In this document: one piece after another, positions 1 through 64,000 of the stretch
Position numbering within the stretch: position 1 is the stretch's first letter
How the letters are laid out: each line of letters opens with the position of its first letter
Origin: an uncultured Spirochaetaceae bacterium
GTDB taxonomy: Bacteria; Spirochaetota; Spirochaetia; Treponematales; Treponemataceae
Length of the DNA: 64,000 nt
Direction of reading: 5' to 3'
Assembly: GCA_902802305.1 (NCBI GenBank)
Contig: CADCLG010000009.1
Coordinates: forward strand, 1 to 64,000
Program-made: the position numbers and the translations under genes
The notes under the pieces: generated by a model
What the model was told of the DNA's origin: nothing
What the model saw: the letters and a program-made list of their open reading frames with translations, nothing else
Database searches by the model: none

Positions 1-100
1 CGACTGGTACGCTTCCGCTTTCCATTTTGTCCTCCAAAACTGTCACCTTTTTGGCACCAGTCGATTTTAAATGTGTTACTTTTTGGGGGTGCAGATCACG

Positions 101-165
101 TTCACTAACTAACGTTAGTTCACTCAGTCCAGTGGCCGCCTTCGGCGTAGCTCCATACCCTTGCG
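101..165 (-). repeat. Dispersed palindromic repeat, copy 1
   Basis: Contains a perfect 14-bp palindrome AACTAACGTTAGTT at 107-120, followed by GTGGCCGCCTTCGGC at 132-146. The same two blocks, in the opposite orientation, recur at 41551-41591. The rest of the first 178 bases shows no gene. The function is unknown; it looks like a dispersed repeat or an end of a mobile element. Confidence 0.7.
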
Positions 166-178
166 CATCCGTCTCTAA

Positions 179-934
179 TTAATTCCTCGTTGGAAAATAC
201 AGAAACTCATACTCCACAGGATTCATAAATCCCAGTCGTTTGGCAAGCCTAACAGATTCTGCGTTCTCTTCATCACAAGCCCAGATTGCCTTCAAGCCCA
301 TCGTCTTAAGCTCTTCCAGAGTTTTAAGACAAGTTGCAAAAGCAAAGCCACGCTTGCGATATGGCTCAAAAGTGTAAACGCCCATTTCCGTAAATCCCTT
401 GCAAGTAAAAGCAGCCTCACTCTCGCAGCAAACTTCACCATTTTCTACAGCATAAAATCCAAAGGCTTTTTCAAGAAATGCTTCTTTTGTTCCATAATTC
501 TGCAAATGCCAGGCTTTATATTTTTCCGGCAACTTGTCAAACAATTCACTTGTAAAAGGTGTGATTTCCACATCAGAGGGTTTTTCTAAAGCTTCTTTTC
601 TTTCTATAAACTCAAAGCGCGGAATTATTTTTGCAAACTCTTTAAGCGGATATGTTCCTTTTCGCTCTGGAACCCAGATTACCTGAAGCCAGTCCGTTTT
701 TATAACTTCGCCCAAGACCTCTTCAATCCAGGGCAAATCCGCATCATCACTGATATAAGTCCAGCTCATGTCCAGCCTGCAGATTGCTTTTGTGGGAGAA
801 GTGATGTCATCTACAAAAGCTTTGCCCGTCATCTTCCCATCAAAATAACACCAGAGCGCGGAATTGTTCGGCTGCTTTTTCTGAAAGAGCGGCTTTATCA
901 AATCTCGTTTTTCTTCGGTAAGTTGGGCCAACAT
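179..934 (-). CDS. GNAT-family N-acetyltransferase
   Basis: This 251-residue cytoplasmic protein probably transfers an acetyl group from acetyl-CoA to an amine; the substrate cannot be told. The C-terminal third has the acetyl-CoA-binding motif of GNAT enzymes (VYTFEPYRKRGFAFATC, the R-x-x-G-x-A loop) followed by the typical N-x-x-S-x-x-L-x-x-x-L-G-F pattern (NAESVRLAKRLGF). The N-terminal half resembles the GNAT_acetyltran group (about 250-270 residues). An AGGAG ribosome site lies just upstream of the ATG. It is divergent from the zeta-toxin remnant and stands alone, so its role is not informed by neighbours. Confidence 0.82.
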   Translation of the reverse strand: MLAQLTEEKRDLIKPLFQKKQPNNSALWCYFDGKMTGKAFVDDITSPTKAICRLDMSWTYISDDADLPWIEEVLGEVIKTDWLQVIWVPERKGTYPLKEFAKIIPRFEFIERKEALEKPSDVEITPFTSELFDKLPEKYKAWHLQNYGTKEAFLEKAFGFYAVENGEVCCESEAAFTCKGFTEMGVYTFEPYRKRGFAFATCLKTLEELKTMGLKAIWACDEENAESVRLAKRLGFMNPVEYEFLYFPTRN

Positions 935-973
935 GGGAACTCCTTTGCTTATTCGCTAATAATTTAATTATAA

Positions 974-1291
974 TCAAAGCATTTAATTAATACTATAGTT
1001 GTGTTATCAAATGGAAGCGGAAAGTCTACAATAACAAGACTTGCTAAAATCATTGAGTCTTACATTAATGCTGATGATATAAAACGTACAAATCATTGCA
1101 CAGATTTAGAAGCAGCTCAAATGGCAGAGGCAATGCGTAAAAGGTGTATCAATAAACACAAAAGTTTTACTTTTGAAACTGTACTTTCTACAGATAGAAA
1201 TCTGAAATTATTAAAAAAAGCAAAACCGAACTTTTTTTCTGGGAAAATGAATTTTGGAGGGGCGTTCCCCCTCTGCCAACTGCTTTTTTAG
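974..1291 (+). pseudogene. Truncated zeta-toxin-like P-loop kinase
   Basis: The open frame begins after an in-frame TAA at 971-973 and has no ATG; only a GTG at 1001 could start it. It encodes a Walker A motif (NGSGKST), the INADDIK and FTFETVLST motifs typical of zeta-toxin/AAA-type kinases, then stops matching after about residue 76 (LLKKAK). The residues before the Walker A appear short by about two compared with the usual VLAGPNGSGKST. The last 20 codons are unrelated and pass through a GC-rich hairpin (GAGGGG-cgtt-CCCCTC, about 1257-1272). I read it as a remnant missing its 3' two-thirds, not a working gene. Confidence 0.7.
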
Positions 1292-1327
1292 AAATCTTAC
1301 ATACCTAATTACCATTTTTGTTAGAAA

Positions 1328-1641
1328 AGTCCGTAGTATATGGAGAATTTTACTTTTATGTCACCTGTTTTCCATAGAGACTACGGACTTAATACAATAA
1401 TTATGCAAAACAGTCCGTAACAAAGTGAAATTTTCCCTTTAGCAGACAGATATTTTTTTGTTTTTCTACGGACTGAATATCAAAAAGAACTCAGTTAGTC
1501 CGTAGCAGAGTGGAAATTTTCCTTTATCAAGCAGAGTCTTTTTATTTTATTACGGACTAAATATCAGCAAAAAGCAAATTAGTCCGTAACATAGTGAAAA
1601 ATTCCACTTATCTGTCAGACTTTTTTTATTCACTATAGACT
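1328..1641. repeat. Four tandem hairpin-bounded repeats, about 84-bp period
   Basis: Four units of 61-63 bp lie at 1328-1389, 1412-1474, 1497-1558 and 1581-1641, separated by about 22-bp AT-rich spacers (starts 84, 85 and 84 bp apart). Each begins AGTCCGTA and ends with the inverse TACGGACT (TATAGACT in unit 4). Inside, units 2-4 share a pattern like GTGAAATTTTCCCTTT that can form a second small stem. The units diverge in sequence but keep the terminal stem. No gene overlaps them. They are not a CRISPR (too few, spacers similar) and I do not see integron attC core sites. Confidence 0.75.
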
Positions 1642-1652
1642 AAACACACGTT

Positions 1653-1813
1653 TTATGCCAAAAAAATTGTAGAATAGCCAAAATAACAGAAAACAGCTAT
1701 TGTTTTCTTGCCTTTTGTATAACGACCAGCAATTTTTGACTCATCAACCAGATTGATTTTATAATTCCAGAAATCACACTTGAGAAAATATCTGATTGTA
1801 GCAGGTAATAATT
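1653..1813 (-). other. Orphan coding remnant, function unknown
   Basis: On the minus strand an open frame of about 50 codons ends in TAA at 1653-1655. It reads like protein (segments YFLKCDFWNYKINLVDES and KIAGRYTKGKKTIAVF) but has no start codon here, and its 5' side runs out of frame into the end of the HTH-GyrB-like gene. It may be the tail of a deleted gene or transposase. I do not recognise the family. Confidence 0.35.
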
Positions 1814-2713
1814 TTAATTTATACAAACCTTCCCCATCAACCCCGAATAATTTTCCCTAATCCAGTTTTCCAGCTTTTCCTTACTAAACACAATATCCCC
1901 AAAAATCGAGCTATCCGGCTTAAGAACAATCTGTGTCCCGTGCAGGTTTTTGGAACCATTAGTTTTGCTTGTAACGGAATGCTGTGGAACTCCGCGGATG
2001 TAATCCTGTTCGTAGATTTTTCCATTCCGCCAAACAGTTATTGTAAGCTTTTCGCAAAGGGAGTTTACAAGTTTTAGGTCATCAAAGGGCAGGTCTCCCA
2101 TCTGGGCATACTCAAGCTTTGTAATCGGTTTACCCGAAAAAAGATTTTGCAGGACTTCTTCGTGAATCACTCCGTCGTCATCCAGTTTGATTCCGCGGCC
2201 ATCATCAAAAATTTTAAGACAATTATCCGGCAGCAGGCTAAGCTCAATTTTTGAACAAAAGCCCGCCGCCATTTCTTCAAACGAATTACCAAGAATCGTG
2301 AAAATCATTTTGTGCATGTCATCGCTCAAACTCATTTTTTCTTCCTCCATAGATTTTGTTTTACAATTTGCAAAAAGTTCAACTTCCGGAATGTCGTACT
2401 TCTGCAAATGTTTTTTGATATCCTTTGGAGAAGAGCCAAAAAGACTTTTGAACGATCTTGAAAAACCTTCGTGAGATTCAAAGGAATATTTCATGGCAAC
2501 ATCAATCACTTTCACGCCATTCAGCAAATCTTTTATAGAATATTGCAGCTTCCTTATTCGCACATAAGCGGTAATCGGAATGCCGTAAAGATCCATAAAT
2601 TTTCTGCTGATGTAAAAAGGACTGTAGCCCATAAAATCAGCGAGTTCCTTTAGACCCATTTTGTTTTCAATGTTCTTTTCAACATATTCAAACAGCGGTT
2701 TAAAATCATCCAT
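1814..2713 (-). CDS. AraC-type HTH fused to GyrB-like GHKL ATPase domain
   Basis: Residues 1-105 form an AraC/XylS double helix-turn-helix placed at the N-terminus, ending with the usual FSRSFKSLFGSSPKDIKK motif. Residues about 130-295 follow the gyrase B / topoisomerase IV B ATPase fold: NSFEEMAAGF (N143), FDDGRGI (D170-G174), LVNSLCEKLTI, GKIYEQDYIRGVP, HGTQIVLKPD and an IF strand. The catalytic glutamate of GyrB (four residues before the conserved Asn) is T139, and the glycine-rich lid (GGLHGVG in GyrB) is replaced by QMGDLPFDD, so nucleotide binding without hydrolysis is plausible. A GGAG site precedes the ATG. It is probably a DNA-binding regulator with a nucleotide-like ligand domain; targets are unknown. 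Confidence 0.75.
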   Translation of the reverse strand: MDDFKPLFEYVEKNIENKMGLKELADFMGYSPFYISRKFMDLYGIPITAYVRIRKLQYSIKDLLNGVKVIDVAMKYSFESHEGFSRSFKSLFGSSPKDIKKHLQKYDIPEVELFANCKTKSMEEEKMSLSDDMHKMIFTILGNSFEEMAAGFCSKIELSLLPDNCLKIFDDGRGIKLDDDGVIHEEVLQNLFSGKPITKLEYAQMGDLPFDDLKLVNSLCEKLTITVWRNGKIYEQDYIRGVPQHSVTSKTNGSKNLHGTQIVLKPDSSIFGDIVFSKEKLENWIRENYSGLMGKVCIN

Positions 2714-2833
2714 AAAGTCATCTCCTTCAAAAGATTATACGCTGATTTTACCACCGCTGTCATTTTGATTCTTGATAAAGTTTGCTGCACTTTTTCCTTT
2801 GGAGTTATGTAGGAGGAAGAAGCACAGGTTCAA

Positions 2834-4321
<1,488 letters not shown>

Positions 4322-4342
4322 CTACTTATTTTTTTATTCTTC

Positions 4343-5080
4343 CTATTTTTTTAAAATTCGATTTAAGAACTGTTTAGTTCTTTCCTGCTGCGGATTATGA
4401 AAAATCTGTTCAGGACTTCCCTGCTCTACTATCATTCCATCATCCATAAAAACAACATAATCTGCAACTTCCTCTGCAAAAGACATTTCGTGGGTAACAA
4501 TAATCATAGTAATTCTTTCCCGCGCAAGATTTTTCATAACTTCCAGCACATCACCAATTAACTCAGGATCCAGAGCAGATGTAGGTTCATCAAAAAAAAT
4601 CACATCCGGATTAACGGCAACAGCACGTGCAATTCCAACTCTCTGCTGCTGGCCACCACTCAAACTTGAAGGATAATAATCATACCTGTCAGAAAGCCCG
4701 ACCTTATCCAAAGAGCGTTTTGCAATTTCTTCCGCCATTTTTTTAGGAATGTGCCTGCCAATAACAAGCCCTTCCATTACATTTTCCAAAGCGGTTTTAT
4801 TATTAAAAAGATTGTAATTCTGAAAAACAAATGCAGTCTTCTTCCGAATCTGCAGAATTAATTTTCGTGTTGCGCGATTGAAAGGCGTATGAATATCATC
4901 AAAATCTAAAAAACCACTGTCTGCCGACTCAAGGAAGTTCATACAGCGCAAAAGTGTCGTCTTTCCAGACCCCGAAGGCCCCAAAATTACAACAACTTCG
5001 CCCTTGTGAACAGTGAGACTTACATCTTTTAAGACTTTATTTTCACCAAAGGATTTGCATATATTTTTAACTTCCAGCAT
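4343..5080 (-). CDS. Polar amino-acid ABC transporter, ATP-binding protein
   Basis: ATPase subunit of a HisP/GlnQ-type importer. It has Walker [10 protein letters not shown], signature LSGGQQQRV, Walker B VIFFDEPT and the H-loop VTHEM. A TTG codon eight residues upstream (at 5104) would extend the frame, but the ATG at 5080 gives the standard family start [12 protein letters not shown] and sits 7 bp after the stop of the upstream permease gene. It follows the two permeases and two binding proteins in a five-gene cluster, all on the minus strand. Such importers carry polar or sulfur amino acids; the substrate is not fixed by sequence alone. Confidence 0.9.
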
Positions 5081-5087
5081 AATAGCA

Positions 5088-5816
5088 TCATACCGTTTTT
5101 CCAATTATTTTTCTTGTATTTTTAACTCCAGTTTTAGTCAATTTCTTTTCACTAAATCTGAAAATTAACTGAACCACTGAACAAACAATTATATAAATCA
5201 CAAAAATATCCAGATAAGCTTCAATGTAATTAAATCCGTAAGCAGCCTGTATTTTTGCAACCGCTGTAACATCCTTTACAGTCATCATAAAAGCAAGCGA
5301 TGTATTTTTTATTAAAGTCACCGTAAGATTGCAGATATTTGGCATGGCAGAAACCAGGGCTTGAGGAATTACAATTCGCACATAAGACTGAAAGCGTGTC
5401 AATCCGGCACAAAGAGCAGCCTCATACTGCCCCTTATCAACAGCATTCAATGCAGAACGAAAAACTTCGCTCAAAACAGCAATTGTATTAAGTGTAAAAA
5501 CAACAAATGCATAAACAATCGGATTCAAATCAAAAATATTTACTGAAACAGAATGTCTTGTAAAAAAATTATTGAGCAAACTTGGTAAAAGACTGTAAAC
5601 AATCAGAATCTGAAGGACAACAGGAGTTCCTCTCATAAAAGAAACATAAACTGTAGAAAACTGTGACCAGAACCTGACTTTTTTTATGCGGGCTTTCGCA
5701 ATTCCAAAAGCTGGAAGAAGTGCAAGCAGCAGAGAAACAAGAGTAATTTCAAGAGTAACAGGAATTGCTTTAAAGGAAAGCCAGAAGGTTTTAAGCATAA
5801 AATCTGTATTAAGCAA
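5088..5816 (-). CDS. Polar amino-acid ABC transporter, permease (second)
   Basis: Inner-membrane subunit of the HisM/GlnP type with about five membrane segments. The EAA loop that contacts the ATPase is clear ([25 protein letters not shown]), and the upstream [16 protein letters not shown] motif is typical. It overlaps the first permease gene by 8 bp, implying translational coupling, and is followed by the ATPase gene. The two permeases probably form a heterodimer that works with the polar amino-acid binding protein at 6548-7432. Confidence 0.9.
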
Positions 5817-6513
5817 GATTTACCCTCCCTCTGGAAAAATGCTTTTCCAGTAATTTGAATAAACCTTCTATAAGCAGAGTACAAGCCCAATAAACCAACG
5901 CCAGTGCAAGATAAGTTTCCAGCGCATAACCACCGTAGTTAAGCGAAATAATCAGGTTTCCTTTGCCCATTACATCTATAAGCCCAATTGTAAAGGCCAG
6001 AGCGCCTTCCTTTAAAAGCGCAATAAAGGAATTACCCAGATTCGGCAGTGCAATCACCGCGGTCTGCGGAATCACAATTCTGACCATCGCCATAAAAGGT
6101 GGCAGTCCAGCCGCAAGAGCCGCTTCATACTGTCCCCGACCAACTGCCAGCAAAGCCGAGCGAATAATTTCTGCAAGCTGGGCAGAATACAAAAGAGACA
6201 GAGCAATTATTACAAAAATAATTTTGGGCCAGAAATTTATATTGATTCCAAATAAAAGAAGGAATAATTTTGGAAGACCGTAAAAAACGATAAAAAGCAG
6301 AACCAGGGATGGTGTACAGCGTAAAATGTGGATGAAAAAATCGGACAGGCAATTCCAGAAGCGGTGTCTGCTGAACTTGAGGCGGACCAGGAGAATTGCC
6401 AGAAGTAGCCCAAGAAAAATAGTTCCTGCCATAACCGAGAAAGTTACTCCCAGAAATGGCAGGATTTGCTTTAGGGAAATTATTATCTGAATTGGCGAAA
6501 ACGGCCTGTTCAC
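5809..6513 (-). CDS. Polar amino-acid ABC transporter, permease (first)
   Basis: A 234-residue HisQ/HisM-type membrane subunit with an EAA loop (GQYEAALAAGLPPFMAMVRIVIPQT) and the conserved HILRCTPSLVLLFIVFYGLP stretch. It is 34 bp downstream of the binding-protein gene and overlaps the second permease by 8 bp. Together with the second permease it should form the channel of the importer. Nothing unusual is seen in length or motifs. Confidence 0.9.
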   Translation of the reverse strand: MNRPFSPIQIIISLKQILPFLGVTFSVMAGTIFLGLLLAILLVRLKFSRHRFWNCLSDFFIHILRCTPSLVLLFIVFYGLPKLFLLLFGININFWPKIIFVIIALSLLYSAQLAEIIRSALLAVGRGQYEAALAAGLPPFMAMVRIVIPQTAVIALPNLGNSFIALLKEGALAFTIGLIDVMGKGNLIISLNYGGYALETYLALALVYWACTLLIEGLFKLLEKHFSRGRVNLA

Positions 6514-6547
6514 TTAAATAATAACCTCCCTATGCAAAAATATTATA

Positions 6548-7432
6548 TCAGTCTGTTACAAAATCAAAGACATTCTCATTAAAGTATTTTTGCGAAAGTT
6601 TGGCAATAGTACCATCTTCTTTTAATATTTTAATTGCATTTTCATAATCTGTAACCAGCTGACTTTCTGCTCTGTTGAACAAAGGCCAGGTTGGGATTCC
6701 CTTGTAAGGAACGTAAGACAGCTGATCTGCAAACTTGTGATATGGACCAGTCTCTTTCAATACATTCTTTTCAAAAGAAAGCTTGAGAACCAGATAACCG
6801 TCATATCTTCCTTCCAAAACCCATAAATATGAATCTGCAATGTCAAAAACATCCGAAGGAACTAACTTTATTTGAGCCTGACCTTCATGAGCTTTATTAT
6901 ATTCATCTATAACAGAATACTGAGCGCTTAAAGGAGAAATTGGAATCAATTTACCAGAATATTCAGCAAAAGAGTCGATATCATGAATCTTATCTGAATC
7001 TGCAGTTCTGAAAGCCAGACCAATTACACTTGCAGCAATCGGCTCAGAAGGAATAGCAAACTTCTTCTTGCGTTCTTCAGTAAGCCAGGCTCCCTTTGTT
7101 CCCACCTGATATTTTCCAGTTTCAATTCCAATTAAAAGTTCATCATCAGAAACTGCATTAAAATTAAACTGGTACTGGGGCAAAAGCTCATCTACAGCCT
7201 TGAGAACAGAAACCTCAAAACCATCAGATTCACCCTTTTCGTTCAAATATCCGTAAGGAACATTTGTTGGTGTATGTGCAACCTGAATGATTCTTACATT
7301 CTGATCTGCCTTACCCTTTTTAGCTTTAGATTTTTTAGCCTTTGCAAAAGCCTGTCCTGCAAATAACACCGCAATCAAGGCAGTAAGCAAAAGAACCTTT
7401 GACACCTTATTTTTGCTTATATTCTTTTTCAT
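6548..7432 (-). CDS. Amino-acid ABC transporter, periplasmic binding protein
   Basis: A 294-residue family 3 solute-binding protein. The N-terminus has a lysine-rich start, a hydrophobic core and a likely cleavage after GQAFA, with no lipobox cysteine, so it should be soluble in the periplasm. A Lys/Ala-rich linker (KAKKSKAKKGKAD) precedes the domain, which contains YLNEKGESDGFEVSVLKAV, the usual ligand-binding lobe I pattern. By gene order it serves the two permeases and ATPase downstream. The layout with a separate NlpA-type protein upstream resembles cystine or methionine importers, but that is inference. Confidence 0.85.
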   Translation of the reverse strand: MKKNISKNKVSKVLLLTALIAVLFAGQAFAKAKKSKAKKGKADQNVRIIQVAHTPTNVPYGYLNEKGESDGFEVSVLKAVDELLPQYQFNFNAVSDDELLIGIETGKYQVGTKGAWLTEERKKKFAIPSEPIAASVIGLAFRTADSDKIHDIDSFAEYSGKLIPISPLSAQYSVIDEYNKAHEGQAQIKLVPSDVFDIADSYLWVLEGRYDGYLVLKLSFEKNVLKETGPYHKFADQLSYVPYKGIPTWPLFNRAESQLVTDYENAIKILKEDGTIAKLSQKYFNENVFDFVTD

Positions 7433-7462
7433 AATTCCATCTCCAATTTTTTTTGTGACAGA

Positions 7463-8242
7463 TTAGAATACTGCAACAACGTCACCATTTGGATAGCGTT
7501 CTTTGATGTAGTTTCTAACTTTTTCGCTCTGAACAGCTTTAATAAGAGCTTTGATTGCAGGAGTATTTTCGTTGCCTGCTTTTACTGCAATTACGTTTAC
7601 ATAAGGAGAAGAAGAACCTTCTACAAACAATCCGTCTTTAGCAGCACTCAAGCCGGCTGGAATTGCATAGTTTCCATTGATAACGGCAGCAGTAACATCA
7701 GAAAGAACTCTTGGCAAAGAAGCAGCTTCAATTTCGCTGAACTTTAATTTAAGAGGATTATCTGTGATATCCTGAACAGTAGCAGTAATTCCTGCATCTG
7801 GAGCTAATTTAATTAATCCAGCTTCTTGAAGAAGAAGTAAAGCACGAGCTTCATTTGTAGGGTCATTAGGAATAGCAATTCTTGACTTTTTCTTAATGTC
7901 TTTAACGCTCTTTATCTTCTTTGAGTACAAAGCAAATGGCTCAACATGGATTCCAGCTGCATTTACAAGGTGGTATCCTCTTTCTGTATTGAAAGATTCA
8001 AGATATGGAATATGCTGGAAATAGTTTGCATCGATTTCACCAGATTCAACAGCCTCGTTTGGTGTTACATAATCTGTGAACTCAATAACCTTTAAATCAA
8101 TTCCTTCTGCAGCCAAATCATCTTTAATAAGATTAAGGATATCTGCATGAGGCTCTGGAGTTGCACCAACTTTCAATGTAGTCTGTGCAAACAAACTTGC
8201 AGCAATTAATAATGCTGTTGATAAAGCAATAATTTTCTTCAT
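7463..8242 (-). CDS. NlpA/MetQ-family substrate-binding protein
   Basis: A 259-residue protein of the MetQ/NlpA family, which usually binds methionine. Family features are KVGATPEPHADIL near the mature N-terminus, then VEPFALYSKKIKSVKDIKKKSRIAIPNDPTNEARAL and NVIAVKAGNENTPAIKALIKAV. The signal peptide ends LFAQ without the cysteine that most NlpA proteins use as a lipid anchor. It is the first gene of the importer cluster, behind a strong promoter, but no MetN/MetI pair is beside it, so it either feeds the HisM-type permeases or a MetNI pair elsewhere. Confidence 0.88.
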   Translation of the reverse strand: MKKIIALSTALLIAASLFAQTTLKVGATPEPHADILNLIKDDLAAEGIDLKVIEFTDYVTPNEAVESGEIDANYFQHIPYLESFNTERGYHLVNAAGIHVEPFALYSKKIKSVKDIKKKSRIAIPNDPTNEARALLLLQEAGLIKLAPDAGITATVQDITDNPLKLKFSEIEAASLPRVLSDVTAAVINGNYAIPAGLSAAKDGLFVEGSSSPYVNVIAVKAGNENTPAIKALIKAVQSEKVRNYIKERYPNGDVVAVF

Positions 8243-8293
8243 AATTTACACTCCTCTAAATCTTCCAAAGAAGATTTACTATTTATTTTTATT

Positions 8294-8329
8294 ACCTATA
8301 TGTATACTAGGTTATTATTTTTTAGTCAA
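8294..8329 (-). promoter_or_regulatory. Promoter and palindromic operator for the importer cluster
   Basis: On the minus strand a -35 box TTGACT (8324-8329) and a -10 box TATACA (8301-8306) are 17 bp apart. The -10 lies inside an imperfect palindrome ACCTA-N9-TAGGT (8294-8312), a good position for a repressor. The downstream MetQ-like gene begins at 8242 after a GAGGAG ribosome site. Confidence 0.6.
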
Positions 8330-8354
8330 TATGTTTTGATTTTTTTTTATTATT

Positions 8355-9632
8355 TTATTTTTTTTCTAAATCCTCAAACTTTTGTTTCATTGTCGGATTA
8401 TTTTTTACAAGTTTTTTTACAGTTAAATCTTCAAGCTTATTATTTGCCAGTCTTAGATTATTTTCTGACCCCAAAAGCTCGTCTTTCATCTTCTGCAAAT
8501 GTAAAATTGCCTTATCAATTTCCTCAATTGCACTAAAAAACTTTTTGCTGGCCAGTTCATAATTACGCCCGAACCCGTTTTTAAATACATTTAAATCATT
8601 TTCAAAATTGGTAATATCAATATTCTGATTGCGTACATTGATAAGCTCGCGTTTGTATTCCAGTGATTTGTAAGCAGCATTTTTAAGAAAGGTAATTACA
8701 GGAATAAAAAACTGGGGCCGAATTACATACATTTTTGGATACTTGTAAGAAACATCAACAATGCCCGTGTTGTAATAATCATTATCCTCTTCCAGCATGG
8801 AAACTAAAACTGCATATTCACAATTTTTTTCACGACGGTCCTTGTCCAGTTCCTTAAAGAAGTCTTCATTTTTATGTTTTGTTGCTGTCTGATCCGCCTG
8901 ATTTTTCATTTCAAACATAATTGAAATCAGTTCAATTCCATCTTCGCTTGTTTCCCTAAAAATAAAATCTCCCTTACTGCCACTGGATTTTGAAACTACG
9001 TTATCCTTTTCAAAATAAGAGTTCTGAAAGCCAAGGGCGCGGTTTTTGTTGAACTCATTTAGACAATACTGCTCCAAATCTTCACCAATCTGTTTTGTAG
9101 ATTCCTTAGCCTTAAAATCCTTATAAAAAGCAATTTCTTCATCTTTAGCTTTGATTAATGAATCATAATGCTCTTTCATACTGGATTCTTTCATTTTAGA
9201 CTGACTCTCGGCAAGAGTAAGCTGGTGCTGAAGATTCAAAATCTGATTTTCGCGGTCCTGTACTGCCGATTTAATTTCCAGCGTAGATTTTGATTTGTTG
9301 GTTTCTATATCGCCCTTAAGGCGTGTGATTTCATTTTCCTTATCAGCGAGTGCAAGCTTTATTTCAGCAGAAGATTTTTCCTTCACTGATTTTAATTCAT
9401 TTTCAAGCCCGTTGAGTTTTTCTTTTAATGCAAGGATTTCTTTATCTTTCTGCGCCTGAGTATTTGTAACAGCAAGCTTTATTTCTGTTTCCTTTTGAGT
9501 ATTAAAAAGCTTTTCTTTTTCTTTTAATTCATCGTTGAACTCTTTATTTTTAACCTGCTTTAAAATTTCTGCATAACCGCTTTCGTCAATCTGAAAAACC
9601 TGACCGCACTTTGGACATTTTATTTCCTGCAT
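8355..9632 (-). CDS. DUF2130 protein with zinc ribbon and long coiled coil
   Basis: A 425-residue cytoplasmic protein of the DUF2130 (COG4487) family, whose function is not established. It opens with a CPKCG zinc-ribbon half ([12 protein letters not shown]), then a long charged coiled coil over roughly residues 25-175, then the conserved C-terminal domain with [27 protein letters not shown] and [18 protein letters not shown] motifs. Part of this resembles a restriction-endonuclease-like core (D-x(n)-E-x-K: GDFIFRE ... FEMKNQ), which is suggestive only. It stands alone on the minus strand upstream of the importer cluster. Confidence 0.85.
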
Positions 9633-9678
9633 TTATCCTTCTCCCAAAGCTTATTCTAACTGCTTATTAACTAAAAAA

Positions 9679-10815
9679 ATGATTTTTGTTATATATAGTA
9701 TAATGTATTTATACATAAAAAAATTACAAATATCTATTATTTCTCTGCTGATTTTGCTATTTTCTGCCTGTTCAAGCAAATCTGTAAAAATTGATTTTAC
9801 CCAGGATGAAATTATTGATTATTCCTACTCGCCCCTGATTAAAGCTTTTGAAAACTACCTTAACGAATCCAATTTTCAGGGAGCTGTCCTTTTTGCAAAT
9901 AAAAAATCAGTAATTTTTGCAAAGGGCTTCGGGGTTTGTGATTCAAAGGCAACAGAAAAAACTCCAATTACAATTAATTCAACCTTTGAAATAGGTTCAA
10001 TTACAAAGCAGATTACAGCAGCCGCAATAATGCAGTTAGCAGAAAACCAAAAGCTTTCGGTTAATGAAACTTTGGAAAAATATTTTCCCTCTTTTCCCTA
10101 CAATAAAGAGATTACCATAGAAATGCTGCTGAACATGCGTTCTGGACTTACCGACTGCCTTAATTCTACTGTAAGCTTTTTCCCGGAAAAAATTGCAAAA
10201 GAGATTGAAGCGAACACCATTGCAAACAAGCCGCTTGAAAAAGAAATCATTTTAAAATATCTGGATTCTGCTCCTCTTTTTCTGGAGCCTGGTTCAAATT
10301 ATTTTTACTGCAATACAAATTATTATCTTCTTGCAAAAATAATCGAGCAAGTCACAGGCCTTGCTTATGATGATTATGTCCAGCAGAACATTTTTAACCC
10401 CTGCAAAATGTCCGCTACTAATACCGTCTTCCAGAAAACTGATACCCGCGGCTACGACTGGAAAGGACGCTACTACAGTATTCCGGATGAGTTTTCCAGC
10501 GGCTATGGAAATATCAATTCCTCTGTAGTGGACTTATACAAATGGACAAAAGCCTTTACTGGTGGGAAAGTCGTAAAGAAAAAAACTCTGCGACAAATGA
10601 TAGATACAGAATCTTACGGTTATGGAATTAATTATCAGAATGGCGAAATGTTCCATGCGGGGATTACCTCTGTATTCAATTCCATGTGCCTTTATTATCC
10701 CCAGGAAAAAATCACGATAATTGTTCTAATAAACAAGCCAGTCTACACTCAAAATGCGGCAACAATTTCAAGGGAACTTTACAATATTTATAAGAATCAA
10801 TATCTTATTCAATAA
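9679..10815 (+). CDS. Lipoprotein serine hydrolase, beta-lactamase/D-Ala-D-Ala peptidase fold
   Basis: A 378-residue class C beta-lactamase-like hydrolase (esterase or peptidase; substrate unknown). A signal peptide ends in a lipobox LFSAC with Cys31 as the likely lipid-bearing residue. Active-site motifs are present: SITK (Ser107, Lys110), Y-C-N (YCNTNYYLL) and H-A-G near the C-terminus (FHAGITS). The start is uncertain: ATG 9679 and ATG 9703 are both possible and neither has a clear ribosome site; TATAAT-like bases lie at 9699-9704. Its stop overlaps the start of the next gene by one base, so the two are probably co-translated. Confidence 0.85.
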   Translation: MIFVIYSIMYLYIKKLQISIISLLILLFSACSSKSVKIDFTQDEIIDYSYSPLIKAFENYLNESNFQGAVLFANKKSVIFAKGFGVCDSKATEKTPITINSTFEIGSITKQITAAAIMQLAENQKLSVNETLEKYFPSFPYNKEITIEMLLNMRSGLTDCLNSTVSFFPEKIAKEIEANTIANKPLEKEIILKYLDSAPLFLEPGSNYFYCNTNYYLLAKIIEQVTGLAYDDYVQQNIFNPCKMSATNTVFQKTDTRGYDWKGRYYSIPDEFSSGYGNINSSVVDLYKWTKAFTGGKVVKKKTLRQMIDTESYGYGINYQNGEMFHAGITSVFNSMCLYYPQEKITIIVLINKPVYTQNAATISRELYNIYKNQYLIQ

Positions 10816-11690
10816 TGTGGATTTTTCTTGTTTTTATTTATGGATTTTTAAAAGGTTCGCGGGAAATTGCTAAAAAAAAGGCAATGAACCACAACAGCGT
10901 TCTGGAAATCCTTATAGCGTATACACTTCTTTCATTTATATTTGTAATTCCACAGGCACCAAAAGCAGGCGGGCTGTCTGCTCATTTTTATTTTCTGATA
11001 GCCTTAAAATCCTTTTGCATTTTTGTCGCCTGGATATGCAGCTTCAACTCTCTAAAAAATCTTCCTGTAAGTTTGTTTGGAATAATCGATTTATCCAGAG
11101 TGCTTTTTGCAACAATGCTGGGAGTAATTTTTCTGCATGAAGATTTGAGAGGATTCCAGTTGCTGGGGCTTATTATAGTTTGCTCCGGACTTGTCATGCT
11201 TAGATTCAAACCAAAAGAAAAAACTCTTGAGGAAGCAGCAAATAATGAACCAGCAACTCCCCTCCACTCCCCTGCCTTTTTTGTCCTTCTGGCGCTCATA
11301 TCGTGCATTTTGAACGCTTTTTCGGGTCTCTTTGATAAAATACTCATGAAAGACATTTCAAGCGCCCAGCTGCAATTCTGGTACATGCTTTTTCTTGTTT
11401 TATACTATCTGATTTATATTCTCATAAAACGCGAAAAAATAAGCTTAAGCGTGTTTAAAAATATCTGGGTTTGGCTTCTGGCCCTCATGTTTGTAATAGG
11501 AGACAAGGCACTTTTTATTGCAAACGGAATGGAAGGCAGCAAAATTACAGTTATGACCTTAATTAAACAGATTGGCTGTATTGTAACTATTTTGGGCGGA
11601 AGAATCTTCTTTAAAGAAAAGAATATCGCTTACAATCTGCTTTGTGCCGGAATCGTAATTATTGGAATTATGCTTGGGGTAATTTTCTGA
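10815..11690 (+). CDS. EamA/DMT-family transporter
   Basis: An integral membrane protein of 291 residues with about ten hydrophobic segments arranged as two EamA halves (residues 1-135 and 155-291) joined by a charged, proline-rich loop. The end of each half has the usual GAGLIIVCSGLVML-like pattern (GLIIVCSGLVMLRF and CAGIVIIGIML). The family exports or imports small metabolites; no substrate can be inferred. TAATG couples it to the upstream serine hydrolase lipoprotein. Confidence 0.85.
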   Translation: MWIFLVFIYGFLKGSREIAKKKAMNHNSVLEILIAYTLLSFIFVIPQAPKAGGLSAHFYFLIALKSFCIFVAWICSFNSLKNLPVSLFGIIDLSRVLFATMLGVIFLHEDLRGFQLLGLIIVCSGLVMLRFKPKEKTLEEAANNEPATPLHSPAFFVLLALISCILNAFSGLFDKILMKDISSAQLQFWYMLFLVLYYLIYILIKREKISLSVFKNIWVWLLALMFVIGDKALFIANGMEGSKITVMTLIKQIGCIVTILGGRIFFKEKNIAYNLLCAGIVIIGIMLGVIF

Positions 11691-11740
11691 TTTCTTGAAT
11701 AAATCATAGCTTTTTGTTATCCAAATAAAAAAAAGCATGT

Positions 11741-11746
11741 TATAAT
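11741..11746 (+). promoter_or_regulatory. -10 box immediately upstream of the pseudokinase ATG
   Basis: TATAAT ends 7 bases before the ATG at 11754 and no ribosome-binding site is visible between them, so transcription would begin at or next to the start codon (a leaderless message). A TTGTTA at 11714-11719 could be a distant -35 box. Confidence 0.45.
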
Positions 11747-11753
11747 TTTCTTT

Positions 11754-12701
11754 ATGGATATTCAGACAATCAAAGAACTGTCAGCAAAAGCATTCCCAGC
11801 AAGAATTGTTAGTGATTATAAAAAGTTTAATAAAGATTATCTTCTGGACTCCGTAGATTCCTTTTTAATTACTTTTACAGATGGATTTAAAGCAATATTA
11901 AAAACCGAATGTTCAAAATCACATCTCTTAAAAAATAATTTTGATCCTATCACAACAGAAAAAGAAGCCTTTAATATTTTAAATAATAAGCCTACATTAA
12001 AAATCAAAATCCCGGATTTATATTATTTTGATGACAGCAAAACTTCTTACAGTAAAAAATATTTGTTTACAGAATATTTTGGTCTGCTTGATTATGAAAA
12101 GCAAATGCCTTCTATGGAAAAAGAAAAAATAGAAAGAATTGATTACAAGTCCGGTAAAGTCGTAAAAAAACTCATGGATACACTTTCGCCAACTTTTAGA
12201 CTTCTTGTAGATTCAAGGCATCAATTTACAGAGCTTTTTGATTTTGTATTTTTCCTTTTGAACAATGTTATTTCGGATGCAGGCAATAAAAATGTTGATT
12301 TGTCTATTCCAAGTGCAGAATTAAATGCCTTATTGGAAAAAGACAGAAAATGCTTTGAATGCAGTACAGAGCCTTGTCTAGTCCATTTAAATATGCAGCC
12401 GCATAATATTCTGGTAAATGATGATGAAATATATTCCATTATAAACTGGGAGAATGCTGTTTTTGGCGATCCTTTAATGGAAGTAAGATTCCGGCTGCAA
12501 AAATATACGCTTGCCTTTTTAGACGGTTTTGGTCAAAGTCAGTTCAATTTTAAGGAAACGCGACGCCTGCTCTGGTATGATATTATTTACTACCTGTCAG
12601 TCATGGTAAAATGCGGTTCTTCAAAAACCAATCAAATACATTATGAAAATGCAAAAAAACTCATTCAGCAGTGTATGATGATGCTTCAATTCACCTTTTA
12701 A
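11754..12701 (+). CDS. APH/choline-kinase-fold protein lacking both catalytic aspartates
   Basis: A 315-residue protein with the aminoglycoside phosphotransferase fold. The Brenner motif normally reads H-G-D-x-x-x-x-N; here it is HLNMQPHN with Asn213 in place of the catalytic Asp. The metal-binding Asp of the I-D-W-E motif is Asn231 (IINWENAVFGDP). His211 and the downstream GDP are kept. Family knowledge says these two aspartates are needed for phosphotransfer, so this is probably a pseudokinase or has a different activity. It has no close operon partner; the convergent xylanase gene ends 5 bp away. No start-site alternatives are apparent. Confidence 0.75.
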   Translation: MDIQTIKELSAKAFPARIVSDYKKFNKDYLLDSVDSFLITFTDGFKAILKTECSKSHLLKNNFDPITTEKEAFNILNNKPTLKIKIPDLYYFDDSKTSYSKKYLFTEYFGLLDYEKQMPSMEKEKIERIDYKSGKVVKKLMDTLSPTFRLLVDSRHQFTELFDFVFFLLNNVISDAGNKNVDLSIPSAELNALLEKDRKCFECSTEPCLVHLNMQPHNILVNDDEIYSIINWENAVFGDPLMEVRFRLQKYTLAFLDGFGQSQFNFKETRRLLWYDIIYYLSVMVKCGSSKTNQIHYENAKKLIQQCMMMLQFTF

Positions 12702-12706
12702 TTTTT

Positions 12707-13756
12707 TTACTGATTTATCCGTATAAAAGCGGGTTTAGGCTCTCCTTTCACATCAAACAAAAGAGCAGCATCCGGTCTGTTTGGAACAGGAAAATTATTC
12801 TTCCAGCTGAAGGCATCGGTAATTCCCCAAAGCAAAACATCCTGAAGATAACCTTTTTTTGCTTCCTTTTTAAAACATTCAAATAATTCAAAGAATCTCT
12901 GCCCCTGCTCTTCCAAAACTTCTGCTGTTATAGGCTTGGTTGACTGATCTTCAAAATTATAAATTGAAACGTCCATTTCGGTAATAATGACTTTTAATCC
13001 AAGACTGCCAAAAAGTTCTATTGTTTTTTCAATTTCTTCAACCGGCGGATTGTACATGCTTATATGCATCTGTAAGCCTACTGTATTTACAGGAACTTTT
13101 TTTGCAAGAAGCTTTTTGAGCAGTTCATACATTGCCTGCCTTTTCTGAGGAATAATCTCCAGATTGTAATCATTTATTACTAAATCTGATTTAGGGAAAG
13201 CTTCTTTTGCCCAGAAAAAGGCTTTTTCAATATAATCTTCACCCATGATTTCGCGCCACATAGAATGATCTTCCTTTGTGCGGATACAAAAGGTTTTATC
13301 AGAAATACATTCGTTTACAACATCAACTGAGCAAATATCATCTTTGTAACGCTCGCCAACAGTATAAATATATTTTTTTGTCCTTTCTTCAAGCTGGTCT
13401 TTTGTAGCCTGAGAATCTTTTTCACCCTTGAAAATCCACTTTGGAGACTGATTGTGCCAAACCAGAGTATGCCAGCGCATATCTTTATTATTTTCTTTTC
13501 CAAACTGAATGAACTTGTCGGCTGCAGAAAAATCAAAGTCATTTTCAGCCTTGTAAATGCCTTCCATTTTTGTGTCGTTTTCGGCAACAATTAAATTAAA
13601 ATGTTTTTTGAGCAAGGCTGTATCTTTTTCGCAATTAATCTTTTTTCCTATTTTCTTTTCAATTTTTACTCTAAAATCGTCGTTAAAAATAACACCGCTT
13701 ACAGCAGCTCCAACTCTAAAATAATCTTTATATGTCTCAAACAAAATCTTTTCCAT
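12707..13756 (-). CDS. Endo-1,4-beta-xylanase, GH10, intracellular
   Basis: Hydrolyses internal beta-1,4-xylosidic bonds. The 349 residues are a single GH10 barrel with the WHTLVWH motif (95-101), acid/base Glu149 in VVNEC and nucleophile Glu260 in ITEMDVS. There is no signal peptide or binding module, so it should act on imported xylo-oligosaccharides, as do other intracellular GH10 enzymes, and would complement the intracellular GH51 enzyme. A CG-centred palindrome typical of LacI-family operators lies 19 bp upstream of the ATG. No ribosome site is visible. Confidence 0.95.
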   Translation of the reverse strand: MEKILFETYKDYFRVGAAVSGVIFNDDFRVKIEKKIGKKINCEKDTALLKKHFNLIVAENDTKMEGIYKAENDFDFSAADKFIQFGKENNKDMRWHTLVWHNQSPKWIFKGEKDSQATKDQLEERTKKYIYTVGERYKDDICSVDVVNECISDKTFCIRTKEDHSMWREIMGEDYIEKAFFWAKEAFPKSDLVINDYNLEIIPQKRQAMYELLKKLLAKKVPVNTVGLQMHISMYNPPVEEIEKTIELFGSLGLKVIITEMDVSIYNFEDQSTKPITAEVLEEQGQRFFELFECFKKEAKKGYLQDVLLWGITDAFSWKNNFPVPNRPDAALLFDVKGEPKPAFIRINQ

Positions 13757-13764
13757 AATTGATA

Positions 13765-13793
13765 TAATAATAAAGTTAAACGTTTAACAATAT
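13765..13793 (-). promoter_or_regulatory. Xylanase promoter with LacI-type palindromic operator
   Basis: A perfect 14-bp palindrome GTTAAACGTTTAAC (13775-13788) sits upstream of the xylanase. Read on the minus strand, TTGTTA and TTATAT spaced by 17 bp form a plausible promoter whose -35 overlaps the palindrome. The -10 ends only about five bases before the ATG. A LacI-family repressor responding to xylo-oligosaccharide is the natural guess; no such regulator gene is in the window. Confidence 0.5.
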
Positions 13794-13827
13794 AAATAAG
13801 ATTTTCTTTTATTGTATGAATCTATTT

Positions 13828-15972
13828 TCACTGATGATTATTTTTTTCTTCATTTTCTTCAGTAGAATATTTTTTCTTGAGATTCTGTTCGACAATTTCC
13901 ATTCTCTGCTGAAGCATTATTATAGCATCCGGATTGAGCATCATAACCTTCTGCTGGACAACAGATTTTCGTCGTTCAATCAGTATTTCAAAAGCCTTTG
14001 TTCTTTCTGGTGAAAGCTTATGTTCATGTTCCAAATGTTCCAGTTTTGCTTCAAGATTTTCAAGCAATTCTTCTTCATCAAAAAGCCCGATTTTTCCCCA
14101 GCTGATTGCAGCTTCAATTTCTTCAAAATTAATATTTTCAAAATTATTCCCGGAAATATTTTGAGTTGCCTGCAAAAGATTGACTACAAGTTCGTCTGCC
14201 AGCTCTTGCATTTTGCTTTCCGCTTCTTTTCCAAAAGCCCATTCAAACTCTGCCAGTTTTTCTTTTGACTCGACATAAGAATAATCATAATCCTTTGAAA
14301 GGCCTTCGAGTGGATATGGCTTTGTAAATCCGCAGGTTCGCAAGGCAAGAGAAATTGTACGCCTGACTTTCCCATCATTTATCAGCTTTTCGCCGCCAAA
14401 CTGACGAATCAAATCATTTACGTGGCCCTGCTGCTCGGTAAGATAAAACTGTATTCCTCGTGATGAAAGCTTATTGTAAAGGGAAACAATCTTATCTACC
14501 GCTGTTATATCTACACTTCCAATTCCACCGGCATCAATAATGACAAACTTTGTATCTTCCTTAATTCCATTTTCTATATCTGAAATAAAAGTTCCAACAT
14601 TGGCAAAAAAAAGATTTCCACCAAATCTGTAGAGGACAGTATTTTTAATTGGACGGGAGTTTTTGTTACGGCGCAAATCATAATAACCGTGGTGTCCGGG
14701 TATTTTTCCTAAGAAGGCACGTGGGGGTACAACAGCTTTTTTTACAACAGAAAAGAATGAAAGTCCAACACCAATTACAACTCCATAAACAGTCCCCAAA
14801 AAGAGAACACCCAAATAAGCCGTAATAAAAATAAAGAGTTCAGATTTATTGCATTTCCATAAACGTTTTGCCTGCTTTATATCCAGAATACTTAACAGAG
14901 CACTTACAACAATTCCAGTCAGGACAGGAACAGGAAGATAGATAAAAAACTTTGTACCAAATAAAAGAACAAGGAGCATTGTAAAAAAGGCAGTAATTGA
15001 CATAAGCTGGCTTTTACATTCAAACTGCTCAACTATTGCTGACCGGGAAACACTGCCATTGATAGGACAAGAACCTGAAATACTGGACGCCAGATTCATA
15101 ACAGAATACGCAATTAATTCCTGATTATTATCTATTTTATAATCATGTTTTGCAGCATAATTATTTGCCGCTAGAAGAGTCTGAGCCATAACGACCAGTG
15201 AAATCATAAGACTCAAGACAATACAATTTGGTATATAATCTTTATAATCCTTAATAATAAAAATATTTGGGATAGAAAGTTTTGGAAATCCTCCCTGAAC
15301 CGAAGAAAGCAATTTTACCCCAAAGCGGTCAATTTTAAAGATTACCGTTATAATGATTCCCAGACCAAGCATAATTACCGACATAGGGATTTTGGGATTT
15401 ATTTTTCTAAAAATCAAAATAACAGCAATTGTTCCAAATCCTAGAAAAAAGGAAAGAAGATTAAAATTGGAAAACTCTCTTACTATATTAATCAAAACTG
15501 AAATCAGTTGACCACTTGAGGCATTCCCACCATAAAGCTTTGGTAATTGAAAAAGAATAATTAATGTTCCTACACCAGAAATAAATCCACCCATAACAGG
15601 ATCAGAAATATACTTTACTACCCTACCCGCTTTTAAAAATCTGAACAATAAAAACCAGACTGCAACCATCAGAGAAATAAGAGGAACAAACTTAAGCGCT
15701 TCAGAAGAACCATGTGCAATTCCGCAGGTAGAAAGCAGGGAGCCAACCATTGCAGCGGGCATAGCATCTACCCCCACAACAAACTGAGGCGAGGATGATA
15801 AAAATGCATAAGAAAGAATAGGAAGTAAAGAACCATATAATCCGCAGACAGGAGAAAGCCCGGCTATTTGAGCATAACCCATTGAAATGGGAATAGAAAT
15901 CAGAGCTACGACAATTCCAGAAAAAATATCACTTTTAAGATTCTTTTTATTAATCTGTGGTCTAAAAGCCAT
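13828..15972 (-). CDS. SulP-family anion transporter with STAS domain
   Basis: A 714-residue SLC26/SulP protein. Residues 1-410 are hydrophobic with the N-terminal signature DIFSGIVVALISIPISMGYAQIAGLSPVCGLY split over the first helices. A STAS domain follows (about 440-550: TKFVIIDAGGIGSVDITAVDKI). A charged C-terminal extension of about 110 residues with coiled-coil character (LLENLEAKLEHLEHEH) is unusual. SulP proteins move sulfate, bicarbonate or dicarboxylates; the substrate is not clear. It borders the plasmid-type origin and may be the last gene before it on this side. Confidence 0.92.
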   Translation of the reverse strand: MAFRPQINKKNLKSDIFSGIVVALISIPISMGYAQIAGLSPVCGLYGSLLPILSYAFLSSSPQFVVGVDAMPAAMVGSLLSTCGIAHGSSEALKFVPLISLMVAVWFLLFRFLKAGRVVKYISDPVMGGFISGVGTLIILFQLPKLYGGNASSGQLISVLINIVREFSNFNLLSFFLGFGTIAVILIFRKINPKIPMSVIMLGLGIIITVIFKIDRFGVKLLSSVQGGFPKLSIPNIFIIKDYKDYIPNCIVLSLMISLVVMAQTLLAANNYAAKHDYKIDNNQELIAYSVMNLASSISGSCPINGSVSRSAIVEQFECKSQLMSITAFFTMLLVLLFGTKFFIYLPVPVLTGIVVSALLSILDIKQAKRLWKCNKSELFIFITAYLGVLFLGTVYGVVIGVGLSFFSVVKKAVVPPRAFLGKIPGHHGYYDLRRNKNSRPIKNTVLYRFGGNLFFANVGTFISDIENGIKEDTKFVIIDAGGIGSVDITAVDKIVSLYNKLSSRGIQFYLTEQQGHVNDLIRQFGGEKLINDGKVRRTISLALRTCGFTKPYPLEGLSKDYDYSYVESKEKLAEFEWAFGKEAESKMQELADELVVNLLQATQNISGNNFENINFEEIEAAISWGKIGLFDEEELLENLEAKLEHLEHEHKLSPERTKAFEILIERRKSVVQQKVMMLNPDAIIMLQQRMEIVEQNLKKKYSTEENEEKNNHQ

Positions 15973-16050
15973 ATACTTTATTTTACAATGGATATAAAAG
16001 AAAAGAAAACAAAAAACATCAGAACCTTATTATAAATCAGAAAAAAAAGA

Positions 16051-16393
16051 GGTAACAGAACTCTTAAAAAATCAGGTCACAGACTTCTTAAAAAACTCCA
16101 CATTTTGAAGTGAATAAAAGGCTTTTTCGGTAACAAAACTCCTAAAAAATGAATAATCTTGTATTTTTATCATAGATAAGTTATATAATAGAAGAAAATG
16201 ATTAAATTTAATTATTATTTTTTTTGCTGTAACAGAACAACTAAAAAAGGTAACAAAATCATTAAATCTTCCATATATACTAATAATTAACTATTAATAT
16301 ATTTAAAACCAGTAACAGCAAAAGAAATATGTGGATAAGTCATTTATTTCTTAGGAGAATTGTGACCCTTTTTTATTTAAGAGTTTTGTTACC
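16051..16393. other. Candidate iteron-type replication origin
   Basis: The 434-bp gap between the SulP gene and repA has no gene but is packed with direct repeats close to GGTAACAGAACTCTTAAA: 16051-16070, 16075-16094, 16129-16148, 16228-16247, 16249-16268 and an inverted copy at 16374-16393. A perfect DnaA box, TTATCCACA on the minus strand, is at 16330-16338, and the stretch around 16150-16330 is very A+T rich. This is the standard layout of an iteron-controlled plasmid origin beside its Rep gene. Confidence 0.75.
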
Positions 16394-16406
16394 TTATTAT
16401 ATTTTT

Positions 16407-17396
16407 TTACAAATCAGCAGTAATCAATGCATAACGAGGATCTTTTTTAAGTACAGGAGTAGGACTTTTATATAAAGTAACACCAGATCCATCCTTATTA
16501 ATTTCAAACTTTACTTCTTTGTAATACTTTTCTTTTATTTCCTTAAGAAGCTCAACAATTCTTGCATAATTTACATTTGTAAGATTTGGATCCTTTCCTT
16601 TTTCTACAGGAATAAATTGTTCAACCAGCTTATGTCTAGGAATAAAAACAGGATCTGTTAATCCATTATTGCGGAAAACTAACCAGGCATAAATATCCTT
16701 TCCAATCGGACTGGCAATTTCCTTATAGATTTCATAATCAATAGGAACAGCGTGTTTTTGACAAAAATCTGTAAACTCAGGAGAAAGAAGGATTTTAAAA
16801 TGTCCGGTTTTTATCTCACTTGAACCATCATCAATTTCCTGATATTGGACCCCAGTTGTAAAACGAATGTTACCGGTAGTTTTTGTCGTTACAATAACAT
16901 CTTTTTTGGGATAATTTCCATCTTCATACATATCTTTAAAAAGATAACTTGCGGCTACTTCTCTGATTTCCTGGTCAAAAATAAAAGCTGCATTTGAAAA
17001 ACATTCAAGCTGTTCACGAATATCTTTACCACGTTGTTTTGGAAGTTGTAATTCCCTAAGTAAATCGGCCATGGAAGCATATTCAATCATAAGTTGATTA
17101 TCTTTATTTTTGGCAATTACTGCATGTGTAGTAAGTACGCTTAATAAAAGGCGGCCATATTTGCCAAAAGGAACGTTTTTTGGAGATGAAAGTGTAAGAG
17201 TAACTCCCTGACTTCCTTTGCGGATAAAAACAGTTTTATGCATATTTTTGAAAGGAAGAGAGGCTGTTGTAAAAAAGCTTGGAATATATCCTATCTGCTT
17301 TGGTTTTTCACGCGTACTTTCTATTTCAAATAATTCAGAAATAGAATTATCCATTGGTACGAGTGAATTGTTTTCGTTAATTTTTTTTCTGCCCAT
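16407..17396 (-). CDS. RepA-type plasmid replication initiator
   Basis: A 329-residue protein resembling the plasmid RepA family (RepA_C): GRLLLSVLTTHAVIAKN, a short helix with LLRELQLPKQRGKDIREQLECF, then FKILLSPEFTDFC and DIYAWLVFR in a winged-helix-like second half. Such proteins bind iterons and open the origin. It is the third gene of a parA-partner-repA set, 35 bp after the partner gene. The iteron at 17408-17427 covers the position where the ribosome site would be, which fits autoregulation. The iteron array and DnaA box follow its stop codon. A chromosomal DnaA is not encoded in the window. Confidence 0.8.
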   Translation of the reverse strand: MGRKKINENNSLVPMDNSISELFEIESTREKPKQIGYIPSFFTTASLPFKNMHKTVFIRKGSQGVTLTLSSPKNVPFGKYGRLLLSVLTTHAVIAKNKDNQLMIEYASMADLLRELQLPKQRGKDIREQLECFSNAAFIFDQEIREVAASYLFKDMYEDGNYPKKDVIVTTKTTGNIRFTTGVQYQEIDDGSSEIKTGHFKILLSPEFTDFCQKHAVPIDYEIYKEIASPIGKDIYAWLVFRNNGLTDPVFIPRHKLVEQFIPVEKGKDPNLTNVNYARIVELLKEIKEKYYKEVKFEINKDGSGVTLYKSPTPVLKKDPRYALITADL

Positions 17397-17407
17397 ACTT
17401 TTTATCT

Positions 17408-17427
17408 GGTAACAGTTCTCTTAAACT
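17408..17427 (+). repeat. Iteron in the repA upstream region
   Basis: GGTAACAGTTCTCTTAAA lies 11 bp upstream of the repA start codon, in the 35-bp gap after the partition-partner gene. It matches the origin iterons and is a natural place for RepA to repress its own synthesis. Confidence 0.7.
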
Positions 17428-17431
17428 ATTA

Positions 17432-17788
17432 CTACTCCCCTACTTTTTCAATACCATTTCTAGAAATAGTCAATCGTCCGGCTTTTACTTCCTTCATGAT
17501 GTAATTAACTGCTGTTTCTACACCTTGAACTAAAGTAACTTCATGTGCTGAAAAGAAAGCTCTGAATTCAGCTTTTTTTCCGCGGGTAAAATGGAGATTT
17601 GCAACATCGCTGTATTTGCCTCTCTTTTCATCAGCGGTAACAGATATTTGAGAATTGTTTAAGAGATTTGTTACCTCTTTTTTTTCTGTATTTTCTTGAA
17701 TCTGAGGTTCTGCACTCATATTATTTTTGATCTGCTGTGCAAAATCTGGTGTAATTAATGAATGTACTGTTTTTGTTGATAAAGGCAT
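17432..17788 (-). CDS. Putative ribbon-helix-helix partition partner of ParA
   Basis: A 118-residue protein following parA by 10 bp, with an AGGAG site. The N-terminal 55 residues look disordered. Residues about 60-110 fit a ribbon-helix-helix fold: a strand (ANLHFTR), helix (KKAEFRAFFSAHE), turn and second helix (LVQGVETAVNYIMKEVKAG). Small RHH proteins are the centromere-binding partners of short ParA proteins in type Ib partition systems (ParG, omega). I infer it binds the heptad repeats upstream of parA. Two iteron-like sequences in opposite orientation lie inside its coding region. Confidence 0.6.
   Translation of the reverse strand: MPLSTKTVHSLITPDFAQQIKNNMSAEPQIQENTEKKEVTNLLNNSQISVTADEKRGKYSDVANLHFTRGKKAEFRAFFSAHEVTLVQGVETAVNYIMKEVKAGRLTISRNGIEKVGE
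17636..17675. repeat. Inverted pair of iterons inside the partition gene
   Basis: A + strand iteron-like copy (17636-17655, GGTAACAGATATTTGAGA) directly abuts a minus-strand copy (17656-17675, reading GGTAACAAATCTCTTAAA). Both fall within the coding sequence of the small partition gene. Confidence 0.6.
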
Positions 17789-17798
17789 GTTAGAACTC

Positions 17799-18548
17799 CT
17801 ATTTCAAAAGCTCAGCAAGTTTTTTGAATGCTGCCAGTGTTGATGGTTTTGCTCCCTGCTGCTGGATTGTTTTTCTGACTATTGTTGCAGATTTGAAATT
17901 CTGATCCTGTGGAATTTCTACGATATTGAAATCTGTTCCTTTGAGGGCTTCGATAATTTCGTTTGCAAGCTTGTAAGAATGATTAACTTCGTTCAAAACA
18001 ATTGTTTTAAAAACCGGCTGAATGTGCTTGCGTTTCTGGCAGTCCTTTAAATTGCTTCTGAAAAGCTGGAGTCCATCTTGTGAATATCCGTCAGCTTTTA
18101 CAACAGCAACAACTTCGTCAACGGCGGCAAGAATATTTTCTTCAAAGGCATCAAAGGCCGGGGATGTGTCAAAGATACAATAGTCAAAGCCCAACTGCTC
18201 GATAATATTTACCAGGTCAACAAAGATAAAAGGTTCTCTTGAAGCCTGCATTGCACGGTAGAGTTTTAACCCATTGGTTTCGTTTTCGCTGAAAGCCATT
18301 GTTGGTATTAAAAATAGATTTTCAACATTTGATGGAACGATGGACTTTTCGACATCAACTTTACCGAAAAGAACTTCACCCAAGTCATATTCAAAAGATT
18401 CTAAAAGATTACTGGTAGAGTTTCCCTGAGGGTCTGCGTCTATAAGTAGTACCTTTTTTCCTGACATTGCAAGTTCGGCTGCAATGGATACACTGATGGT
18501 AGTTTTGCCAACTCCACCTTTCTGGATTGCAATTGCGATTTTTTTCAT
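17799..18548 (-). CDS. parA: ParA-family partition ATPase
   Basis: A 249-residue ParA/MinD-type ATPase that would segregate the replicon. The deviant Walker A KGGVGKTT is at residues 10-17, followed by [15 protein letters not shown] (Walker A') and [17 protein letters not shown] (Walker B). It lacks an N-terminal HTH, as in short type Ib ParA proteins. The ATG at 18548 is preferred to a TTG six codons upstream because GGTGGGA sits at ribosome-site distance from the ATG. The gene starts the parA-partner-repA set, and a strong promoter with an embedded heptad repeat lies upstream. Confidence 0.92.
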
Positions 18549-18582
18549 TTTTGATTTCCCACCCAATTTTTATGCAGTTAAA

Positions 18583-18612
18583 ATTATAATATTTTTTAGT
18601 AGATTCTGTCAA
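18583..18612 (-). promoter_or_regulatory. parA promoter
   Basis: On the minus strand a consensus -35 TTGACA (18607-18612) and -10 TATAAT (18583-18588) are 18 bp apart. One TCTACTA heptad (18597-18603) lies in the spacer, a position expected for autorepression by the partition proteins. Confidence 0.65.
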
Positions 18613-18757
18613 ATAAAAAATATTATAAATCTAATAAATGTTATTTTTTATAGTATAAATAGTAGAAATAAACTACTATGAAATGTTACAATATATATAA
18701 CAATGCATGTTAGATAACTACTAGAATATATTGCATATCTACTATTTTGTAGTAGAT
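18597..18757. repeat. Heptad repeats, candidate centromere/operator of the par system
   Basis: TAGTAGA or its inverse occurs six times in 160 bp, sometimes with one change: 18597-18603, 18660-18666, 18672-18678, 18717-18723, 18738-18744 and 18750-18756. The last two form ATCTACTA-ttttg-TAGTAGAT. Arrays of 7-bp repeats upstream of parA are what RHH centromere-binding proteins bind. Confidence 0.6.
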
Positions 18758-18819
18758 TATTAAAATCGCTCAAGGATTCAAATAGAGAAGACTTTTTAGA
18801 TAAATCGACAAATTATATA

Positions 18820-18841
18820 AAAGACCTCTTTCGGAGGCTTT
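18820..18841 (+). terminator. Possible intrinsic terminator
   Basis: AAAG-a-CCTC-tttcg-GAGG-CTTT forms an eight-pair stem with one bulge, followed by a T-rich stretch. It lies between the heptad array and the next iteron, with no gene just before it, so its role is uncertain. Confidence 0.4.
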
Positions 18842-18858
18842 ATTTTGAATTTTTATGG

Positions 18859-18878
18859 GGTAACAGTTCTCTTAAAAA
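18859..18878 (+). repeat. Outlying iteron
   Basis: GGTAACAGTTCTCTTAAAAA is a close match to the origin repeats, 60 bp upstream of the folate cyclo-ligase gene and nearly 2.5 kb from the main cluster. Confidence 0.65.
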
Positions 18879-18937
18879 ATACAAAGCCTTTTCTGATTTC
18901 CCTCGACTTTTTTTTTATAATTTTATAACCTAAAAAT

Positions 18938-19558
18938 ATGAATGAAAAATCAGCCTGTCTGGAAATGAAGAAAAAACTTCGCAGAGAAATCAAAGCTAAA
19001 ATTGCTGAAATTACGCCTCTGTTTTCTGATTATTCATCAAGAATTTGTGATTTTATCATTGGGGCTCATGTTTATAAATCCTGTAAAAATTTGCTTGCCT
19101 ACATGGCTTTGCCAGATGAGGTTAATCTTCAAAAGCTGATTTGTCGGGCTCTTGAAGATGGAAAAAATGTTTTTATTCCAAAAGTAATTTCAACTGCCGC
19201 AGCAGATGAGAATAGATTGATTTTTTATCAATACATGTCTGAAAAGGATTGCTGCACAGGTGCTTTTGGAATTAGTGAACCTTCTTCGGAAACACCTTCT
19301 TTTGATTATAATAATATTTCTGGAACAAGTTTGATTATAGTTCCGGGCCGTGCTTTTGCAGCTGATGGTTCGCGTCTTGGAAGAGGAAAAGCTTTTTATG
19401 ATTCATTTTTATTTAAGGCACGAAAATTGCTGGGAAGTAAAGTTGTTTTTTGCGGAGCAGGTTTCGGTGTGCAATTCTTAGACGCTCTGCCGCTGGAGAC
19501 GCATGATATAAAAATGGATCTTCTGGTAAACGAAAACGGATTTGTCGCTAAAAACTGA
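18938..19558 (+). CDS. 5-formyltetrahydrofolate cyclo-ligase
   Basis: Converts 5-formyl-THF to 5,10-methenyl-THF using ATP, recycling a dead-end folate. The 206 residues have the family's N-terminal KKKLRREIKAKI helix and the C-terminal signature VPGRAFAADGSRLGRGKAFYD that binds the nucleotide and folate. Length is typical. TATAAT at 18916-18921 precedes the ATG and no ribosome site is visible. It is the first non-plasmid-like gene on this side of the partition module and is flanked by iterons on both sides. Confidence 0.9.
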   Translation: MNEKSACLEMKKKLRREIKAKIAEITPLFSDYSSRICDFIIGAHVYKSCKNLLAYMALPDEVNLQKLICRALEDGKNVFIPKVISTAAADENRLIFYQYMSEKDCCTGAFGISEPSSETPSFDYNNISGTSLIIVPGRAFAADGSRLGRGKAFYDSFLFKARKLLGSKVVFCGAGFGVQFLDALPLETHDIKMDLLVNENGFVAKN

Positions 19559-19597
19559 TTTGAATAAGGTGCCTTTCGTTTTTATATTTTTTCTGAT

Positions 19598-19617
19598 AAT
19601 TTAGGCGTTCTGTTACC
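19598..19617 (-). repeat. Outlying inverted iteron
   Basis: Read on the minus strand this is GGTAACAGAACGCCTAAA, a good match to the origin repeats. It lies between the folate cyclo-ligase and lysA genes, the furthest copy found from the origin on this side. Confidence 0.6.
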
Positions 19618-19665
19618 TCTATAAAAATTTTTATATTTTCATTCTATTTATTTATGTCTTTATTC

Positions 19666-19695
19666 TTGAAACATGGCAAAGATTATTATTATAAT
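19666..19695 (+). promoter_or_regulatory. Probable lysA promoter
   Basis: TTGAAA (19666-19671) and TATAAT (19690-19695) are spaced by 18 bp. The 68-base leader that follows shows no lysine riboswitch-like structure; a GAGG site precedes the ATG at 19764. Confidence 0.5.
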
Positions 19696-19763
19696 TTCCA
19701 TAAAATCAGGCTGAAAGAATTTATTTTTTTCTGCATAAAAAATTAACATTATGAGGTTCATGA

Positions 19764-21026
19764 ATGAGTTCTAATTTTCCATTAAATAAAAGTCAACTGG
19801 ATAATCTTATAAATGATTTTCCTACACCTTTCTATCTTTATGATGAAGCTGCAATCCGTGAAAATATGCGCAAGTTTACAAAAGCATTCAGCATTTTTCC
19901 GGTTTTCAGAGAGCACTTTGCGGTAAAGGCTTGTCCTAATCCCTATATTTTGAAAATTCTTGCTGAAGAAGGCTGTGGTGCTGATTGTTCATCTTTACCG
20001 GAATTAATGCTTTCTGAAATGGCTGGTATCAAAGGAAAAAAGGTTATTTTTACTTCGAACGAAACTCCCGCTGCTGAATATCAGTTTGCTTATGACCGTG
20101 GAAATATTATTAATTTTGATGATATAACTCACATTGATTATTTTAAGAAAAATGTTGGAAAATTGCCGGATACAGTTTGTTTCAGATATAATCCGGGGGC
20201 TGAAAAACAGGGATGCAATTCAATCATTGGAAAGCCTGAAGAATCAAAATACGGACTTACACGAGAACAGATTTTTGAAGCCTATAAAATCTGCAAATCA
20301 GAAGGTGTAAAGCATTTTGGTCTTCATACAATGGTTGCTTCAAATGAATTGAATCCAGCTTTTTTTGTTGATACTGCAAAACTTTTGTTTGAACTTTGTG
20401 CAGAAATAAAAGAAAAATGCGGAGTCAGAATAGAATTTGTTGATTTGGGCGGCGGACTTGGAATTCCATATAAACCAGAACAGAAAGCAGTAGATTATGA
20501 TGAAGTTGCAAAAGGAATTCGCGCAGAATATGACAGAGTTGTAGTACCAAATGATTTGGATCCTCTTGAAATATACTGGGAATGTGGTCGTCCGATTACA
20601 GGTCCTTATGGTTGGCTTGTCACGACTGCAATTCATGAAAAGCATATTTACCGCGAGTATATCGCTCTTGATGCCTGTATGGCAGATTTAATGCGTCCTG
20701 GAATGTATGGAGCCTACCACGAAGTTACAGTCAGTGGTAAAGAAGATGCTCCTAAAACAAAAGTTTATGATGTGGTCGGCTCTCTTTGCGAAAACTGCGA
20801 TAAATTTGCTGTTCAGCGGGCTTTGCCAGAAATCAAAATGGGAGACCATGTAATCATTCATGATGCAGGTGCGCACGGAAGGGCAATGGGCTTCAATTAT
20901 AATGGAAAATTACGTTGTGGAGAAATATTAATGCGCCCAGACGGAACTTTCAAAGAAATCAGACGTAAAGAAACAATAAATGATTTATTTGCTACATTGG
21001 ATTTAGATGGTGTAAAAAACTTCTAA
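19764..21026 (+). CDS. lysA: Diaminopimelate decarboxylase
   Basis: Last step of lysine synthesis: meso-diaminopimelate to L-lysine, PLP-dependent, fold III. Lys55 in HFAVKACPNP is the PLP-bearing residue; the glycine-rich VDLGGGLGIPY phosphate loop, ECGRPITGPYG and the C-terminal GSLCENCDKF with the catalytic Cys are present. The 420 residues are typical. Substrate assignment rests on overall similarity to LysA; related decarboxylases act on arginine, ornithine or carboxynorspermidine. It probably shares a transcript with the GH3 gene 44 bp downstream. A DapL gene at the window end supports a DAP pathway. Confidence 0.85.
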   Translation: MSSNFPLNKSQLDNLINDFPTPFYLYDEAAIRENMRKFTKAFSIFPVFREHFAVKACPNPYILKILAEEGCGADCSSLPELMLSEMAGIKGKKVIFTSNETPAAEYQFAYDRGNIINFDDITHIDYFKKNVGKLPDTVCFRYNPGAEKQGCNSIIGKPEESKYGLTREQIFEAYKICKSEGVKHFGLHTMVASNELNPAFFVDTAKLLFELCAEIKEKCGVRIEFVDLGGGLGIPYKPEQKAVDYDEVAKGIRAEYDRVVVPNDLDPLEIYWECGRPITGPYGWLVTTAIHEKHIYREYIALDACMADLMRPGMYGAYHEVTVSGKEDAPKTKVYDVVGSLCENCDKFAVQRALPEIKMGDHVIIHDAGAHGRAMGFNYNGKLRCGEILMRPDGTFKEIRRKETINDLFATLDLDGVKNF

Positions 21027-21070
21027 ATCAAAAGCTTAAATCAGAAAGCATAAAATAAACAGGAGTTTTT

Positions 21071-23638
21071 ATGAATAAAATTTATGCAATGACAGATGAC
21101 AAAATCACGGAGCGTGAAATTAAAAATGCGCTGGCAGCAAAAAAAATTGCCTGCGAATGTATGGTTTTGTTAAAAAATGAAAATCAGACATTGCCACTGA
21201 ATAAAAAAATCAAAATTGCATTGTTCGGAAATGGTGCGAGAAATACAATAAAAGGTGGAACTGGTTCTGGAGATGTTAATACGCGCAGTTTTACAAATAT
21301 TGAAACCGGTCTTAAAAACGCTGGTTTTGTAATTACATCTCAGGCCTGGCTTGATAAAAACGAAAAATTCAGAAATGAAAAGAAAACTGAATATTTGAAT
21401 TGGATTGATTCAGAAGCGAAAGCTAAAAATATTAATCCAGTTTATATTGCTTTTGATCATCCTTTTACAGACCCGGGAATTGTAGAAATCACTGATGAGG
21501 AAATAAAAGCTGCTGGTTGTGAATCTGATGATGTAACGGCCGTTTTTGTAATTTCAAGAAACTCTGGTGAAGGAGCAGACCGTAGAAACGCAAAGGGCGA
21601 CTATCAGCTTTCTGATACTGAAGCTGACGGTTTGAAAAAAGTTGCATCAAGTTTCAAAAAAGTTGTAGTTGTTTTGAATGTTGGCGGAATTATTCAGATT
21701 AAAGATGTTTATGAAAATCCTGATGTTTCTGCTCTTCTTTTGATGAGTCAGTTGGGAAATCTTGGTGGAGATGCTCTTGCAGAAGTTCTTTGCGGTGATT
21801 CTGTACCAAGTGGTCGTCTCTCTGATACCTGGGCTTTAGATTACATGGATTATCCATCATCAGCTACCTTCAGTTTTAATAATGGAAATCTTGATGATGA
21901 TTATTATAATGATGGAATCTATGTAGGTTACCGTTATTTTGACAGCTTTGATAAAGAAGTTTTGTTCCCGTTTGGATATGGTCTTGGTTATACAAAGTTT
22001 AGTCAAACTGTTACCTCTGTAGCTCAGAAAGATAATAAATTAAAGATTGATGTTGAGGTTTGCAATATCGGTGAAAAGTTTTCCGGTAAAGAAGTAGTTC
22101 AGGTTTATGTTTCTGCTCCAGACGGAAAATTGATAAAACCATATCAGGAATTGAAAGCCTTTGCAAAATCCAATGAATTAAAGCCTGGTGAAAAAGAGAC
22201 TCTTGAAATTGCATTTAATCTTGAGAATCTTGCAAGTTATGATGAAAAATCTTCCAGCTGGATAATTGAAAAAGGAAATTATCTGGTTAGGGTAGGGGAG
22301 AACTCAAAAGAAACAACTGTTGCTGCAACTTTAGTTTTTGACAAAGATTTTGTTACAGAAAAATGCCGCAAGGTGCTTCCTTTGGATTGTGAATTGCAGG
22401 AAATTAAACCTGCTGCTGCAAAAGTTGCTCCAGCAGCTCAGGGAATTGTAATCAATATTGATGAAAGCAAACTTACCTGCAAATGCAATGAATATCAGAA
22501 AAATCGCCCTGAAATGAAAACTGATAAAACACAGATTTTGACACTTGAGGATGTAAAGAATAAAAAATGCACACTTGAAGAACTTGTTGCTCAGCTGTCT
22601 GTTGAAGAAATGGCAACTTTGTGTGTAGGCGTTTTCAGCCACAATAAAGATAAATCAGTAATAGGTTCTGCTTCTGCCTGTGTTCCTGGTGCAGCTGGTG
22701 AAACTCCAGATTTGTTGAAAGATTCAAGAAAAATCAAAAAGCTCATTCTTGCTGATGGTCCTGCGGGGGTAAGACTTACTCCTCATTTTAAGACAGATAA
22801 AGATGGAAATCTTTTGCCAGGCGGGGATGTTTTTGGTGATACAATCAGAAAGTTTGAAAATGTTCCGGAAGGAGCAATAGATTACTATCAGTATTGTACT
22901 GCAATTCCAATTGGTTGGGCTTTGGCTCAGAGCTGGGACTGCGAAATGGTAGAAAAAATTGGCCAGATGATTGGCGGCGAAATGCAGTTGTTTGGTGTTG
23001 ATTTGTGGCTTGCTCCTGCTCAGAATATTCACAAAAATCCATTGTGTGGACGAAACTTTGAATATTATTCTGAAGATCCTCTTTTAACTGGAAAAATCTC
23101 TGCTGCAATTACCCGCGGTGTTCAGAAAAATAAAGGTTGTGGAACTACAATCAAACATTTTGCTGCAAACAACCAGGAAGAAAACCGCTATTTTGTAAAC
23201 GCCCATATTTCAGAAAGAACTTTACGCGAAATTTATCTTAAAGGTTTTGAAATTGCTGTCAAAGAATCTCAGCCTCTTTCTGTAATGACTTCCTACAACC
23301 TGCTCAACGGAATCCATACTGCAAACCAGTATGATTTGTGCCAGACCCTCCTTCGCGATGAGTGGGACTTTGGAGGCGTTGTAATGACAGACTGGTTTAC
23401 TTCTCAGCACATGCCTTCAATGATGGGCAAATATAAACCAAAGTATCCAATTTCTGCTTCTACAGGTTGTATTGCAGCCGGTAACGATTTACAGATGCCG
23501 GGATGCCAGCAGAATATTGATGATATCGTTGATTCTGTAAAGAATAATAAAGAAATTGACGGTTACAAGATTTCTCTTGGCGACTTGCAGTTCTGTACTT
23601 ACAATCTGCTTAAAGTTATTCTTAAACTGGAAGCTTAG
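21071..23638 (+). CDS. Beta-glucosidase-type GH3 with permuted domain order
   Basis: An 855-residue GH3 glycosidase acting on beta-linked glucosides or xylosides. The usual C-terminal domain comes first (KKIACECMVLLKNENQTLPL, residues about 15-290), then a fibronectin-III-like domain (about 300-400), a linker, and the (beta/alpha)8-type domain last (ADGPAGVRL, KNPLCGRNFEYYSEDP, TIKHFAANNQE). The nucleophile Asp774 is in GGVVMTDWF. This B-A order is known in some rumen Firmicutes enzymes. No signal peptide is seen, so it should be cytoplasmic. AGGAG precedes the ATG, and a strong terminator follows. Confidence 0.93.
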   Translation: MNKIYAMTDDKITEREIKNALAAKKIACECMVLLKNENQTLPLNKKIKIALFGNGARNTIKGGTGSGDVNTRSFTNIETGLKNAGFVITSQAWLDKNEKFRNEKKTEYLNWIDSEAKAKNINPVYIAFDHPFTDPGIVEITDEEIKAAGCESDDVTAVFVISRNSGEGADRRNAKGDYQLSDTEADGLKKVASSFKKVVVVLNVGGIIQIKDVYENPDVSALLLMSQLGNLGGDALAEVLCGDSVPSGRLSDTWALDYMDYPSSATFSFNNGNLDDDYYNDGIYVGYRYFDSFDKEVLFPFGYGLGYTKFSQTVTSVAQKDNKLKIDVEVCNIGEKFSGKEVVQVYVSAPDGKLIKPYQELKAFAKSNELKPGEKETLEIAFNLENLASYDEKSSSWIIEKGNYLVRVGENSKETTVAATLVFDKDFVTEKCRKVLPLDCELQEIKPAAAKVAPAAQGIVINIDESKLTCKCNEYQKNRPEMKTDKTQILTLEDVKNKKCTLEELVAQLSVEEMATLCVGVFSHNKDKSVIGSASACVPGAAGETPDLLKDSRKIKKLILADGPAGVRLTPHFKTDKDGNLLPGGDVFGDTIRKFENVPEGAIDYYQYCTAIPIGWALAQSWDCEMVEKIGQMIGGEMQLFGVDLWLAPAQNIHKNPLCGRNFEYYSEDPLLTGKISAAITRGVQKNKGCGTTIKHFAANNQEENRYFVNAHISERTLREIYLKGFEIAVKESQPLSVMTSYNLLNGIHTANQYDLCQTLLRDEWDFGGVVMTDWFTSQHMPSMMGKYKPKYPISASTGCIAAGNDLQMPGCQQNIDDIVDSVKNNKEIDGYKISLGDLQFCTYNLLKVILKLEA

Positions 23639-23691
23639 TTTATAGGTAATGAATGTAAGGTCCTTATAATCAGATATAAGAAAAAATTAAA

Positions 23692-23727
23692 GGCGGTGAT
23701 TGCGACAAGCGCAACCACCGCCTTTTT
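23692..23727. terminator. Strong intrinsic terminator
   Basis: GGCGGTG-A-TTGCG, loop acaag, CGCAA-C-CACCGCC make a 12-pair stem with one mismatch, followed by TTTTTCTT. It lies between the GH3 gene and the convergent ABC cluster; an A-rich left flank would let it serve both strands. Confidence 0.9.
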
Positions 23728-23765
23728 CTTGGGATTCATAAATCCGTGTATTAGCTAGAGATTAG

Positions 23766-24524
23766 CTAGAGTACAGCTTTCAAAAACTGTTGCAATCGTT
23801 CACTCTTAGGATGCTGGAAGATTTCTTCAGGAGTTCCTTCTTCAGCAATAACGCCTCCGTCCATAAAAAGAACTCTGTCTGCAACTTCGCGGGCAAAACC
23901 CATTTCATGGGTAACAACAACCATTGTCATACCATCGTTAGCAAGCTGCTTCATAACAGAAAGAACTTCACCGACTAATTCCGGGTCAAGTGCCGAAGTT
24001 GGTTCATCAAAAAGAATTGTTTTTGGTTCCATTGCAAGCGCACGAGCAATTGCAACACGCTGCTGCTGACCTCCCGAAAGATTGTTAGGGTAGGCGTCCA
24101 GTTTGTCGCCAAGTCCAACTCTCTGAAGTATTTCAATTCCCTTCTGGCGGGCTTCTTCTTTGGATTTACCAAGTACGTGCATAGGAGCGACCATCATATT
24201 TTCCAGCGCAGTTTTGTGTGGGAAAAGATTGAATCTCTGGAAAACCATTCCTACTTCCAGAAGAATCTTGCGTCGTTCTTTAGAAGAAATCTTGAGTTTT
24301 CTTACACCGTTTTCATGATGTGTTAATAACTGATCTTCTATATAAATTGCACCGTTGTTAATATGTTCAAGATGATTTAAAGCGCGTAAAAAAGTAGATT
24401 TACCGGCACCACTTGGTCCGATTATACAAACTACTTCCTTTGGTTTTACAGAAAGAGTTACGCCTTTTAATACATCTAAATCTCCAAAAGAAACACATAC
24501 GTTTTCTGCTCTAATCATGTCCAT
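23766..24524 (-). CDS. Polar amino-acid ABC transporter, ATP-binding protein
   Basis: A 252-residue GlnQ-type ATPase with Walker [10 protein letters not shown], signature LSGGQQQRV, Walker B TILFDEPT and VTHEMGF. It is the last gene of a binding protein-permease-ATPase cluster on the minus strand, with a GGAG ribosome site. It is a paralogue of the ATPase at 4343-5080. GlnQ-type importers carry glutamine, arginine or other polar amino acids; the substrate is not resolved here. Confidence 0.93.
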
Positions 24525-24551
24525 AAGATTTTCTCCTTTATGTAATTAAAA

Positions 24552-25208
24552 TCAAGCGTAAGTATTTTTCTTTTCCAGCCAGCGGAAGAACAAGGTGAAT
24601 ACAGCCGTAATAATCAGATAAAGAATCATTGCCGGAATGTATACCAGTGAAGATGCCGTTGAAGACTGAATGCTTCGCGTAACTTTCGTAATATCTGCAA
24701 GAGCGATGATAGAAACCAGAGATGCGTCTTTGAGCATCATAATGAACTCGTTTCCTACAGGAGGAATGAGCCGTCTTATTGACTGTGGAAGAATAATAAG
24801 CTTCATAGTCTGAAGGTAACTCATACCAAGGACTTTGCCTGCTTCGAACTGTCCTTTATCGATTGATTGGATTGCGGAACGGAAGATTTCGCTGCAGTAT
24901 GCACCACTGTTTAATCCAAATGCAATGAATGCTGCAAGAAACTTATTGTTAATTGTAAGAGCTCTGCTTATTTCAGGCAGACCATAATAAACAAAGTAAA
25001 GCTGCATCAAAAGAGGTGTTCCGCGGAAGAAGAAAACGTATGCTTTACTAAGTCCTCTTAATACCTTGCTCTTTGACATTGAGCCAAGAGCAAGGATTAT
25101 TCCAAGAATAAGACCGGCACATACTGAACAAAGAGTCAGTAAAATTGTGATTTTAGCACCACTTAATAACTGAGGGGTCCAGCCGATAATTTTTTGAAAA
25201 ATATTCAT
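24552..25208 (-). CDS. Polar amino-acid ABC transporter, permease
   Basis: A 218-residue HisM/GlnP-type membrane protein with five hydrophobic segments, the VFFFRGTPLLMQLYFVYYGLP stretch (split across a helix end) and the EAA loop GQFEAGKVLGMSYLQTMKLIILPQS. Being the only permease gene of its cluster, it probably works as a homodimer. It lies between the binding-protein and ATPase genes with short gaps (about 30 bp each), indicating one operon. Confidence 0.93.
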   Translation of the reverse strand: MNIFQKIIGWTPQLLSGAKITILLTLCSVCAGLILGIILALGSMSKSKVLRGLSKAYVFFFRGTPLLMQLYFVYYGLPEISRALTINNKFLAAFIAFGLNSGAYCSEIFRSAIQSIDKGQFEAGKVLGMSYLQTMKLIILPQSIRRLIPPVGNEFIMMLKDASLVSIIALADITKVTRSIQSSTASSLVYIPAMILYLIITAVFTLFFRWLEKKNTYA

Positions 25209-25240
25209 ATGCCAATCCTTATAATTTATTTTTTGTTATT

Positions 25241-26044
25241 TTATTTAATGCTGTCAGATAAATCCATTCCGAAAATCTTAACATAGATGTTCTTTAATGT
25301 ACCATCTGCTTTCATGTCTTCAAGAATCTTGTTAACTTTTGTCTGAAGTTCTGTATTTCCTTTTTTCATACAGATTCCAAAGTATTCATCTGGAGTTCCG
25401 CTCCAAACCTGTTTGAATTCAGTGTCTTTTGGAGCAAGGTAATCAACTGCTACAAGACCGTCACTTACAACAACATCAATTCTCTTGAGCTTGAGGTCGT
25501 CGTATGCATTCATAACCTTGTCATAAGCGTTTTCGATGTATGTGAATCCTTCTTCAGCAGCGTGTTTCTTTGCGTAAAAGTCAGATGTTGTTTCTGCCTG
25601 ATAACCAACTTTCATTCCTGCAATGTCAGAGAATTTATTGATTTTTAAAGTTGAATCTTTGCGTACGATTAAAGACTGTCCGTTTCCGATATATGGATTT
25701 GAGAATAAATAATTCTGGAGTCGCTCTTCAGTAATAGTTGCAGCAGAAATAACTGCATCATAGCGGTCTGTATCAAGTCCAGCAAAAATACCATCCCATG
25801 CTGTATCAACGAATTCAGGCTCAAGGTTAAGACGTTTAGCAATTTCTTTTCCAAGTTCGATGTCAAAGCCCATAGGAGTTTTTCCGTCATCTGCATAGTA
25901 TTCAAAAGGAGGATAGCCGATTTCCATAGCAATCATGAACTTTCCTTTCTGAACTGTGAACTCACCTTTTTCTACCTTTTTTGTACAACTAGTGAGACCT
26001 GCAATTAAAGCGATTGCACCAATAAGTGCTCCAATTTTTTTCAT
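25241..26044 (-). CDS. Amino-acid ABC transporter, binding lipoprotein
   Basis: A 267-residue family 3 binding protein. The ATG at 26044 follows a GGAGG site; a longer frame from 26089 would run through the leader hairpin and is rejected. The signal peptide ends in a lipobox IAGLTSC, so it is anchored to the outer face of the inner membrane. Lobe I motifs are clear: IGYPPFEYYADDGKTPMGF, WDGIFAGLDTDRYDAVIS and ITEERLQNYLFSNPY. First gene of its operon; a strong promoter and a terminator-like hairpin precede it. Confidence 0.92.
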   Translation of the reverse strand: MKKIGALIGAIALIAGLTSCTKKVEKGEFTVQKGKFMIAMEIGYPPFEYYADDGKTPMGFDIELGKEIAKRLNLEPEFVDTAWDGIFAGLDTDRYDAVISAATITEERLQNYLFSNPYIGNGQSLIVRKDSTLKINKFSDIAGMKVGYQAETTSDFYAKKHAAEEGFTYIENAYDKVMNAYDDLKLKRIDVVVSDGLVAVDYLAPKDTEFKQVWSGTPDEYFGICMKKGNTELQTKVNKILEDMKADGTLKNIYVKIFGMDLSDSIK

Positions 26045-26055
26045 AATAAACCTCC

Positions 26056-26100
26056 AAAAATAAAAAGGGCAAATAAACTGCAAATGCAATTATTTTGCCC
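26056..26100 (-). promoter_or_regulatory. Terminator-like hairpin in the 5' leader of the ABC operon
   Basis: Read on the minus strand, GGGCAAAATAATTGCA, loop TT, then TGCAGTTTATTTGCCC (26067-26100) pair at 14 of 16 positions, followed at once by TTTTTATTTTT and then the GGAGG site. Placed about ten bases after the predicted transcript start, it could attenuate transcription or stabilise the 5' end. No riboswitch family is recognised. Confidence 0.6.
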
Positions 26101-26115
26101 CGTTGCACAATTTAA

Positions 26116-26143
26116 ATTATAGTAATTTTAATGATTAGGTCAA
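26116..26143 (-). promoter_or_regulatory. Promoter of the ABC operon
   Basis: On the minus strand TTGACC (26138-26143) and TATAAT (26116-26121) are 16 bp apart. The predicted start falls just before the leader hairpin. Confidence 0.7.
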
Positions 26144-26149
26144 GCACTC

Positions 26150-26171
26150 GAAAAGTAGATGAAAAGTAGAT
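26150..26171 (+). repeat. Tandem 11-bp direct repeat in a divergent promoter region
   Basis: GAAAAGTAGAT occurs twice without a gap (26150-26160, 26161-26171), directly upstream of the ABC operon's -35 box and upstream of the divergent coiled-coil gene. It is a likely protein-binding site. Confidence 0.5.
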
Positions 26172-26214
26172 ACTACACTTGAAATAACCTAAACCTATGG
26201 GTTATCATGTAAAT

Positions 26215-26661
26215 ATGAGCCGTAAAACAGAAAATATTTATCAGTCTCTTGATAAATTGAAAGAATTAGAAGAACGCCTTTCGGATTTGAATAAGACAAT
26301 AAAGAGCCGCGAGCTTGATGACATTGATTTTGAACTTGTTCAGGAAATAAAAAATCTCAGGTTTTGGATAGATTCTTTGTATTTGTATAATGGAAAATCA
26401 ACCAGTAATGCCAAAAAAACTGCCAGCCGCGAAAATGGTAAAAAAGGTGGCAGACCTCCAAAGCAGATTACACAAATGAAGCGTCGACGTTTAGAAATCG
26501 AAGAGCTCATTCCTGAACTAGAGCATAAAATCAAGTTTGCAGAAAATCTTGAGGAAGAAAAAAATCTTAAAAATCAAATAGAAGAATTAAAAAAAGAGAA
26601 TCAGAAAATTTCTTCTGCCCTTGAGCAATACACTAAAGGCAGTCTAAAATCAGAAAGTTGA
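26215..26661 (+). CDS. Small coiled-coil protein with AT-hook-like motif
   Basis: A protein of about 148 residues that I do not recognise. It has an N-terminal heptad-rich segment (SLDKLKELEERLSDLNKTI), a basic central motif SRENGKKGGRPPK that resembles an AT-hook or the basic tail of plasmid DNA-binding proteins, and a C-terminal coiled coil (EEEKNLKNQIEELKKENQ). An upstream ATG at 26197 is possible; neither has a clear ribosome site, and a TATCAT-like -10 just before 26215 favours the shorter form. Its last 12 bases overlap the convergent EAL gene. Confidence 0.6.
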   Translation: MSRKTENIYQSLDKLKELEERLSDLNKTIKSRELDDIDFELVQEIKNLRFWIDSLYLYNGKSTSNAKKTASRENGKKGGRPPKQITQMKRRRLEIEELIPELEHKIKFAENLEEEKNLKNQIEELKKENQKISSALEQYTKGSLKSES

Positions 26662-28851
26662 AAGGTTGATGTAAGCCCAGATATCATCTGAATCTTCAAT
26701 TTTAAAGATATGATAAATCATACGGATTTTATCAGTTTGTCCTTTAAGCTGTTTGTCATAATTCAGAATACGGGTTTCTTCAATACCACAGAAGTTTGCA
26801 AGCAGTTTATTCCTGTCCATAAATGAAAGAAAGGCCTTTCTGTATGGTTCTGTAATAAAGTTTTCTGCCACAATTTCAAGCGCCTCAGAATAATTGTTTG
26901 TATCAATTCCTGTGTTTTCTTTCCATTTATCAAGGCCATTAGTAGTTATAAAATTATCTTTTGTAAGGTTAACTGTAAATGAATAGAGAGGTCCCCTGAT
27001 AAAACTCTGATTAAAATTGCGGATATGCTCTGTAAGGTGATCCATTTCTGTAGCAATTGTTTCCTGTTCAAGAGTATCAAGAATAATCTCAAACTCGTTT
27101 TTAGGAATTGGTTTGGAATAATAAAATCCCTGAATGCTGTCACAGCCGGTATGCTTTAAGAAATTGACCTGATCTTCTTTTTCAACACCCTCAGCAGTCA
27201 CATACATTCCAAGTTCTTTTGCAAGACAGATAGTGTGTTCAATAAGCCGGTCCCCGCCAAAGTTACCGATAAAATCAATCAAACTCTTATCAAGTTTTAA
27301 GGTCTCAAAATGCATTGTATTAAGTGAAGCAAGAGAAGAGTAGCCTGAACCAAAATCATCCATCTGGAGAGTAAAGCCCGCTGCATGAAAATCGTCCGCA
27401 ATTTCTTTAATCTGCCTGTTGGTTATAGCGGCGGTTTCTGTAATTTCTATAGGAACGAACTTTTTATCAAGTCCGATTTTTTCAACAATGTTTTTGTAGA
27501 GATTTACAATTTCCTTGTAATAAAGACTTGCCCTTGAAAGATTTACAGAAATAGGAACAATATTCTTTCCTGCTCTTTGCCAGCCACTCAAAATCAAACA
27601 AAGGTTTCTGAAAATATATTCATCAAGCTGCCTGATTAAATTGCTTTTTTCAAATAAAGGAATAAAATCACCAGGCTGAATAATTGCACCGTCAGGAGTA
27701 TACCAGCGTACCAGAGCTTCTGCTCCTACGAGTTTTTTTGTAATAGGATTATATTTTGGCTGGAACCAGAGCTTAAACTCTTTTCTTGCGAGCGCATCTT
27801 CAAAAGAGTCCGTCATTTTTTTATCTCTGATTGTACGCATTGTGTCTTCTTCATTAAAAAATGCATAATCCGAGTTTTGCTGTTCCTTGGCTTTGTGTTT
27901 AGCAATAATTGCTTCGTTATAGGACTGTTCAATCTTTTTGTTTGTATGCCAGGAAGAAACACCAAAGTAAGGCCTGATTTGAGGAACGCTCATTTCTGCA
28001 GAAATCAAAGAAAGTGAAAGGGAAATATTCTTTAAGGTTCTGACAATTGTTTGATTATCCTTTGTATTAAGGAAAATAATGAAATGATCTGCATTTACAT
28101 GGGCAGCCAGATTACCAGCAGAAACGTCAATCATCTGAAATATTTTATTCCATATTTCTTTTATAACCTGATCCCCTCTTGAAATACCGCAGATTGAATT
28201 AACAATTTTAAAATTATGAATATCAAGACAAATGATTGAACCGTCTGTCGCAACTTTGCGCAGCTTTTCCTTGAATTTTATATAATTGTAGCCTTTTGTA
28301 ATCTGATCAAAATAAGCATACTGTTCCAGCATTTCCTGTTTTACAGCAAAATCATTAGAAACTTTATCTGTATAATCTTTTACAATTGCCAGAGTGCAGA
28401 TATCACCATCTTCATTTTTCGTAAGTAAAAAACGCTGATTAATATATAATCTGCTATTATCAGAGCTTTCCATCCAGTAATTTATGACGTAGTCACGCTT
28501 TCCAGAATTATAGGATTCGATAAGAGTGGAATTAATATGGTCAATATCACCTAATTCAGATTTTGTAGTATTGAAGGTAACTTTTTCGACCCATCTCTTT
28601 ACAAATTCAGAAAATTTGCAGGGAATAGAAAGCCCAACATATTCAGGAACCGAAATTAGTTCTCCCGTTTTTCTATTTTTAAAGAAAAAATCCGATTCTA
28701 TTAAATCCTTTGTAATATTTGCGTCATAAAAAGAAGTCGCAGTAGATAGCAGGGAAGTGCGGTATTGGGCTTCGTGATATAAGGCCCGTTCGAGTCTGGC
28801 AATTGTTTTCTTTAGGTCTATACTTTCTTCTTCCAAACTGTTTGCCCCCAA
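26650..28851 (-). CDS. c-di-GMP phosphodiesterase (EAL) with degenerate GGDEF
   Basis: A 733-residue signalling protein without membrane segments. An N-terminal PAS-like sensor region (about 40-165) is followed by a GGDEF domain whose signature is lost (HVNADHF in place of GG(D/E)EF), so it should not make c-di-GMP. The EAL domain keeps its catalytic set: AEALVRW, EITETA, DDFGSGYSSL, KLDKSL, AEGVE and QGFYYSKP, so it should hydrolyse c-di-GMP to pGpG. A further 130-residue C-terminal domain is unrecognised. The start is a TTG (no in-frame ATG fits) with GAGGG about 14 bases upstream. Confidence 0.88.
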   Translation of the reverse strand: MGANSLEEESIDLKKTIARLERALYHEAQYRTSLLSTATSFYDANITKDLIESDFFFKNRKTGELISVPEYVGLSIPCKFSEFVKRWVEKVTFNTTKSELGDIDHINSTLIESYNSGKRDYVINYWMESSDNSRLYINQRFLLTKNEDGDICTLAIVKDYTDKVSNDFAVKQEMLEQYAYFDQITKGYNYIKFKEKLRKVATDGSIICLDIHNFKIVNSICGISRGDQVIKEIWNKIFQMIDVSAGNLAAHVNADHFIIFLNTKDNQTIVRTLKNISLSLSLISAEMSVPQIRPYFGVSSWHTNKKIEQSYNEAIIAKHKAKEQQNSDYAFFNEEDTMRTIRDKKMTDSFEDALARKEFKLWFQPKYNPITKKLVGAEALVRWYTPDGAIIQPGDFIPLFEKSNLIRQLDEYIFRNLCLILSGWQRAGKNIVPISVNLSRASLYYKEIVNLYKNIVEKIGLDKKFVPIEITETAAITNRQIKEIADDFHAAGFTLQMDDFGSGYSSLASLNTMHFETLKLDKSLIDFIGNFGGDRLIEHTICLAKELGMYVTAEGVEKEDQVNFLKHTGCDSIQGFYYSKPIPKNEFEIILDTLEQETIATEMDHLTEHIRNFNQSFIRGPLYSFTVNLTKDNFITTNGLDKWKENTGIDTNNYSEALEIVAENFITEPYRKAFLSFMDRNKLLANFCGIEETRILNYDKQLKGQTDKIRMIYHIFKIEDSDDIWAYINLSTF

Positions 28852-28973
28852 TCCATGTACAAAAGCACCCTCTAATATAGATTACCATAAAATAGAAAAA
28901 AAACTAGAAAAAAAGTAAAAATAACGAAAAAATATGTTGTTTAGCTAAACTCTCTTAATGTAAAATAAACATT

Positions 28974-30887
28974 ATGTCAAAACAGATGATTATGGGAAAT
29001 CAAGCCATTGCGCTTGGTGCATTAAAAGCCGGAGTAAATCTTGTAGCTGGATATCCGGGAACACCCTCCAGCGAGATTATTGAATTTATTGCAAAATATA
29101 AAGCTAAGACTGGAACTTATGTTGAATGGTCTGTAAATGAAAAAGCCGCCGTTGAAGTTGCCGCTGGTGCAAGTTATGCAGGCAGCCGGACTCTTGTTAC
29201 AATGAAGCAGGTTGGACTCAACGTTGCCAGCGATCCGGTAATGTGCCTTTCCTATGTTGGTGTAAAAGGTGGAATGGTAATTGTTTCCGCTGATGACCCG
29301 GGACCAATTTCCAGCCAGACCGAACAGGATACCCGCAATTTTGCCCAATACTCCAAGCTTCCCTGTTTTGACCCGTCAACACCTCTTGAAGCTTACGAAA
29401 TGATTCAGGAAGCCTTTGAAGTTTCTGAAAAATATAATACGCCTGTTTTGCTTCGTCCAACCACGCGCGTAGATCATGCTTATGAAAGTATGGAGTTCCC
29501 TGAGCTTGGACCTTGCCGTGAACGCGGTATTTTTGAAAAAGATTCCAAACGCTGGGTAATATTTCCGCGCTCTTCTTACAATAATCACAAGCGTATTTTT
29601 GAACGCAACGAAAAAGTTTTACCAGAAGAGTTTAGCAACAGCAAGTGGAATAAAATAGAAGGGGAAAGCCTTCCCCTCGGCTGCACCCCCGTTGCCTTTG
29701 CTGCAGGTGGAATAAGTTACTGTTATCTAATGGAAGCAATTTCAATCTTAAAGCGTGAAAATCCAGATAATGTGCAATTACAGAAAATACCTGTTCTCAA
29801 AATTGGAACTCCTTATCCTTTTCCTAAAAATCTTGCAGAAAAGTTTTTGCGTAATTATAGGGATATAACTGTTTTTGAAGAATTAGACCCGGTTATAGAA
29901 GAAAATCTTATTCGTATTGCCGGCCGCTCCTGTATCGACTGCCATATCAGCGGAAAGTTGGACGGTATAGTTCCTGTTGCAGGCGAATTAAGCGTAGAGA
30001 TTATAAAAGATATTTTGCTTTCAAAGCTGTCAATTAAGGCAGAATCGGAAGCAACCGTTGTTACATCAGCTTCAGAAGGTTCTTCCGCTTCATCCAAAGA
30101 AACTGCTGCTCCAGAACTTCCAGTTCGCCCACCTGTTCTTTGTGCTGGTTGTCCTCATCGTGGTGCTTTCTATGCAGTAAAGCAGGCAATGAAAAATCAG
30201 AAAACTGCTTACTGTGGCGATATCGGCTGTTATACTTTAGGAAATGCCCAGCCACTTGATATGACCGATACCTGTTTGTGTATGGGTGCGGATATTACAA
30301 TGGCTCAAGGCTTTTATCATAACGAACCGGAACGAAAATGCTTTAGCTTTATAGGCGACTCAACTTTTTTTGCCAGTGGAATTACAGGCGTTGTGAATGC
30401 AGTTTATAATCAGAGTCATCAGGTAATCTGTATTCTTGATAATTCAACTACCGCAATGACAGGACATCAGCCTCATCCGGGAACCGGACTTACTATGATG
30501 GGCGAAATTGTTGAAAAAATCAGCATAAAAAAGATTCTGGAAGCAGTCGGAGTTTCTCCAATTTTTGAAGTTGACCCATTCAATCAGGAAGAAAGCGTTA
30601 AAGCTGTTAAAAAAGCAGCGGAATCAAAAGGCGTGAGTGCCGTAATATTTAAATCTCCTTGTATAGCAATTGCGGCAAAACTCGGCTATAAGTTTACCGG
30701 AGCCAAAAAAGTAGATGCAGAAAAATGCATTGGCTGCAGAAAATGTATAAATGAACTTGGATGTCCTGCTTTAAGTGTAAGTCTTGCAAAAAATGCAAAG
30801 GGTAAACAGCTTGTAGAAATTGACAGAGGGCTTTGCACCGGTTGTGGTCTTTGTTCGCAGGTTTGCCCTACAAAAGCAATTTTCTAG
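28974..30887 (+). CDS. iorA: Indolepyruvate:ferredoxin oxidoreductase, alpha subunit
   Basis: Oxidatively decarboxylates aryl-pyruvates to aryl-acetyl-CoA with reduction of ferredoxin (reversible). The 637 residues have the N-terminal pyrimidine-binding domain (NQAIALGALKAGVNLVAGYPGTPSSEI), a TPP-binding domain (CAGCPHRGAFYAVK ... GDIGCYTLG ... MGADITMAQG) and two C-terminal 4Fe-4S motifs (CIGCRKCINELGCP and CTGCGLCSQVCP). The beta subunit gene follows by 32 bp. With PaaK in the same window it could move aryl-acetates back to aryl-pyruvates for amino-acid synthesis. Confidence 0.95.
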   Translation: MSKQMIMGNQAIALGALKAGVNLVAGYPGTPSSEIIEFIAKYKAKTGTYVEWSVNEKAAVEVAAGASYAGSRTLVTMKQVGLNVASDPVMCLSYVGVKGGMVIVSADDPGPISSQTEQDTRNFAQYSKLPCFDPSTPLEAYEMIQEAFEVSEKYNTPVLLRPTTRVDHAYESMEFPELGPCRERGIFEKDSKRWVIFPRSSYNNHKRIFERNEKVLPEEFSNSKWNKIEGESLPLGCTPVAFAAGGISYCYLMEAISILKRENPDNVQLQKIPVLKIGTPYPFPKNLAEKFLRNYRDITVFEELDPVIEENLIRIAGRSCIDCHISGKLDGIVPVAGELSVEIIKDILLSKLSIKAESEATVVTSASEGSSASSKETAAPELPVRPPVLCAGCPHRGAFYAVKQAMKNQKTAYCGDIGCYTLGNAQPLDMTDTCLCMGADITMAQGFYHNEPERKCFSFIGDSTFFASGITGVVNAVYNQSHQVICILDNSTTAMTGHQPHPGTGLTMMGEIVEKISIKKILEAVGVSPIFEVDPFNQEESVKAVKKAAESKGVSAVIFKSPCIAIAAKLGYKFTGAKKVDAEKCIGCRKCINELGCPALSVSLAKNAKGKQLVEIDRGLCTGCGLCSQVCPTKAIF

Positions 30888-30919
30888 ACAAAATCAAGTG
30901 TAGTATCAGGAGTTTAATT

Positions 30920-31486
30920 ATGGCAAAAAATATATTGATTTGTGGAGTAGGCGGACAGGGAACCGTGCTTGCCGCAAAGGTTTTATCTCAGGCTGCAATT
31001 TCTGGTGGAGAGCATGTGCTTTCGGCAGAAACTATTGGAATGGCTCAGCGCGGCGGTTCTGTAACAAGTCATGTAAGAATAGGGGAGGGGATTTTTTCTC
31101 CTTTAATTCCAAAAGGCCAGGCTGATATTATAATTTCTTTTGAAGCAGCAGAAGCTGTAAGAAATGTAGAATATTTAAAAGCTGATGGAACTGTTATCGT
31201 AAATAAAAAAGTAGTTCAGCCTACTACTGCCAGTTTAACAGGAAAAACCTTTAGCGAAGATGAAATGATTTCTTATCTCGAAAAAGCCGCTGCCAGTGTA
31301 ATTGCTGTCGATACTCAGGAAGCTTGCCAGCAACTAAAAAGTGAAAAAGTTGTAAACATGGTTCTGCTGGGCGCTGCCTGTAAAACTGGAATCATTGATA
31401 AAGACGAATTAAAGGCGGCAATCAAGCTTCTTGTAAAGCCAGATTTTTATGAGTTGAACTGCAAGGCTGTTGATTATTTTGCTTAA
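30920..31486 (+). CDS. iorB: Indolepyruvate:ferredoxin oxidoreductase, beta subunit
   Basis: The gamma-type domain of the 2-oxoacid oxidoreductase, 188 residues. The N-terminus ILICGVGGQGTVLAAKVLSQ and AETIGMAQRGGSVTSHVRIG are diagnostic. The ATG at 30920 is chosen because CAGGAG lies 8 bases upstream and the protein starts as in the family; longer frames would overlap iorA. Forms the heteromeric enzyme with IorA; the two genes are one operon. Confidence 0.93.
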   Translation: MAKNILICGVGGQGTVLAAKVLSQAAISGGEHVLSAETIGMAQRGGSVTSHVRIGEGIFSPLIPKGQADIIISFEAAEAVRNVEYLKADGTVIVNKKVVQPTTASLTGKTFSEDEMISYLEKAAASVIAVDTQEACQQLKSEKVVNMVLLGAACKTGIIDKDELKAAIKLLVKPDFYELNCKAVDYFA

Positions 31487-31516
31487 AATCTTGGGCTAAA
31501 ACTTTGAGCCGAAACT

Positions 31517-31888
31517 TTAAATCTCTTCTTCCTCGTCAAAATCATCATCATCCATAAACATGTTGAGGATTTCTTCAATTCCGCTGTATTTTTTTAAGTC
31601 TGCTTCCTTGTAGAGCGGGTCTTCTCGAATAATAAAGTTTCCGGCATATTCAGCAATGTAATCATAAACAAGGGATATGTCTTCTTCATCCATTTCGGCA
31701 AGATCATCCAGAGAATGAATAGCTGGCAGAAGGTTGGAAAGATGCTCAATTACAAAATGATAATCTTCTTTGACTTCTTTGTAGTCCTTTGATTTCTGAT
31801 TTTTAATGTATTCGGCATCTTCTTTTGTTTCTGCAAGATATTCATTAAGTATCTCTATTAAAAGTGAGTCTAATTCTTCGTCTGTCAT
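31517..31888 (-). CDS. Acidic hypothetical protein
   Basis: A 123-residue, strongly acidic, helix-rich protein ending in MDDDDFDEEEEI. I do not recognise a family. It contains IHSLDDLAEMDEEDISLVYDYIAEYAG, which reads like a helical bundle. No signal peptide or membrane segment is visible. A TAATAT box lies close to the ATG with no ribosome site. It is convergent with iorB, 30 bp away, and upstream of the beta-helix gene on the same strand. The composition and coding character suggest a genuine gene. Confidence 0.65.
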   Translation of the reverse strand: MTDEELDSLLIEILNEYLAETKEDAEYIKNQKSKDYKEVKEDYHFVIEHLSNLLPAIHSLDDLAEMDEEDISLVYDYIAEYAGNFIIREDPLYKEADLKKYSGIEEILNMFMDDDDFDEEEEI

Positions 31889-31951
31889 AATTTGACTTAT
31901 ATTATTGTTAAAAAAAGACTTTATTGCAACTACAAGATTCTTACCAAATTA

Positions 31952-34027
31952 TTACAGAACTTCAATCTCGTCAGTAAGTTCAGCGAATGGACCAGGAATA
32001 ACGTGACTTCCGCGATGATTACCAAAGAAATCTTCATTAAAGATGATATCACTTCCATCTCGATTTTCAAAACGCTGTTCCGGTTCAAAGGCTGCACCAA
32101 GAAGAGTTGTTGTAATTACACCTGTTCTATAGTCGCCAAGCAGAGCTTTAAGATTGTTTTTGAGAACATTATTCTTAAGTGAGATTTTAGCCTTTGATTT
32201 TCCTTCAACAAGCAGATTGTCTTTTTCATGCTTGCAGATTGTTGCGCCATTGATATAAGCATTTCCTGCTACCCAGACTGGCAGATGTCCAAAGTGATAT
32301 TTTCCAAGCGCACCCATGTCTGGTTCCTTATCCATCATAAAATTAGAAATCCATTCTTCGTAGGTTGGGAAAATATCAAAAGGTGCGGTTCCGACTGCTT
32401 CATAATCACAATCTTTGGCTGTTTTTTCGGCATTTTTTACAGGGAACTGCTGGACAAAAATATTATTGTAGATTCTGTCATCGCCGTGAAGAATTGTCAT
32501 AAAACCTGCAACTTCTGTTCTGTGGCGGATATGATATGGTGTGTAACGAGGTTCTCTCTGATCATTTATAATGCTGTCTACACCGGAATTGATAAGACTG
32601 AATGAACCGTGAATAAGATTGTGAACCACTGAAATTCCTTCGCTTGGAATTGTAATAGAAACTTTAGAAAGCAAAAGATTGTTGTCAATTGTTGTAGGTC
32701 CGTGTCCAACTTCTATGAAAACATCGGTAGAGAACATAGCTCCTCTTGCCTGTTCCAGACCTTCCGGCCGCTGATTGTTGTACATAAGGTTTTGAGAGAT
32801 TCTTGCGCCTTGTGCTTCCCAGTCCAGCCATACACCCATAATACAGTCGTGAATATGATTGCGACGGATAAGTACATCAATTGCGGCATGCAGCTTTATA
32901 CCAGCGGTTTCTGCACCACCGAGCTGCTGAGAATTACAGATATGATGAATATGACAATCTTCTATAGTAGAAAATACTCCGCCCATACGTCCGACAATTC
33001 CAGTTTGCTCACAGTGATGAACATGGCAGCGGCGAATTATGTGTGAACCGACATTTTCTTTTGTCCAGCCATGATACTGTCCTCGGCAAACTGCATCACG
33101 TTCCATTTGGGTCGGGCTTTTAAGATGCTTTGTATAAAAATACATGTCATTTTCTTCATCACGGTATTTACCAAGGGAGATTCCACAACAACGGCTGTTA
33201 CATACTTCCAAATCTTCAAAAATCCATCCCTTGCTCCAGTGCGGTCCAATTAGTCCGTCCTGGTATGAAGCAGGAGGAGCCCAAGTTGTTGCACCATTAC
33301 AGATTTTGAATCCGCTGACTGTAATATAGTTAAGTCCGTTTTGCTCCGGCATAAAGCAGTTTCGGCGGACAAGGATTTCTACGTTTTCTTTGTTTGGATC
33401 CAGTCCTTTAAAATTGCAGTAGAAAACTGTAAATTGGCCTTTTTTGATTTCTTTTGCCTGAGCGTTTACAACATATTCTGATTTGCTTACAGGACAGTTT
33501 CCATCATCATTGTATTGCAAAGCAGGAGCTTCTCCTTCCTGTTCACAATACCATTTGTATTCGGATTCTTTTTGATTCCAGGCGCATGGATCTGCTTTTC
33601 CCTCAATACATTCTTCGAGGGTGGTAGTTTCGTACATCATAAGTCCGTTTAAAACTACAGAGCCTGTGTGACGTACAGTTGGTGCAAAATACCAGTCCCC
33701 GCAAACGTAGGTAGTGTATGGGTTGTAGCCTCCAAAAAGACTGTTATCAACTTTTGCAGTCCAGACATCGCCTTTGTATTTTTTCCAGCCTTTTAATATT
33801 TCTGAACCACTGATAACAGCTTCAAGTGGTTTTTCAGATTTATAAACTATGTGGCTGTCTTCTGTTCCTCCAAAACGTGGAACAACCTGCTCACGGTAAA
33901 TTCCAGGTTTAACAATTATTTCATCGCCTGCTTTTGCAATGCTGGCTGCCTGGTTAATCGTTTTAAATGGAGAGTTTTTAGAACCGTCTCCATTTGATTT
34001 TGTTTTTGAACTTACATAATAAATCAT
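31952..34027 (-). CDS. Right-handed parallel beta-helix enzyme, probably carbohydrate-active
   Basis: A 691-residue protein that starts YYVSSKTKSNGDGSKNSPFKTINQAA and KAGDEIIVKPGIYREQV, the entry of many right-handed beta-helix proteins. Repeated rungs follow (IIRRCHVHHCEQTGI, IEDCHIHHICNS, IRRNHIHDC, IDNNLLLS). There is no signal peptide. The pattern resembles GH141-like glycosidases (fucosidase/xylanase) and beta-helix lyases; I cannot choose between them. A GGAGGA site precedes the ATG. The esterase lipoprotein gene is next to it upstream, hinting at a shared role in plant polysaccharide breakdown. Confidence 0.7.
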   Translation of the reverse strand: MIYYVSSKTKSNGDGSKNSPFKTINQAASIAKAGDEIIVKPGIYREQVVPRFGGTEDSHIVYKSEKPLEAVISGSEILKGWKKYKGDVWTAKVDNSLFGGYNPYTTYVCGDWYFAPTVRHTGSVVLNGLMMYETTTLEECIEGKADPCAWNQKESEYKWYCEQEGEAPALQYNDDGNCPVSKSEYVVNAQAKEIKKGQFTVFYCNFKGLDPNKENVEILVRRNCFMPEQNGLNYITVSGFKICNGATTWAPPASYQDGLIGPHWSKGWIFEDLEVCNSRCCGISLGKYRDEENDMYFYTKHLKSPTQMERDAVCRGQYHGWTKENVGSHIIRRCHVHHCEQTGIVGRMGGVFSTIEDCHIHHICNSQQLGGAETAGIKLHAAIDVLIRRNHIHDCIMGVWLDWEAQGARISQNLMYNNQRPEGLEQARGAMFSTDVFIEVGHGPTTIDNNLLLSKVSITIPSEGISVVHNLIHGSFSLINSGVDSIINDQREPRYTPYHIRHRTEVAGFMTILHGDDRIYNNIFVQQFPVKNAEKTAKDCDYEAVGTAPFDIFPTYEEWISNFMMDKEPDMGALGKYHFGHLPVWVAGNAYINGATICKHEKDNLLVEGKSKAKISLKNNVLKNNLKALLGDYRTGVITTTLLGAAFEPEQRFENRDGSDIIFNEDFFGNHRGSHVIPGPFAELTDEIEVL

Positions 34028-34153
34028 AAAATGTCCTCCAATGATTTGTTAAAGTATAATCCCGATTTGTTATAAATGTTGAAATTTTATCTATAAGAAT
34101 AGGAGAAAAATATCTGGATTCTATCTGGATTTTGGTTGCTGAATGTTTTGTTT

Positions 34154-35092
34154 TTAGTTGGCGTTTGCCTCAAAAAAATCAAGGATAAGGGAGTTTGCAT
34201 CTATTTTGTTGATTTTTTCTGTTGGCCAGGCGTGATGTCCGTCTTTAACAAAAAGCTGCCAGACTTGCTTTTGATTTTTCTTTTTTCCATACCATTTTGT
34301 TAATGTGGAAGCTGCTCCCATCTCTATAGTGTCTGAAACTTTTAGATTATTTGACTGTGCCCAGTAAGACATGACATCTTCAATTGCCGGATCTTTTGAA
34401 AATTTTGCAGAATTGTCGCTTTTTTTAGGAACGGTTTCATCTTTTTCACCGGAAATCTGGAATATTCCGACTATGTTTTTTTTGTTCTTTTGTTCCCAGA
34501 CTTTTTCAGTCATTTTTCCGGCAACGCTTACACAGGCTGCAAAAGTATGGCCTGCTTCCATTGCAAGTCTGTGAATCATAAATCCGCCGTTACTGAATCC
34601 TGCTGCATAAGTACGTTTTTTGTCGAAGGAATACTCTTTCTGTAGATATTTTGTGAGCGCAACTAAAAAAATCACATCATCATTTCCGTCATTTGTTATT
34701 CCAGAGTTCCAGCCGATTGGTCCTGTAGGTTGATTTTTATTTCTTGCTCCAGTGACATAAACTACAGCATAACCACGTGGATTTGCTTTTTCTTCAAAAT
34801 GAATTGTTGTTCTGAAGGCTTCGGCAGTATTTCCTGCGCCCGGAAGAAGAATTACAAGCGGTGCGTTTTGTGAGTTCTCAGGCAAATCAATTATAAAATC
34901 ATGATTTATGCCGTCAAAAGAACAGGTGAATCTGTTTTTAGAAACTTGTGTGATATTTTCTAATTTAGGGGTTGATTTTTGCAATGATGATTTGGAAGGT
35001 GAATATTTCTCTTTGCATCCGCATAAAAGAATAGAAAAGAATGCAAAGAGAAATATTTTTTTTATTTTTTTAAGTTGCTTTGCAAGACTCAA
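34154..35092 (-). CDS. Secreted esterase lipoprotein, PHB depolymerase/feruloyl esterase-like
   Basis: A 312-residue alpha/beta-hydrolase with a lipobox signal peptide (SILLCGC). The fold and triad fit the LpqC/CE1-like esterase family: oxyanion-side LPGAGNTAEAF, nucleophile in GFSNGG, acid in SGEKDETVP and His in DGHHAWP. Such enzymes remove ferulic or acetyl groups from xylan. The start is a TTG six bases after the stop of the flavin reductase-rubrerythrin gene; no ATG fits before the signal peptide, so the start is less certain. A substrate cannot be fixed by sequence. Confidence 0.82.
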   Translation of the reverse strand: MSLAKQLKKIKKIFLFAFFSILLCGCKEKYSPSKSSLQKSTPKLENITQVSKNRFTCSFDGINHDFIIDLPENSQNAPLVILLPGAGNTAEAFRTTIHFEEKANPRGYAVVYVTGARNKNQPTGPIGWNSGITNDGNDDVIFLVALTKYLQKEYSFDKKRTYAAGFSNGGFMIHRLAMEAGHTFAACVSVAGKMTEKVWEQKNKKNIVGIFQISGEKDETVPKKSDNSAKFSKDPAIEDVMSYWAQSNNLKVSDTIEMGAASTLTKWYGKKKNQKQVWQLFVKDGHHAWPTEKINKIDANSLILDFFEANAN

Positions 35093-35098
35093 ATTATT

Positions 35099-36277
35099 CT
35101 AGTAGTTTTGTGCGCTGATTTCAAAATAACTCTGTGGGTGTGCGCAAACCGGACAAACTTCTGGAGCTTTTGTACCAACTACGATGTGGCCGCAGTTTCG
35201 GCATTCCCAAACTTTTACTTCGCTCTTTTCAAATACAGCGGCAGTTTCAATGTTCTTGAGTAATGCACGATAGCGTTCCTCATGATGTTTTTCGATAGCA
35301 GCAACGGCACGGAACTTTGCAGCAAGTGCTGTGAATCCTTCTTTTTCAGCTGTAACTGCAAAACCCTCGTACATATCTGTCCATTCATGATTTTCGCCAT
35401 CAGCTGCTGCTTTAAGGTTATCAGTAGTTTTTCCAATTCCTGCAAGTTCTTTGAACCACATTTTTGCGTGTTCTTTTTCGTTGTTAGCGGTTGCTTCAAA
35501 AATTGCAGCAATCTGTTCATATCCTTCTTTTTTTGCAACAGAAGCAAAATAAGTGTATTTATTTCTTGCCTGGCTTTCTCCGGCAAAAGCTGCCTCTAAG
35601 TTTTTTTCTGTCTGTGTTCCTGCGTATTTGTTCATTTTTTCCTCCTGTGAACTTTCTGCTATATTTTCATAAATTGGTTCAAAATCTTCAGCCGGATGAC
35701 CACAAAGTGGACAGGTAAAATCAGCTGGGAGTTCTGCTCCTTTGTATTCGTATCCGCAGATTCGGCAGCGCCATCCGACAATTTTTTTTGCAGTTTGAAC
35801 GCTTGGTTTTGGTTTGATGACGTTCTGATAGTAAGCATAAGTGATAGGTTCCTCTTTACTCATTATTTTTGCGTCTGTAACTTCAGCGATGAAGAGAGTG
35901 TGTGTTCCTAAATCCTGTGAACTGATTACTTTTGCAGAAATAAGCGCGCAAATCTGAGAATTAGGATATGGACAACCTGCGTCATCTAATGAATAAGAAA
36001 AACCATCGAACTTATTTACGTTTCTTCCGCTTTGATAGCCGAATCGTTTTATTATCTCAAATGCAGTTGTTTTGTCTAGAATTGAAAGTGCGAAAACTCC
36101 AGATTCTTTAATCATACTGCAGGTGAGATTTGTGCTTATTGAAGATATGGCGATTCTTGTCGGTTCATTGGCAACCTGCATACAAGTGTTTGTTACGCAA
36201 GCATTGATTTTATCACCGCTTTTTGTACCGAGAATGAAAACGCCATAAGATAAGCTGAATAATGCTTTGTTATCCAT
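35099..36277 (-). CDS. Flavin reductase - rubredoxin - rubrerythrin fusion
   Basis: A 392-residue electron-transfer chain in one polypeptide. Residues 1-160 are a flavin-reductase-like FMN domain ([22 protein letters not shown]). Residues about 167-205 are a rubredoxin ([10 protein letters not shown] ... CPLCGHP). Residues about 214-392 are a rubrerythrin with diiron motifs ([33 protein letters not shown]) and a terminal rubredoxin (CRNCGH ... CPVCAHP). The first two parts match high-molecular-weight rubredoxin; adding rubrerythrin would link NAD(P)H or F420-like electron donors to peroxide reduction. It lies 8 bp after the stand-alone rubrerythrin gene. Confidence 0.9.
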
Positions 36278-36285
36278 GTGAATCC

Positions 36286-36846
36286 TTATCGTCCCCAGGT
36301 GAGGATTAAGTCGTAATTATCTTCGCGAACTTCAAAATACTGATTGTATTCGCCGCAAGTTGGGCAGTATTCTGGAGCCTGAGGACCAACTACGATGTGA
36401 CCACATTTAAGACATTCCCAGATTTTAACTGTACTGTTTTTAAGCTGTGCAGAAGATTCTTCATCTTTAAGGAGGGAGCGGTATCGTTCTTCATGACGTT
36501 TTTCGATTGCAGCAACGGCACGGAACTTTGCAGCAAGGTCTGCGAATCCTTCTTCTTCGGCTTCTTTTGCAAACTGAACGTACATATCTGTCCATTCATA
36601 ATTTTCACCGTCAGCTGCAGCCTTGAGATTGTCTGTTGTAGAGTTTAAGCCACCAAGCTCTTTGAACCACATTTTTGCGTGATTTTCTTCGTTGTTGGCA
36701 GTTTTTGCAAAAATGTCAGCAATTTTATCCAGACCGTCTTTTTTTGCAATTGCTGAAAAATATGTGTATTTATTTCTTGCCTGGCTTTCTCCAGCGAAGG
36801 CTGCAAGAAGATTTTTTTCTGTTTTTGTACCAGTATATTTGCTCAT
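36286..36846 (-). CDS. rbr: Rubrerythrin
   Basis: A 186-residue peroxidase that reduces hydrogen peroxide in anaerobes. The diiron four-helix bundle is clear ([48 protein letters not shown]), followed by a rubredoxin centre ([10 protein letters not shown] ... CPTCGEY). It is a close paralogue of the rubrerythrin part of the downstream fusion. A TTTCCT-rich leader gives an AGGA ribosome site. It sits between the superoxide reductase and fusion genes, consistent with a shared oxygen-defence operon. Confidence 0.95.
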
Positions 36847-36868
36847 AATATATATTTCCTTTTTTTTT

Positions 36869-36896
36869 GATTACCGGGTCAAGCCCGATAATGACA
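36869..36896. repeat. Short REP-like hairpin
   Basis: TTACCGGGTCAAGCCCGATAA with TGACAG after it forms a small stem (TTA and CGGG pairs with one mismatch) between the superoxide reductase and rubrerythrin genes. Similar CGGGTCAAGCCCG palindromes are scattered in many bacterial genomes. Only one copy is seen here. Confidence 0.4.
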
Positions 36897-36898
36897 GT

Positions 36899-37276
36899 TT
36901 ATTTTGAAACCCAAAGACTGTGAAGATTGCAATATGCAAAAGCTTCGATTACTTCATCGCCATCAACAAGAGCGAATGTTGCAACTGGAACATCTCCCGG
37001 TTTGAGGATTTTGCGTTGATTTCCCTGCTTTGTTCTAAGGGCAATCCATTCAATATAGTGTTCAGGTGCCATAGGATGTTCTACAGAACCAACCTTTACT
37101 TCTATTATATTGCCATTTTTTGTGATTACAGGCACATGCTTTTCTACAGCAGCGTCCGTAGTTCCTGGAATGAGTTCTTCCATTGCCTCTCCACAGCAGA
37201 TTGTCGGAACCTTTGTGTCGTTTACAATCGCGATGATTTTTCCACAGTGTTTACATCTGTAAAATTTCAGTTCCAT
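36899..37276 (-). CDS. dfx: Desulfoferrodoxin (2Fe superoxide reductase)
   Basis: Reduces superoxide to hydrogen peroxide without making oxygen. The N-terminal desulforedoxin centre uses Cys8, Cys11, Cys27 and Cys28. The active-site iron ligands fit His47, His67, His73, Cys116 and His119 (KHVP, EHPM, EHYI, CNLH). The 125 residues are the usual length for two-iron forms. The product, peroxide, would be removed by the two rubrerythrins downstream. An AGGAG site precedes the ATG, and an inverted repeat covers the likely promoter. Confidence 0.95.
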   Translation of the reverse strand: MELKFYRCKHCGKIIAIVNDTKVPTICCGEAMEELIPGTTDAAVEKHVPVITKNGNIIEVKVGSVEHPMAPEHYIEWIALRTKQGNQRKILKPGDVPVATFALVDGDEVIEAFAYCNLHSLWVSK

Positions 37277-37308
37277 AAAATACTCCTTTTTGGTATGTGA
37301 TGAATCAA

Positions 37309-37338
37309 TTATACACTATAACGAGTGAAAGTGTGTAA
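37309..37338 (-). promoter_or_regulatory. Inverted repeat at the superoxide reductase promoter
   Basis: TTATACACT-N12-AGTGTGTAA (eight of nine positions symmetric) surrounds a TATAAT (minus strand) upstream of dfx. It is a good candidate operator for an oxygen- or peroxide-responsive regulator; it does not match a standard PerR box. Confidence 0.5.
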
Positions 37339-37511
37339 AAAAAGGAGGAAAAAATTGTAAAAGTTGTGATTTTTTTTACGTGGGATATTCGCGATGTTCT
37401 TAAAAAATAAAAAGCCAGATATAGGTGTTTATAAGATAGATCTTACAGCACTTAATGGTTATGTATTATAAGGTTGTAAAATAATTTTATGGAATTAAAA
37501 TAAAAATATGT

Positions 37512-37517
37512 TATAAT
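37512..37517 (+). promoter_or_regulatory. -10 box of the chemoreceptor gene
   Basis: TGtTATAAT (extended -10) lies 31 bases before the chemoreceptor ATG, with GAGGA as the ribosome site. No good -35 box is visible. The rest of the 270-bp gap before it is A+T-rich with no gene. Confidence 0.45.
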
Positions 37518-37547
37518 TAAGTATAGCTTTTTAAAAAGAGGAAAACT

Positions 37548-39653
37548 ATGAGCAAGACTGGTAAACTTAGATTCACTTTGGCAGTAAAACTGCTTGTAAT
37601 GTTTCTGATTGTTGTAATTATTTCAAGTGTAACAATTGGAATGGTTTCTTATAGAGCTGCATCTAAAGGAATGACTCAAAATGTATATACACAGATTGAT
37701 ACGGTTTCAAATGATATTGTAAATCAGATTTCTGCTATAAATGAAAGATACTTTCAATCTCTTCATGTTCTTGCAGAATTAACTACAATTAAAGATGAAA
37801 ATATTTCATTTGATGAAAAACAAAAGGAGCTGGAAAGTGTTAAAACTGCAATGGGAGAAAATTGTGAAAATGTTGCCTTTTATGATGCAAACGGCGATGC
37901 TCTTGTTGCAAACGGTAATGTAATGAATTTCGCTAATCGTGCATATTTTAAAGAGGCTTATGCCGGTAAAGATTTCGCATCTGATCCTGTTTTGAGTCCT
38001 GTAACCGATACAATTCTTCAGCATTACAGTGTTCCTGTTTATAATAACAATCACCAGATTATTGGTGCACTTGTAATGGTTATAAGTGGAAATACTATTT
38101 TAAGCACTATAGAAAAAATTGACATGGGTGGTGGAATGCATCCTTCTGTTATCAACTGGGCTACTTCAACAACTGTTGCAAATGTAAATGAAAATACAGA
38201 AACCAGTGAAGAAGATGGTGGTGCTGTTCTTGATGAAACTTCTGGTCTTGGTCTTGTCCTTACAAATATTTTCCAGGGTAAGGAAGGAATTGATGATTTT
38301 GTAGACCCTAATATCCATGCACATCTTATTGCGGCCTACAAGAAGGTTCCTAATACAACCTGGACTGTTTTTGCTGTTGCACCTTATGATCTTTATTTTA
38401 GTGCCCTTAAAGGAACTCAGACAACCATCCTTCTTATCATCGTAATTACATTAGTTATTACTACAGTTGTTATTTTATTCTTGATTCGTCTGCTTATTAG
38501 ACCACTCAAAACTGTAAAATCTTCTGTAGAAACAATTGCAAGTGGAAATGCCGATCTTACTCAGAGAATTCCTGAAGCAACCAATGATGAAATTGGCGAT
38601 GTTGTAAACGGTTTCAATGTCTTTGTCGAAAAGCTTCATGAAATTGTAACAAATTTACAGCATTCAAAGGATAATCTTATTTCTGTTGATACGGATTTGC
38701 AGGCAAGTACGCAGAATGCAACGGCTTCGATTACAGAAATTATTTCAAATATTGAAAGTGTCAATGGCCAGATTCTTAATCAGGCTGGTTCTGTACAGGA
38801 AACTGCTGGTGCTGTAAATGAAATAAGCGCAAATATCGACTCTCTTGAAAGGATGATTGAATCTCAGTCTGCAAGTGTAACACAGGCTTCTGCTTCGGTA
38901 GAACAGATGATTGGAAATATTAATTCTGTAAATACTTCTGTTAATAAGATGATTGAATCTTTTGGTCAGCTGGAACAGAACTCCACAGAGGGTATTTCAA
39001 AACAGAGCAATGTAAACGAAAAAATCGGTCGTATTCAGGAGCAGTCAAAAATGCTTCAGGATGCAAATATTGCAATTGCTAGTATTGCTTCCCAGACAAA
39101 CCTTCTTGCTATGAACGCTGCAATCGAAGCGGCTCATGCAGGTGAAGCCGGAAAAGGATTTGCAGTTGTTGCCGATGAAATCCGTAAGCTTTCAGAAACT
39201 TCTACTGCTCAGTCAAAAACAATTGGAACTGAGCTTCAGGATATTCAGAAGACAATTCAGGAAGTTGTTGCAGTTTCTCACGAAACAAATACAGCATTCT
39301 CTGCAATTTCAGAAAGTATTGCCGAAACAAGCCAGATTATTGAACAGATTAAGAGTGCAATGGAAGAGCAGCAGATTGGTTCTAAGCAGATTATCGATGC
39401 CCTCCAGTCTATGAACAATTCTACAGCTGAAGTTAAAACTGCTTCTGCCGAAATGTCAGAAGGAAACCGACAAATTCTTGCAGAAATCCAGAAGCTGCAG
39501 ATGGCAACGGATACAATTAAAGACAGTATTCAGGAAATGCAGGCTGGTGCAGAGCACATTAATCAGACAGGTGCTGAACTTTATAATATTTCCGGAAAAA
39601 TGGCAGACAACATCAAGCAGATTGGTTCTGAAATTGATTTGTTTAAGGTATAA
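37548..39653 (+). CDS. Methyl-accepting chemotaxis protein
   Basis: A 701-residue transmembrane chemoreceptor. TM1 is at about 12-33 and TM2 at about 292-315, bracketing a periplasmic Cache-type sensor domain ([11 protein letters not shown] ... [13 protein letters not shown] ... [12 protein letters not shown]). A HAMP domain ([25 protein letters not shown]) and a methyl-accepting signalling domain follow, with the conserved hairpin tip [20 protein letters not shown] and [18 protein letters not shown]. It should relay ligand binding to CheA/CheW. There is no C-terminal pentapeptide tether. The ligand is not known. It has its own promoter and is not in an operon. Confidence 0.95.
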
Positions 39654-39685
39654 TTTTTTGAAAGAAGACTGCAAGAAATAAAAAC

Positions 39686-39714
39686 TTGACGGTCTTATAG
39701 GTGTATGCTATATT
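39686..39714 (+). promoter_or_regulatory. Promoter of the candidate antitoxin RNA
   Basis: TTGACG (39686-39691) and TATATT (39709-39714) are spaced by exactly 17 bp. No open frame with a ribosome site follows; instead a short stretch leads to a strong terminator 50 bases on, so the product looks like a small RNA. Confidence 0.65.
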
Positions 39715-39720
39715 AAAAGA

Positions 39721-39805
39721 AAGGAAATGCCCGATTCATTTGGGTCATCTCCACGTTGTGTAAAAGCCGCCGAAGTATGTGTGAAAAGGACTACGGCGGC
39801 TTTAT
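39721..39805 (+). ncRNA. Candidate small antitoxin RNA
   Basis: A predicted transcript of about 85 nt from the promoter at 39686-39714 to the hairpin at 39763-39803. Its 5' part begins GGAAATGCCCGATTCA and contains ATCTCC, which could pair with the GGGAGG ribosome site of the convergent toxin message. Its 3' hairpin overlaps the end of the toxin transcript. The 5' part resembles the 5' end of the toxin message (GGAAATGCCTGATTCA). The layout resembles fst/par and txpA/ratA type I systems. Confidence 0.55.
39763..39803. terminator. Bidirectional intrinsic terminator
   Basis: AAAGCCGCCG and CGGCGGCTTT form a ten-pair stem with a 21-base loop. T-rich ends on both strands let it stop the + strand small RNA and the minus-strand toxin message, which converge here. 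Confidence 0.8.
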
Positions 39806-39813
39806 TTATCTAC

Positions 39814-39909
39814 TCATCTTTTATTTCTAAAGTATGAGAGAACTGCTATAACAGTGCAGATTATTGTCGCAATACATGTGATTACTGCAACAACAAGTTC
39901 AAATGTCAT
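39814..39909 (-). CDS. Candidate 31-residue hydrophobic toxin peptide
   Basis: A small minus-strand gene with a clear GGGAGG ribosome site (39917-39922) seven bases before its ATG and its own promoter. The 31-residue product has a start MTFE, a single hydrophobic segment of about 20 residues (LVVAVITCIATIICTVIAVL) and a basic end (SYFRNKR). Size, one membrane span and charged tail match type I toxins such as Fst, TxpA and Ldr. Its leader can hide the ribosome site, and a convergent small RNA overlaps its 3' end. Toxicity has not been shown; a harmless small membrane peptide is the alternative. Confidence 0.6.
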   Translation of the reverse strand: MTFELVVAVITCIATIICTVIAVLSYFRNKR

Positions 39910-40001
39910 AAGCAAACCTCCCTTATCAATTATTTCAAAGTCCGCCTGAGCAAGACTCTGATTGAGTTCGGGAGACACCGCCTGAATCAGGCATTTCCAA
40001 T
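39910..40001 (-). promoter_or_regulatory. Structured leader of the toxin message
   Basis: The leader of about 90 nt begins with GGAAATGCC and a tight hairpin GCCTG-ATT-CAGGC (39980-39992). Just after it, TCTCCC (39970-39975 on the minus strand) can pair with the GGGAGG ribosome site, which would keep the message untranslated until it is processed or unfolded. Confidence 0.5.
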
Positions 40002-40007
40002 GATTTT

Positions 40008-40036
40008 AGTATACGGTATAAAACGTATAGTGTAAA
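40008..40036 (-). promoter_or_regulatory. Toxin promoter
   Basis: On the minus strand TTTACA (40031-40036) and TATACT (40008-40013) are spaced by 17 bp, giving a start near 40001. It lies between the toxin and the XRE regulator gene. Confidence 0.65.
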
Positions 40037-40056
40037 GCAATTTATAGTAAATTAGT

Positions 40057-40407
40057 TTATAGATTAGAAAAATTACTGATAAAGTCTACAAGAAGCTTTT
40101 CTTTTTCGGGAGAAAGTTCTTCGCATTTTTTTATGATTTCTGAATGTTTTCGATATAGCCTGAGTTGATTCTGTTCTTCTTCGTGATTTTTTGAAGAGTT
40201 AGGATTATTTGTTCCGTTTACAAGATATTCAACAGACACACCCAGAACTGCGGCGATTTTTACTGCGGTGTCGGCGGAGGGGATGCTGCCAAGTTTTATT
40301 CCTTTACCAATGTTTGTAAGACTAAAACCACATTTTCTTGCTAAATAAGTTTTGTTTTTTCCTAAATAATCAAGTTCTTCTTCTACTCTTTTCCAAAAAT
40401 CACTCAT
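40057..40407 (-). CDS. XRE-family transcriptional regulator
   Basis: A 116-residue repressor-like protein. Residues about 8-65 form a Cro/C1-type HTH (KTYLARKCGFSLTNIGKGIKLGSIPSADTAVKIAAVLGVSVEYLVNG). The rest is a charged helical tail. It is divergent from the methyltransferase gene across a 130-bp gap, which suggests a controller of the restriction-like pair, and it lies just upstream (same strand) of the toxin promoter. Its target sites are not obvious. Confidence 0.85.
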   Translation of the reverse strand: MSDFWKRVEEELDYLGKNKTYLARKCGFSLTNIGKGIKLGSIPSADTAVKIAAVLGVSVEYLVNGTNNPNSSKNHEEEQNQLRLYRKHSEIIKKCEELSPEKEKLLVDFISNFSNL

Positions 40408-40536
40408 ATCAACAGTGAATAAGAAATTGTTTACTTTTTCTTTAAAAACTAAACCAAAAACAAGTATTTGTGTTATAATAAACTATTGCCCAGTTAATAA
40501 AAATTAGTGGAAAATTATCAACTTGGAAGTTATAAA

Positions 40537-41511
40537 ATGTCAAAAAACACAAGTCTAGGAAATGCCAGAAACAATAAGGAAGATGAGTTTTATACTCAGC
40601 TTTCTGATATTGAAAAAGAGTTATCTCATTATAAAAATCATTTCAAAGATAAAACTGTTTTATGCAATTGTGATGACCCTCGTATATCAAACTTTTTTAA
40701 TTACTTTGCCTTGAAGTTTGATGAATTGGGACTTAAAAGACTTATTACTACCTGTTATAAAAATCAGGAAGTTGATTTATTTTCTCAAAATGATTGTGAG
40801 AAGGCAGTCTGGCTTGATTACTATGGAAACCCGAATGATCCGACAAATACAGATTTTTCGACTGTAGAAATAAAAGAATTGAAGGGAGATGGGGATTTTA
40901 GAAGTGACGAATGCATTGAACTTTTAAAACAAGCAGATATTGTGGTTACAAATCCGCCCTTTAGTTTATTCAGAGAATATGTTGATGTTTTAATGAAATA
41001 TGAAAAGAAGTTTTTGATTATAGGAAGTCAGAACAATATTACTTACAAAGAAATTTTTAAACTCTTTAAGGAAAACAAAATCTGGCTGGGATATAAAGCG
41101 GGTGATATGGCTTTCAAAGTTCCTGATTATTATGCTCCAAGAGAGACTCGTTACTGGCAGGATGAAACAGGTCAGAAGTGGAGAAGTATGGGAAATATTT
41201 GCTGGTATACAAATCTTGATATTGCAAAGAGACATGAAGATTTAATTTTATACAAACATTATTCGGAAGAGGAATATCCTAAATATGATAATTATGATGC
41301 GATTAATGTTGGGAAATATTCTGAAATTCCCATGGATTATGATGGTATTATGGGAGTGCCAATCACTTTCCTTGATAAATATAATCCTTCGCAATTTGAA
41401 ATAATTGGATTAGACAGATATACAGTTCCAAAAGATAAGCTTGTTGGAGGAAGACTTACAATTGATGGAAAAATAAAATTTGCACGCATTTTAATAAAGC
41501 GTAAAAAATAG
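40537..41511 (+). CDS. Adenine-specific DNA methyltransferase, EcoRI family
   Basis: Transfers a methyl group from SAM to adenine in DNA. The 324 residues resemble M.EcoRI: an opening SKNTSLGNARNNKEDEFYTQL, then the catalytic NPPF motif (IVVTNPPFSLFREYV, 139-142) and GNICWYTNLD near the target recognition region. The ATG at 40537 follows TTGGAAG; a GTG at 40507 would give ten extra residues but has no ribosome site. No EcoRI-type endonuclease is next to it. Instead a DUF262-HNH nuclease follows after a GC-rich repeat, suggesting an unconventional restriction pair. Confidence 0.9.
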   Translation: MSKNTSLGNARNNKEDEFYTQLSDIEKELSHYKNHFKDKTVLCNCDDPRISNFFNYFALKFDELGLKRLITTCYKNQEVDLFSQNDCEKAVWLDYYGNPNDPTNTDFSTVEIKELKGDGDFRSDECIELLKQADIVVTNPPFSLFREYVDVLMKYEKKFLIIGSQNNITYKEIFKLFKENKIWLGYKAGDMAFKVPDYYAPRETRYWQDETGQKWRSMGNICWYTNLDIAKRHEDLILYKHYSEEEYPKYDNYDAINVGKYSEIPMDYDGIMGVPITFLDKYNPSQFEIIGLDRYTVPKDKLVGGRLTIDGKIKFARILIKRKK

Positions 41512-41534
41512 GCCCGCCTGCGAGCTTACAGGGC

Positions 41535-41670
41535 TAGGGCGTGGAGCCACGCCGAAGGCGGCCACCGCAACGAAATGAACTAACGTTAGTTAGTGAATGG
41601 AGTGAGGAGGCTGGAGCGATAGCGTAATGGCGGAAGGCCCGACCCGAACCCGCCTGCCGGCAGGCAGGCG
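41535..41670 (+). repeat. GC-rich dispersed palindromic repeat, copy 2
   Basis: A GC-rich island in A+T-rich DNA. It carries GCCGAAGGCGGCCAC (41551-41565) and the palindrome AACTAACGTTAGTT (41578-41591), both shared with 101-165 in inverse orientation, then a second palindrome CCTGCCGGCAGG (about 41653-41664). It fills the gap between the methyltransferase and nuclease genes and provides a false upstream start for the nuclease. Confidence 0.75.
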
Positions 41671-41704
41671 GAGTGAGGGGAGCCCCCAAGGAGAAAAAAA
41701 GATT

Positions 41705-42796
41705 ATGAAAATTACTTTGCACACAATTAAAGTCCGCGAACTTGTAAATGGATATCAGGATAATGATGAGGCTGGGGTGGTTGGTTTTGATGGTAAGCTG
41801 GATATCAGGCCGCCTTATCAGAGGGAGTTTTGTTATAACGATAATCAGCAGCAGGCGGTAATGGATACCGTGACGAATGGCTTTCCTCTGAACACGATGT
41901 ACTGGGTAGTTCGCGAGGATGGACGCTATGAAGTTCTGGATGGGCAGCAGAGAACTATTTCGATTTGCCGCTATGTGAACGGAACTTTTTCTCACAATAT
42001 GCGCTACTTTACAAATCTTCAGCCGGACGAAAAAGAGCAGATTTTGAATTATGATCTGCAGGTTTATTTTTGTGAAGGAACGGATAGTGAAAAACTGAGC
42101 TGGTTTAAAACTATAAATATTGCAGGGGAAAAGCTTACTGAACAGGAAATCAGAAATGCGGTTTATGCGGGATCCTGGACGGCTGAGGCTAAAAAGATTT
42201 TTTCTAAATCGAATTGTGTGGCAAAACTTTTGGGAGATAAATATGTAAACGGAAATCCTATTCGGCAGGAGCTTCTTGAAACTGTATTAGGCTGGTACGT
42301 TGGAAAAGATGATAAGCTGATTTGTACTTACATGGGAAAGCATCAGAATGATTCTAATGCGAATGAGCTCTGGGTTTATTTTCAATTTGTGATTGCCTGG
42401 ATAAAAGCCTTATTTCCAACTTATAGAAAAGAAATGAAGGGAATTGACTGGGGTATGCTTTATAATCAGTATCACGAAAATGATTATGATCCGGCAGCTC
42501 TTGAAAAGGAAATTGTTTCTTTAATTGATAATGAGGAAGTTACAAATCATAAGGGTATTTATTATTATCTCTTTGACAGGAAAGATAGTCATTTAAGTTT
42601 GCGGGAATTTGATGACAAGATGAAACGTAAAAAATACGAAGAGCAGAAAGGGATTTGTCCTCTTTGTGGTCAGCATTATGAGTTTACCGAAATGCAGGGA
42701 GACCATATTGTTCCCTGGAGTCGTGGCGGAAAAACTGTTTATGAAAATTTACAGATGCTTTGCCGTCTTTGTAATAATACTAAAAGTAATAAATAA
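41705..42796 (+). CDS. DUF262-HNH endonuclease (GmrSD-like)
   Basis: A 363-residue protein with an N-terminal DUF262 (ParB-like) domain containing PPYQREF and DGQQRTIS (79-86), and a C-terminal HNH nuclease with two CxxC pairs (CPLCGQHYEF ... GDHIVPWSRGGKTVYENLQMLC). DUF262-HNH proteins such as GmrSD cut foreign, often modified, DNA. The ATG at 41705 has AAGGAG at the right distance; an earlier ATG at 41627 would translate the repeat and is rejected. Next to a methyltransferase, it may supply the cutting activity of a restriction-like system; its specificity is unknown. Confidence 0.88.
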   Translation: MKITLHTIKVRELVNGYQDNDEAGVVGFDGKLDIRPPYQREFCYNDNQQQAVMDTVTNGFPLNTMYWVVREDGRYEVLDGQQRTISICRYVNGTFSHNMRYFTNLQPDEKEQILNYDLQVYFCEGTDSEKLSWFKTINIAGEKLTEQEIRNAVYAGSWTAEAKKIFSKSNCVAKLLGDKYVNGNPIRQELLETVLGWYVGKDDKLICTYMGKHQNDSNANELWVYFQFVIAWIKALFPTYRKEMKGIDWGMLYNQYHENDYDPAALEKEIVSLIDNEEVTNHKGIYYYLFDRKDSHLSLREFDDKMKRKKYEEQKGICPLCGQHYEFTEMQGDHIVPWSRGGKTVYENLQMLCRLCNNTKSNK

Positions 42797-42841
42797 AAGC
42801 CTTAATTAAAGTTTTTGACTAGAATGTGATGGCTTTTATTT
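42791..42841. terminator. Terminator after the HNH gene
   Basis: AAATAAAAGCC and GGCTTTTATTT form an eleven-pair stem overlapping the nuclease stop codon. It ends T-rich on both strands and also serves the convergent GH5-like gene. Confidence 0.75.
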
Positions 42842-42854
42842 ATTTGCTCTTTTT

Positions 42855-45476
42855 TTATTTTACAAGTTCATACCACAAAGTTTTGTCATCTCCGCTGATA
42901 ATCAGGTTCTTTAATTTTTTACCTCGTTTTCCATCCTGAGTCAAAGGGTATAATTTCCAACCTGTTTCCGCAACTTCAATTTTTCCTGTTGAGCCAAGGG
43001 CTGCGGCGGTGCGTCCTGCTCCAGAATATTCAGTTCTAAGATTTATCTGGTCACGGGTAATAGAATTTTTGGGAACTGATTTTGTCGAAGTTCCGTATTC
43101 ATAGAGTTTTTCGCCAATATTTCCACTCCAGCAGGAAGAGAAAATAAACCAGTGAGAATCATCAAGCTTTACTCCGGCTACTGTGGCAAAATCATTTTCT
43201 GGTGTAAAAGCAACTTTTTGCCCCTCATCCATTTTTGCTTTTGCCCCAGGCATAGAAACATTTACAAATACATTTTCATCATTATAGATAAAGAAACCGC
43301 TGCTGCTGTTCCACATCAAGTTTCCGTCACAACTTGCAGTGGTTACCCCGCTATTTCGTAGGGCAATTTTTGCATCTAGTTCTGTGCGTAATTCCTGAAC
43401 AGGTCGTAATTCATCTGGTTTAAAATTATCCGGAGTTTTTCCTTCAACAATTGCCCCAGTTCTGTATATGATTGAATCTTCTGGACGGATTCCAAAGTAT
43501 GTCGTCGGAACATTGTTCCAGGCACTTCCACGTTCTGCAATTGCTCGTAATTCATTTTCATTTGTGACTTTATAATAAATTCCTTTAGAAAGAGGCTTTA
43601 TTTTAAATTCACGGAAAATTCGTGCAGCAAGAGGAGCTCCACATACTTTTGCAGGATTAGAAGCCTGGTCAAAATAACCTGTTATTTTTTGTGTATCTGG
43701 GTTTCGTTGCGAAAGTTCATAGCAGAAAGAATAAACACAGTCCCAGTCCTGCAAACTTGCATAAATGGCAAGCATTGGCATCATTTCAGAAGAAAACTGG
43801 CTGGGATATGGATGGTCGTATTCAGTTACAGAAAAAGGTTTTCCGTAAACTCGCATTGTAGCAAGATTTGCCAGAGTTCCGCCGTCTTTTGCTGTTGTCA
43901 GACTCTGATTTTTAACATAAAAATCTTTTGTATTCCAGCCGGTTGAAGGAAATGATGGATGGTGCCAGTATGCATGAGAATCAACAACATCAAAACTGCT
44001 CATTACAGTAACTGGCGCACAAGAAAGAGCTGTTCCAAAAGTCAGAGCCTTTACACCAAGCTCCTTTTTCAGGTAATTGTTCATGCTTTCCCAATAATCT
44101 GCTTCAAGCTGGCATAAAAATTCAGTGGCAATTATTTTAAGTTCAAGCGGATATGCCCTGTATTTATCTAGCGAAGGAAATGCAATCAATCCCTCTTTTG
44201 TTTTTTCTACACAGGTAACATTTCCTCCCTTGCAAAGCTTTATGTCTGAAAATTCAAAGGTTGTTCCTGCGCTCAATCCCATTTTTCCAAAAGTAAGGCG
44301 AGGTTTATTATCAGGAGTGAGTATAGCTTCTGTAAAGGAGTAATCCTGCCATTCTTTAGTGAGCTGTAAATTTTTTGAAAAACCAAGATTGCTCCAAGGG
44401 TCATGATTCATCATTATTGCTACACTTGCAGAAGTATTTTTAGAAGCCTTTGCCTTAAAGGAGATTGTGTACATCTGGTCCGGCTCAACAGTAAAACCAT
44501 ACAAATCATACTGAACATGCCAGTCCGCTCCGCCGTTCGCCTTTACTTTGATTTTTGCATTTCCAGAAGCTTCCGTCAAATCAGCTTTTGCTCCACTATG
44601 ATGTTCAAGATTTCCTTTTCCATCAATAAGATTTTCACCCATTTTCTGATTCTGATTAAATTGCTCTGACAGTGACTGATAGGTGTATCCTTTTTGAGAT
44701 AAAAAGTCTGTCCACAAAACATCAAGTTCCTGAGTCAGTGATGAAGGAAAGCGTTCCAGCGCATCGTCAAGAAAACATTTTACCATGGAGTTTTCGTTGT
44801 TTATTTCAACAAAAATAACTGCCGGATCTTCTGCATAAGTCAGCCCAGTATAAGGATTTTTGTGAGTAAGGATTTTCTCGGCGTATTTCTGCTGTTCTTC
44901 GCGGGCAAGCTGGTTCCAAAAGCCGTAACAATGTCTGTCCTTCCAGTCAGAAACTTGAGCCAGTTCTTTTGGAAGCTTGTTTTCGCTATTTGGTCTTATA
45001 GTTCTTCCTGTAAGAAGATTTATGTTGCTGTAAATTCCTGCCTTTTTCAGCTCATAGAAAAACTTATCAAAACGCTCAAATGCGCTTTCATCAAACTCAA
45101 AATTTTTATAGCTTGAATCATGCTTAAAAAAACAGCCGGCCCAGTCAGAATCCGTATGATGAAAACGAATGCAGTTAATTCCCTGAGAAGCAAGTGTTTT
45201 TGCCCAATATTCCGCATCTTCAACAGGAGGAAATTCCGAAACATTTGTACCAAAAATACGAATTCTCTTACCGCCAGCATAAAGGTGCCCGTCTTCTCCA
45301 ACCGAAACCCGCTCTTTTTCTGTAATCGGCGTATTCAAATAAGAAGTGTCAGCAATTGTCCCTGCCTCTGGCCTTCCCGAAAAATAAAATGGATTAAAAT
45401 CAGTCTGGAAATTTGCCGCAAAAATAAGCATACCTCCAAAATAGAGTATAAAAAAAGATAAAAATGATTTTTTCAT
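42855..45476 (-). CDS. Secreted GH5-like glycoside hydrolase with internal CBM
   Basis: An 873-residue clan GH-A-type enzyme. The ATG at 45476 follows a GGAG site and starts a signal peptide (KKSFLSFFILYFGGMLIFAA). The barrel begins with IRIFGTNVSEFPP and INCIRFHH. The acid/base Glu lies in FVEINNENS and the nucleophile Glu in SVTEYDHP. Between them, at about 285-400, a beta-sandwich resembling CBM4/9 is inserted (MYTISFKAKASKNTSASV ... FEFSDIKLCKGG). The C-terminal 200 residues are a further beta-domain. The substrate is probably a beta-mannan or glucan; the sequence does not settle it. Confidence 0.8.
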   Translation of the reverse strand: MKKSFLSFFILYFGGMLIFAANFQTDFNPFYFSGRPEAGTIADTSYLNTPITEKERVSVGEDGHLYAGGKRIRIFGTNVSEFPPVEDAEYWAKTLASQGINCIRFHHTDSDWAGCFFKHDSSYKNFEFDESAFERFDKFFYELKKAGIYSNINLLTGRTIRPNSENKLPKELAQVSDWKDRHCYGFWNQLAREEQQKYAEKILTHKNPYTGLTYAEDPAVIFVEINNENSMVKCFLDDALERFPSSLTQELDVLWTDFLSQKGYTYQSLSEQFNQNQKMGENLIDGKGNLEHHSGAKADLTEASGNAKIKVKANGGADWHVQYDLYGFTVEPDQMYTISFKAKASKNTSASVAIMMNHDPWSNLGFSKNLQLTKEWQDYSFTEAILTPDNKPRLTFGKMGLSAGTTFEFSDIKLCKGGNVTCVEKTKEGLIAFPSLDKYRAYPLELKIIATEFLCQLEADYWESMNNYLKKELGVKALTFGTALSCAPVTVMSSFDVVDSHAYWHHPSFPSTGWNTKDFYVKNQSLTTAKDGGTLANLATMRVYGKPFSVTEYDHPYPSQFSSEMMPMLAIYASLQDWDCVYSFCYELSQRNPDTQKITGYFDQASNPAKVCGAPLAARIFREFKIKPLSKGIYYKVTNENELRAIAERGSAWNNVPTTYFGIRPEDSIIYRTGAIVEGKTPDNFKPDELRPVQELRTELDAKIALRNSGVTTASCDGNLMWNSSSGFFIYNDENVFVNVSMPGAKAKMDEGQKVAFTPENDFATVAGVKLDDSHWFIFSSCWSGNIGEKLYEYGTSTKSVPKNSITRDQINLRTEYSGAGRTAAALGSTGKIEVAETGWKLYPLTQDGKRGKKLKNLIISGDDKTLWYELVK

Positions 45477-45570
45477 AAAGGGCTCCAAAAAGTTTATATA
45501 TAGATTATAGCATAAGATTATTGAAATAGAAGATTATTTAAGTGATTTGTAATTCGTAAATGAACTTACT

Positions 45571-45598
45571 TTGTTTTTGACACATCCAGTGTTATAAT
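45571..45598 (+). promoter_or_regulatory. Promoter of the large lipoprotein gene
   Basis: TTGTTT (45571-45576) and TATAAT (45593-45598) are 16 bp apart. A TTTGGAG ribosome site follows before the ATG at 45627. Confidence 0.5.
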
Positions 45599-45626
45599 AG
45601 TAAAAAGTTATTATTTGGAGATTTGA

Positions 45627-48443
45627 ATGCGAAAAAATCTTTTTATTCATCTGGTATTTGTTTTGCCACTATTTTTTGTTATTAATTGTAAGCAGGATAT
45701 TGATAATGTTGAAAAAGAACATTCTTTTAGTGAATGGAAAGTTGAATCAGAACCAGCTTGTACTAGTATTGGCTTAAAAAAACGGAAGTGTACTGGTTGT
45801 GGCTTTGAAGAAACAGAAATAATTCCAGCTAAAGGACATAACTGGAACCAGGGTGTAATAACGGCAAAAGCTACATGTACCTCTGCTGGTGTTAAGAAAT
45901 ACTCATGCTTAAGATGTGAAGAAGAAAAAACAGAAGTTATTCCTGCAAATGGTCATAAATGGGATTCAGGTATTGTAACAAAGCAACCAAAATGTACAGA
46001 AACGGGAATAAGAACCTATACGTGTTTAGTTTGTGAAGAAATAAAAATGGAGTCGATTAAAGCTCATGGTCACTCGTTTGATGGTATCGAATGTAAGAAT
46101 TGTCATGAGTATTCTGTAACATTAAAAGAAATAGGAAAAACATATACCGATGCAGATGGCTTAAATGTTACCCTTAATTCTTTTACGTACAATAATGCAG
46201 ACGGTTATAATAATTATTCAATAAACTATACTTTAAAAAATAATGTTCCAGGTAGTGAAAAAAGTCCTGGAATTTTCAAAATAATTTATAAGACTTCTTC
46301 TGGTTCTCTTGAATCAAGTTATCAAACAGGAATTTTTAATAATCTATATTATGGAAAAACATTAACAAGAAGCTATAATTGGAAACTAACAGCCGATAAA
46401 ACTTTTGTTTGTCTTGAATATATTGCTGATAGTCAATTGAGTTCTTATATTTTTAGCGCTAACCCTTCCGATGAATTGTTGAATTGGATAGATGGAGAAG
46501 TATCTTATGATATAGATAATATTCCACCTTCGCCTGTAACTAATTTACAAGCAAAGTACGACAAGAATTCAAAACAGATTATTGTTACATGGAAAAATCC
46601 AAAAGATGAAGATTTTGATTGTGTTAATTTGAGTTATACAAAAGGCGGACTTGCTGTTGTTTCAAATGAAAAAATTGCAAAAGAGACTTATTCAATAAGT
46701 AATGTTGAGATAGATGGTGATGAATATTTATTTACATTGAACTCTGTAGATTGGATGGGAAACATAAGTACATCCTCAACAATAAATATTACTCCTTCCG
46801 AAATACCAGCTGTCCAATCGATCGAATTGAGTCGTTATCATTTAGCTTATGATGATCCTGATCAGACAATAAAAGCTGTTGCAAGAATTAGTAATGCAGA
46901 ATTACTTGATGATGATACTGTTGTAAAAATACAAGTAAAAGATTCTGATGGTAATGTTACGAATTATGTTGCAAATGTTGATATAGCTAAGGGAAGTGCT
47001 ACTGCTACGATAGCAGTTCCTCAAAAATCTGATAATTCAGATATTTATGGTTCAACTTTTATAGTATTATGTAAAATTGGTGATGAACTTGCAGATACAA
47101 ATTCTGCTGTAAGGTTTAATGTTAGTGATAGTGCAAGCATTCAATATTTCTTATTTTGTGAAAATAATAATTTACTTTCAGAATATATATTTTCGTTAAA
47201 AGAAATTGAGAATAAAAATCTCACAAAGATGTTGATAGAAGGATATAACCTAGATCTTGGATTTTCTAATGCTTTTATTAAAATTTATAATTCTGCAAAT
47301 AATTTATATTATACAAAAATGATTGACTTTAGTAAAAATGATATTTCATGGACAAAGACAGGAGGAAACAATTTTTATAATAAATACATTGAAATGGCTC
47401 TTCCCAATGTTGCAGATGCCTATCGTGTAGTTATATACTTAGATGACATTGAATGGGGATCGTGTCAATTAATTATTTATGATTCTCCTCAATTTACAAA
47501 TATTGATATACCTATTGTTGGCCTTGTAAAACACGGATCTACTGTTTCCGCAAAAATCTCAGGGAAGTACTTTGATACTCCTGATGTAGATTTTAGTAAT
47601 TTCACAGCAATTTGTCCTACAAATTCAAGCATTGTCTCTACTACCAGTTTTACAAAAGAAAGTGACAGCATTTTATATGCAACATTTACAATTCCTGATA
47701 CTGTTGGCGAATATGAGATAACTGTAAAATATGGTTCAAATTTAATAAATGGCAAATTAAAAGTACAAGATTTTAGCAATTATTCTGTTGGTGATGTTCT
47801 TTTAAATGATGGAACGATTATTCCTTATAATACAGAAAATCTTAGTTTTACAGATGAACAAAAAAAACAAGCTATTGGTATAATGTATGGTTTTAATGAA
47901 TATGGAATTCCTTGTGGTTATTTAGGTATTTATAATTCGTTGGAGAGAAAATACAAGTGGGAATATAATCCAAATGGTAGCTATCGGATGTTTGAGAATA
48001 TTATTTGTTATCCAAGTGATTTTTCTTTTCCCAATGCTGCCAATGTTGCAACATTTACAGGAGATACAAACGGAAGTGATAATTGGTTATATATATGTTC
48101 TATAGACTCAATTGGTAGCATCGATTCATCTAAAACATTTCCTGCATTTTATTATGCAAATACGTATGGTAAGAATTATGACTTTTCTGGAGTATATGCA
48201 GAAAGATGGTATATGCCTAGTATTTCTGAACTATGCACTATATATAAAAATTTAGATTTGGTAAATCATATTATTAGTTTACTGAATGGAAATAGAATAA
48301 GTGATAATAGTTATTGGTCTTCATCACAAGTGATGAATATAACAGGAGGAGATGCTTGGGGTGTTGATTTTTCAAATGGTTTTATTGATGGAATGAGCAA
48401 AGACAACGATTTTTCAGTATGTTGTGTTCGCCCATTTGAGTAA
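45627..48443 (+). CDS. Large surface lipoprotein with Cys-rich repeats, Fn3 and Lcl-type C-terminus
   Basis: A 938-residue exported protein with a lipobox (FFVINC). Residues about 30-165 hold three copies of a repeat of about 45 residues built on CT-x(2-3)-G-x(4)-C-x2-C and GH (CTSIGLKKRKCTGCGFEETE, CTSAGVKKYSCLRC, CTETGIRTYTCLVC). A fibronectin-III-like domain (PPSPVTNLQAKYD) and Ig-like stretches follow. The C-terminus resembles the DUF1566/Lcl domain (WYMPSISELCTIY ... SYWSSSQ ... CCVRPF). It is probably a surface-exposed binding protein; its ligand is unknown. It starts a run of three genes with the same orientation. Confidence 0.8.
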   Translation: MRKNLFIHLVFVLPLFFVINCKQDIDNVEKEHSFSEWKVESEPACTSIGLKKRKCTGCGFEETEIIPAKGHNWNQGVITAKATCTSAGVKKYSCLRCEEEKTEVIPANGHKWDSGIVTKQPKCTETGIRTYTCLVCEEIKMESIKAHGHSFDGIECKNCHEYSVTLKEIGKTYTDADGLNVTLNSFTYNNADGYNNYSINYTLKNNVPGSEKSPGIFKIIYKTSSGSLESSYQTGIFNNLYYGKTLTRSYNWKLTADKTFVCLEYIADSQLSSYIFSANPSDELLNWIDGEVSYDIDNIPPSPVTNLQAKYDKNSKQIIVTWKNPKDEDFDCVNLSYTKGGLAVVSNEKIAKETYSISNVEIDGDEYLFTLNSVDWMGNISTSSTINITPSEIPAVQSIELSRYHLAYDDPDQTIKAVARISNAELLDDDTVVKIQVKDSDGNVTNYVANVDIAKGSATATIAVPQKSDNSDIYGSTFIVLCKIGDELADTNSAVRFNVSDSASIQYFLFCENNNLLSEYIFSLKEIENKNLTKMLIEGYNLDLGFSNAFIKIYNSANNLYYTKMIDFSKNDISWTKTGGNNFYNKYIEMALPNVADAYRVVIYLDDIEWGSCQLIIYDSPQFTNIDIPIVGLVKHGSTVSAKISGKYFDTPDVDFSNFTAICPTNSSIVSTTSFTKESDSILYATFTIPDTVGEYEITVKYGSNLINGKLKVQDFSNYSVGDVLLNDGTIIPYNTENLSFTDEQKKQAIGIMYGFNEYGIPCGYLGIYNSLERKYKWEYNPNGSYRMFENIICYPSDFSFPNAANVATFTGDTNGSDNWLYICSIDSIGSIDSSKTFPAFYYANTYGKNYDFSGVYAERWYMPSISELCTIYKNLDLVNHIISLLNGNRISDNSYWSSSQVMNITGGDAWGVDFSNGFIDGMSKDNDFSVCCVRPFE

Positions 48444-48487
48444 TTTTTTGTTATTTTTCATAGCAAAATTAAGGAGAAAATCAAAAT

Positions 48488-48724
48488 ATGACAACAGATA
48501 TTATCATCGAAATAATTGGAATAGCATTAAGTACAGTTATAGGAATAATTTCATTGATTCTTGGCATTTCAAATAATAAAAAAATCAAGAAAATCCAGCA
48601 AAATGGAAATCAAAATATTGCTGATTCAACAAATTGCCAAAGTTCTTCAATTGTTCAAAAATCAGTAACTAAAAAGAATTCTTCGTCAATCCAAATAGGA
48701 GGAGATGTAAAGAATAATGGATAA
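48488..48724 (+). CDS. Small single-span membrane protein
   Basis: A 78-residue protein with one N-terminal membrane segment (IIIEIIGIALSTVIGIISLILGI), then a basic stretch and a polar Asn/Ser-rich tail ending SIQIGGDVKNNG. The motif SIQIGGDV is echoed by SLQIAGNV at the start of the next gene's product. The gene overlaps the next by 8 bp, so the two are coupled. AGGAG precedes the ATG. I do not know a named family; it looks like the membrane partner of the next protein. Confidence 0.65.
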   Translation: MTTDIIIEIIGIALSTVIGIISLILGISNNKKIKKIQQNGNQNIADSTNCQSSSIVQKSVTKKNSSSIQIGGDVKNNG

Positions 48725-49535
48725 AATGGTGTCAAAGGTAGACGAAAATAGCATTTCTTTGCAAATTGCAGGAAATGTTAATTTTACATCTTATTCAGAA
48801 ATAAAATGTATATTTAAAGATTTGTTTAATTTAAATTTTCCAAAACTAGTTCATGAAGCAGCAGAAGAGGCTCTTTCAAATTTGGAATATTTTCTTAACA
48901 CTTTTTTACAGAAAATAAAAGAGGAAGAGCGTGAATTAATTCAAGACAGTTTAAAAGATCCAAATTCTCAATATTTACTTAATGCATGCATAAAACAATC
49001 AGCACGATTTGGAAAAAAAGCAAACATCGAAATTCTATCTGAGGCATTAAAACAAACTTTATTATCCAATAATGATGCGCTAACAAATATTTTTGAATTA
49101 GCCTTGGAAATTATCCCTCAATTACATAAAAATGAATTATTGGCTATTTTAGTTAGTTTTTATATTCATGTCTTGTCATTTAGAGAAGATAATCCTAATA
49201 TACTTGAAATCATGATTTCTCATAGTATGAATAATTATATTTGTTTCGGAAATGTTACACAAAATCAACTGATGCATTTAGTTTCACTAGGAATTTACGC
49301 ATTTAATCCATTTGCAGGAGATACTGGAATTAGTTTTATCAAGCGAAAATATCCAAATAATCCGACTTTAATAGAATTAATCAGACAAAATAAACTCCCC
49401 ACCTTAAAATTTCTCGTCGATTATTATGATACAAATGGTCTAGTTCATTATCATCCTCTACCTGTTGCAAATGTGATTGGTTTTCTCTTAATAAAAGAAA
49501 ATATTCCTGATTTGAATATTGATATTTTGAAATAA
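48717..49535 (+). CDS. LPO_1073-like protein, probably frameshifted near its end
   Basis: A 272-residue helical protein with an N-terminal NSISLQIAGNVNFTSYSEIK motif, resembling the LPO_1073/Vpar_1526 group of uncertain, possibly defence-related, function. The frame ends at TAA 49533-49535, but the -1 frame is open from 49525 through 49657 and reads like natural protein (FEIKTNEDNEKYKKYYY and FSLIFSYDNLTDKERKSIQI). The shift point is GATATTTTGAAATAA (49521-49535). So the intact protein would be about 313 residues. A real mutation, a sequencing error and a programmed -1 shift are all possible. The next gene begins 4 bp after the extended stop. Confidence 0.65.
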   Translation: MDKMVSKVDENSISLQIAGNVNFTSYSEIKCIFKDLFNLNFPKLVHEAAEEALSNLEYFLNTFLQKIKEEERELIQDSLKDPNSQYLLNACIKQSARFGKKANIEILSEALKQTLLSNNDALTNIFELALEIIPQLHKNELLAILVSFYIHVLSFREDNPNILEIMISHSMNNYICFGNVTQNQLMHLVSLGIYAFNPFAGDTGISFIKRKYPNNPTLIELIRQNKLPTLKFLVDYYDTNGLVHYHPLPVANVIGFLLIKENIPDLNIDILK

Positions 49536-49660
49536 AAACAAACGAGGATAACGAAAAATATAAAAAATATTATTACAAAAAAAATGAATTTTCATTAATT
49601 TTTTCTTATGATAATTTGACAGATAAAGAAAGAAAATCAATACAAATTGAGGTGTAAAAC

Positions 49661-50788
49661 ATGAAATCCATCCAGAAATCTTTTGAAGAAATTCGCTCAA
49701 TAATTGTTACTCATAGAAGTGCCGCATCTCGAGGTGTAAACACAGAATCAATTCTTATGAATTGGGAGATTGGCTCATATATTTCGGCTAGATTAAAGTC
49801 GAATGAATGGGGCAGTAAAGTTGTGACTGAGCTTTCTGAATATCTCCGTGCTCAAGATCCAAGTTTAAAAGGATATAGTCGGCGTAATCTGTATAATATG
49901 GTTGCGTTTTATGAGGCATATTCTACATCTGATTTTATTGAAATTGAACAAAAACTTGTTGGCAAAAAAATTGAAAAACTTCAAGCGTCTTCAATTGTGC
50001 AGATGAAAACTGCACAATTATCTGCACTATCAACTGAAATTGTGCAGACGTCATCTGCACAATTGGAATATCCTCCAAACATTCTTTTTCTTACAACCTT
50101 TTCTAATCATGTTGAAATAATAAACAGATGTAGAACTAATGAAGAACGTCTATTTTATATATTGTATTCTTTCAAAGAAAATTTAAAATACAAAGAATTA
50201 CAGCGTTGTATCCAGACAGATACTTATTCATCTTTGCTTAGTGACAAAAAGAATATTTCAAAGGGTCTAAAAGAGATATATCCTAATTCAGAACTAATGT
50301 TTAAGGATACAGCATTTGTTGATTTCTTGAATCTTCCACAAAAACATACAGAATCAAAACTTCATAAAGGGCTTCTTGAGAACATGAAGAAATTTATTCT
50401 TGAACTTGGCAAGGATTTTATTTTTATGGATAGTGAGTATGTACTTAATGTTGGAGGTTCAACATTTAAGGTAGATTTGCTTTTCTTTCACCGTGGTTTA
50501 CAATGCCTTGTTGCTGTAGAATTAAAAACAAAGAATTTTAAGCCTGAACATTTGGGGCAACTGGAATTTTATCTTGAGGCTTTGGATCGTGATGTAAAAC
50601 GGAACAATGAAAATCCTAGCATAGGGATTCTTCTTTGTCCTTCGGCAGATCACAGTGTTGTTGAATATGCAATGAGCCGTAGTCTTTCTCCGACAATGGT
50701 AACAGAATATAAGCGTCTTCTAATTCCAAAAGATGTTGTAGCAAAAAATCTAAACGAATATTGTTCTTTCGTGATTGACGAGAAATAA
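49661..50788 (+). CDS. DUF1016 (YhcG-type) PD-(D/E)XK nuclease
   Basis: A 375-residue predicted nuclease. The N-terminal DUF1016 domain (about 1-110) has NWEIGSYIS and YSRRNLYNMVAFYEAY. After a linker, the C-terminal PD-(D/E)XK core has FKVDLLFFHRGLQCLVAVELKTKNFKPEHLGQLEFYLEALD. Family members occur with restriction and defence genes. GAGGTG precedes the ATG. It sits 4 bp after the extended stop of the preceding gene, so it may belong to the same operon. The linker holds two perfect palindromic coding repeats. Confidence 0.88.
   Translation: MKSIQKSFEEIRSIIVTHRSAASRGVNTESILMNWEIGSYISARLKSNEWGSKVVTELSEYLRAQDPSLKGYSRRNLYNMVAFYEAYSTSDFIEIEQKLVGKKIEKLQASSIVQMKTAQLSALSTEIVQTSSAQLEYPPNILFLTTFSNHVEIINRCRTNEERLFYILYSFKENLKYKELQRCIQTDTYSSLLSDKKNISKGLKEIYPNSELMFKDTAFVDFLNLPQKHTESKLHKGLLENMKKFILELGKDFIFMDSEYVLNVGGSTFKVDLLFFHRGLQCLVAVELKTKNFKPEHLGQLEFYLEALDRDVKRNNENPSIGILLCPSADHSVVEYAMSRSLSPTMVTEYKRLLIPKDVVAKNLNEYCSFVIDEK
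49994..50063 (+). repeat. Two palindromic coding repeats in the DUF1016 linker
   Basis: ATTGTGCAG-N7-CTGCACAAT occurs at 49994-50018 and again at 50039-50063, both in frame, encoding IVQMKTAQL and IVQTSSAQL. They can form two nine-pair hairpins 20 bp apart. Confidence 0.7.
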
Positions 50789-50867
50789 CTCAAATATTCG
50801 CATAGAACCTTAAACATTGAAATTGTAATGAGATGCTTATTTTTTATAATTATGCTATTCTTTCTCC

Positions 50868-52046
50868 ATGAATAAAATCATTTCTTTTATTAAACGGGAG
50901 CCGGTTCTTTTTGCGGCGATCACGCTTGCCGTGCTTTCAGTTATAATAGTCCGTCCGTCTCTCCAGATTTGCATTCAGGCAATTGATTTTAGAACACTGG
51001 CAATCCTATTTTCGCTTATGATTGTAATAAAGGCCTTCCAGAGTCAGAACTTTTTAGATTACATTGCAGTTCGACTTCTTCGTCTTTGTAAAACCCAGCG
51101 TTCGCTTTATTTTCTGCTGACCTATATTGTTTTTTTCTCTTCCATGTTTGTTACAAATGATGTGGCGCTTTTGACCTTTGTTCCGATTTCCCTTTTGATT
51201 TTCAGCCGAATTGAATTCCCGTCGCTCAAACTGATTGTTCTTGAAACTTTGGCCGCAAACTTAGGTTCCTGCATCACTCCAATGGGAAATCCTCAGAATC
51301 TTTATCTTTTTTCATATTACAACTTTTCTGCCCTGGAGTTTTTTGCACTCACCGCAAAGATTGCAGTTCCGTCGCTCTTTATTCTTGCAATAATGATTCT
51401 CTTTATCACCAAGAAGCCAGCCGGTTCTTCGCGTTCATCGCAGCAGATTAGCGGAAACATTCTCCAGAATCAAATCACCTTTGTCAAAGTCGATTTCCGA
51501 ACCTTCTTTTATCTCGCTGATTTTATAATCTGTCTTTTGACCGTTTTTCATGTTGTGAATTATATTTCTATGCTGATTTTCACGATTGCTGCTATGCTGA
51601 TTTGCAACTTCCGCCTTTTCAAAAGTGTTGATTACAGTCTGCTTTTGACCTTCATAGGATTTTTTATTTTTACAAAAACGCTTTCAACCGTTCAGCAGTT
51701 TTCTGATTTTATAAACGCAATGCTGTCTTCGCCGTTGAAAACTTATATCACAGGAATTGCCGCAAGTCAGATAATCAGCAATGTTCCTGCCGCCCTTCTT
51801 TTAAGCGGATTCACCCAAAACGGAGCAATGCTTCTTCTTGGTGTAAATGTCGGCGGACTTGGAACTCTGATTGCTTCTATGGCAAGTGTAATTTCCTTCA
51901 AACTTTACAATAATTCACCAGAAGCACAAACTCCTGCAGGAAAAAAGTATTTTGCAGTATTTACTCTTTATAATCTTGTCTTGCTGGTGATTCTTGGACT
52001 TATTGTATTTTTCTTGACTATTGAACAAATACCCGCATTTTGTTAA
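50868..52046 (+). CDS. ArsB/NhaD/SLC13-superfamily ion transporter
   Basis: A 392-residue membrane protein with about ten to eleven hydrophobic segments. Family hallmarks are the ILFSLMIVIKAF helix, FVTNDVALLTFVPISL and CITPMGNPQNLYLF (the two re-entrant regions), and ASQIISNVPAALLL in the second half. These proteins move anions or exchange sodium for protons; the substrate is not clear. No ribosome site is visible; a TATAAT lies within 30 bases of the ATG. It is followed 50 bp later by rpsD. Confidence 0.82.
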   Translation: MNKIISFIKREPVLFAAITLAVLSVIIVRPSLQICIQAIDFRTLAILFSLMIVIKAFQSQNFLDYIAVRLLRLCKTQRSLYFLLTYIVFFSSMFVTNDVALLTFVPISLLIFSRIEFPSLKLIVLETLAANLGSCITPMGNPQNLYLFSYYNFSALEFFALTAKIAVPSLFILAIMILFITKKPAGSSRSSQQISGNILQNQITFVKVDFRTFFYLADFIICLLTVFHVVNYISMLIFTIAAMLICNFRLFKSVDYSLLLTFIGFFIFTKTLSTVQQFSDFINAMLSSPLKTYITGIAASQIISNVPAALLLSGFTQNGAMLLLGVNVGGLGTLIASMASVISFKLYNNSPEAQTPAGKKYFAVFTLYNLVLLVILGLIVFFLTIEQIPAFC

Positions 52047-52096
52047 TATAACCTTCACTGTAATTTATTTTACAGAAATTATTTAAGGAGTCCGAA

Positions 52097-52690
52097 ATGG
52101 CAACAAGAAGAAGTCCTAGATTCAAAGAATGTAGAAGACTTGGTGTAAACGTATGTGGTCACCCGAAGGCATTGGATAGAGCTAATAGCCCGGCCTTCAA
52201 AAAAACACACAAACCTTCAGAATATGGCTTACAGCTTATTGAAAAACAGAAGGTACGTGCTTATTACAACATCCTGGAAAAACAGCTTGTTCGTTATTAT
52301 GAAAACGCTGTTAAGAGAAACGGAAATACTGGTGAGGAACTTTTAATCTCATTGGAAAGCAGACTTGATAACTTAGTTTATCGTATGGGTTTTGCTAATT
52401 CTATCCGTATGGCTCGCCAGATGGTAAGTCATGGACACATGTTGGTAAATGGAAAGAGAATTAACATTCCTTCTTTCAATGTAAAAGTAGGTTCAACAAT
52501 TCAGCTTTGTGAAAAAGCACGCAAGAGTGAACAGTTCAAAAAATGTTTCTTGAGCGACAACAAAGCATCTCTTCCATACATCACTAGAGACGAAGAAAAC
52601 TTTAGTGGTACTTACACTGCACTCCCAACACGTGCAGAAATCCCAGTATTTGTAAAAGAACAGTTAATAGTTGAGTTCTATTCTAAATAA
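52097..52690 (+). CDS. rpsD: 30S ribosomal protein S4
   Basis: Binds 16S rRNA and nucleates assembly of the small subunit body. The 197 residues have the S4 N-terminal domain (RRSPRFKECRRLGVNV) and the S4 RNA-binding domain (ESRLDNLVYRMGFANSIRMARQMVSHGHMLVNGKRINIPS). AAGGAG precedes the ATG. It is not in the usual rpsM-rpsK-rpoA cluster here, which is a known arrangement in several phyla. A strong terminator follows. As an essential gene, it argues that this replicon is chromosomal or a chromid. Confidence 0.97.
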   Translation: MATRRSPRFKECRRLGVNVCGHPKALDRANSPAFKKTHKPSEYGLQLIEKQKVRAYYNILEKQLVRYYENAVKRNGNTGEELLISLESRLDNLVYRMGFANSIRMARQMVSHGHMLVNGKRINIPSFNVKVGSTIQLCEKARKSEQFKKCFLSDNKASLPYITRDEENFSGTYTALPTRAEIPVFVKEQLIVEFYSK

Positions 52691-52715
52691 TTAATTATCT
52701 TATTCAAATTACTGA

Positions 52716-52757
52716 AAAACTGTCTGTCAGGCTCTGGCTTTACAGACAGTTTTTTTT
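52716..52757 (+). terminator. rpsD terminator
   Basis: AAAACTGTCTGT, a 14-base loop and ACAGACAGTTTT form a twelve-pair stem followed by a run of T, 25 bp after the rpsD stop. Confidence 0.9.
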
Positions 52758-52783
52758 ATGTCCAAATGATTCCGAGTTGTTGA

Positions 52784-52827
52784 GATAGATAATGATTCAG
52801 GGATAGATGATAGATAGATGATGATTC
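52784..52827 (+). repeat. Direct repeats upstream of the aromatic operon promoter
   Basis: GATAGATAATGATTC (52784-52798) and GATAGATGATGATTC (52813-52827) match at 14 of 15 positions, 29 bp apart, ending two bases before the -35 box. They may bind an activator or regulator. Confidence 0.45.
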
Positions 52828-52829
52828 TA

Positions 52830-52857
52830 TTGACAAAAACGCTAAAATATAGATAAT
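52830..52857 (+). promoter_or_regulatory. Promoter of the aromatic amino-acid operon
   Basis: A perfect -35 TTGACA (52830-52835) and -10 GATAAT (52852-52857) are spaced by 16 bp, giving a start near 52864, about 40 bases before the leader peptide ATG. Confidence 0.75.
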
Positions 52858-52905
52858 TATTTCTAGTCGGTTTTATCAAAAAAAAACCTTTTGCTTGGAT
52901 GTAAA

Positions 52906-53031
52906 ATGATTTCTATAAATATTTTTACTAACAAACGTAAACCTTTCTCCCTTGTTGCAAGTTTCTTTGCAGGCTTTTATTCATTTTATTATTATTACTT
53001 TCGCAACAAACTTCATTCCGATAAGGCGTAG
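52906..53031 (+). CDS. Phe/Tyr-rich leader peptide of the aromatic operon
   Basis: A 41-codon open frame ending TAG at 53029-53031. It holds seven Phe and five Tyr; residues 20-32 read FFAGFYSFYYYYF, ten aromatic residues out of 13. It lies between a strong promoter and an intrinsic terminator directly upstream of pheA, exactly like leader peptides of ribosome-mediated attenuators (E. coli pheL). Starved of charged tRNA-Phe or tRNA-Tyr, a ribosome would stall on these codons and let transcription continue. The ribosome site (GGATG) is weak. No protein function is expected. Confidence 0.85.
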   Translation: MISINIFTNKRKPFSLVASFFAGFYSFYYYYFRNKLHSDKA

Positions 53032-53095
53032 AAAGTTATGTAGGTTATGTAACAGAAACGGTTCTATTCTTTATCGGATAGAGCCGTTTTTTTTT
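53018..53095 (+). terminator. Attenuator terminator of the aromatic operon
   Basis: ACGGTTCTAT (53058-53067) and ATAGAGCCGT (53078-53087) form a ten-pair stem with one G-T pair, followed by nine T. It lies 32 bp before pheA. TCCGATAAGG at 53017-53026, in the end of the leader peptide, can pair with CTTTATCGGA around the terminator loop (53069-53078), a possible competing structure. Confidence 0.85.
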
Positions 53096-53126
53096 AGGCA
53101 GATTTTTAGAAAATATTGGAGGATAT

Positions 53127-54221
53127 ATGACAGAATTGGAAAAAGCCAGAAACGATATCAACGAAATAGACCGTCAGATGGCTGCTCTTTTTGAAAAGCG
53201 AATGCAGGCTGCGTCAGAAGTTGCTGCTTATAAAAAGCAGAATGGAATGCAAATCTTTGATGCTGTCCGCGAAAAAAATCTTCTGGAAAAAAATGTCTTA
53301 TTAATTCATAATCCAGAACTTCAGTCATACTATCTTCAATATCAGCAGGGCTTGATGGATGTTTCAAAACGTTATCAGCACAAGCTTCTGGAAGGAACAC
53401 GTATTGCTTACAGCGGAATTGAAGGTGCCTTTGCAAATATTGCTGCCAAAAAAATCTTCCCAGATGGAACCCTCCTTTCCTATCCTGATTTCAAATCTGC
53501 TTATGATGCTGTAGAAAAAGGTGAATGTGATTTGGCTGTTCTTCCAATAGAAAATAGTTTTGCCGGTGAAGTTGGACAGGTTACCGATTTAATGTTCCGT
53601 GGAAATCTTTTTGTAAATGGCGTTTATTCTCTCCCTATTTCGCAAAATCTTCTTGGTGTAAAGGGCACAACATTTTCAACAATAAAACAGGTTGTAAGTC
53701 ATCAGCAGGCTCTGGATCAGTGTGCGGGCTATATTAAAAATCATGGGTATAAAACAGTTTCTGCAAGTAATACCGCTGTTGCTGCCAAAGAAGTTGCAGA
53801 ATTAAATGATGTGACTGTTGCAGCTATTGCCAGTATTGAAACTGCAAAACTCTACGGTCTTGAGGTTATTGACCACGATATAAATGAAAACCTTACAAAT
53901 ACAACCCGCTTTGCAGTTTTTTCAAAAGTAAAAGAAAATATTATCAATACCGAAAGCATTAGTACCTTTATTATGATGTTTACCGTTCGTAATGAATCTG
54001 GTGCACTTGCAAAAGCAATAAATGCGATTGGTGATAATGGCTTCAACATGCGTGTTTTGCGAAGTCGTCCCTTAAAGGATTTAGCCTGGCAGTATTATTT
54101 TTATGTTGAAGCAGAAGGTGATTATAATTCTGATTCTGGTAAAAAAATGTTGAAGGAGCTTTCTGAACGTTGTGAAATGCTTAAGGTTTTAGGCTCTTAT
54201 TCATTGAATCAAAAAATCTGA
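53127..54221 (+). CDS. pheA: Bifunctional chorismate mutase / prephenate dehydratase
   Basis: Makes phenylpyruvate from chorismate. Residues 1-85 are an AroQ-type chorismate mutase (ARNDINEIDRQMAALFEKRM). Residues about 92-275 are the prephenate dehydratase (IAYSGIEGAFANIAA, IENSFAGEV, and the catalytic NTTRF). Residues about 283-360 are an ACT domain (ESGALAKAINAIG, LRSRPLK) for feedback by Phe. GGAGG precedes the ATG. First structural gene of the aromatic operon, 32 bp after the attenuator, which puts the phenylalanine branch enzyme under direct control of its own product. Confidence 0.95.
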   Translation: MTELEKARNDINEIDRQMAALFEKRMQAASEVAAYKKQNGMQIFDAVREKNLLEKNVLLIHNPELQSYYLQYQQGLMDVSKRYQHKLLEGTRIAYSGIEGAFANIAAKKIFPDGTLLSYPDFKSAYDAVEKGECDLAVLPIENSFAGEVGQVTDLMFRGNLFVNGVYSLPISQNLLGVKGTTFSTIKQVVSHQQALDQCAGYIKNHGYKTVSASNTAVAAKEVAELNDVTVAAIASIETAKLYGLEVIDHDINENLTNTTRFAVFSKVKENIINTESISTFIMMFTVRNESGALAKAINAIGDNGFNMRVLRSRPLKDLAWQYYFYVEAEGDYNSDSGKKMLKELSERCEMLKVLGSYSLNQKI

Positions 54222-54246
54222 TTTAAAAAAGAAGGAAATAGGGAAA

Positions 54247-55296
54247 ATGATTGTACCGGTTAATTTAGGAAAAGATAGTTACGAAGTTGTAATAGAGCGT
54301 GGAGTATTAAATCGTGCAGAAAAAGAAATAAATCTGGATCGTCGGGTTCTTATTATTTCTGATTCTGGTGTGCCTTCTGAATATGCAGAATTGATTGCTT
54401 CAAAATCAAAAAATCCAGTTATAAGTGTATTTGAACCTGGCGAAGACCATAAAAGTCTAGAGACTGTGCAAAAAATGCTTCAGATTATGCTTGATAATAA
54501 TTTTACCCGCAAGGATTGTGTTGTTGCAGTCGGTGGTGGAGTTGTTGGTGATTTAGCCGGATTTACTGCTTCCTGTTATATGCGTGGTGTTGATTTTTAT
54601 AATATTCCAACGACAGTTTTAAGTCAGGTTGATTCCTCGGTTGGTGGAAAAACAGGCGTTAATTTTGGCGGGGTAAAAAATATCGTAGGTGCCTTCTATC
54701 AGCCTAAAAAAGTCCTTATCGATGCAGATGTCCTTAAAAGCTTGCCAAAACGTCAGATTGCAAACGGTTTGTGTGAAGCTCTTAAAATGGCAATGACTTT
54801 TGATAAAGAAACTGTAGAAATCTTCAAAAAGGAAAATCCTTTTGAGCAGGTGGAAGTTTTAATCCAAAAGTCAGTTCAAATCAAAGCCCGCGTTGTAGAA
54901 GAGGATGAAAAAGAAAGTGGACTTAGACGTGTATTGAACTTTGGCCATACTCTTGGACATGGAATAGAACTTAATACTGATGGAAAATTATATCATGGCG
55001 AATGTGTAGCAATCGGAATGCTGCCAATGTGCTCTGACAAAGTTCGCAGTGAACTTCTTCCTTTGATAAAAAAACTTGAGGTTCCTGTCAGCTGTAGTTT
55101 GGATATAGAAAAAGCTTGCCGTTCAATCAGTCATGATAAAAAAGCAGAAAAATCAATAATAAAATGCGTTGTTGTAAATGAAACCGGCACTTTTGAAATG
55201 CAGGATTTTACCGTAGAGCAGCTTAAAGAAAAACTCCAGACAGTTTGTGAAAATGTGATACCTGCTGTTTCCGCTTGTAATACTTGTAATAAATAA
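54247..55296 (+). CDS. aroB: 3-dehydroquinate synthase
   Basis: Second step of the shikimate pathway: DAHP to 3-dehydroquinate, NAD- and metal-dependent. The 349 residues show EPGEDHKSLETVQKM, VAVGGGVVGDLAGFTAS, MRGVDFYNIPTTVLSQVDSSVGGKTGVN and the zinc-binding VLNFGHTLGHGIE, all diagnostic. The last 15 residues are Cys- and Ala-rich (SACNTCNK). AAGGAAA precedes the ATG. It lies 25 bp after pheA and 14 bp before aroC, in the middle of one operon. Confidence 0.96.
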   Translation: MIVPVNLGKDSYEVVIERGVLNRAEKEINLDRRVLIISDSGVPSEYAELIASKSKNPVISVFEPGEDHKSLETVQKMLQIMLDNNFTRKDCVVAVGGGVVGDLAGFTASCYMRGVDFYNIPTTVLSQVDSSVGGKTGVNFGGVKNIVGAFYQPKKVLIDADVLKSLPKRQIANGLCEALKMAMTFDKETVEIFKKENPFEQVEVLIQKSVQIKARVVEEDEKESGLRRVLNFGHTLGHGIELNTDGKLYHGECVAIGMLPMCSDKVRSELLPLIKKLEVPVSCSLDIEKACRSISHDKKAEKSIIKCVVVNETGTFEMQDFTVEQLKEKLQTVCENVIPAVSACNTCNK

Positions 55297-55310
55297 AGGG
55301 AGGAAGAATT

Positions 55311-56408
55311 ATGAAAAACTCAATCGGCGAACATCTTACAGTTACTCTTTTTGGTGAAAGTCACGGCCCTTATATCGGCGTTGTTCTTGATGGACTTGCC
55401 CCTGGAATCCCTGTAGATAAAGCTTTTATAAATCATCAGCTGGATTTACGCAGACCAAAAGGAAAAATCTCAACTTCCCGCGTAGAAAAGGATGAATATA
55501 TTTTTGCCAGCGGAGTTTTTAATGATTTTACAACAGGAACTCCCCTTACAATTCTTATTCCAAATCAGGTTCAACACAGCAAAGATTATGAAAAAACAGC
55601 AATGCTCCCACGTCCTGGACATGCAGATTACACGGCAGAAGTAAAGTATCACGGTTTTCAGGATTACAGAGGCGGCGGACATTTTAGCGGTAGACTTACA
55701 GCGGCAATAGTAGCTGCTGGAGGAATAGTGATTCCAGAACTTGCAAAAAAGAATATAAAAATCGGCACTCATATTCAGATGCTTGGCGGAATAAAAGATC
55801 GCGATTTTGAAGATTACGAAAAAGACATTCAGACTTTGTCCCAAACAGATTTTGCAGTCTTGGATGAGCAGAAAGCCGCAGAAATGAAGGCCCTTGCAGA
55901 AAAAGTTGCCAGCGATGGTGACAGCGTCGGTGGAGTTCTGGAAACTGTAATCACAGGGCTTCCTGCTGGTTTGGGTGAACCCTGGTTTGGAACTTTGGAT
56001 GGACTTTTATCCTATGCAATGTTCAGTATTCCGGCAATTAAGGGAGTTCAGTTTGGCGCAGGCTTTGATTTGGTAAATCATTTTGGAAGCGAATATAACG
56101 ATGCCTTTAGAATGGACGGCTCTAAGGTCGTAACTTCAAGCAATAACAACGGCGGTATAAACGGCGGTATTTCAAACGGAATGCCGGTTCTTTTTAGATG
56201 TGCAGTAAAACCAACCCCTTCAATTTACAAAGAGCAGGATACCATCGATATGAAGCAGAAAACAAATGCAAAGCTGCAGATTCAGGGAAGACATGATCCG
56301 GCAATCATCCACCGGGCAAGAATTGTAGTAGACAGCATGGCAGCTCTTGTTATTTATGATGCCTTGGCCGGTCGCTACGGAACGGATTTTTTCGGAGGAA
56401 ATAAATAA
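55311..56408 (+). CDS. aroC: Chorismate synthase
   Basis: Last step to chorismate: EPSP to chorismate with reduced FMN. The 365 residues begin with the family signature GEHLTVTLFGESHGPYIGVVLDG, then RPGHADYTAEVKYHGFQDYRGGGHFSGR, SVGGVLETV and the C-terminal GRHDPAIIHRARIVVDSMAAL. A GGAGG site precedes the ATG, and the stop overlaps the aroEK start (TAATG), indicating translational coupling. No separate flavin reductase gene is beside it. Confidence 0.97.
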   Translation: MKNSIGEHLTVTLFGESHGPYIGVVLDGLAPGIPVDKAFINHQLDLRRPKGKISTSRVEKDEYIFASGVFNDFTTGTPLTILIPNQVQHSKDYEKTAMLPRPGHADYTAEVKYHGFQDYRGGGHFSGRLTAAIVAAGGIVIPELAKKNIKIGTHIQMLGGIKDRDFEDYEKDIQTLSQTDFAVLDEQKAAEMKALAEKVASDGDSVGGVLETVITGLPAGLGEPWFGTLDGLLSYAMFSIPAIKGVQFGAGFDLVNHFGSEYNDAFRMDGSKVVTSSNNNGGINGGISNGMPVLFRCAVKPTPSIYKEQDTIDMKQKTNAKLQIQGRHDPAIIHRARIVVDSMAALVIYDALAGRYGTDFFGGNK

Positions 56409-57658
56409 TGGAATACGGTCTTATCGGCGCAAAATTAGGTCACAGCTATTCAAAAGATATTCACAATCAGATTGGTGATTATAAATATGAACTTAAAGAA
56501 ATTGCTGCAGAAGATATTGATTCCTTTATGAAAATACACGACTTTAAGGGAATAAATGTAACAATTCCTTACAAGCAGACAGTAATTCCTTATCTTGATG
56601 AAATTGATGATGCTGCAAAAGAAATTGGAGCTGTAAATACAATCGTAAATAAAGGTGGAAAACTTTTTGGTTATAATACAGATTTTATCGGTTTAAAAAG
56701 ACTTATTCTTTCTCAAAATATTGAGCTTGCTGATAAGACGGTTTTAATTTTAGGAACTGGCGGAACAAGTAAAACCGCTCGTGCAGTTGCAAAATCCCTC
56801 AAGGCAAAAGAGATTTTAATTGTTAGCCGCAAGAGTGGAGAAGGGGTGATTACTTATGAAGAAGCAGCCAGTAAGTATAAAAATGCTCAGATTATTATAA
56901 ACACAACTCCTTGCGGAATGTTCCCGAATATAAATGATTTTCCAATTGATGTTACAGCCTTTCCTAAGCTCGAAGGTCTTATTGATGTAATTTACAATCC
57001 TCTCAGAACTCAGCTTGTTCTCCGTGCACAGGAGCTTGGAATAAAAGCTTCTGGTGGAATGTACATGCTTGTTCAGCAGGCAATTGCAGCCGCAGAATAT
57101 TTCTTTGACCGCCCGCTTGAGCCTTCAAAAGCCGATGAGATTTTTAATTCTTTACTTGCAGATAAACAGAATATTATTCTGGTGGGAATGCCTGGCTGCG
57201 GAAAATCTACAGTTGGCAAAAAACTTGCAAAGCTGCTGGGAAAAGATTTTTTTGATACAGACGAATTGATTCAGCAGCAGGAAAATATGCATCCTTCTCA
57301 AATAATTACTCAGCGGGGTGAAGAGGCTTTCAGAAATATTGAATCTAAGATTTGCGAAGAAATGGCGGTTAAAACCAATGCTGTAATTTCTACAGGTGGC
57401 GGTGCAATTCTTCGTAAGGAAAATGTAATTCATCTTAAAAATAACGGAATCATTTTCTTTATTGACAGGAAGCTTGAAAATATCTGTCCGACTGGTGACA
57501 GACCGCTTTCTAATTCACGGGAAAAATTGCAGGCAGTTTATGATAAACGCTATCCTATTTATTCTGCCTGCTGCGATTATAAAATTGAATCAGACGAAAA
57601 TATGAATCACACAATAGATAAAATTATAAAATTGTTTGGAGGTAAAAATGAAAATTAA
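56408..57658 (+). CDS. aroE-aroK: Fused shikimate dehydrogenase - shikimate kinase
   Basis: One polypeptide of 416 residues carries two steps. Residues 1-250 are shikimate dehydrogenase: GLIGAKLGHSYSKDIHN, NVTIPYKQTVIPYLDE, GAVNTIVNKGGKLFGYNTDF and an NADP-binding ILGTGGTSKTARAVA. Residues about 254-416 are shikimate kinase: Walker A GMPGCGKSTVGKKLA, FDTDELIQ and STGGGAIL. The start overlaps the aroC stop by one base and the end overlaps aroQ by 11 bp. The reactions are consecutive in the pathway (dehydroshikimate to shikimate to shikimate-3-phosphate), so the fusion may help channelling. Confidence 0.95.
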   Translation: MEYGLIGAKLGHSYSKDIHNQIGDYKYELKEIAAEDIDSFMKIHDFKGINVTIPYKQTVIPYLDEIDDAAKEIGAVNTIVNKGGKLFGYNTDFIGLKRLILSQNIELADKTVLILGTGGTSKTARAVAKSLKAKEILIVSRKSGEGVITYEEAASKYKNAQIIINTTPCGMFPNINDFPIDVTAFPKLEGLIDVIYNPLRTQLVLRAQELGIKASGGMYMLVQQAIAAAEYFFDRPLEPSKADEIFNSLLADKQNIILVGMPGCGKSTVGKKLAKLLGKDFFDTDELIQQQENMHPSQIITQRGEEAFRNIESKICEEMAVKTNAVISTGGGAILRKENVIHLKNNGIIFFIDRKLENICPTGDRPLSNSREKLQAVYDKRYPIYSACCDYKIESDENMNHTIDKIIKLFGGKNEN

Positions 57659-58082
57659 GGTTATAAATGGACCAAACATCAACATGCTGGGAATCCGTGA
57701 GCCTGGAATCTATGGTTCAGAAAATTACGAAACCTTGTGTAACAATATAAAGGATTTTGCTAGAAATAATAATATCGACGTAGAATTGTATCAGTCCAAT
57801 CATGAAGGTGATTTAGTTGATCAAATCCAAGCCTGCTACGGAAAAATTGACGGTATTGTAATAAATCCGGGAGCTTACACTCACACAAGCATTGCAATTC
57901 TGGATGCGGCAAAGGCTGTAAAAATCCCGGTTGTTGAAGTTCATATTTCAAAAGTTGAAGAACGCGAAGATTTCCGTCAGGTAAGTTATATTCGTGCGGC
58001 TTGTGTAAAGACAATCACAGGTCACGGAATTAACGGTTATATAGAAGCAATGCAGTTTCTTTTGGAAAATTACAAAAATTAG
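57648..58082 (+). CDS. aroQ: 3-dehydroquinate dehydratase, type II
   Basis: Third step: 3-dehydroquinate to 3-dehydroshikimate. The 144 residues fit the dodecameric type II family: KVINGPNINMLGIREPGIYGSENYE, SNHEGDLVDQIQ, INPGAYTHTSIAILDA and VEVHISKVEEREDFRQVSYI. The ATG at 57648 has GGAGG just upstream and overlaps the end of aroEK; a TTG four codons earlier overlaps the ribosome site itself and is rejected. It is in the middle of the aromatic operon. Confidence 0.95.
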   Translation: MKIKVINGPNINMLGIREPGIYGSENYETLCNNIKDFARNNNIDVELYQSNHEGDLVDQIQACYGKIDGIVINPGAYTHTSIAILDAAKAVKIPVVEVHISKVEEREDFRQVSYIRAACVKTITGHGINGYIEAMQFLLENYKN

Positions 58083-58103
58083 CAGATAAACAGGAAGATT
58101 AAA

Positions 58104-59306
58104 ATGATAATTAATCCTTCAAAAGCAAAAGGAAAAATGACAGCCCCTCCTTCTAAAAGCATGGCTCACAGACATTTAATTTGTGCAGCTCTGGCTCAGG
58201 GAAAAAGCGTTATTCATAATATAGATTTATCAGAAGATATAAAAGCCACTTTGAGCTGTATTGAGCAACTTGGCGTAAAAAGTGAAATTGCAGGAAGTAC
58301 GATTACAGTTTATGGCAATGAAGTTCTAAAATGTTCAGTTTCTGATAAGAGAATATTTAACTGTAACGAAAGTGGAAGTACTCTGCGCTTTTTTATTCCT
58401 CTTGCAATGCTTAGCGGAAGTAAATCCTTTTTTATCGGCAGCGAAGTTTTAATGACTCGTCCTCTTTCTGTATATGAAGATATCTGCCGCAAACAGAATA
58501 TTCGTTTAGAGCACAAGAATGGAATTGCAATTGAAGGAAAATTAAAAGCTGATGATTTTGTAATTCCTGGAAATATAAGCAGTCAATTTATTACAGGACT
58601 TTTATTTGCTCTTCCTCTTTTAGATAAAGATAGTACAATCACTCTTACAGAATCTGTTGAAAGTCGGCCATATATAAATATGACCTTACAGGTTCAAAAA
58701 GAGTTTGGTATTAGAGCTGAATGGCATGGAGAAAACAAGCTGTATATTCCAGGAAATCAAAAATACAGGTCTACTGACACTTTTGTAGAAGGGGATTATT
58801 CAAATGCAGCTTTTTTTGAAGCCCTTAATACTTTGGGTGGTGAAATTAAAATTGAAGGCTTAAAGCCTGACAGCTTGCAGGGAGATAAAATATATATTCA
58901 GTATTTTGAAGAACTTAAAAAAGGTTTTGCAGCTCTTGATATTTCTGACTGTCCTGATTTGGGACCGGTTCTTTTTACTCTTGCAGCTGCTTTTCATGGT
59001 GGAGAGTTCACAGGAACAAAGCGTTTAAAAATTAAGGAAAGTAATCGCGGCCAGGTTATGTGTGAGGAACTTGCCAAGTTTGGAGTAAAAACTTTGCAGG
59101 AAGAAAACAGAATTATTATTTATGGTGGCGAACTTCATCGTCCAGAGGAAAAAATTTGCGGACATAATGATCACAGAATTGTAATGTCTATGGCGGTTTT
59201 GCTTACAATCACTGGCGGAGAAATTGTAGGCACGGAAGCAGTACGAAAAAGTCTTCCTGATTTTTTTGAAAGAATTAGAAAGCTTGGAATAGATTTTCAG
59301 TATTAA
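58104..59306 (+). CDS. aroA: EPSP synthase (3-phosphoshikimate 1-carboxyvinyltransferase)
   Basis: Sixth step: joins phosphoenolpyruvate to shikimate-3-phosphate. The 400 residues have the N-terminal PPSKSMAHRHLICAALAQG, the NCNESGSTLRFFIPLAM motif, LLFALPLL and the C-terminal HNDHRIVMSMAVLLTI. The family's usual (P)GSKS start is PSKS here, within normal variation. The gene is 21 bp after aroQ with an AGGA site. The sequence reads as intact and functional, without signs of disruption. Confidence 0.95.
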   Translation: MIINPSKAKGKMTAPPSKSMAHRHLICAALAQGKSVIHNIDLSEDIKATLSCIEQLGVKSEIAGSTITVYGNEVLKCSVSDKRIFNCNESGSTLRFFIPLAMLSGSKSFFIGSEVLMTRPLSVYEDICRKQNIRLEHKNGIAIEGKLKADDFVIPGNISSQFITGLLFALPLLDKDSTITLTESVESRPYINMTLQVQKEFGIRAEWHGENKLYIPGNQKYRSTDTFVEGDYSNAAFFEALNTLGGEIKIEGLKPDSLQGDKIYIQYFEELKKGFAALDISDCPDLGPVLFTLAAAFHGGEFTGTKRLKIKESNRGQVMCEELAKFGVKTLQEENRIIIYGGELHRPEEKICGHNDHRIVMSMAVLLTITGGEIVGTEAVRKSLPDFFERIRKLGIDFQY

Positions 59307-59334
59307 ATATAGGTTTTTAAAGGAGAAGATAAAA

Positions 59335-60192
59335 ATGGATTGGATTACAAAACAGAATATTTTGATTGTCGGATTAGGCCTTATGGGCGGAAGTTATGCA
59401 AAAGGACTTAAACGAATCGGATATAATCTGATGGCAATTGATAAAAACTCAGAATCAATACAATACGCTCTGGAAAATGACATTATTGATGAAGGTGATG
59501 ATTTCCCGAATCCAGAACTTATTAAAAAGGCTGATGTAGTTATTTTTGCATTATATCCTCATGTCTTTATTGAATGGATAAAGGAAAATCAAAAATATTT
59601 TCAGTCAGGAATAAAAATCACTGATGTAACTGGTGTAAAAAGCAATATAGTTTATGAGATACAGAATATTCTCCGCGAAGATGTTGAGTTTATTCCAGCT
59701 CATCCAATGGCAGGCCGGGAAGTTTATGGAGTTCAGAATAGCGATGACAGAATCTTCCATAATGCCAACTACATTGTAACTCCAACTTCAAAAAATACAG
59801 TTGAAGCAATTGAATGGTGTAAGGATTTGGGCCGTCTTTTGGGCTTCAGAAAGATTTCTATTCTAACCCCAGAAGAGCATGACCAGATGATTGGTTTTGT
59901 TTCTCAGTTAACACACTGTATTGCAGTTGCATTAATGGACTGCAGCGACAACAGTCATATTGTTGATTATACGGGAGATTCCTTCCGCGATTTAACGAGA
60001 ATTGCAAATATAAATGAAAAAATGTGGAGTGAGCTTTTCTTAATGAATAAAAAGCCCCTGCTTGAGCAGATGGACACTTTTATTAAAGAAATGCAGACTT
60101 TGCGTGATTTGTTAAATAATGAAGATAGAGACGGCTTGTGTGAAAAAATGAAACTTTCTACACAACGACGTTCTTTATTCAATAAAAAATAA
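59335..60192 (+). CDS. tyrA: Prephenate dehydrogenase
   Basis: Tyrosine branch: prephenate to 4-hydroxyphenylpyruvate with NAD(P). The 285 residues show the Rossmann motif LIVGLGLMGGSYAKGLK, VIFALYPHVFIEW, DVTGVKSNIV and the catalytic His in IPAHPMAGREVYG, with SFRDLTRIANINEKMW at the helical dimer domain. There is no ACT or chorismate mutase domain. AGGAG precedes the ATG. Together with pheA it places both terminal branches under the same attenuator. Confidence 0.93.
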   Translation: MDWITKQNILIVGLGLMGGSYAKGLKRIGYNLMAIDKNSESIQYALENDIIDEGDDFPNPELIKKADVVIFALYPHVFIEWIKENQKYFQSGIKITDVTGVKSNIVYEIQNILREDVEFIPAHPMAGREVYGVQNSDDRIFHNANYIVTPTSKNTVEAIEWCKDLGRLLGFRKISILTPEEHDQMIGFVSQLTHCIAVALMDCSDNSHIVDYTGDSFRDLTRIANINEKMWSELFLMNKKPLLEQMDTFIKEMQTLRDLLNNEDRDGLCEKMKLSTQRRSLFNKK

Positions 60193-60217
60193 GGTTATAA
60201 TATGGAGGCAAAATAAA

Positions 60218-61246
60218 ATGAATATGGAGTTTGAAAGAAAGCTGGCAATTCCAGCTGAGGTAAAAGAAAGATATCCATTAACTGCAAAGATTAATGATAT
60301 CGTAGAAAAGAAGCGTGCAGAAATTAAGGCAGTTTTTGAAGGACGTTCAGATAAAATGATTCTTCTGATTGGACCATGTTCTGCTGATAGAGAAGATGCC
60401 GTTATTGATTATATGACACGTCTTGTTCCTGTTCAGGAAAAGGTAAAGGACAAAATCCTTCTTGTACCGCGCATCTATACCAACAAACCGCGCACTACAG
60501 GTGACGGCTACAAGGGATTACTTCATCAGCCAGACCCTAATGCAAAACCAGATATGTACAAGGGAATTATTGCAACTCGTTCCATTCACATGCATGCAGT
60601 AGAAGCCACTGGTTTTATTTTTGCAGATGAAATGCTTTATCCCGAGAATCATAAATATATAGATGATTTACTTGGTTATGTTGCAGTAGGTGCCCGTTCG
60701 GTAGAAGACCAGCAGCATCGTCTTACAGCAAGTGGAATTGAAGTTCCTGTTGGAATGAAAAATCCAACCTCTGGTGATTATGCTGTTATGATGAATGCAA
60801 TTCTGGCTGCCCAGCACAAACACACATTTATCTATCGTGGTTGGGAAGTTCATTCTCAGGGAAATCCATGGTCTCACGCTATTTTACGCGGTTCAACAAA
60901 TAAACACGGTAATACAATTCCAAACTATCATTATGAAGATTTAATCCGTCTTTGTGATGTTTACGATGAACGCGAATTATCTAATCCAGCTGCTATTATC
61001 GATACAAACCATTGCAATTCTGGTAAAAATCCTTTTGAACAGCCTCGTATTGTTATGGATGTTCTTCATTCCTGCAAGCATAACGACAGAATCAGAAAGC
61101 TTGTAAAGGGCTTTATGATTGAAAGTTATATAGAAGACGGCTGCCAGAAAGTAAACGAAAATGTTTATGGTAAATCAATTACAGACCCATGCTTAGGCTG
61201 GGAAAAATCTGAAAAATTGATTTATGATATTGCTGAAAAAATCTAA
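60218..61246 (+). CDS. DAHP synthase, class I
   Basis: First step of the pathway: phosphoenolpyruvate and erythrose-4-phosphate to DAHP. The 342 residues resemble AroF/AroG/AroH: LLIGPCSADREDAVIDYM, RIYTNKPRTTGDGYKG, EATGFIFADEML, GARSVEDQQHRLTASG, KNPTSGDYAVM, DTNHCNSGKNPFEQP. The N-terminal feedback segment is present, so a Phe- or Tyr-sensitive enzyme is plausible, but the isotype cannot be told. GGAGG lies 10 bases upstream of the ATG. It is the last aromatic gene before the pyrophosphokinase, although it is first in the pathway. Confidence 0.94.
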   Translation: MNMEFERKLAIPAEVKERYPLTAKINDIVEKKRAEIKAVFEGRSDKMILLIGPCSADREDAVIDYMTRLVPVQEKVKDKILLVPRIYTNKPRTTGDGYKGLLHQPDPNAKPDMYKGIIATRSIHMHAVEATGFIFADEMLYPENHKYIDDLLGYVAVGARSVEDQQHRLTASGIEVPVGMKNPTSGDYAVMMNAILAAQHKHTFIYRGWEVHSQGNPWSHAILRGSTNKHGNTIPNYHYEDLIRLCDVYDERELSNPAAIIDTNHCNSGKNPFEQPRIVMDVLHSCKHNDRIRKLVKGFMIESYIEDGCQKVNENVYGKSITDPCLGWEKSEKLIYDIAEKI

Positions 61247-61308
61247 GTCTTTTAATAGATTTAATTAATTTAGATTTGATTAATGATTTAATTACTTCGG
61301 GATGCTTT

Positions 61309-61968
61309 ATGAAAAGATGTGTGATAATCGGTGCCGCTCAAATACAAAATTATTCAAAAATCAAAAGTTATTTATCTGCTGATGATTTTTGTATTTTTTG
61401 TGATGGTGGCTTGAAACATCAACAACCTTTAGACTTGCATCCTGATTTAATTGTTGGTGATTTTGATTCAGCCGATTTTTATGAGGGACAAAAGACTGCC
61501 GGAAAAGCGCAAGCCGAAATTATAAAGCTTCCCTGTGAAAAAGATGATACCGATGTTTTTTTTGCGGTAAAAGAAGCGGTAAGGCGTGGTTTTGACAATT
61601 TTCTTTTAATTGGAGTAATCGGGCAGAGATTTGACCATTCTTTGTGTAATATCTCTGTCCTGCTTTATTTATACGAAAATAAAAAATCTGCTGTAATTCT
61701 GGACGATTATTCAGAAATGCAAATTATTGGTGCAGAAACTCTTCAACAGCCTGCTGAAATTACTGACACTTATTCTTATTTTTCGCTTATGTGTCCCTTT
61801 GGTGATGTAAGCGGTGTCACTATAAAAAATGCAAAATATCCTCTGGAAAATGCAGAAATAAAATGCAGTTACCAGTATGGAATCAGTAATGAAGTGTTAA
61901 AAGAAAAAACCGCTTCTGTTTTTGTCAAAAGCGGCCTTTTACTCTTAATTAAAATCTTTTCTAATTAG
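61309..61968 (+). CDS. Thiamine pyrophosphokinase
   Basis: Converts thiamine to thiamine diphosphate. The 219 residues show the family patterns FCDGGLKHQQPL, DLIVGDFDSAD, LPCEKDDTDVFFAVKEAVRRG, and LIGVIGQRFDHSLCNISVL. The ATG at 61309 follows CGGGA at ribosome-site distance; a TTG 11 codons earlier is less likely. It may be transcribed with the aromatic operon (62 bp gap, no terminator seen). Its stop overlaps the end of the convergent paaK by four bases. The IorAB enzyme in this window uses its product as cofactor. Confidence 0.88.
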   Translation: MKRCVIIGAAQIQNYSKIKSYLSADDFCIFCDGGLKHQQPLDLHPDLIVGDFDSADFYEGQKTAGKAQAEIIKLPCEKDDTDVFFAVKEAVRRGFDNFLLIGVIGQRFDHSLCNISVLLYLYENKKSAVILDDYSEMQIIGAETLQQPAEITDTYSYFSLMCPFGDVSGVTIKNAKYPLENAEIKCSYQYGISNEVLKEKTASVFVKSGLLLLIKIFSN

Positions 61969-63206
61969 AATCTCTTATCTTCAATTCTTTTTGTTTTCTT
62001 TTCTGAACGTGGAAGTTCACCAATTCCTACAACTTCAACCTTTGGAGTCATGTTGTATTTCTGCTTGAAGATGTACTGAACGCCAAGAGCAACTTCTGCG
62101 CGGTCAACGCCCATTTCTACTTCAACAAAAACAGTCATCTGGTCTTTTCCGTCAACGTGTTCAATTACTGCGCGGTATTCACTTGATGTTCCCGGTACAG
62201 ATTTGATTACGTCTTCAATTGTACTTGGGAAGATAATGTTTCCCTTAACTTTTACCATGTCATCTGAGCGACCGAGAATCTGAGTAATTCTAGGATATGA
62301 GCGGCCACAAGGACATTTTTCTGTTACAAAAGCAGCAAGGTCGTGAGTGCGGAATCTGAATAAAGGTGCACCTTCTTTTACCAAGGTTGTAAGACAGATT
62401 TCTCCAATTTGTCCCTCTGGTACCGGAAGTCCTGTTTCTGGATCGAGGATTTCGATATAAACATAATCATCAAAAATATGCATTCCTGCATCTGATTTAT
62501 CGCAGTTAATACCAATTCCTGGACCGTAACATTCTGTAAGACCGTAAATATCATAAAGTTCAATTCCAAGAATGGTCTGAATACGGTTGCGCATTTTTTC
62601 GCCCCAGCGTTCTGAACCGATTACACCTTTTTTGAGCTTGATGTTTTTAGAAAGATGTCTTGCTTCAATCTGTTCTGCAAGTAATAAAGCATAAGAAGAA
62701 GTTGCGCAGATTACAGTTGCATTTAAATCCTGCATCATCTGAAGCTGCTTTTCTGTGTTACCTGGTCCCATAGGAATAGCCATGGCACCTAATCTTTCAC
62801 AGCCAGCCTGAAAACCTATACCTGCTGTCCACAAACCATATCCCGGTGTAATCTGAATTCTATCTTTGTTTGTAATTCCTGCAAGCTCATAACAGCGGGC
62901 AAACATAATTCCCCAGTCTTCAACATCTTTTTTTGTGTAAGGAATGATTACAGGAGAGCCTGTAGTTCCTGATGATGAGTGAATTCTGACAATTTCTTCT
63001 TCTGGTACGGCTGCAAGACCAAGGGGATAAGCATCACGCAAATCCTGTTTTGAACAGAAGGGAACAAGTTTTTCAAAAGATTCCTGATCCTTAATGTCTT
63101 CTGGATTTACGTTCTTAAAGCGTTCGGTATAAAAAGGGTTTCCGCATGCTTTTACTCTTTTAATTTGTGCGCGGATTTGTTCAAGTTGTTTTTCTGTTAG
63201 TTTCAT
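61965..63206 (-). CDS. paaK: Phenylacetate-CoA ligase
   Basis: Activates phenylacetate (or another aryl-acetate) to its CoA ester with ATP. The 413 residues match PaaK of anaerobes: HSSSGTTGSPVIIPYTKKDVEDW (adenylate-binding loop), GAMAIPMGPGNTEKQL, YDIYGLTECYGPGI, FRTHDLAAF and a C-terminal LGRSDDMVKVKGNIIFPS. In anaerobic bacteria such ligases accompany IOR-type enzymes: acetates to acyl-CoA, then reductive carboxylation to aryl-pyruvate. It has its own strong promoter and is convergent with the aromatic operon. Confidence 0.93.
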   Translation of the reverse strand: MKLTEKQLEQIRAQIKRVKACGNPFYTERFKNVNPEDIKDQESFEKLVPFCSKQDLRDAYPLGLAAVPEEEIVRIHSSSGTTGSPVIIPYTKKDVEDWGIMFARCYELAGITNKDRIQITPGYGLWTAGIGFQAGCERLGAMAIPMGPGNTEKQLQMMQDLNATVICATSSYALLLAEQIEARHLSKNIKLKKGVIGSERWGEKMRNRIQTILGIELYDIYGLTECYGPGIGINCDKSDAGMHIFDDYVYIEILDPETGLPVPEGQIGEICLTTLVKEGAPLFRFRTHDLAAFVTEKCPCGRSYPRITQILGRSDDMVKVKGNIIFPSTIEDVIKSVPGTSSEYRAVIEHVDGKDQMTVFVEVEMGVDRAEVALGVQYIFKQKYNMTPKVEVVGIGELPRSEKKTKRIEDKRF

Positions 63207-63269
63207 TTTCTTCCTCTATTAATTTATAAATAATTCAAAAGGCTGATTATATTTTCATTGTTTCTATAA

Positions 63270-63298
63270 ATAGTAACGCATTAAAAAAAATATGTCAA
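63270..63298 (-). promoter_or_regulatory. paaK promoter
   Basis: On the minus strand TTGACA (63293-63298) and TACTAT (63270-63275) are spaced by 17 bp, about 64 bases before the ATG. A GAGGAAG ribosome site lies upstream of the ATG. Confidence 0.7.
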
Positions 63299-63321
63299 CC
63301 TTTTTATTTAAATAAATGTAA

Positions 63322-63350
63322 TTGACAATTTTTCTATTAAAAAGTTAAAT
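63322..63350 (+). promoter_or_regulatory. dapL promoter
   Basis: TTGACA (63322-63327) and TTAAAT (63345-63350) are 17 bp apart, 29 bases before the dapL ATG. It is divergent from the paaK promoter. Confidence 0.6.
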
Positions 63351-63378
63351 AGTTTTATATCAAAGCATGGAGTCATAT

Positions 63379-64000
63379 ATGAACATTAATAAGCACTTTC
63401 TGGAACTGGAAGCAAATTATTTATTTTCTACTGTAGGAAAAAAGCAGAGGGAATATCAGGCCGCTCACCCAGAAGCAGATGTAATAAAACTTTCAATTGG
63501 TGATGTAACAAAACCTTTATGTCCGGCTGTAATCGAAGCAATGCACAAGGCAGTCGATGAGATGGCTGATGAAAAAACTTTCCGTGGTTATCCGCCTGAG
63601 ACAGGTTATGAGTTTGTTATAAATGCAATTCTTAAGCATGATTATACAGACCGCGGCATTAAGATGGATAAAAGCGAAATCTTCCTTTCTGATGGTGCAA
63701 AATCTGACTGCGGAAATATCGGTGATATTTTCTCTGTAGATAATGTTGTTGCAATTTGTGATCCTGTTTATCCAGTTTATATGGATACAAATATTATGAA
63801 CGGAAGAAAAAATAATATCATTATCATGCCATGTACTGAGGAAAATGGTTTTATGCCGGCTATTCCTGGTAAAAATGACAAAGTTCCTGATATCATTTAT
63901 CTTTGTTTCCCTAACAATCCAACTGGAGTTGTTGCCAGCCGCGAACAGTTGAAAGCTTGGGTTGATTATGCCAATGAACATCATTCTTTAATTCTTTTTG
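63379..64000 (+). CDS. dapL: LL-diaminopimelate aminotransferase, 5' part
   Basis: The gene runs off the window; 207 codons are present. It converts tetrahydrodipicolinate to LL-diaminopimelate in one step with glutamate and PLP. The start (MNINKHFLELEANYLFSTVGKK), IKLSIGDVTKPLCPAVIEAMHKAVDEMA, TFRGYPPETGYEF, DPVYPVYMDTN and YLCFPNNPTG are typical of DapL. A GGAG site lies seven bases before the ATG at 63379. The PLP lysine is beyond the end. It complements lysA at 19764-21026 for lysine synthesis and would supply diaminopimelate. Confidence 0.92.
   Translation, partial: MNINKHFLELEANYLFSTVGKKQREYQAAHPEADVIKLSIGDVTKPLCPAVIEAMHKAVDEMADEKTFRGYPPETGYEFVINAILKHDYTDRGIKMDKSEIFLSDGAKSDCGNIGDIFSVDNVVAICDPVYPVYMDTNIMNGRKNNIIIMPCTEENGFMPAIPGKNDKVPDIIYLCFPNNPTGVVASREQLKAWVDYANEHHSLILF

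Follow-up and report, generated by a model that had tools for sequence, protein, structure and literature searches.

A candidate Phe/Tyr leader-peptide attenuator, with a predicted TrpR-type operator at its promoter, before the pheA operon of a treponeme

Introduction

An operon of aromatic biosynthesis genes that begins with pheA is preceded, in an uncultured treponeme, by a short reading frame crowded with Phe and Tyr codons and by a terminator-like hairpin, which raises the question of whether the ribosome translating that frame decides on transcription of the genes beyond it and, if so, which amino acids it reads. The DNA analysed is a stretch of 64,000 nucleotides (the window), part of a 3.5-Mb genome (G000). 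The initial annotation, made from the letters of the window, had seen here a leader peptide of the pheL/trpL type that senses charged tRNA-Phe and tRNA-Tyr and controls the whole operon.

Judging from sequence comparison and modelled folds, the genes from pheA to that of DAHP synthase are very probably preceded by a ribosome-mediated attenuator reading Phe and Tyr supply. The attenuator is real in the comparative sense and likely to work as first proposed, and we infer that tRNA charging is its signal and the whole operon its target. We also lean towards a broader reading, in which one promoter region serves three aromatic amino acids (through TrpR and the Phe/Tyr leader), the codon mix evolves with the genes of the operon, towards Tyr with tyrA and towards Phe in its absence, and a single module has been put to use before pheA, aroF and aroC alike. 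The class of mechanism is known; the novelty lies in its occurrence in this phylum, in a Phe/Tyr mix matched to the operon and in the predicted TrpR layer on top. A conserved treponemal Phe/Tyr attenuator, with similar leaders in Bacillota, would extend leader-peptide attenuation of amino acid operons, classically known from Proteobacteria and Actinobacteria, to the spirochaetes; the match between Tyr codons and tyrA amounts to a natural experiment on the evolving specificity of a ribosome-based sensor; and the two-layer arrangement suggests a compact balancing of three end products that share chorismate.

The leader region and its operon

The promoter-like boxes, the 41-codon frame and the terminator with nine T shortly upstream of pheA that the initial annotation had placed here are all present, as follows (all on the + strand):

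52830-52857, +, predicted sigma-70 promoter: TTGACA (52830-52835), 16-nt spacer, GATAAT (52852-52857); from sequence and consensus scoring
52906-53031, +, 41-codon Phe/Tyr leader peptide frame MISINIFTNKRKPFSLVASFFAGFYSFYYYYFRNKLHSDKA, ATG at 52906, TAG at 53029-53031; also in relatives
52963-53001, +, aromatic codon run, leader residues 20-32, 5 Phe and 5 Tyr of 13
53057-53095, +, predicted intrinsic terminator: 13-bp hairpin (53057-53088) and nine T (53087-53095); from sequence and fold
53127-54221, +, pheA, chorismate mutase-prephenate dehydratase
54247-55296, +, aroB
55311-56408, +, aroC
56408-57658, +, aroE-aroK fusion
57636-58082, +, aroQ, type II dehydroquinase
58104-59306, +, aroA
59335-60192, +, tyrA, prephenate dehydrogenase
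60218-61246, +, aroF-type DAHP synthase gene
61276-61968, +, thiamine diphosphokinase gene, the last co-directional gene

Transcription is predicted to start near 52864, which gives the leader a predicted 5' UTR of 42 nt, in which no clear Shine-Dalgarno sequence is found upstream of the ATG at 52906; an alternative TTG start at 52891 would lengthen the frame to 46 codons. Residues 20-32 read FFAGFYSFYYYYF, ten of the 13 being aromatic (five Phe, five Tyr), with four consecutive Tyr codons near the end of the run. Of the 1541 frames with 8-70 codons that the two strands of the 64-kb window contain, no other is as dense (the next best has eight), and none of 2000 dinucleotide shuffles of 52864-53095 reaches ten. 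The fold of the leader RNA beats 200 of 200 shuffles (z -4.4). The closest sampled relative (genome G043, locus L002), with a pheA protein 99% identical, differs from the window by exactly one codon of the Tyr run, in frame.

The last T of the terminator (53095) lies 31 nt upstream of the pheA ATG at 53127. The possibility that the terminator belongs to the preceding gene, presumably that of ribosomal protein S4, was rejected, as that gene has a hairpin and T run of its own at about 52720-52757, with the promoter-like boxes lying between. Downstream, the spacing of the genes suggests that pheA to thiamine diphosphokinase form one transcript.

A T-box or another known RNA family was likewise discarded, as the leader has no sequence match to any Rfam family. 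The Rfam Phe leader covariance model gives no match at gathering score in the window and none at E <= 1 in 14 relatives, and the Leu/phe leader model has no match in either. The only T-box signals, both below gathering score, come from the other strand of locus L045 and the far end of L054. The same genome was also examined for a Trp or His leader, in the 176 nt before trpE and the 77 nt before hisG, and none was seen in either gap.

A predicted switch between terminator and antiterminator

A competing structure had been noticed at the outset, namely the pairing of the leader end TCCGATAAGG (53017-53026) across the terminator loop with CTTTATCGGA (53069-53078). The pairing is there, and extends, via TAGAA/TTCTA, into the leader stop codon, a point that the initial annotation had missed. 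The result is a 16-bp complementarity, the 5' strand of which spans the last leader codons and the stop codon:

53017-53033, +, antiterminator 5' strand TCCGATAAGGCGTAGAA, includes the leader stop codon (53029-53031)
53062-53078, +, antiterminator 3' strand TTCTATTCTTTATCGGA, made up of the terminator 5' arm, the loop and the start of the 3' arm

As a free duplex, with no loop cost, the antiterminator strands reach -22.1 kcal/mol; the terminator hairpin reaches -17.1 kcal/mol when bare and -20.5 with the flanking A/U pairs. In the full-length window RNA the terminator wins in every fold (mean pair probability 0.99-1.00), and the antiterminator never wins in full-length folds in which upstream RNA is masked by a ribosome, which is why truncated nascent RNAs were folded as well. 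When the RNA was exposed up to 53078-53084, a ribosome placed at codon 21, 24, 28, 31 or 32 (the five tested) gave an antiterminator probability of 0.97-1.00, and a ribosome at the stop codon gave 0. With no ribosome the antiterminator still appears briefly, despite a hairpin inside the leader frame that is a candidate protector. In these nascent-RNA models, folded with and without a ribosome as had been suggested, the antiterminator and the terminator exclude each other, the former being exposed by stalling and masked at the stop codon. As every state of the full-length RNA favours the terminator, the switch can work only if the antiterminator is there earlier and then persists, which makes the proposal one of kinetics. 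Treated in the same way, E. coli pheL, taken as a control, also shows dependence on ribosome position, and after an early stall its antiterminator is still paired when the U tract is reached.

The sequence of events would then be as follows. A shortage of charged tRNA-Phe or tRNA-Tyr would hold the ribosome at codons 20-32, where its assumed footprint ends 5-41 nt short of the antiterminator strand; the freed strand would pair with the terminator arm as this leaves the polymerase, and the operon would be transcribed. With both tRNAs plentifully charged, the ribosome would reach the stop codon and cover the strand, and the terminator would form.

Conservation in treponemes

The initial annotation had made its case depend on whether the frame and its aromatic codons are kept in relatives that keep the terminator. 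In a set of 200 genomes of the same genus there are 47 close PheA loci (E <= 1e-60), and 34 of them have a short aromatic-rich frame together with a terminator upstream of pheA, the frame at each locus being picked as the one densest in aromatic codons; a common form is MIFGITFFTFAFFSFFAFYFFGKRCVVRKA. The refuting pattern named at the outset is not what these relatives show. Three further loci are cut by contig ends (L005 and L119 show a partial leader, L145 none), and a leader is absent at the remaining ten (L008, L009, L010, L112, L121, L122, L138, L139, L143 and L147). The genome of L010 has a leader before aroC instead (L249). At L112, sister of a leader-bearing locus, the operon is kept, with neither leader nor terminator and with a different promoter region. 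At L125, the leader frame carries a one-base shift within a T run and the antiterminator letters are intact; the shift could be real decay or a sequencing error.

The antiterminator is equalled by at most five of 100 shuffles in 29 of the 34 leaders. Overlap between its 5' strand and the stop codon is seen in 31, and in 31 at least half of the aromatic codons leave that strand free. Across 24 subtypes, antiterminator strands pair with their own partners at -18.05 kcal/mol, against -13.27 kcal/mol for swapped ones, and none of 20000 permutations reaches the observed mean. The same holds (0 of 20000) in all three sets on which the swap was run, 39 sequences in all, 32 treponemal ones and the 24 hand-chosen subtypes with one sequence each, the average cost of a swap being 3.3-4.8 kcal/mol with kinship ignored. 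In alignment A2 (18 of the 34 leaders), 92.8% of antiterminator cells pair, as opposed to 36-52% when the partner is slid, one pair has both of its members changed, and none of 500 shuffles attains the covariation score; in A3 (seven of the 34), the corresponding values are 85.6% and 40-60%, with two pairs changed on both sides and covariation no better than in shuffles. Per-column covariation of the antiterminator is thus modest, and the terminator pairs show one-sided changes only.

A leader at all treponemal prephenate dehydratase genes can be rejected: 40 loci were scanned in which the gene is of another kind, in most cases a longer fusion, and a Phe-rich frame was seen only in L028, L216 and, weakly, L025. 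Many species of the genus (L018-L030 and others) carry prephenate dehydratase in a fusion of about 580-660 residues, mostly with no leader, the N-terminal part of which we take to be DAHP synthase-like.

Leaders in Bacillota and the history of pheA

Such leaders also precede pheA in Bacillota, as well as other aromatic genes (see below), neither of which had been noticed initially. By title, 72 of 80 named loci belong to Bacillota groups, and 35 of the 72 have an aromatic leader candidate by eye. A few of these resemble the leader of the window (FTFARFFAGYYYY); many are of a second type, YFYFYF..AMD, found before pheA in L032, L041, L053, L062, L066 and others. Gene order, compared in 14 such Bacillota loci, is pheA-aroB-aroC in 12 and pheA-aroC in one, and one locus ends within aroB. 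When 36 loci from outside Treponema were tested for an antiterminator at the stop codon, four passed, 30 failed and two had no recognised terminator; the loci of the YFYFYF..AMD class did not pass. In that class, leader GCGATGGA faces terminator TCCACCGC, and the variants GCGATTGA/TCAACCGC and GTGATGGA/TCCACCAC look compensatory (all by eye).

In a PheA tree of 97 rows, midpoint-rooted with no outgroup and leaving out proteins of 300 residues or fewer, 14 leader-bearing treponemal proteins (those of the 34 that were included) fall in one group with support 99/100. The group also takes in L046, a leader locus from Sphaerochaetaceae, and eight rows that count as leaderless, including two from Lachnospiraceae. 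The leaderless treponemal proteins of L008, L009, L121 and L122 fall among Bacillota, as do both Bacillota leader types, and the grouping of these four with Bacillota PheA suggests separate transfers of the pheA gene.

A predicted TrpR layer at the promoter

The initial annotation had missed a 20-bp site lying over the -35 box of the leader promoter, which recurs before trpE in the same genome. Because this predicted operator overlaps the -35 box, control of the operon is likely to be two-layered. The features concerned are:

52822-52841, +, predicted TrpR-type operator TGATTCTATTGACAAAAACG, overlapping the -35 box; zero-mismatch match to TGWTWCTATNNAYARNAACR
63259-63278, strand unassigned, second predicted TrpR operator, between the phenylacetate-CoA-ligase-like gene and a divergent aminotransferase gene
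61965-63206, -, phenylacetate-CoA-ligase-like gene; family match

A genome search with TGWTWCTATNNAYARNAACR gives four zero-mismatch places, namely the pheA promoter, the gap between the ligase-like and aminotransferase genes, trpE, and the start of a gene for a 108-residue PF01371 protein; as the pattern was drawn from the first three sites and from relatives, only the last is an unprompted match. Allowing one mismatch brings in another site at trpE, pairs of sites at a trpB-like gene and at a TrpP-like transporter gene, and a single one at a sodium-symporter-family gene. The analysis used the 13 places with 0-1 mismatch, three of them falling within long frames (C9:38030, C16:70911 and C30:2636); at up to two mismatches the pattern gives 66 matches against 54 for the reversed pattern, i.e. 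mostly noise. Operator sites elsewhere in the genome are at C14:69350, 69400, 5461 and 5510, C16:24531, C23:49305 and 49348, and C7:78444. With a matrix built from nine non-pheA sites, the pheA operator scores 19.1 bits and is second-best in the 64-kb window, but a site inside a gene scores nearly as much, 18.0, and of the ten arm positions of the operator only five are palindromic. Among the 34 leader promoters of the genus, 22 have an operator at p <= 0.01 against letter shuffles and 12 have no good one.

The PF01371 protein scores 63.3 bits with a gathering threshold of 27, and a TrpR-family homologue occurs in 189 of the 200 genus genomes, including 85 of 85 near-complete ones. From the sites, its regulon is likely to comprise trpE, the trpB-like gene, trpR itself, the TrpP-like and sodium-symporter-family genes and the ligase/aminotransferase pair, and these targets point to Trp as the ligand that the protein would read. 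The repressor, encoded elsewhere in the genome, would thus bind the -35 operator when Trp is plentiful, so that Trp would act at initiation and Phe and Tyr at elongation. The TrpR-family gene itself (L165:1187-1513, on contig C16) has its start codon, ATG, within its operator and only a few nt downstream of a TATAAT, so that it is probably autoregulated and leaderless.

A rather unlikely alternative is that the protein senses another ligand, so that the promoter layer does not read Trp. The family offers a precedent in HisR, a member that reads histidine (PMC9413887, in the excerpt available), and the score of the window genome's protein, 55.4 bits, is under the NCBIfam TrpR equivalog cut-off of 67.25. 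The places where its sites fall tell against this, with two each at trpE, the trpB-like gene and the TrpP-like transporter gene and one at trpR itself; moreover, the operator pattern has no match near hisG, and the gap before hisG holds no leader. Like the TrpR and HisR repressors, the proposed system has a PF01371 protein and 20-bp operators; the excerpted descriptions of those two contain neither the operator TGTTTCTN6AGAAACA nor a pheA/tyrA operon as a target (PMC9413887).

Tyr codons follow tyrA

Which amino acids the leader reads can be approached by comparing its codons with the genes that it precedes. Downstream genes could be compared for 23 of the 34 leaders, two of which (L113 and L114) were dropped, their contigs ending inside the operon. 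The Tyr share of the aromatic codons is 0.42-0.62 in the five operons that have tyrA, that of the window among them, and 0-0.31 in the 16 that have none (rank test, p = 0.0005, uncorrected for descent, with about two independent contrasts by the tree). With so few contrasts, the match makes a strong pattern but carries little statistical weight. The tyrA operon of L158, which has no leader, is outside the comparison. Since Tyr codons are abundant only where the operon has tyrA, the comparison lends support to the initial proposal of a single leader for two amino acids.

It is improbable that attenuation is real and senses Phe alone, with the Tyr codons as tolerated substitutions. Leaders of operons lacking tyrA are mostly Phe (Tyr 0-31%), as they would be if Phe were the common signal, but Tyr makes up half of the run in the window, with four consecutive codons near its end, and Tyr-rich leaders precede each of the five leader-bearing tyrA operons examined, even if these represent about two independent contrasts.

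Leaders of this kind before aroF and aroC

A covariance model of the switch (R1), run over the 200 genus genomes with a threshold of E <= 0.001, finds matches in 56 of them. Eight places that do not adjoin a known leader were inspected, about 25 weaker matches (E 5e-5 to 1e-3) lying outside the inspected set; five of the eight, all at E < 1e-6, are leaders, and three, at 9e-6 to 4e-5, are not. The leaders are (i) L246, L247 and L248, before aroF (MILANIFYAFTFFSFFAFSYWYWGKLNYARNV and two close forms), the promoters of which have, by eye, operator-like sites over TTGACA; (ii) L249, MKKTFYAYSFYYYYFSPVR with a terminator, before aroC (by eye); and (iii) L251, a further leader at a contig end. The rejected ones, L250, L252 and L253, are the weakest of the eight, and inspection shows no leader there. 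The L246 leader, before aroF alone, has seven Phe, four Tyr and two Trp codons, a mix that would suit an enzyme feeding all three pathways. In a phylum sample of 392 genomes, R1 matches at E <= 1e-5 in eight, all of this genus (one of 166 genera), under strict filters that may miss distant forms such as that of L046.

These results also bear on two explanations that dispense with attenuation. In the first, which we regard as very improbable, control is exerted only by a TrpR-family repressor at the promoter, the terminator gives a fixed partial termination and the frame is incidental. The operator over the -35 box and the presence of a TrpR-family gene in 189 of 200 genomes of the genus fit such a scheme, but the 12 of 34 leader promoters lacking a good operator keep leader and terminator, and an incidental frame is not expected to keep an aromatic run, an antiterminator partner and a Tyr content that follows tyrA. 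That the frame instead encodes a functional small hydrophobic or membrane peptide, upstream of pheA by chance, is hardly credible. The peptides are indeed hydrophobic, and many relatives share a core such as AFFSFFAFYF, but length, N-terminus and C-terminus differ among subtypes; the recurring parts are the aromatic codons and, in 31 of 34, a stop codon placed within the antiterminator. Elsewhere, moreover, this module precedes aroF and aroC.

Relation to known systems

The attenuator proposed for the pheA operon resembles E. coli pheL-pheA in its short Phe-rich frame, its intrinsic terminator before pheA and a fold that depends on ribosome position; by eye, E. coli pheL also has an alternative pairing next to the leader stop codon. 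Unlike in pheL, the run has as many Tyr as Phe codons, the operon also holds tyrA and shikimate genes, the stop codon lies inside the antiterminator, and equilibrium favours the terminator. In E. coli, the ilvG and thr leaders each read more than one amino acid. In the E. coli trp operon, the TrpR repressor at the promoter and the trpL attenuator downstream both read Trp; the predicted layers of the window similarly place a repressor at the promoter and an attenuator downstream on one transcript, but here Trp would be the signal for the repressor, and Phe and Tyr those for the leader.

Outside Proteobacteria, a comparable case is uORFC-13-1, a predicted uORF with Phe codon(s) and a terminator before aroF in Acholeplasma (PMC8632094, in excerpt), which shares with the present leader the Phe codons, the terminator and an aromatic gene downstream. 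It differs in that, as far as the excerpted description goes, it is confined to Acholeplasma and environmental sequences, has at least one Phe codon rather than a Phe/Tyr run, and comes with no repressor site (PMC8632094). The Leu/phe leader of Lactococcus lactis is a Bacillota leader named for two amino acids (PMC2864571, in excerpt). A survey of 2010, according to its available part, counted no leader-peptide system beyond Proteobacteria and Actinobacteria, besides the atypical ermC, before its own Firmicutes case (PMC2965389). The initial remark that no described spirochaete case is known agrees with the matches listed in the open-licence literature, none of which is a leader-peptide attenuator in a spirochaete, subscription papers being mostly outside it.

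The start of translation varies among the leaders of the genus. In 14 of the 34 (L123, L127-L130, L132-L137, L141, L142 and L144), the -10 box of the best-scoring promoter ends at most 9 nt before the ATG, as it does in 135 of 1700 shuffled sequences, and in a further six the distance is 10-14 nt. From these predicted promoters, the 14 are likely to be translated from leaderless or nearly leaderless transcripts. A comparable arrangement is that of Sinorhizobium meliloti trpL, a leaderless leader transcript that begins at the ATG, as these 14 are predicted to do; according to the excerpt available, it is a Trp leader and has no transcriptional repression (PMC7298713), and it differs from the window leader also in the latter's predicted 42-nt 5' UTR.
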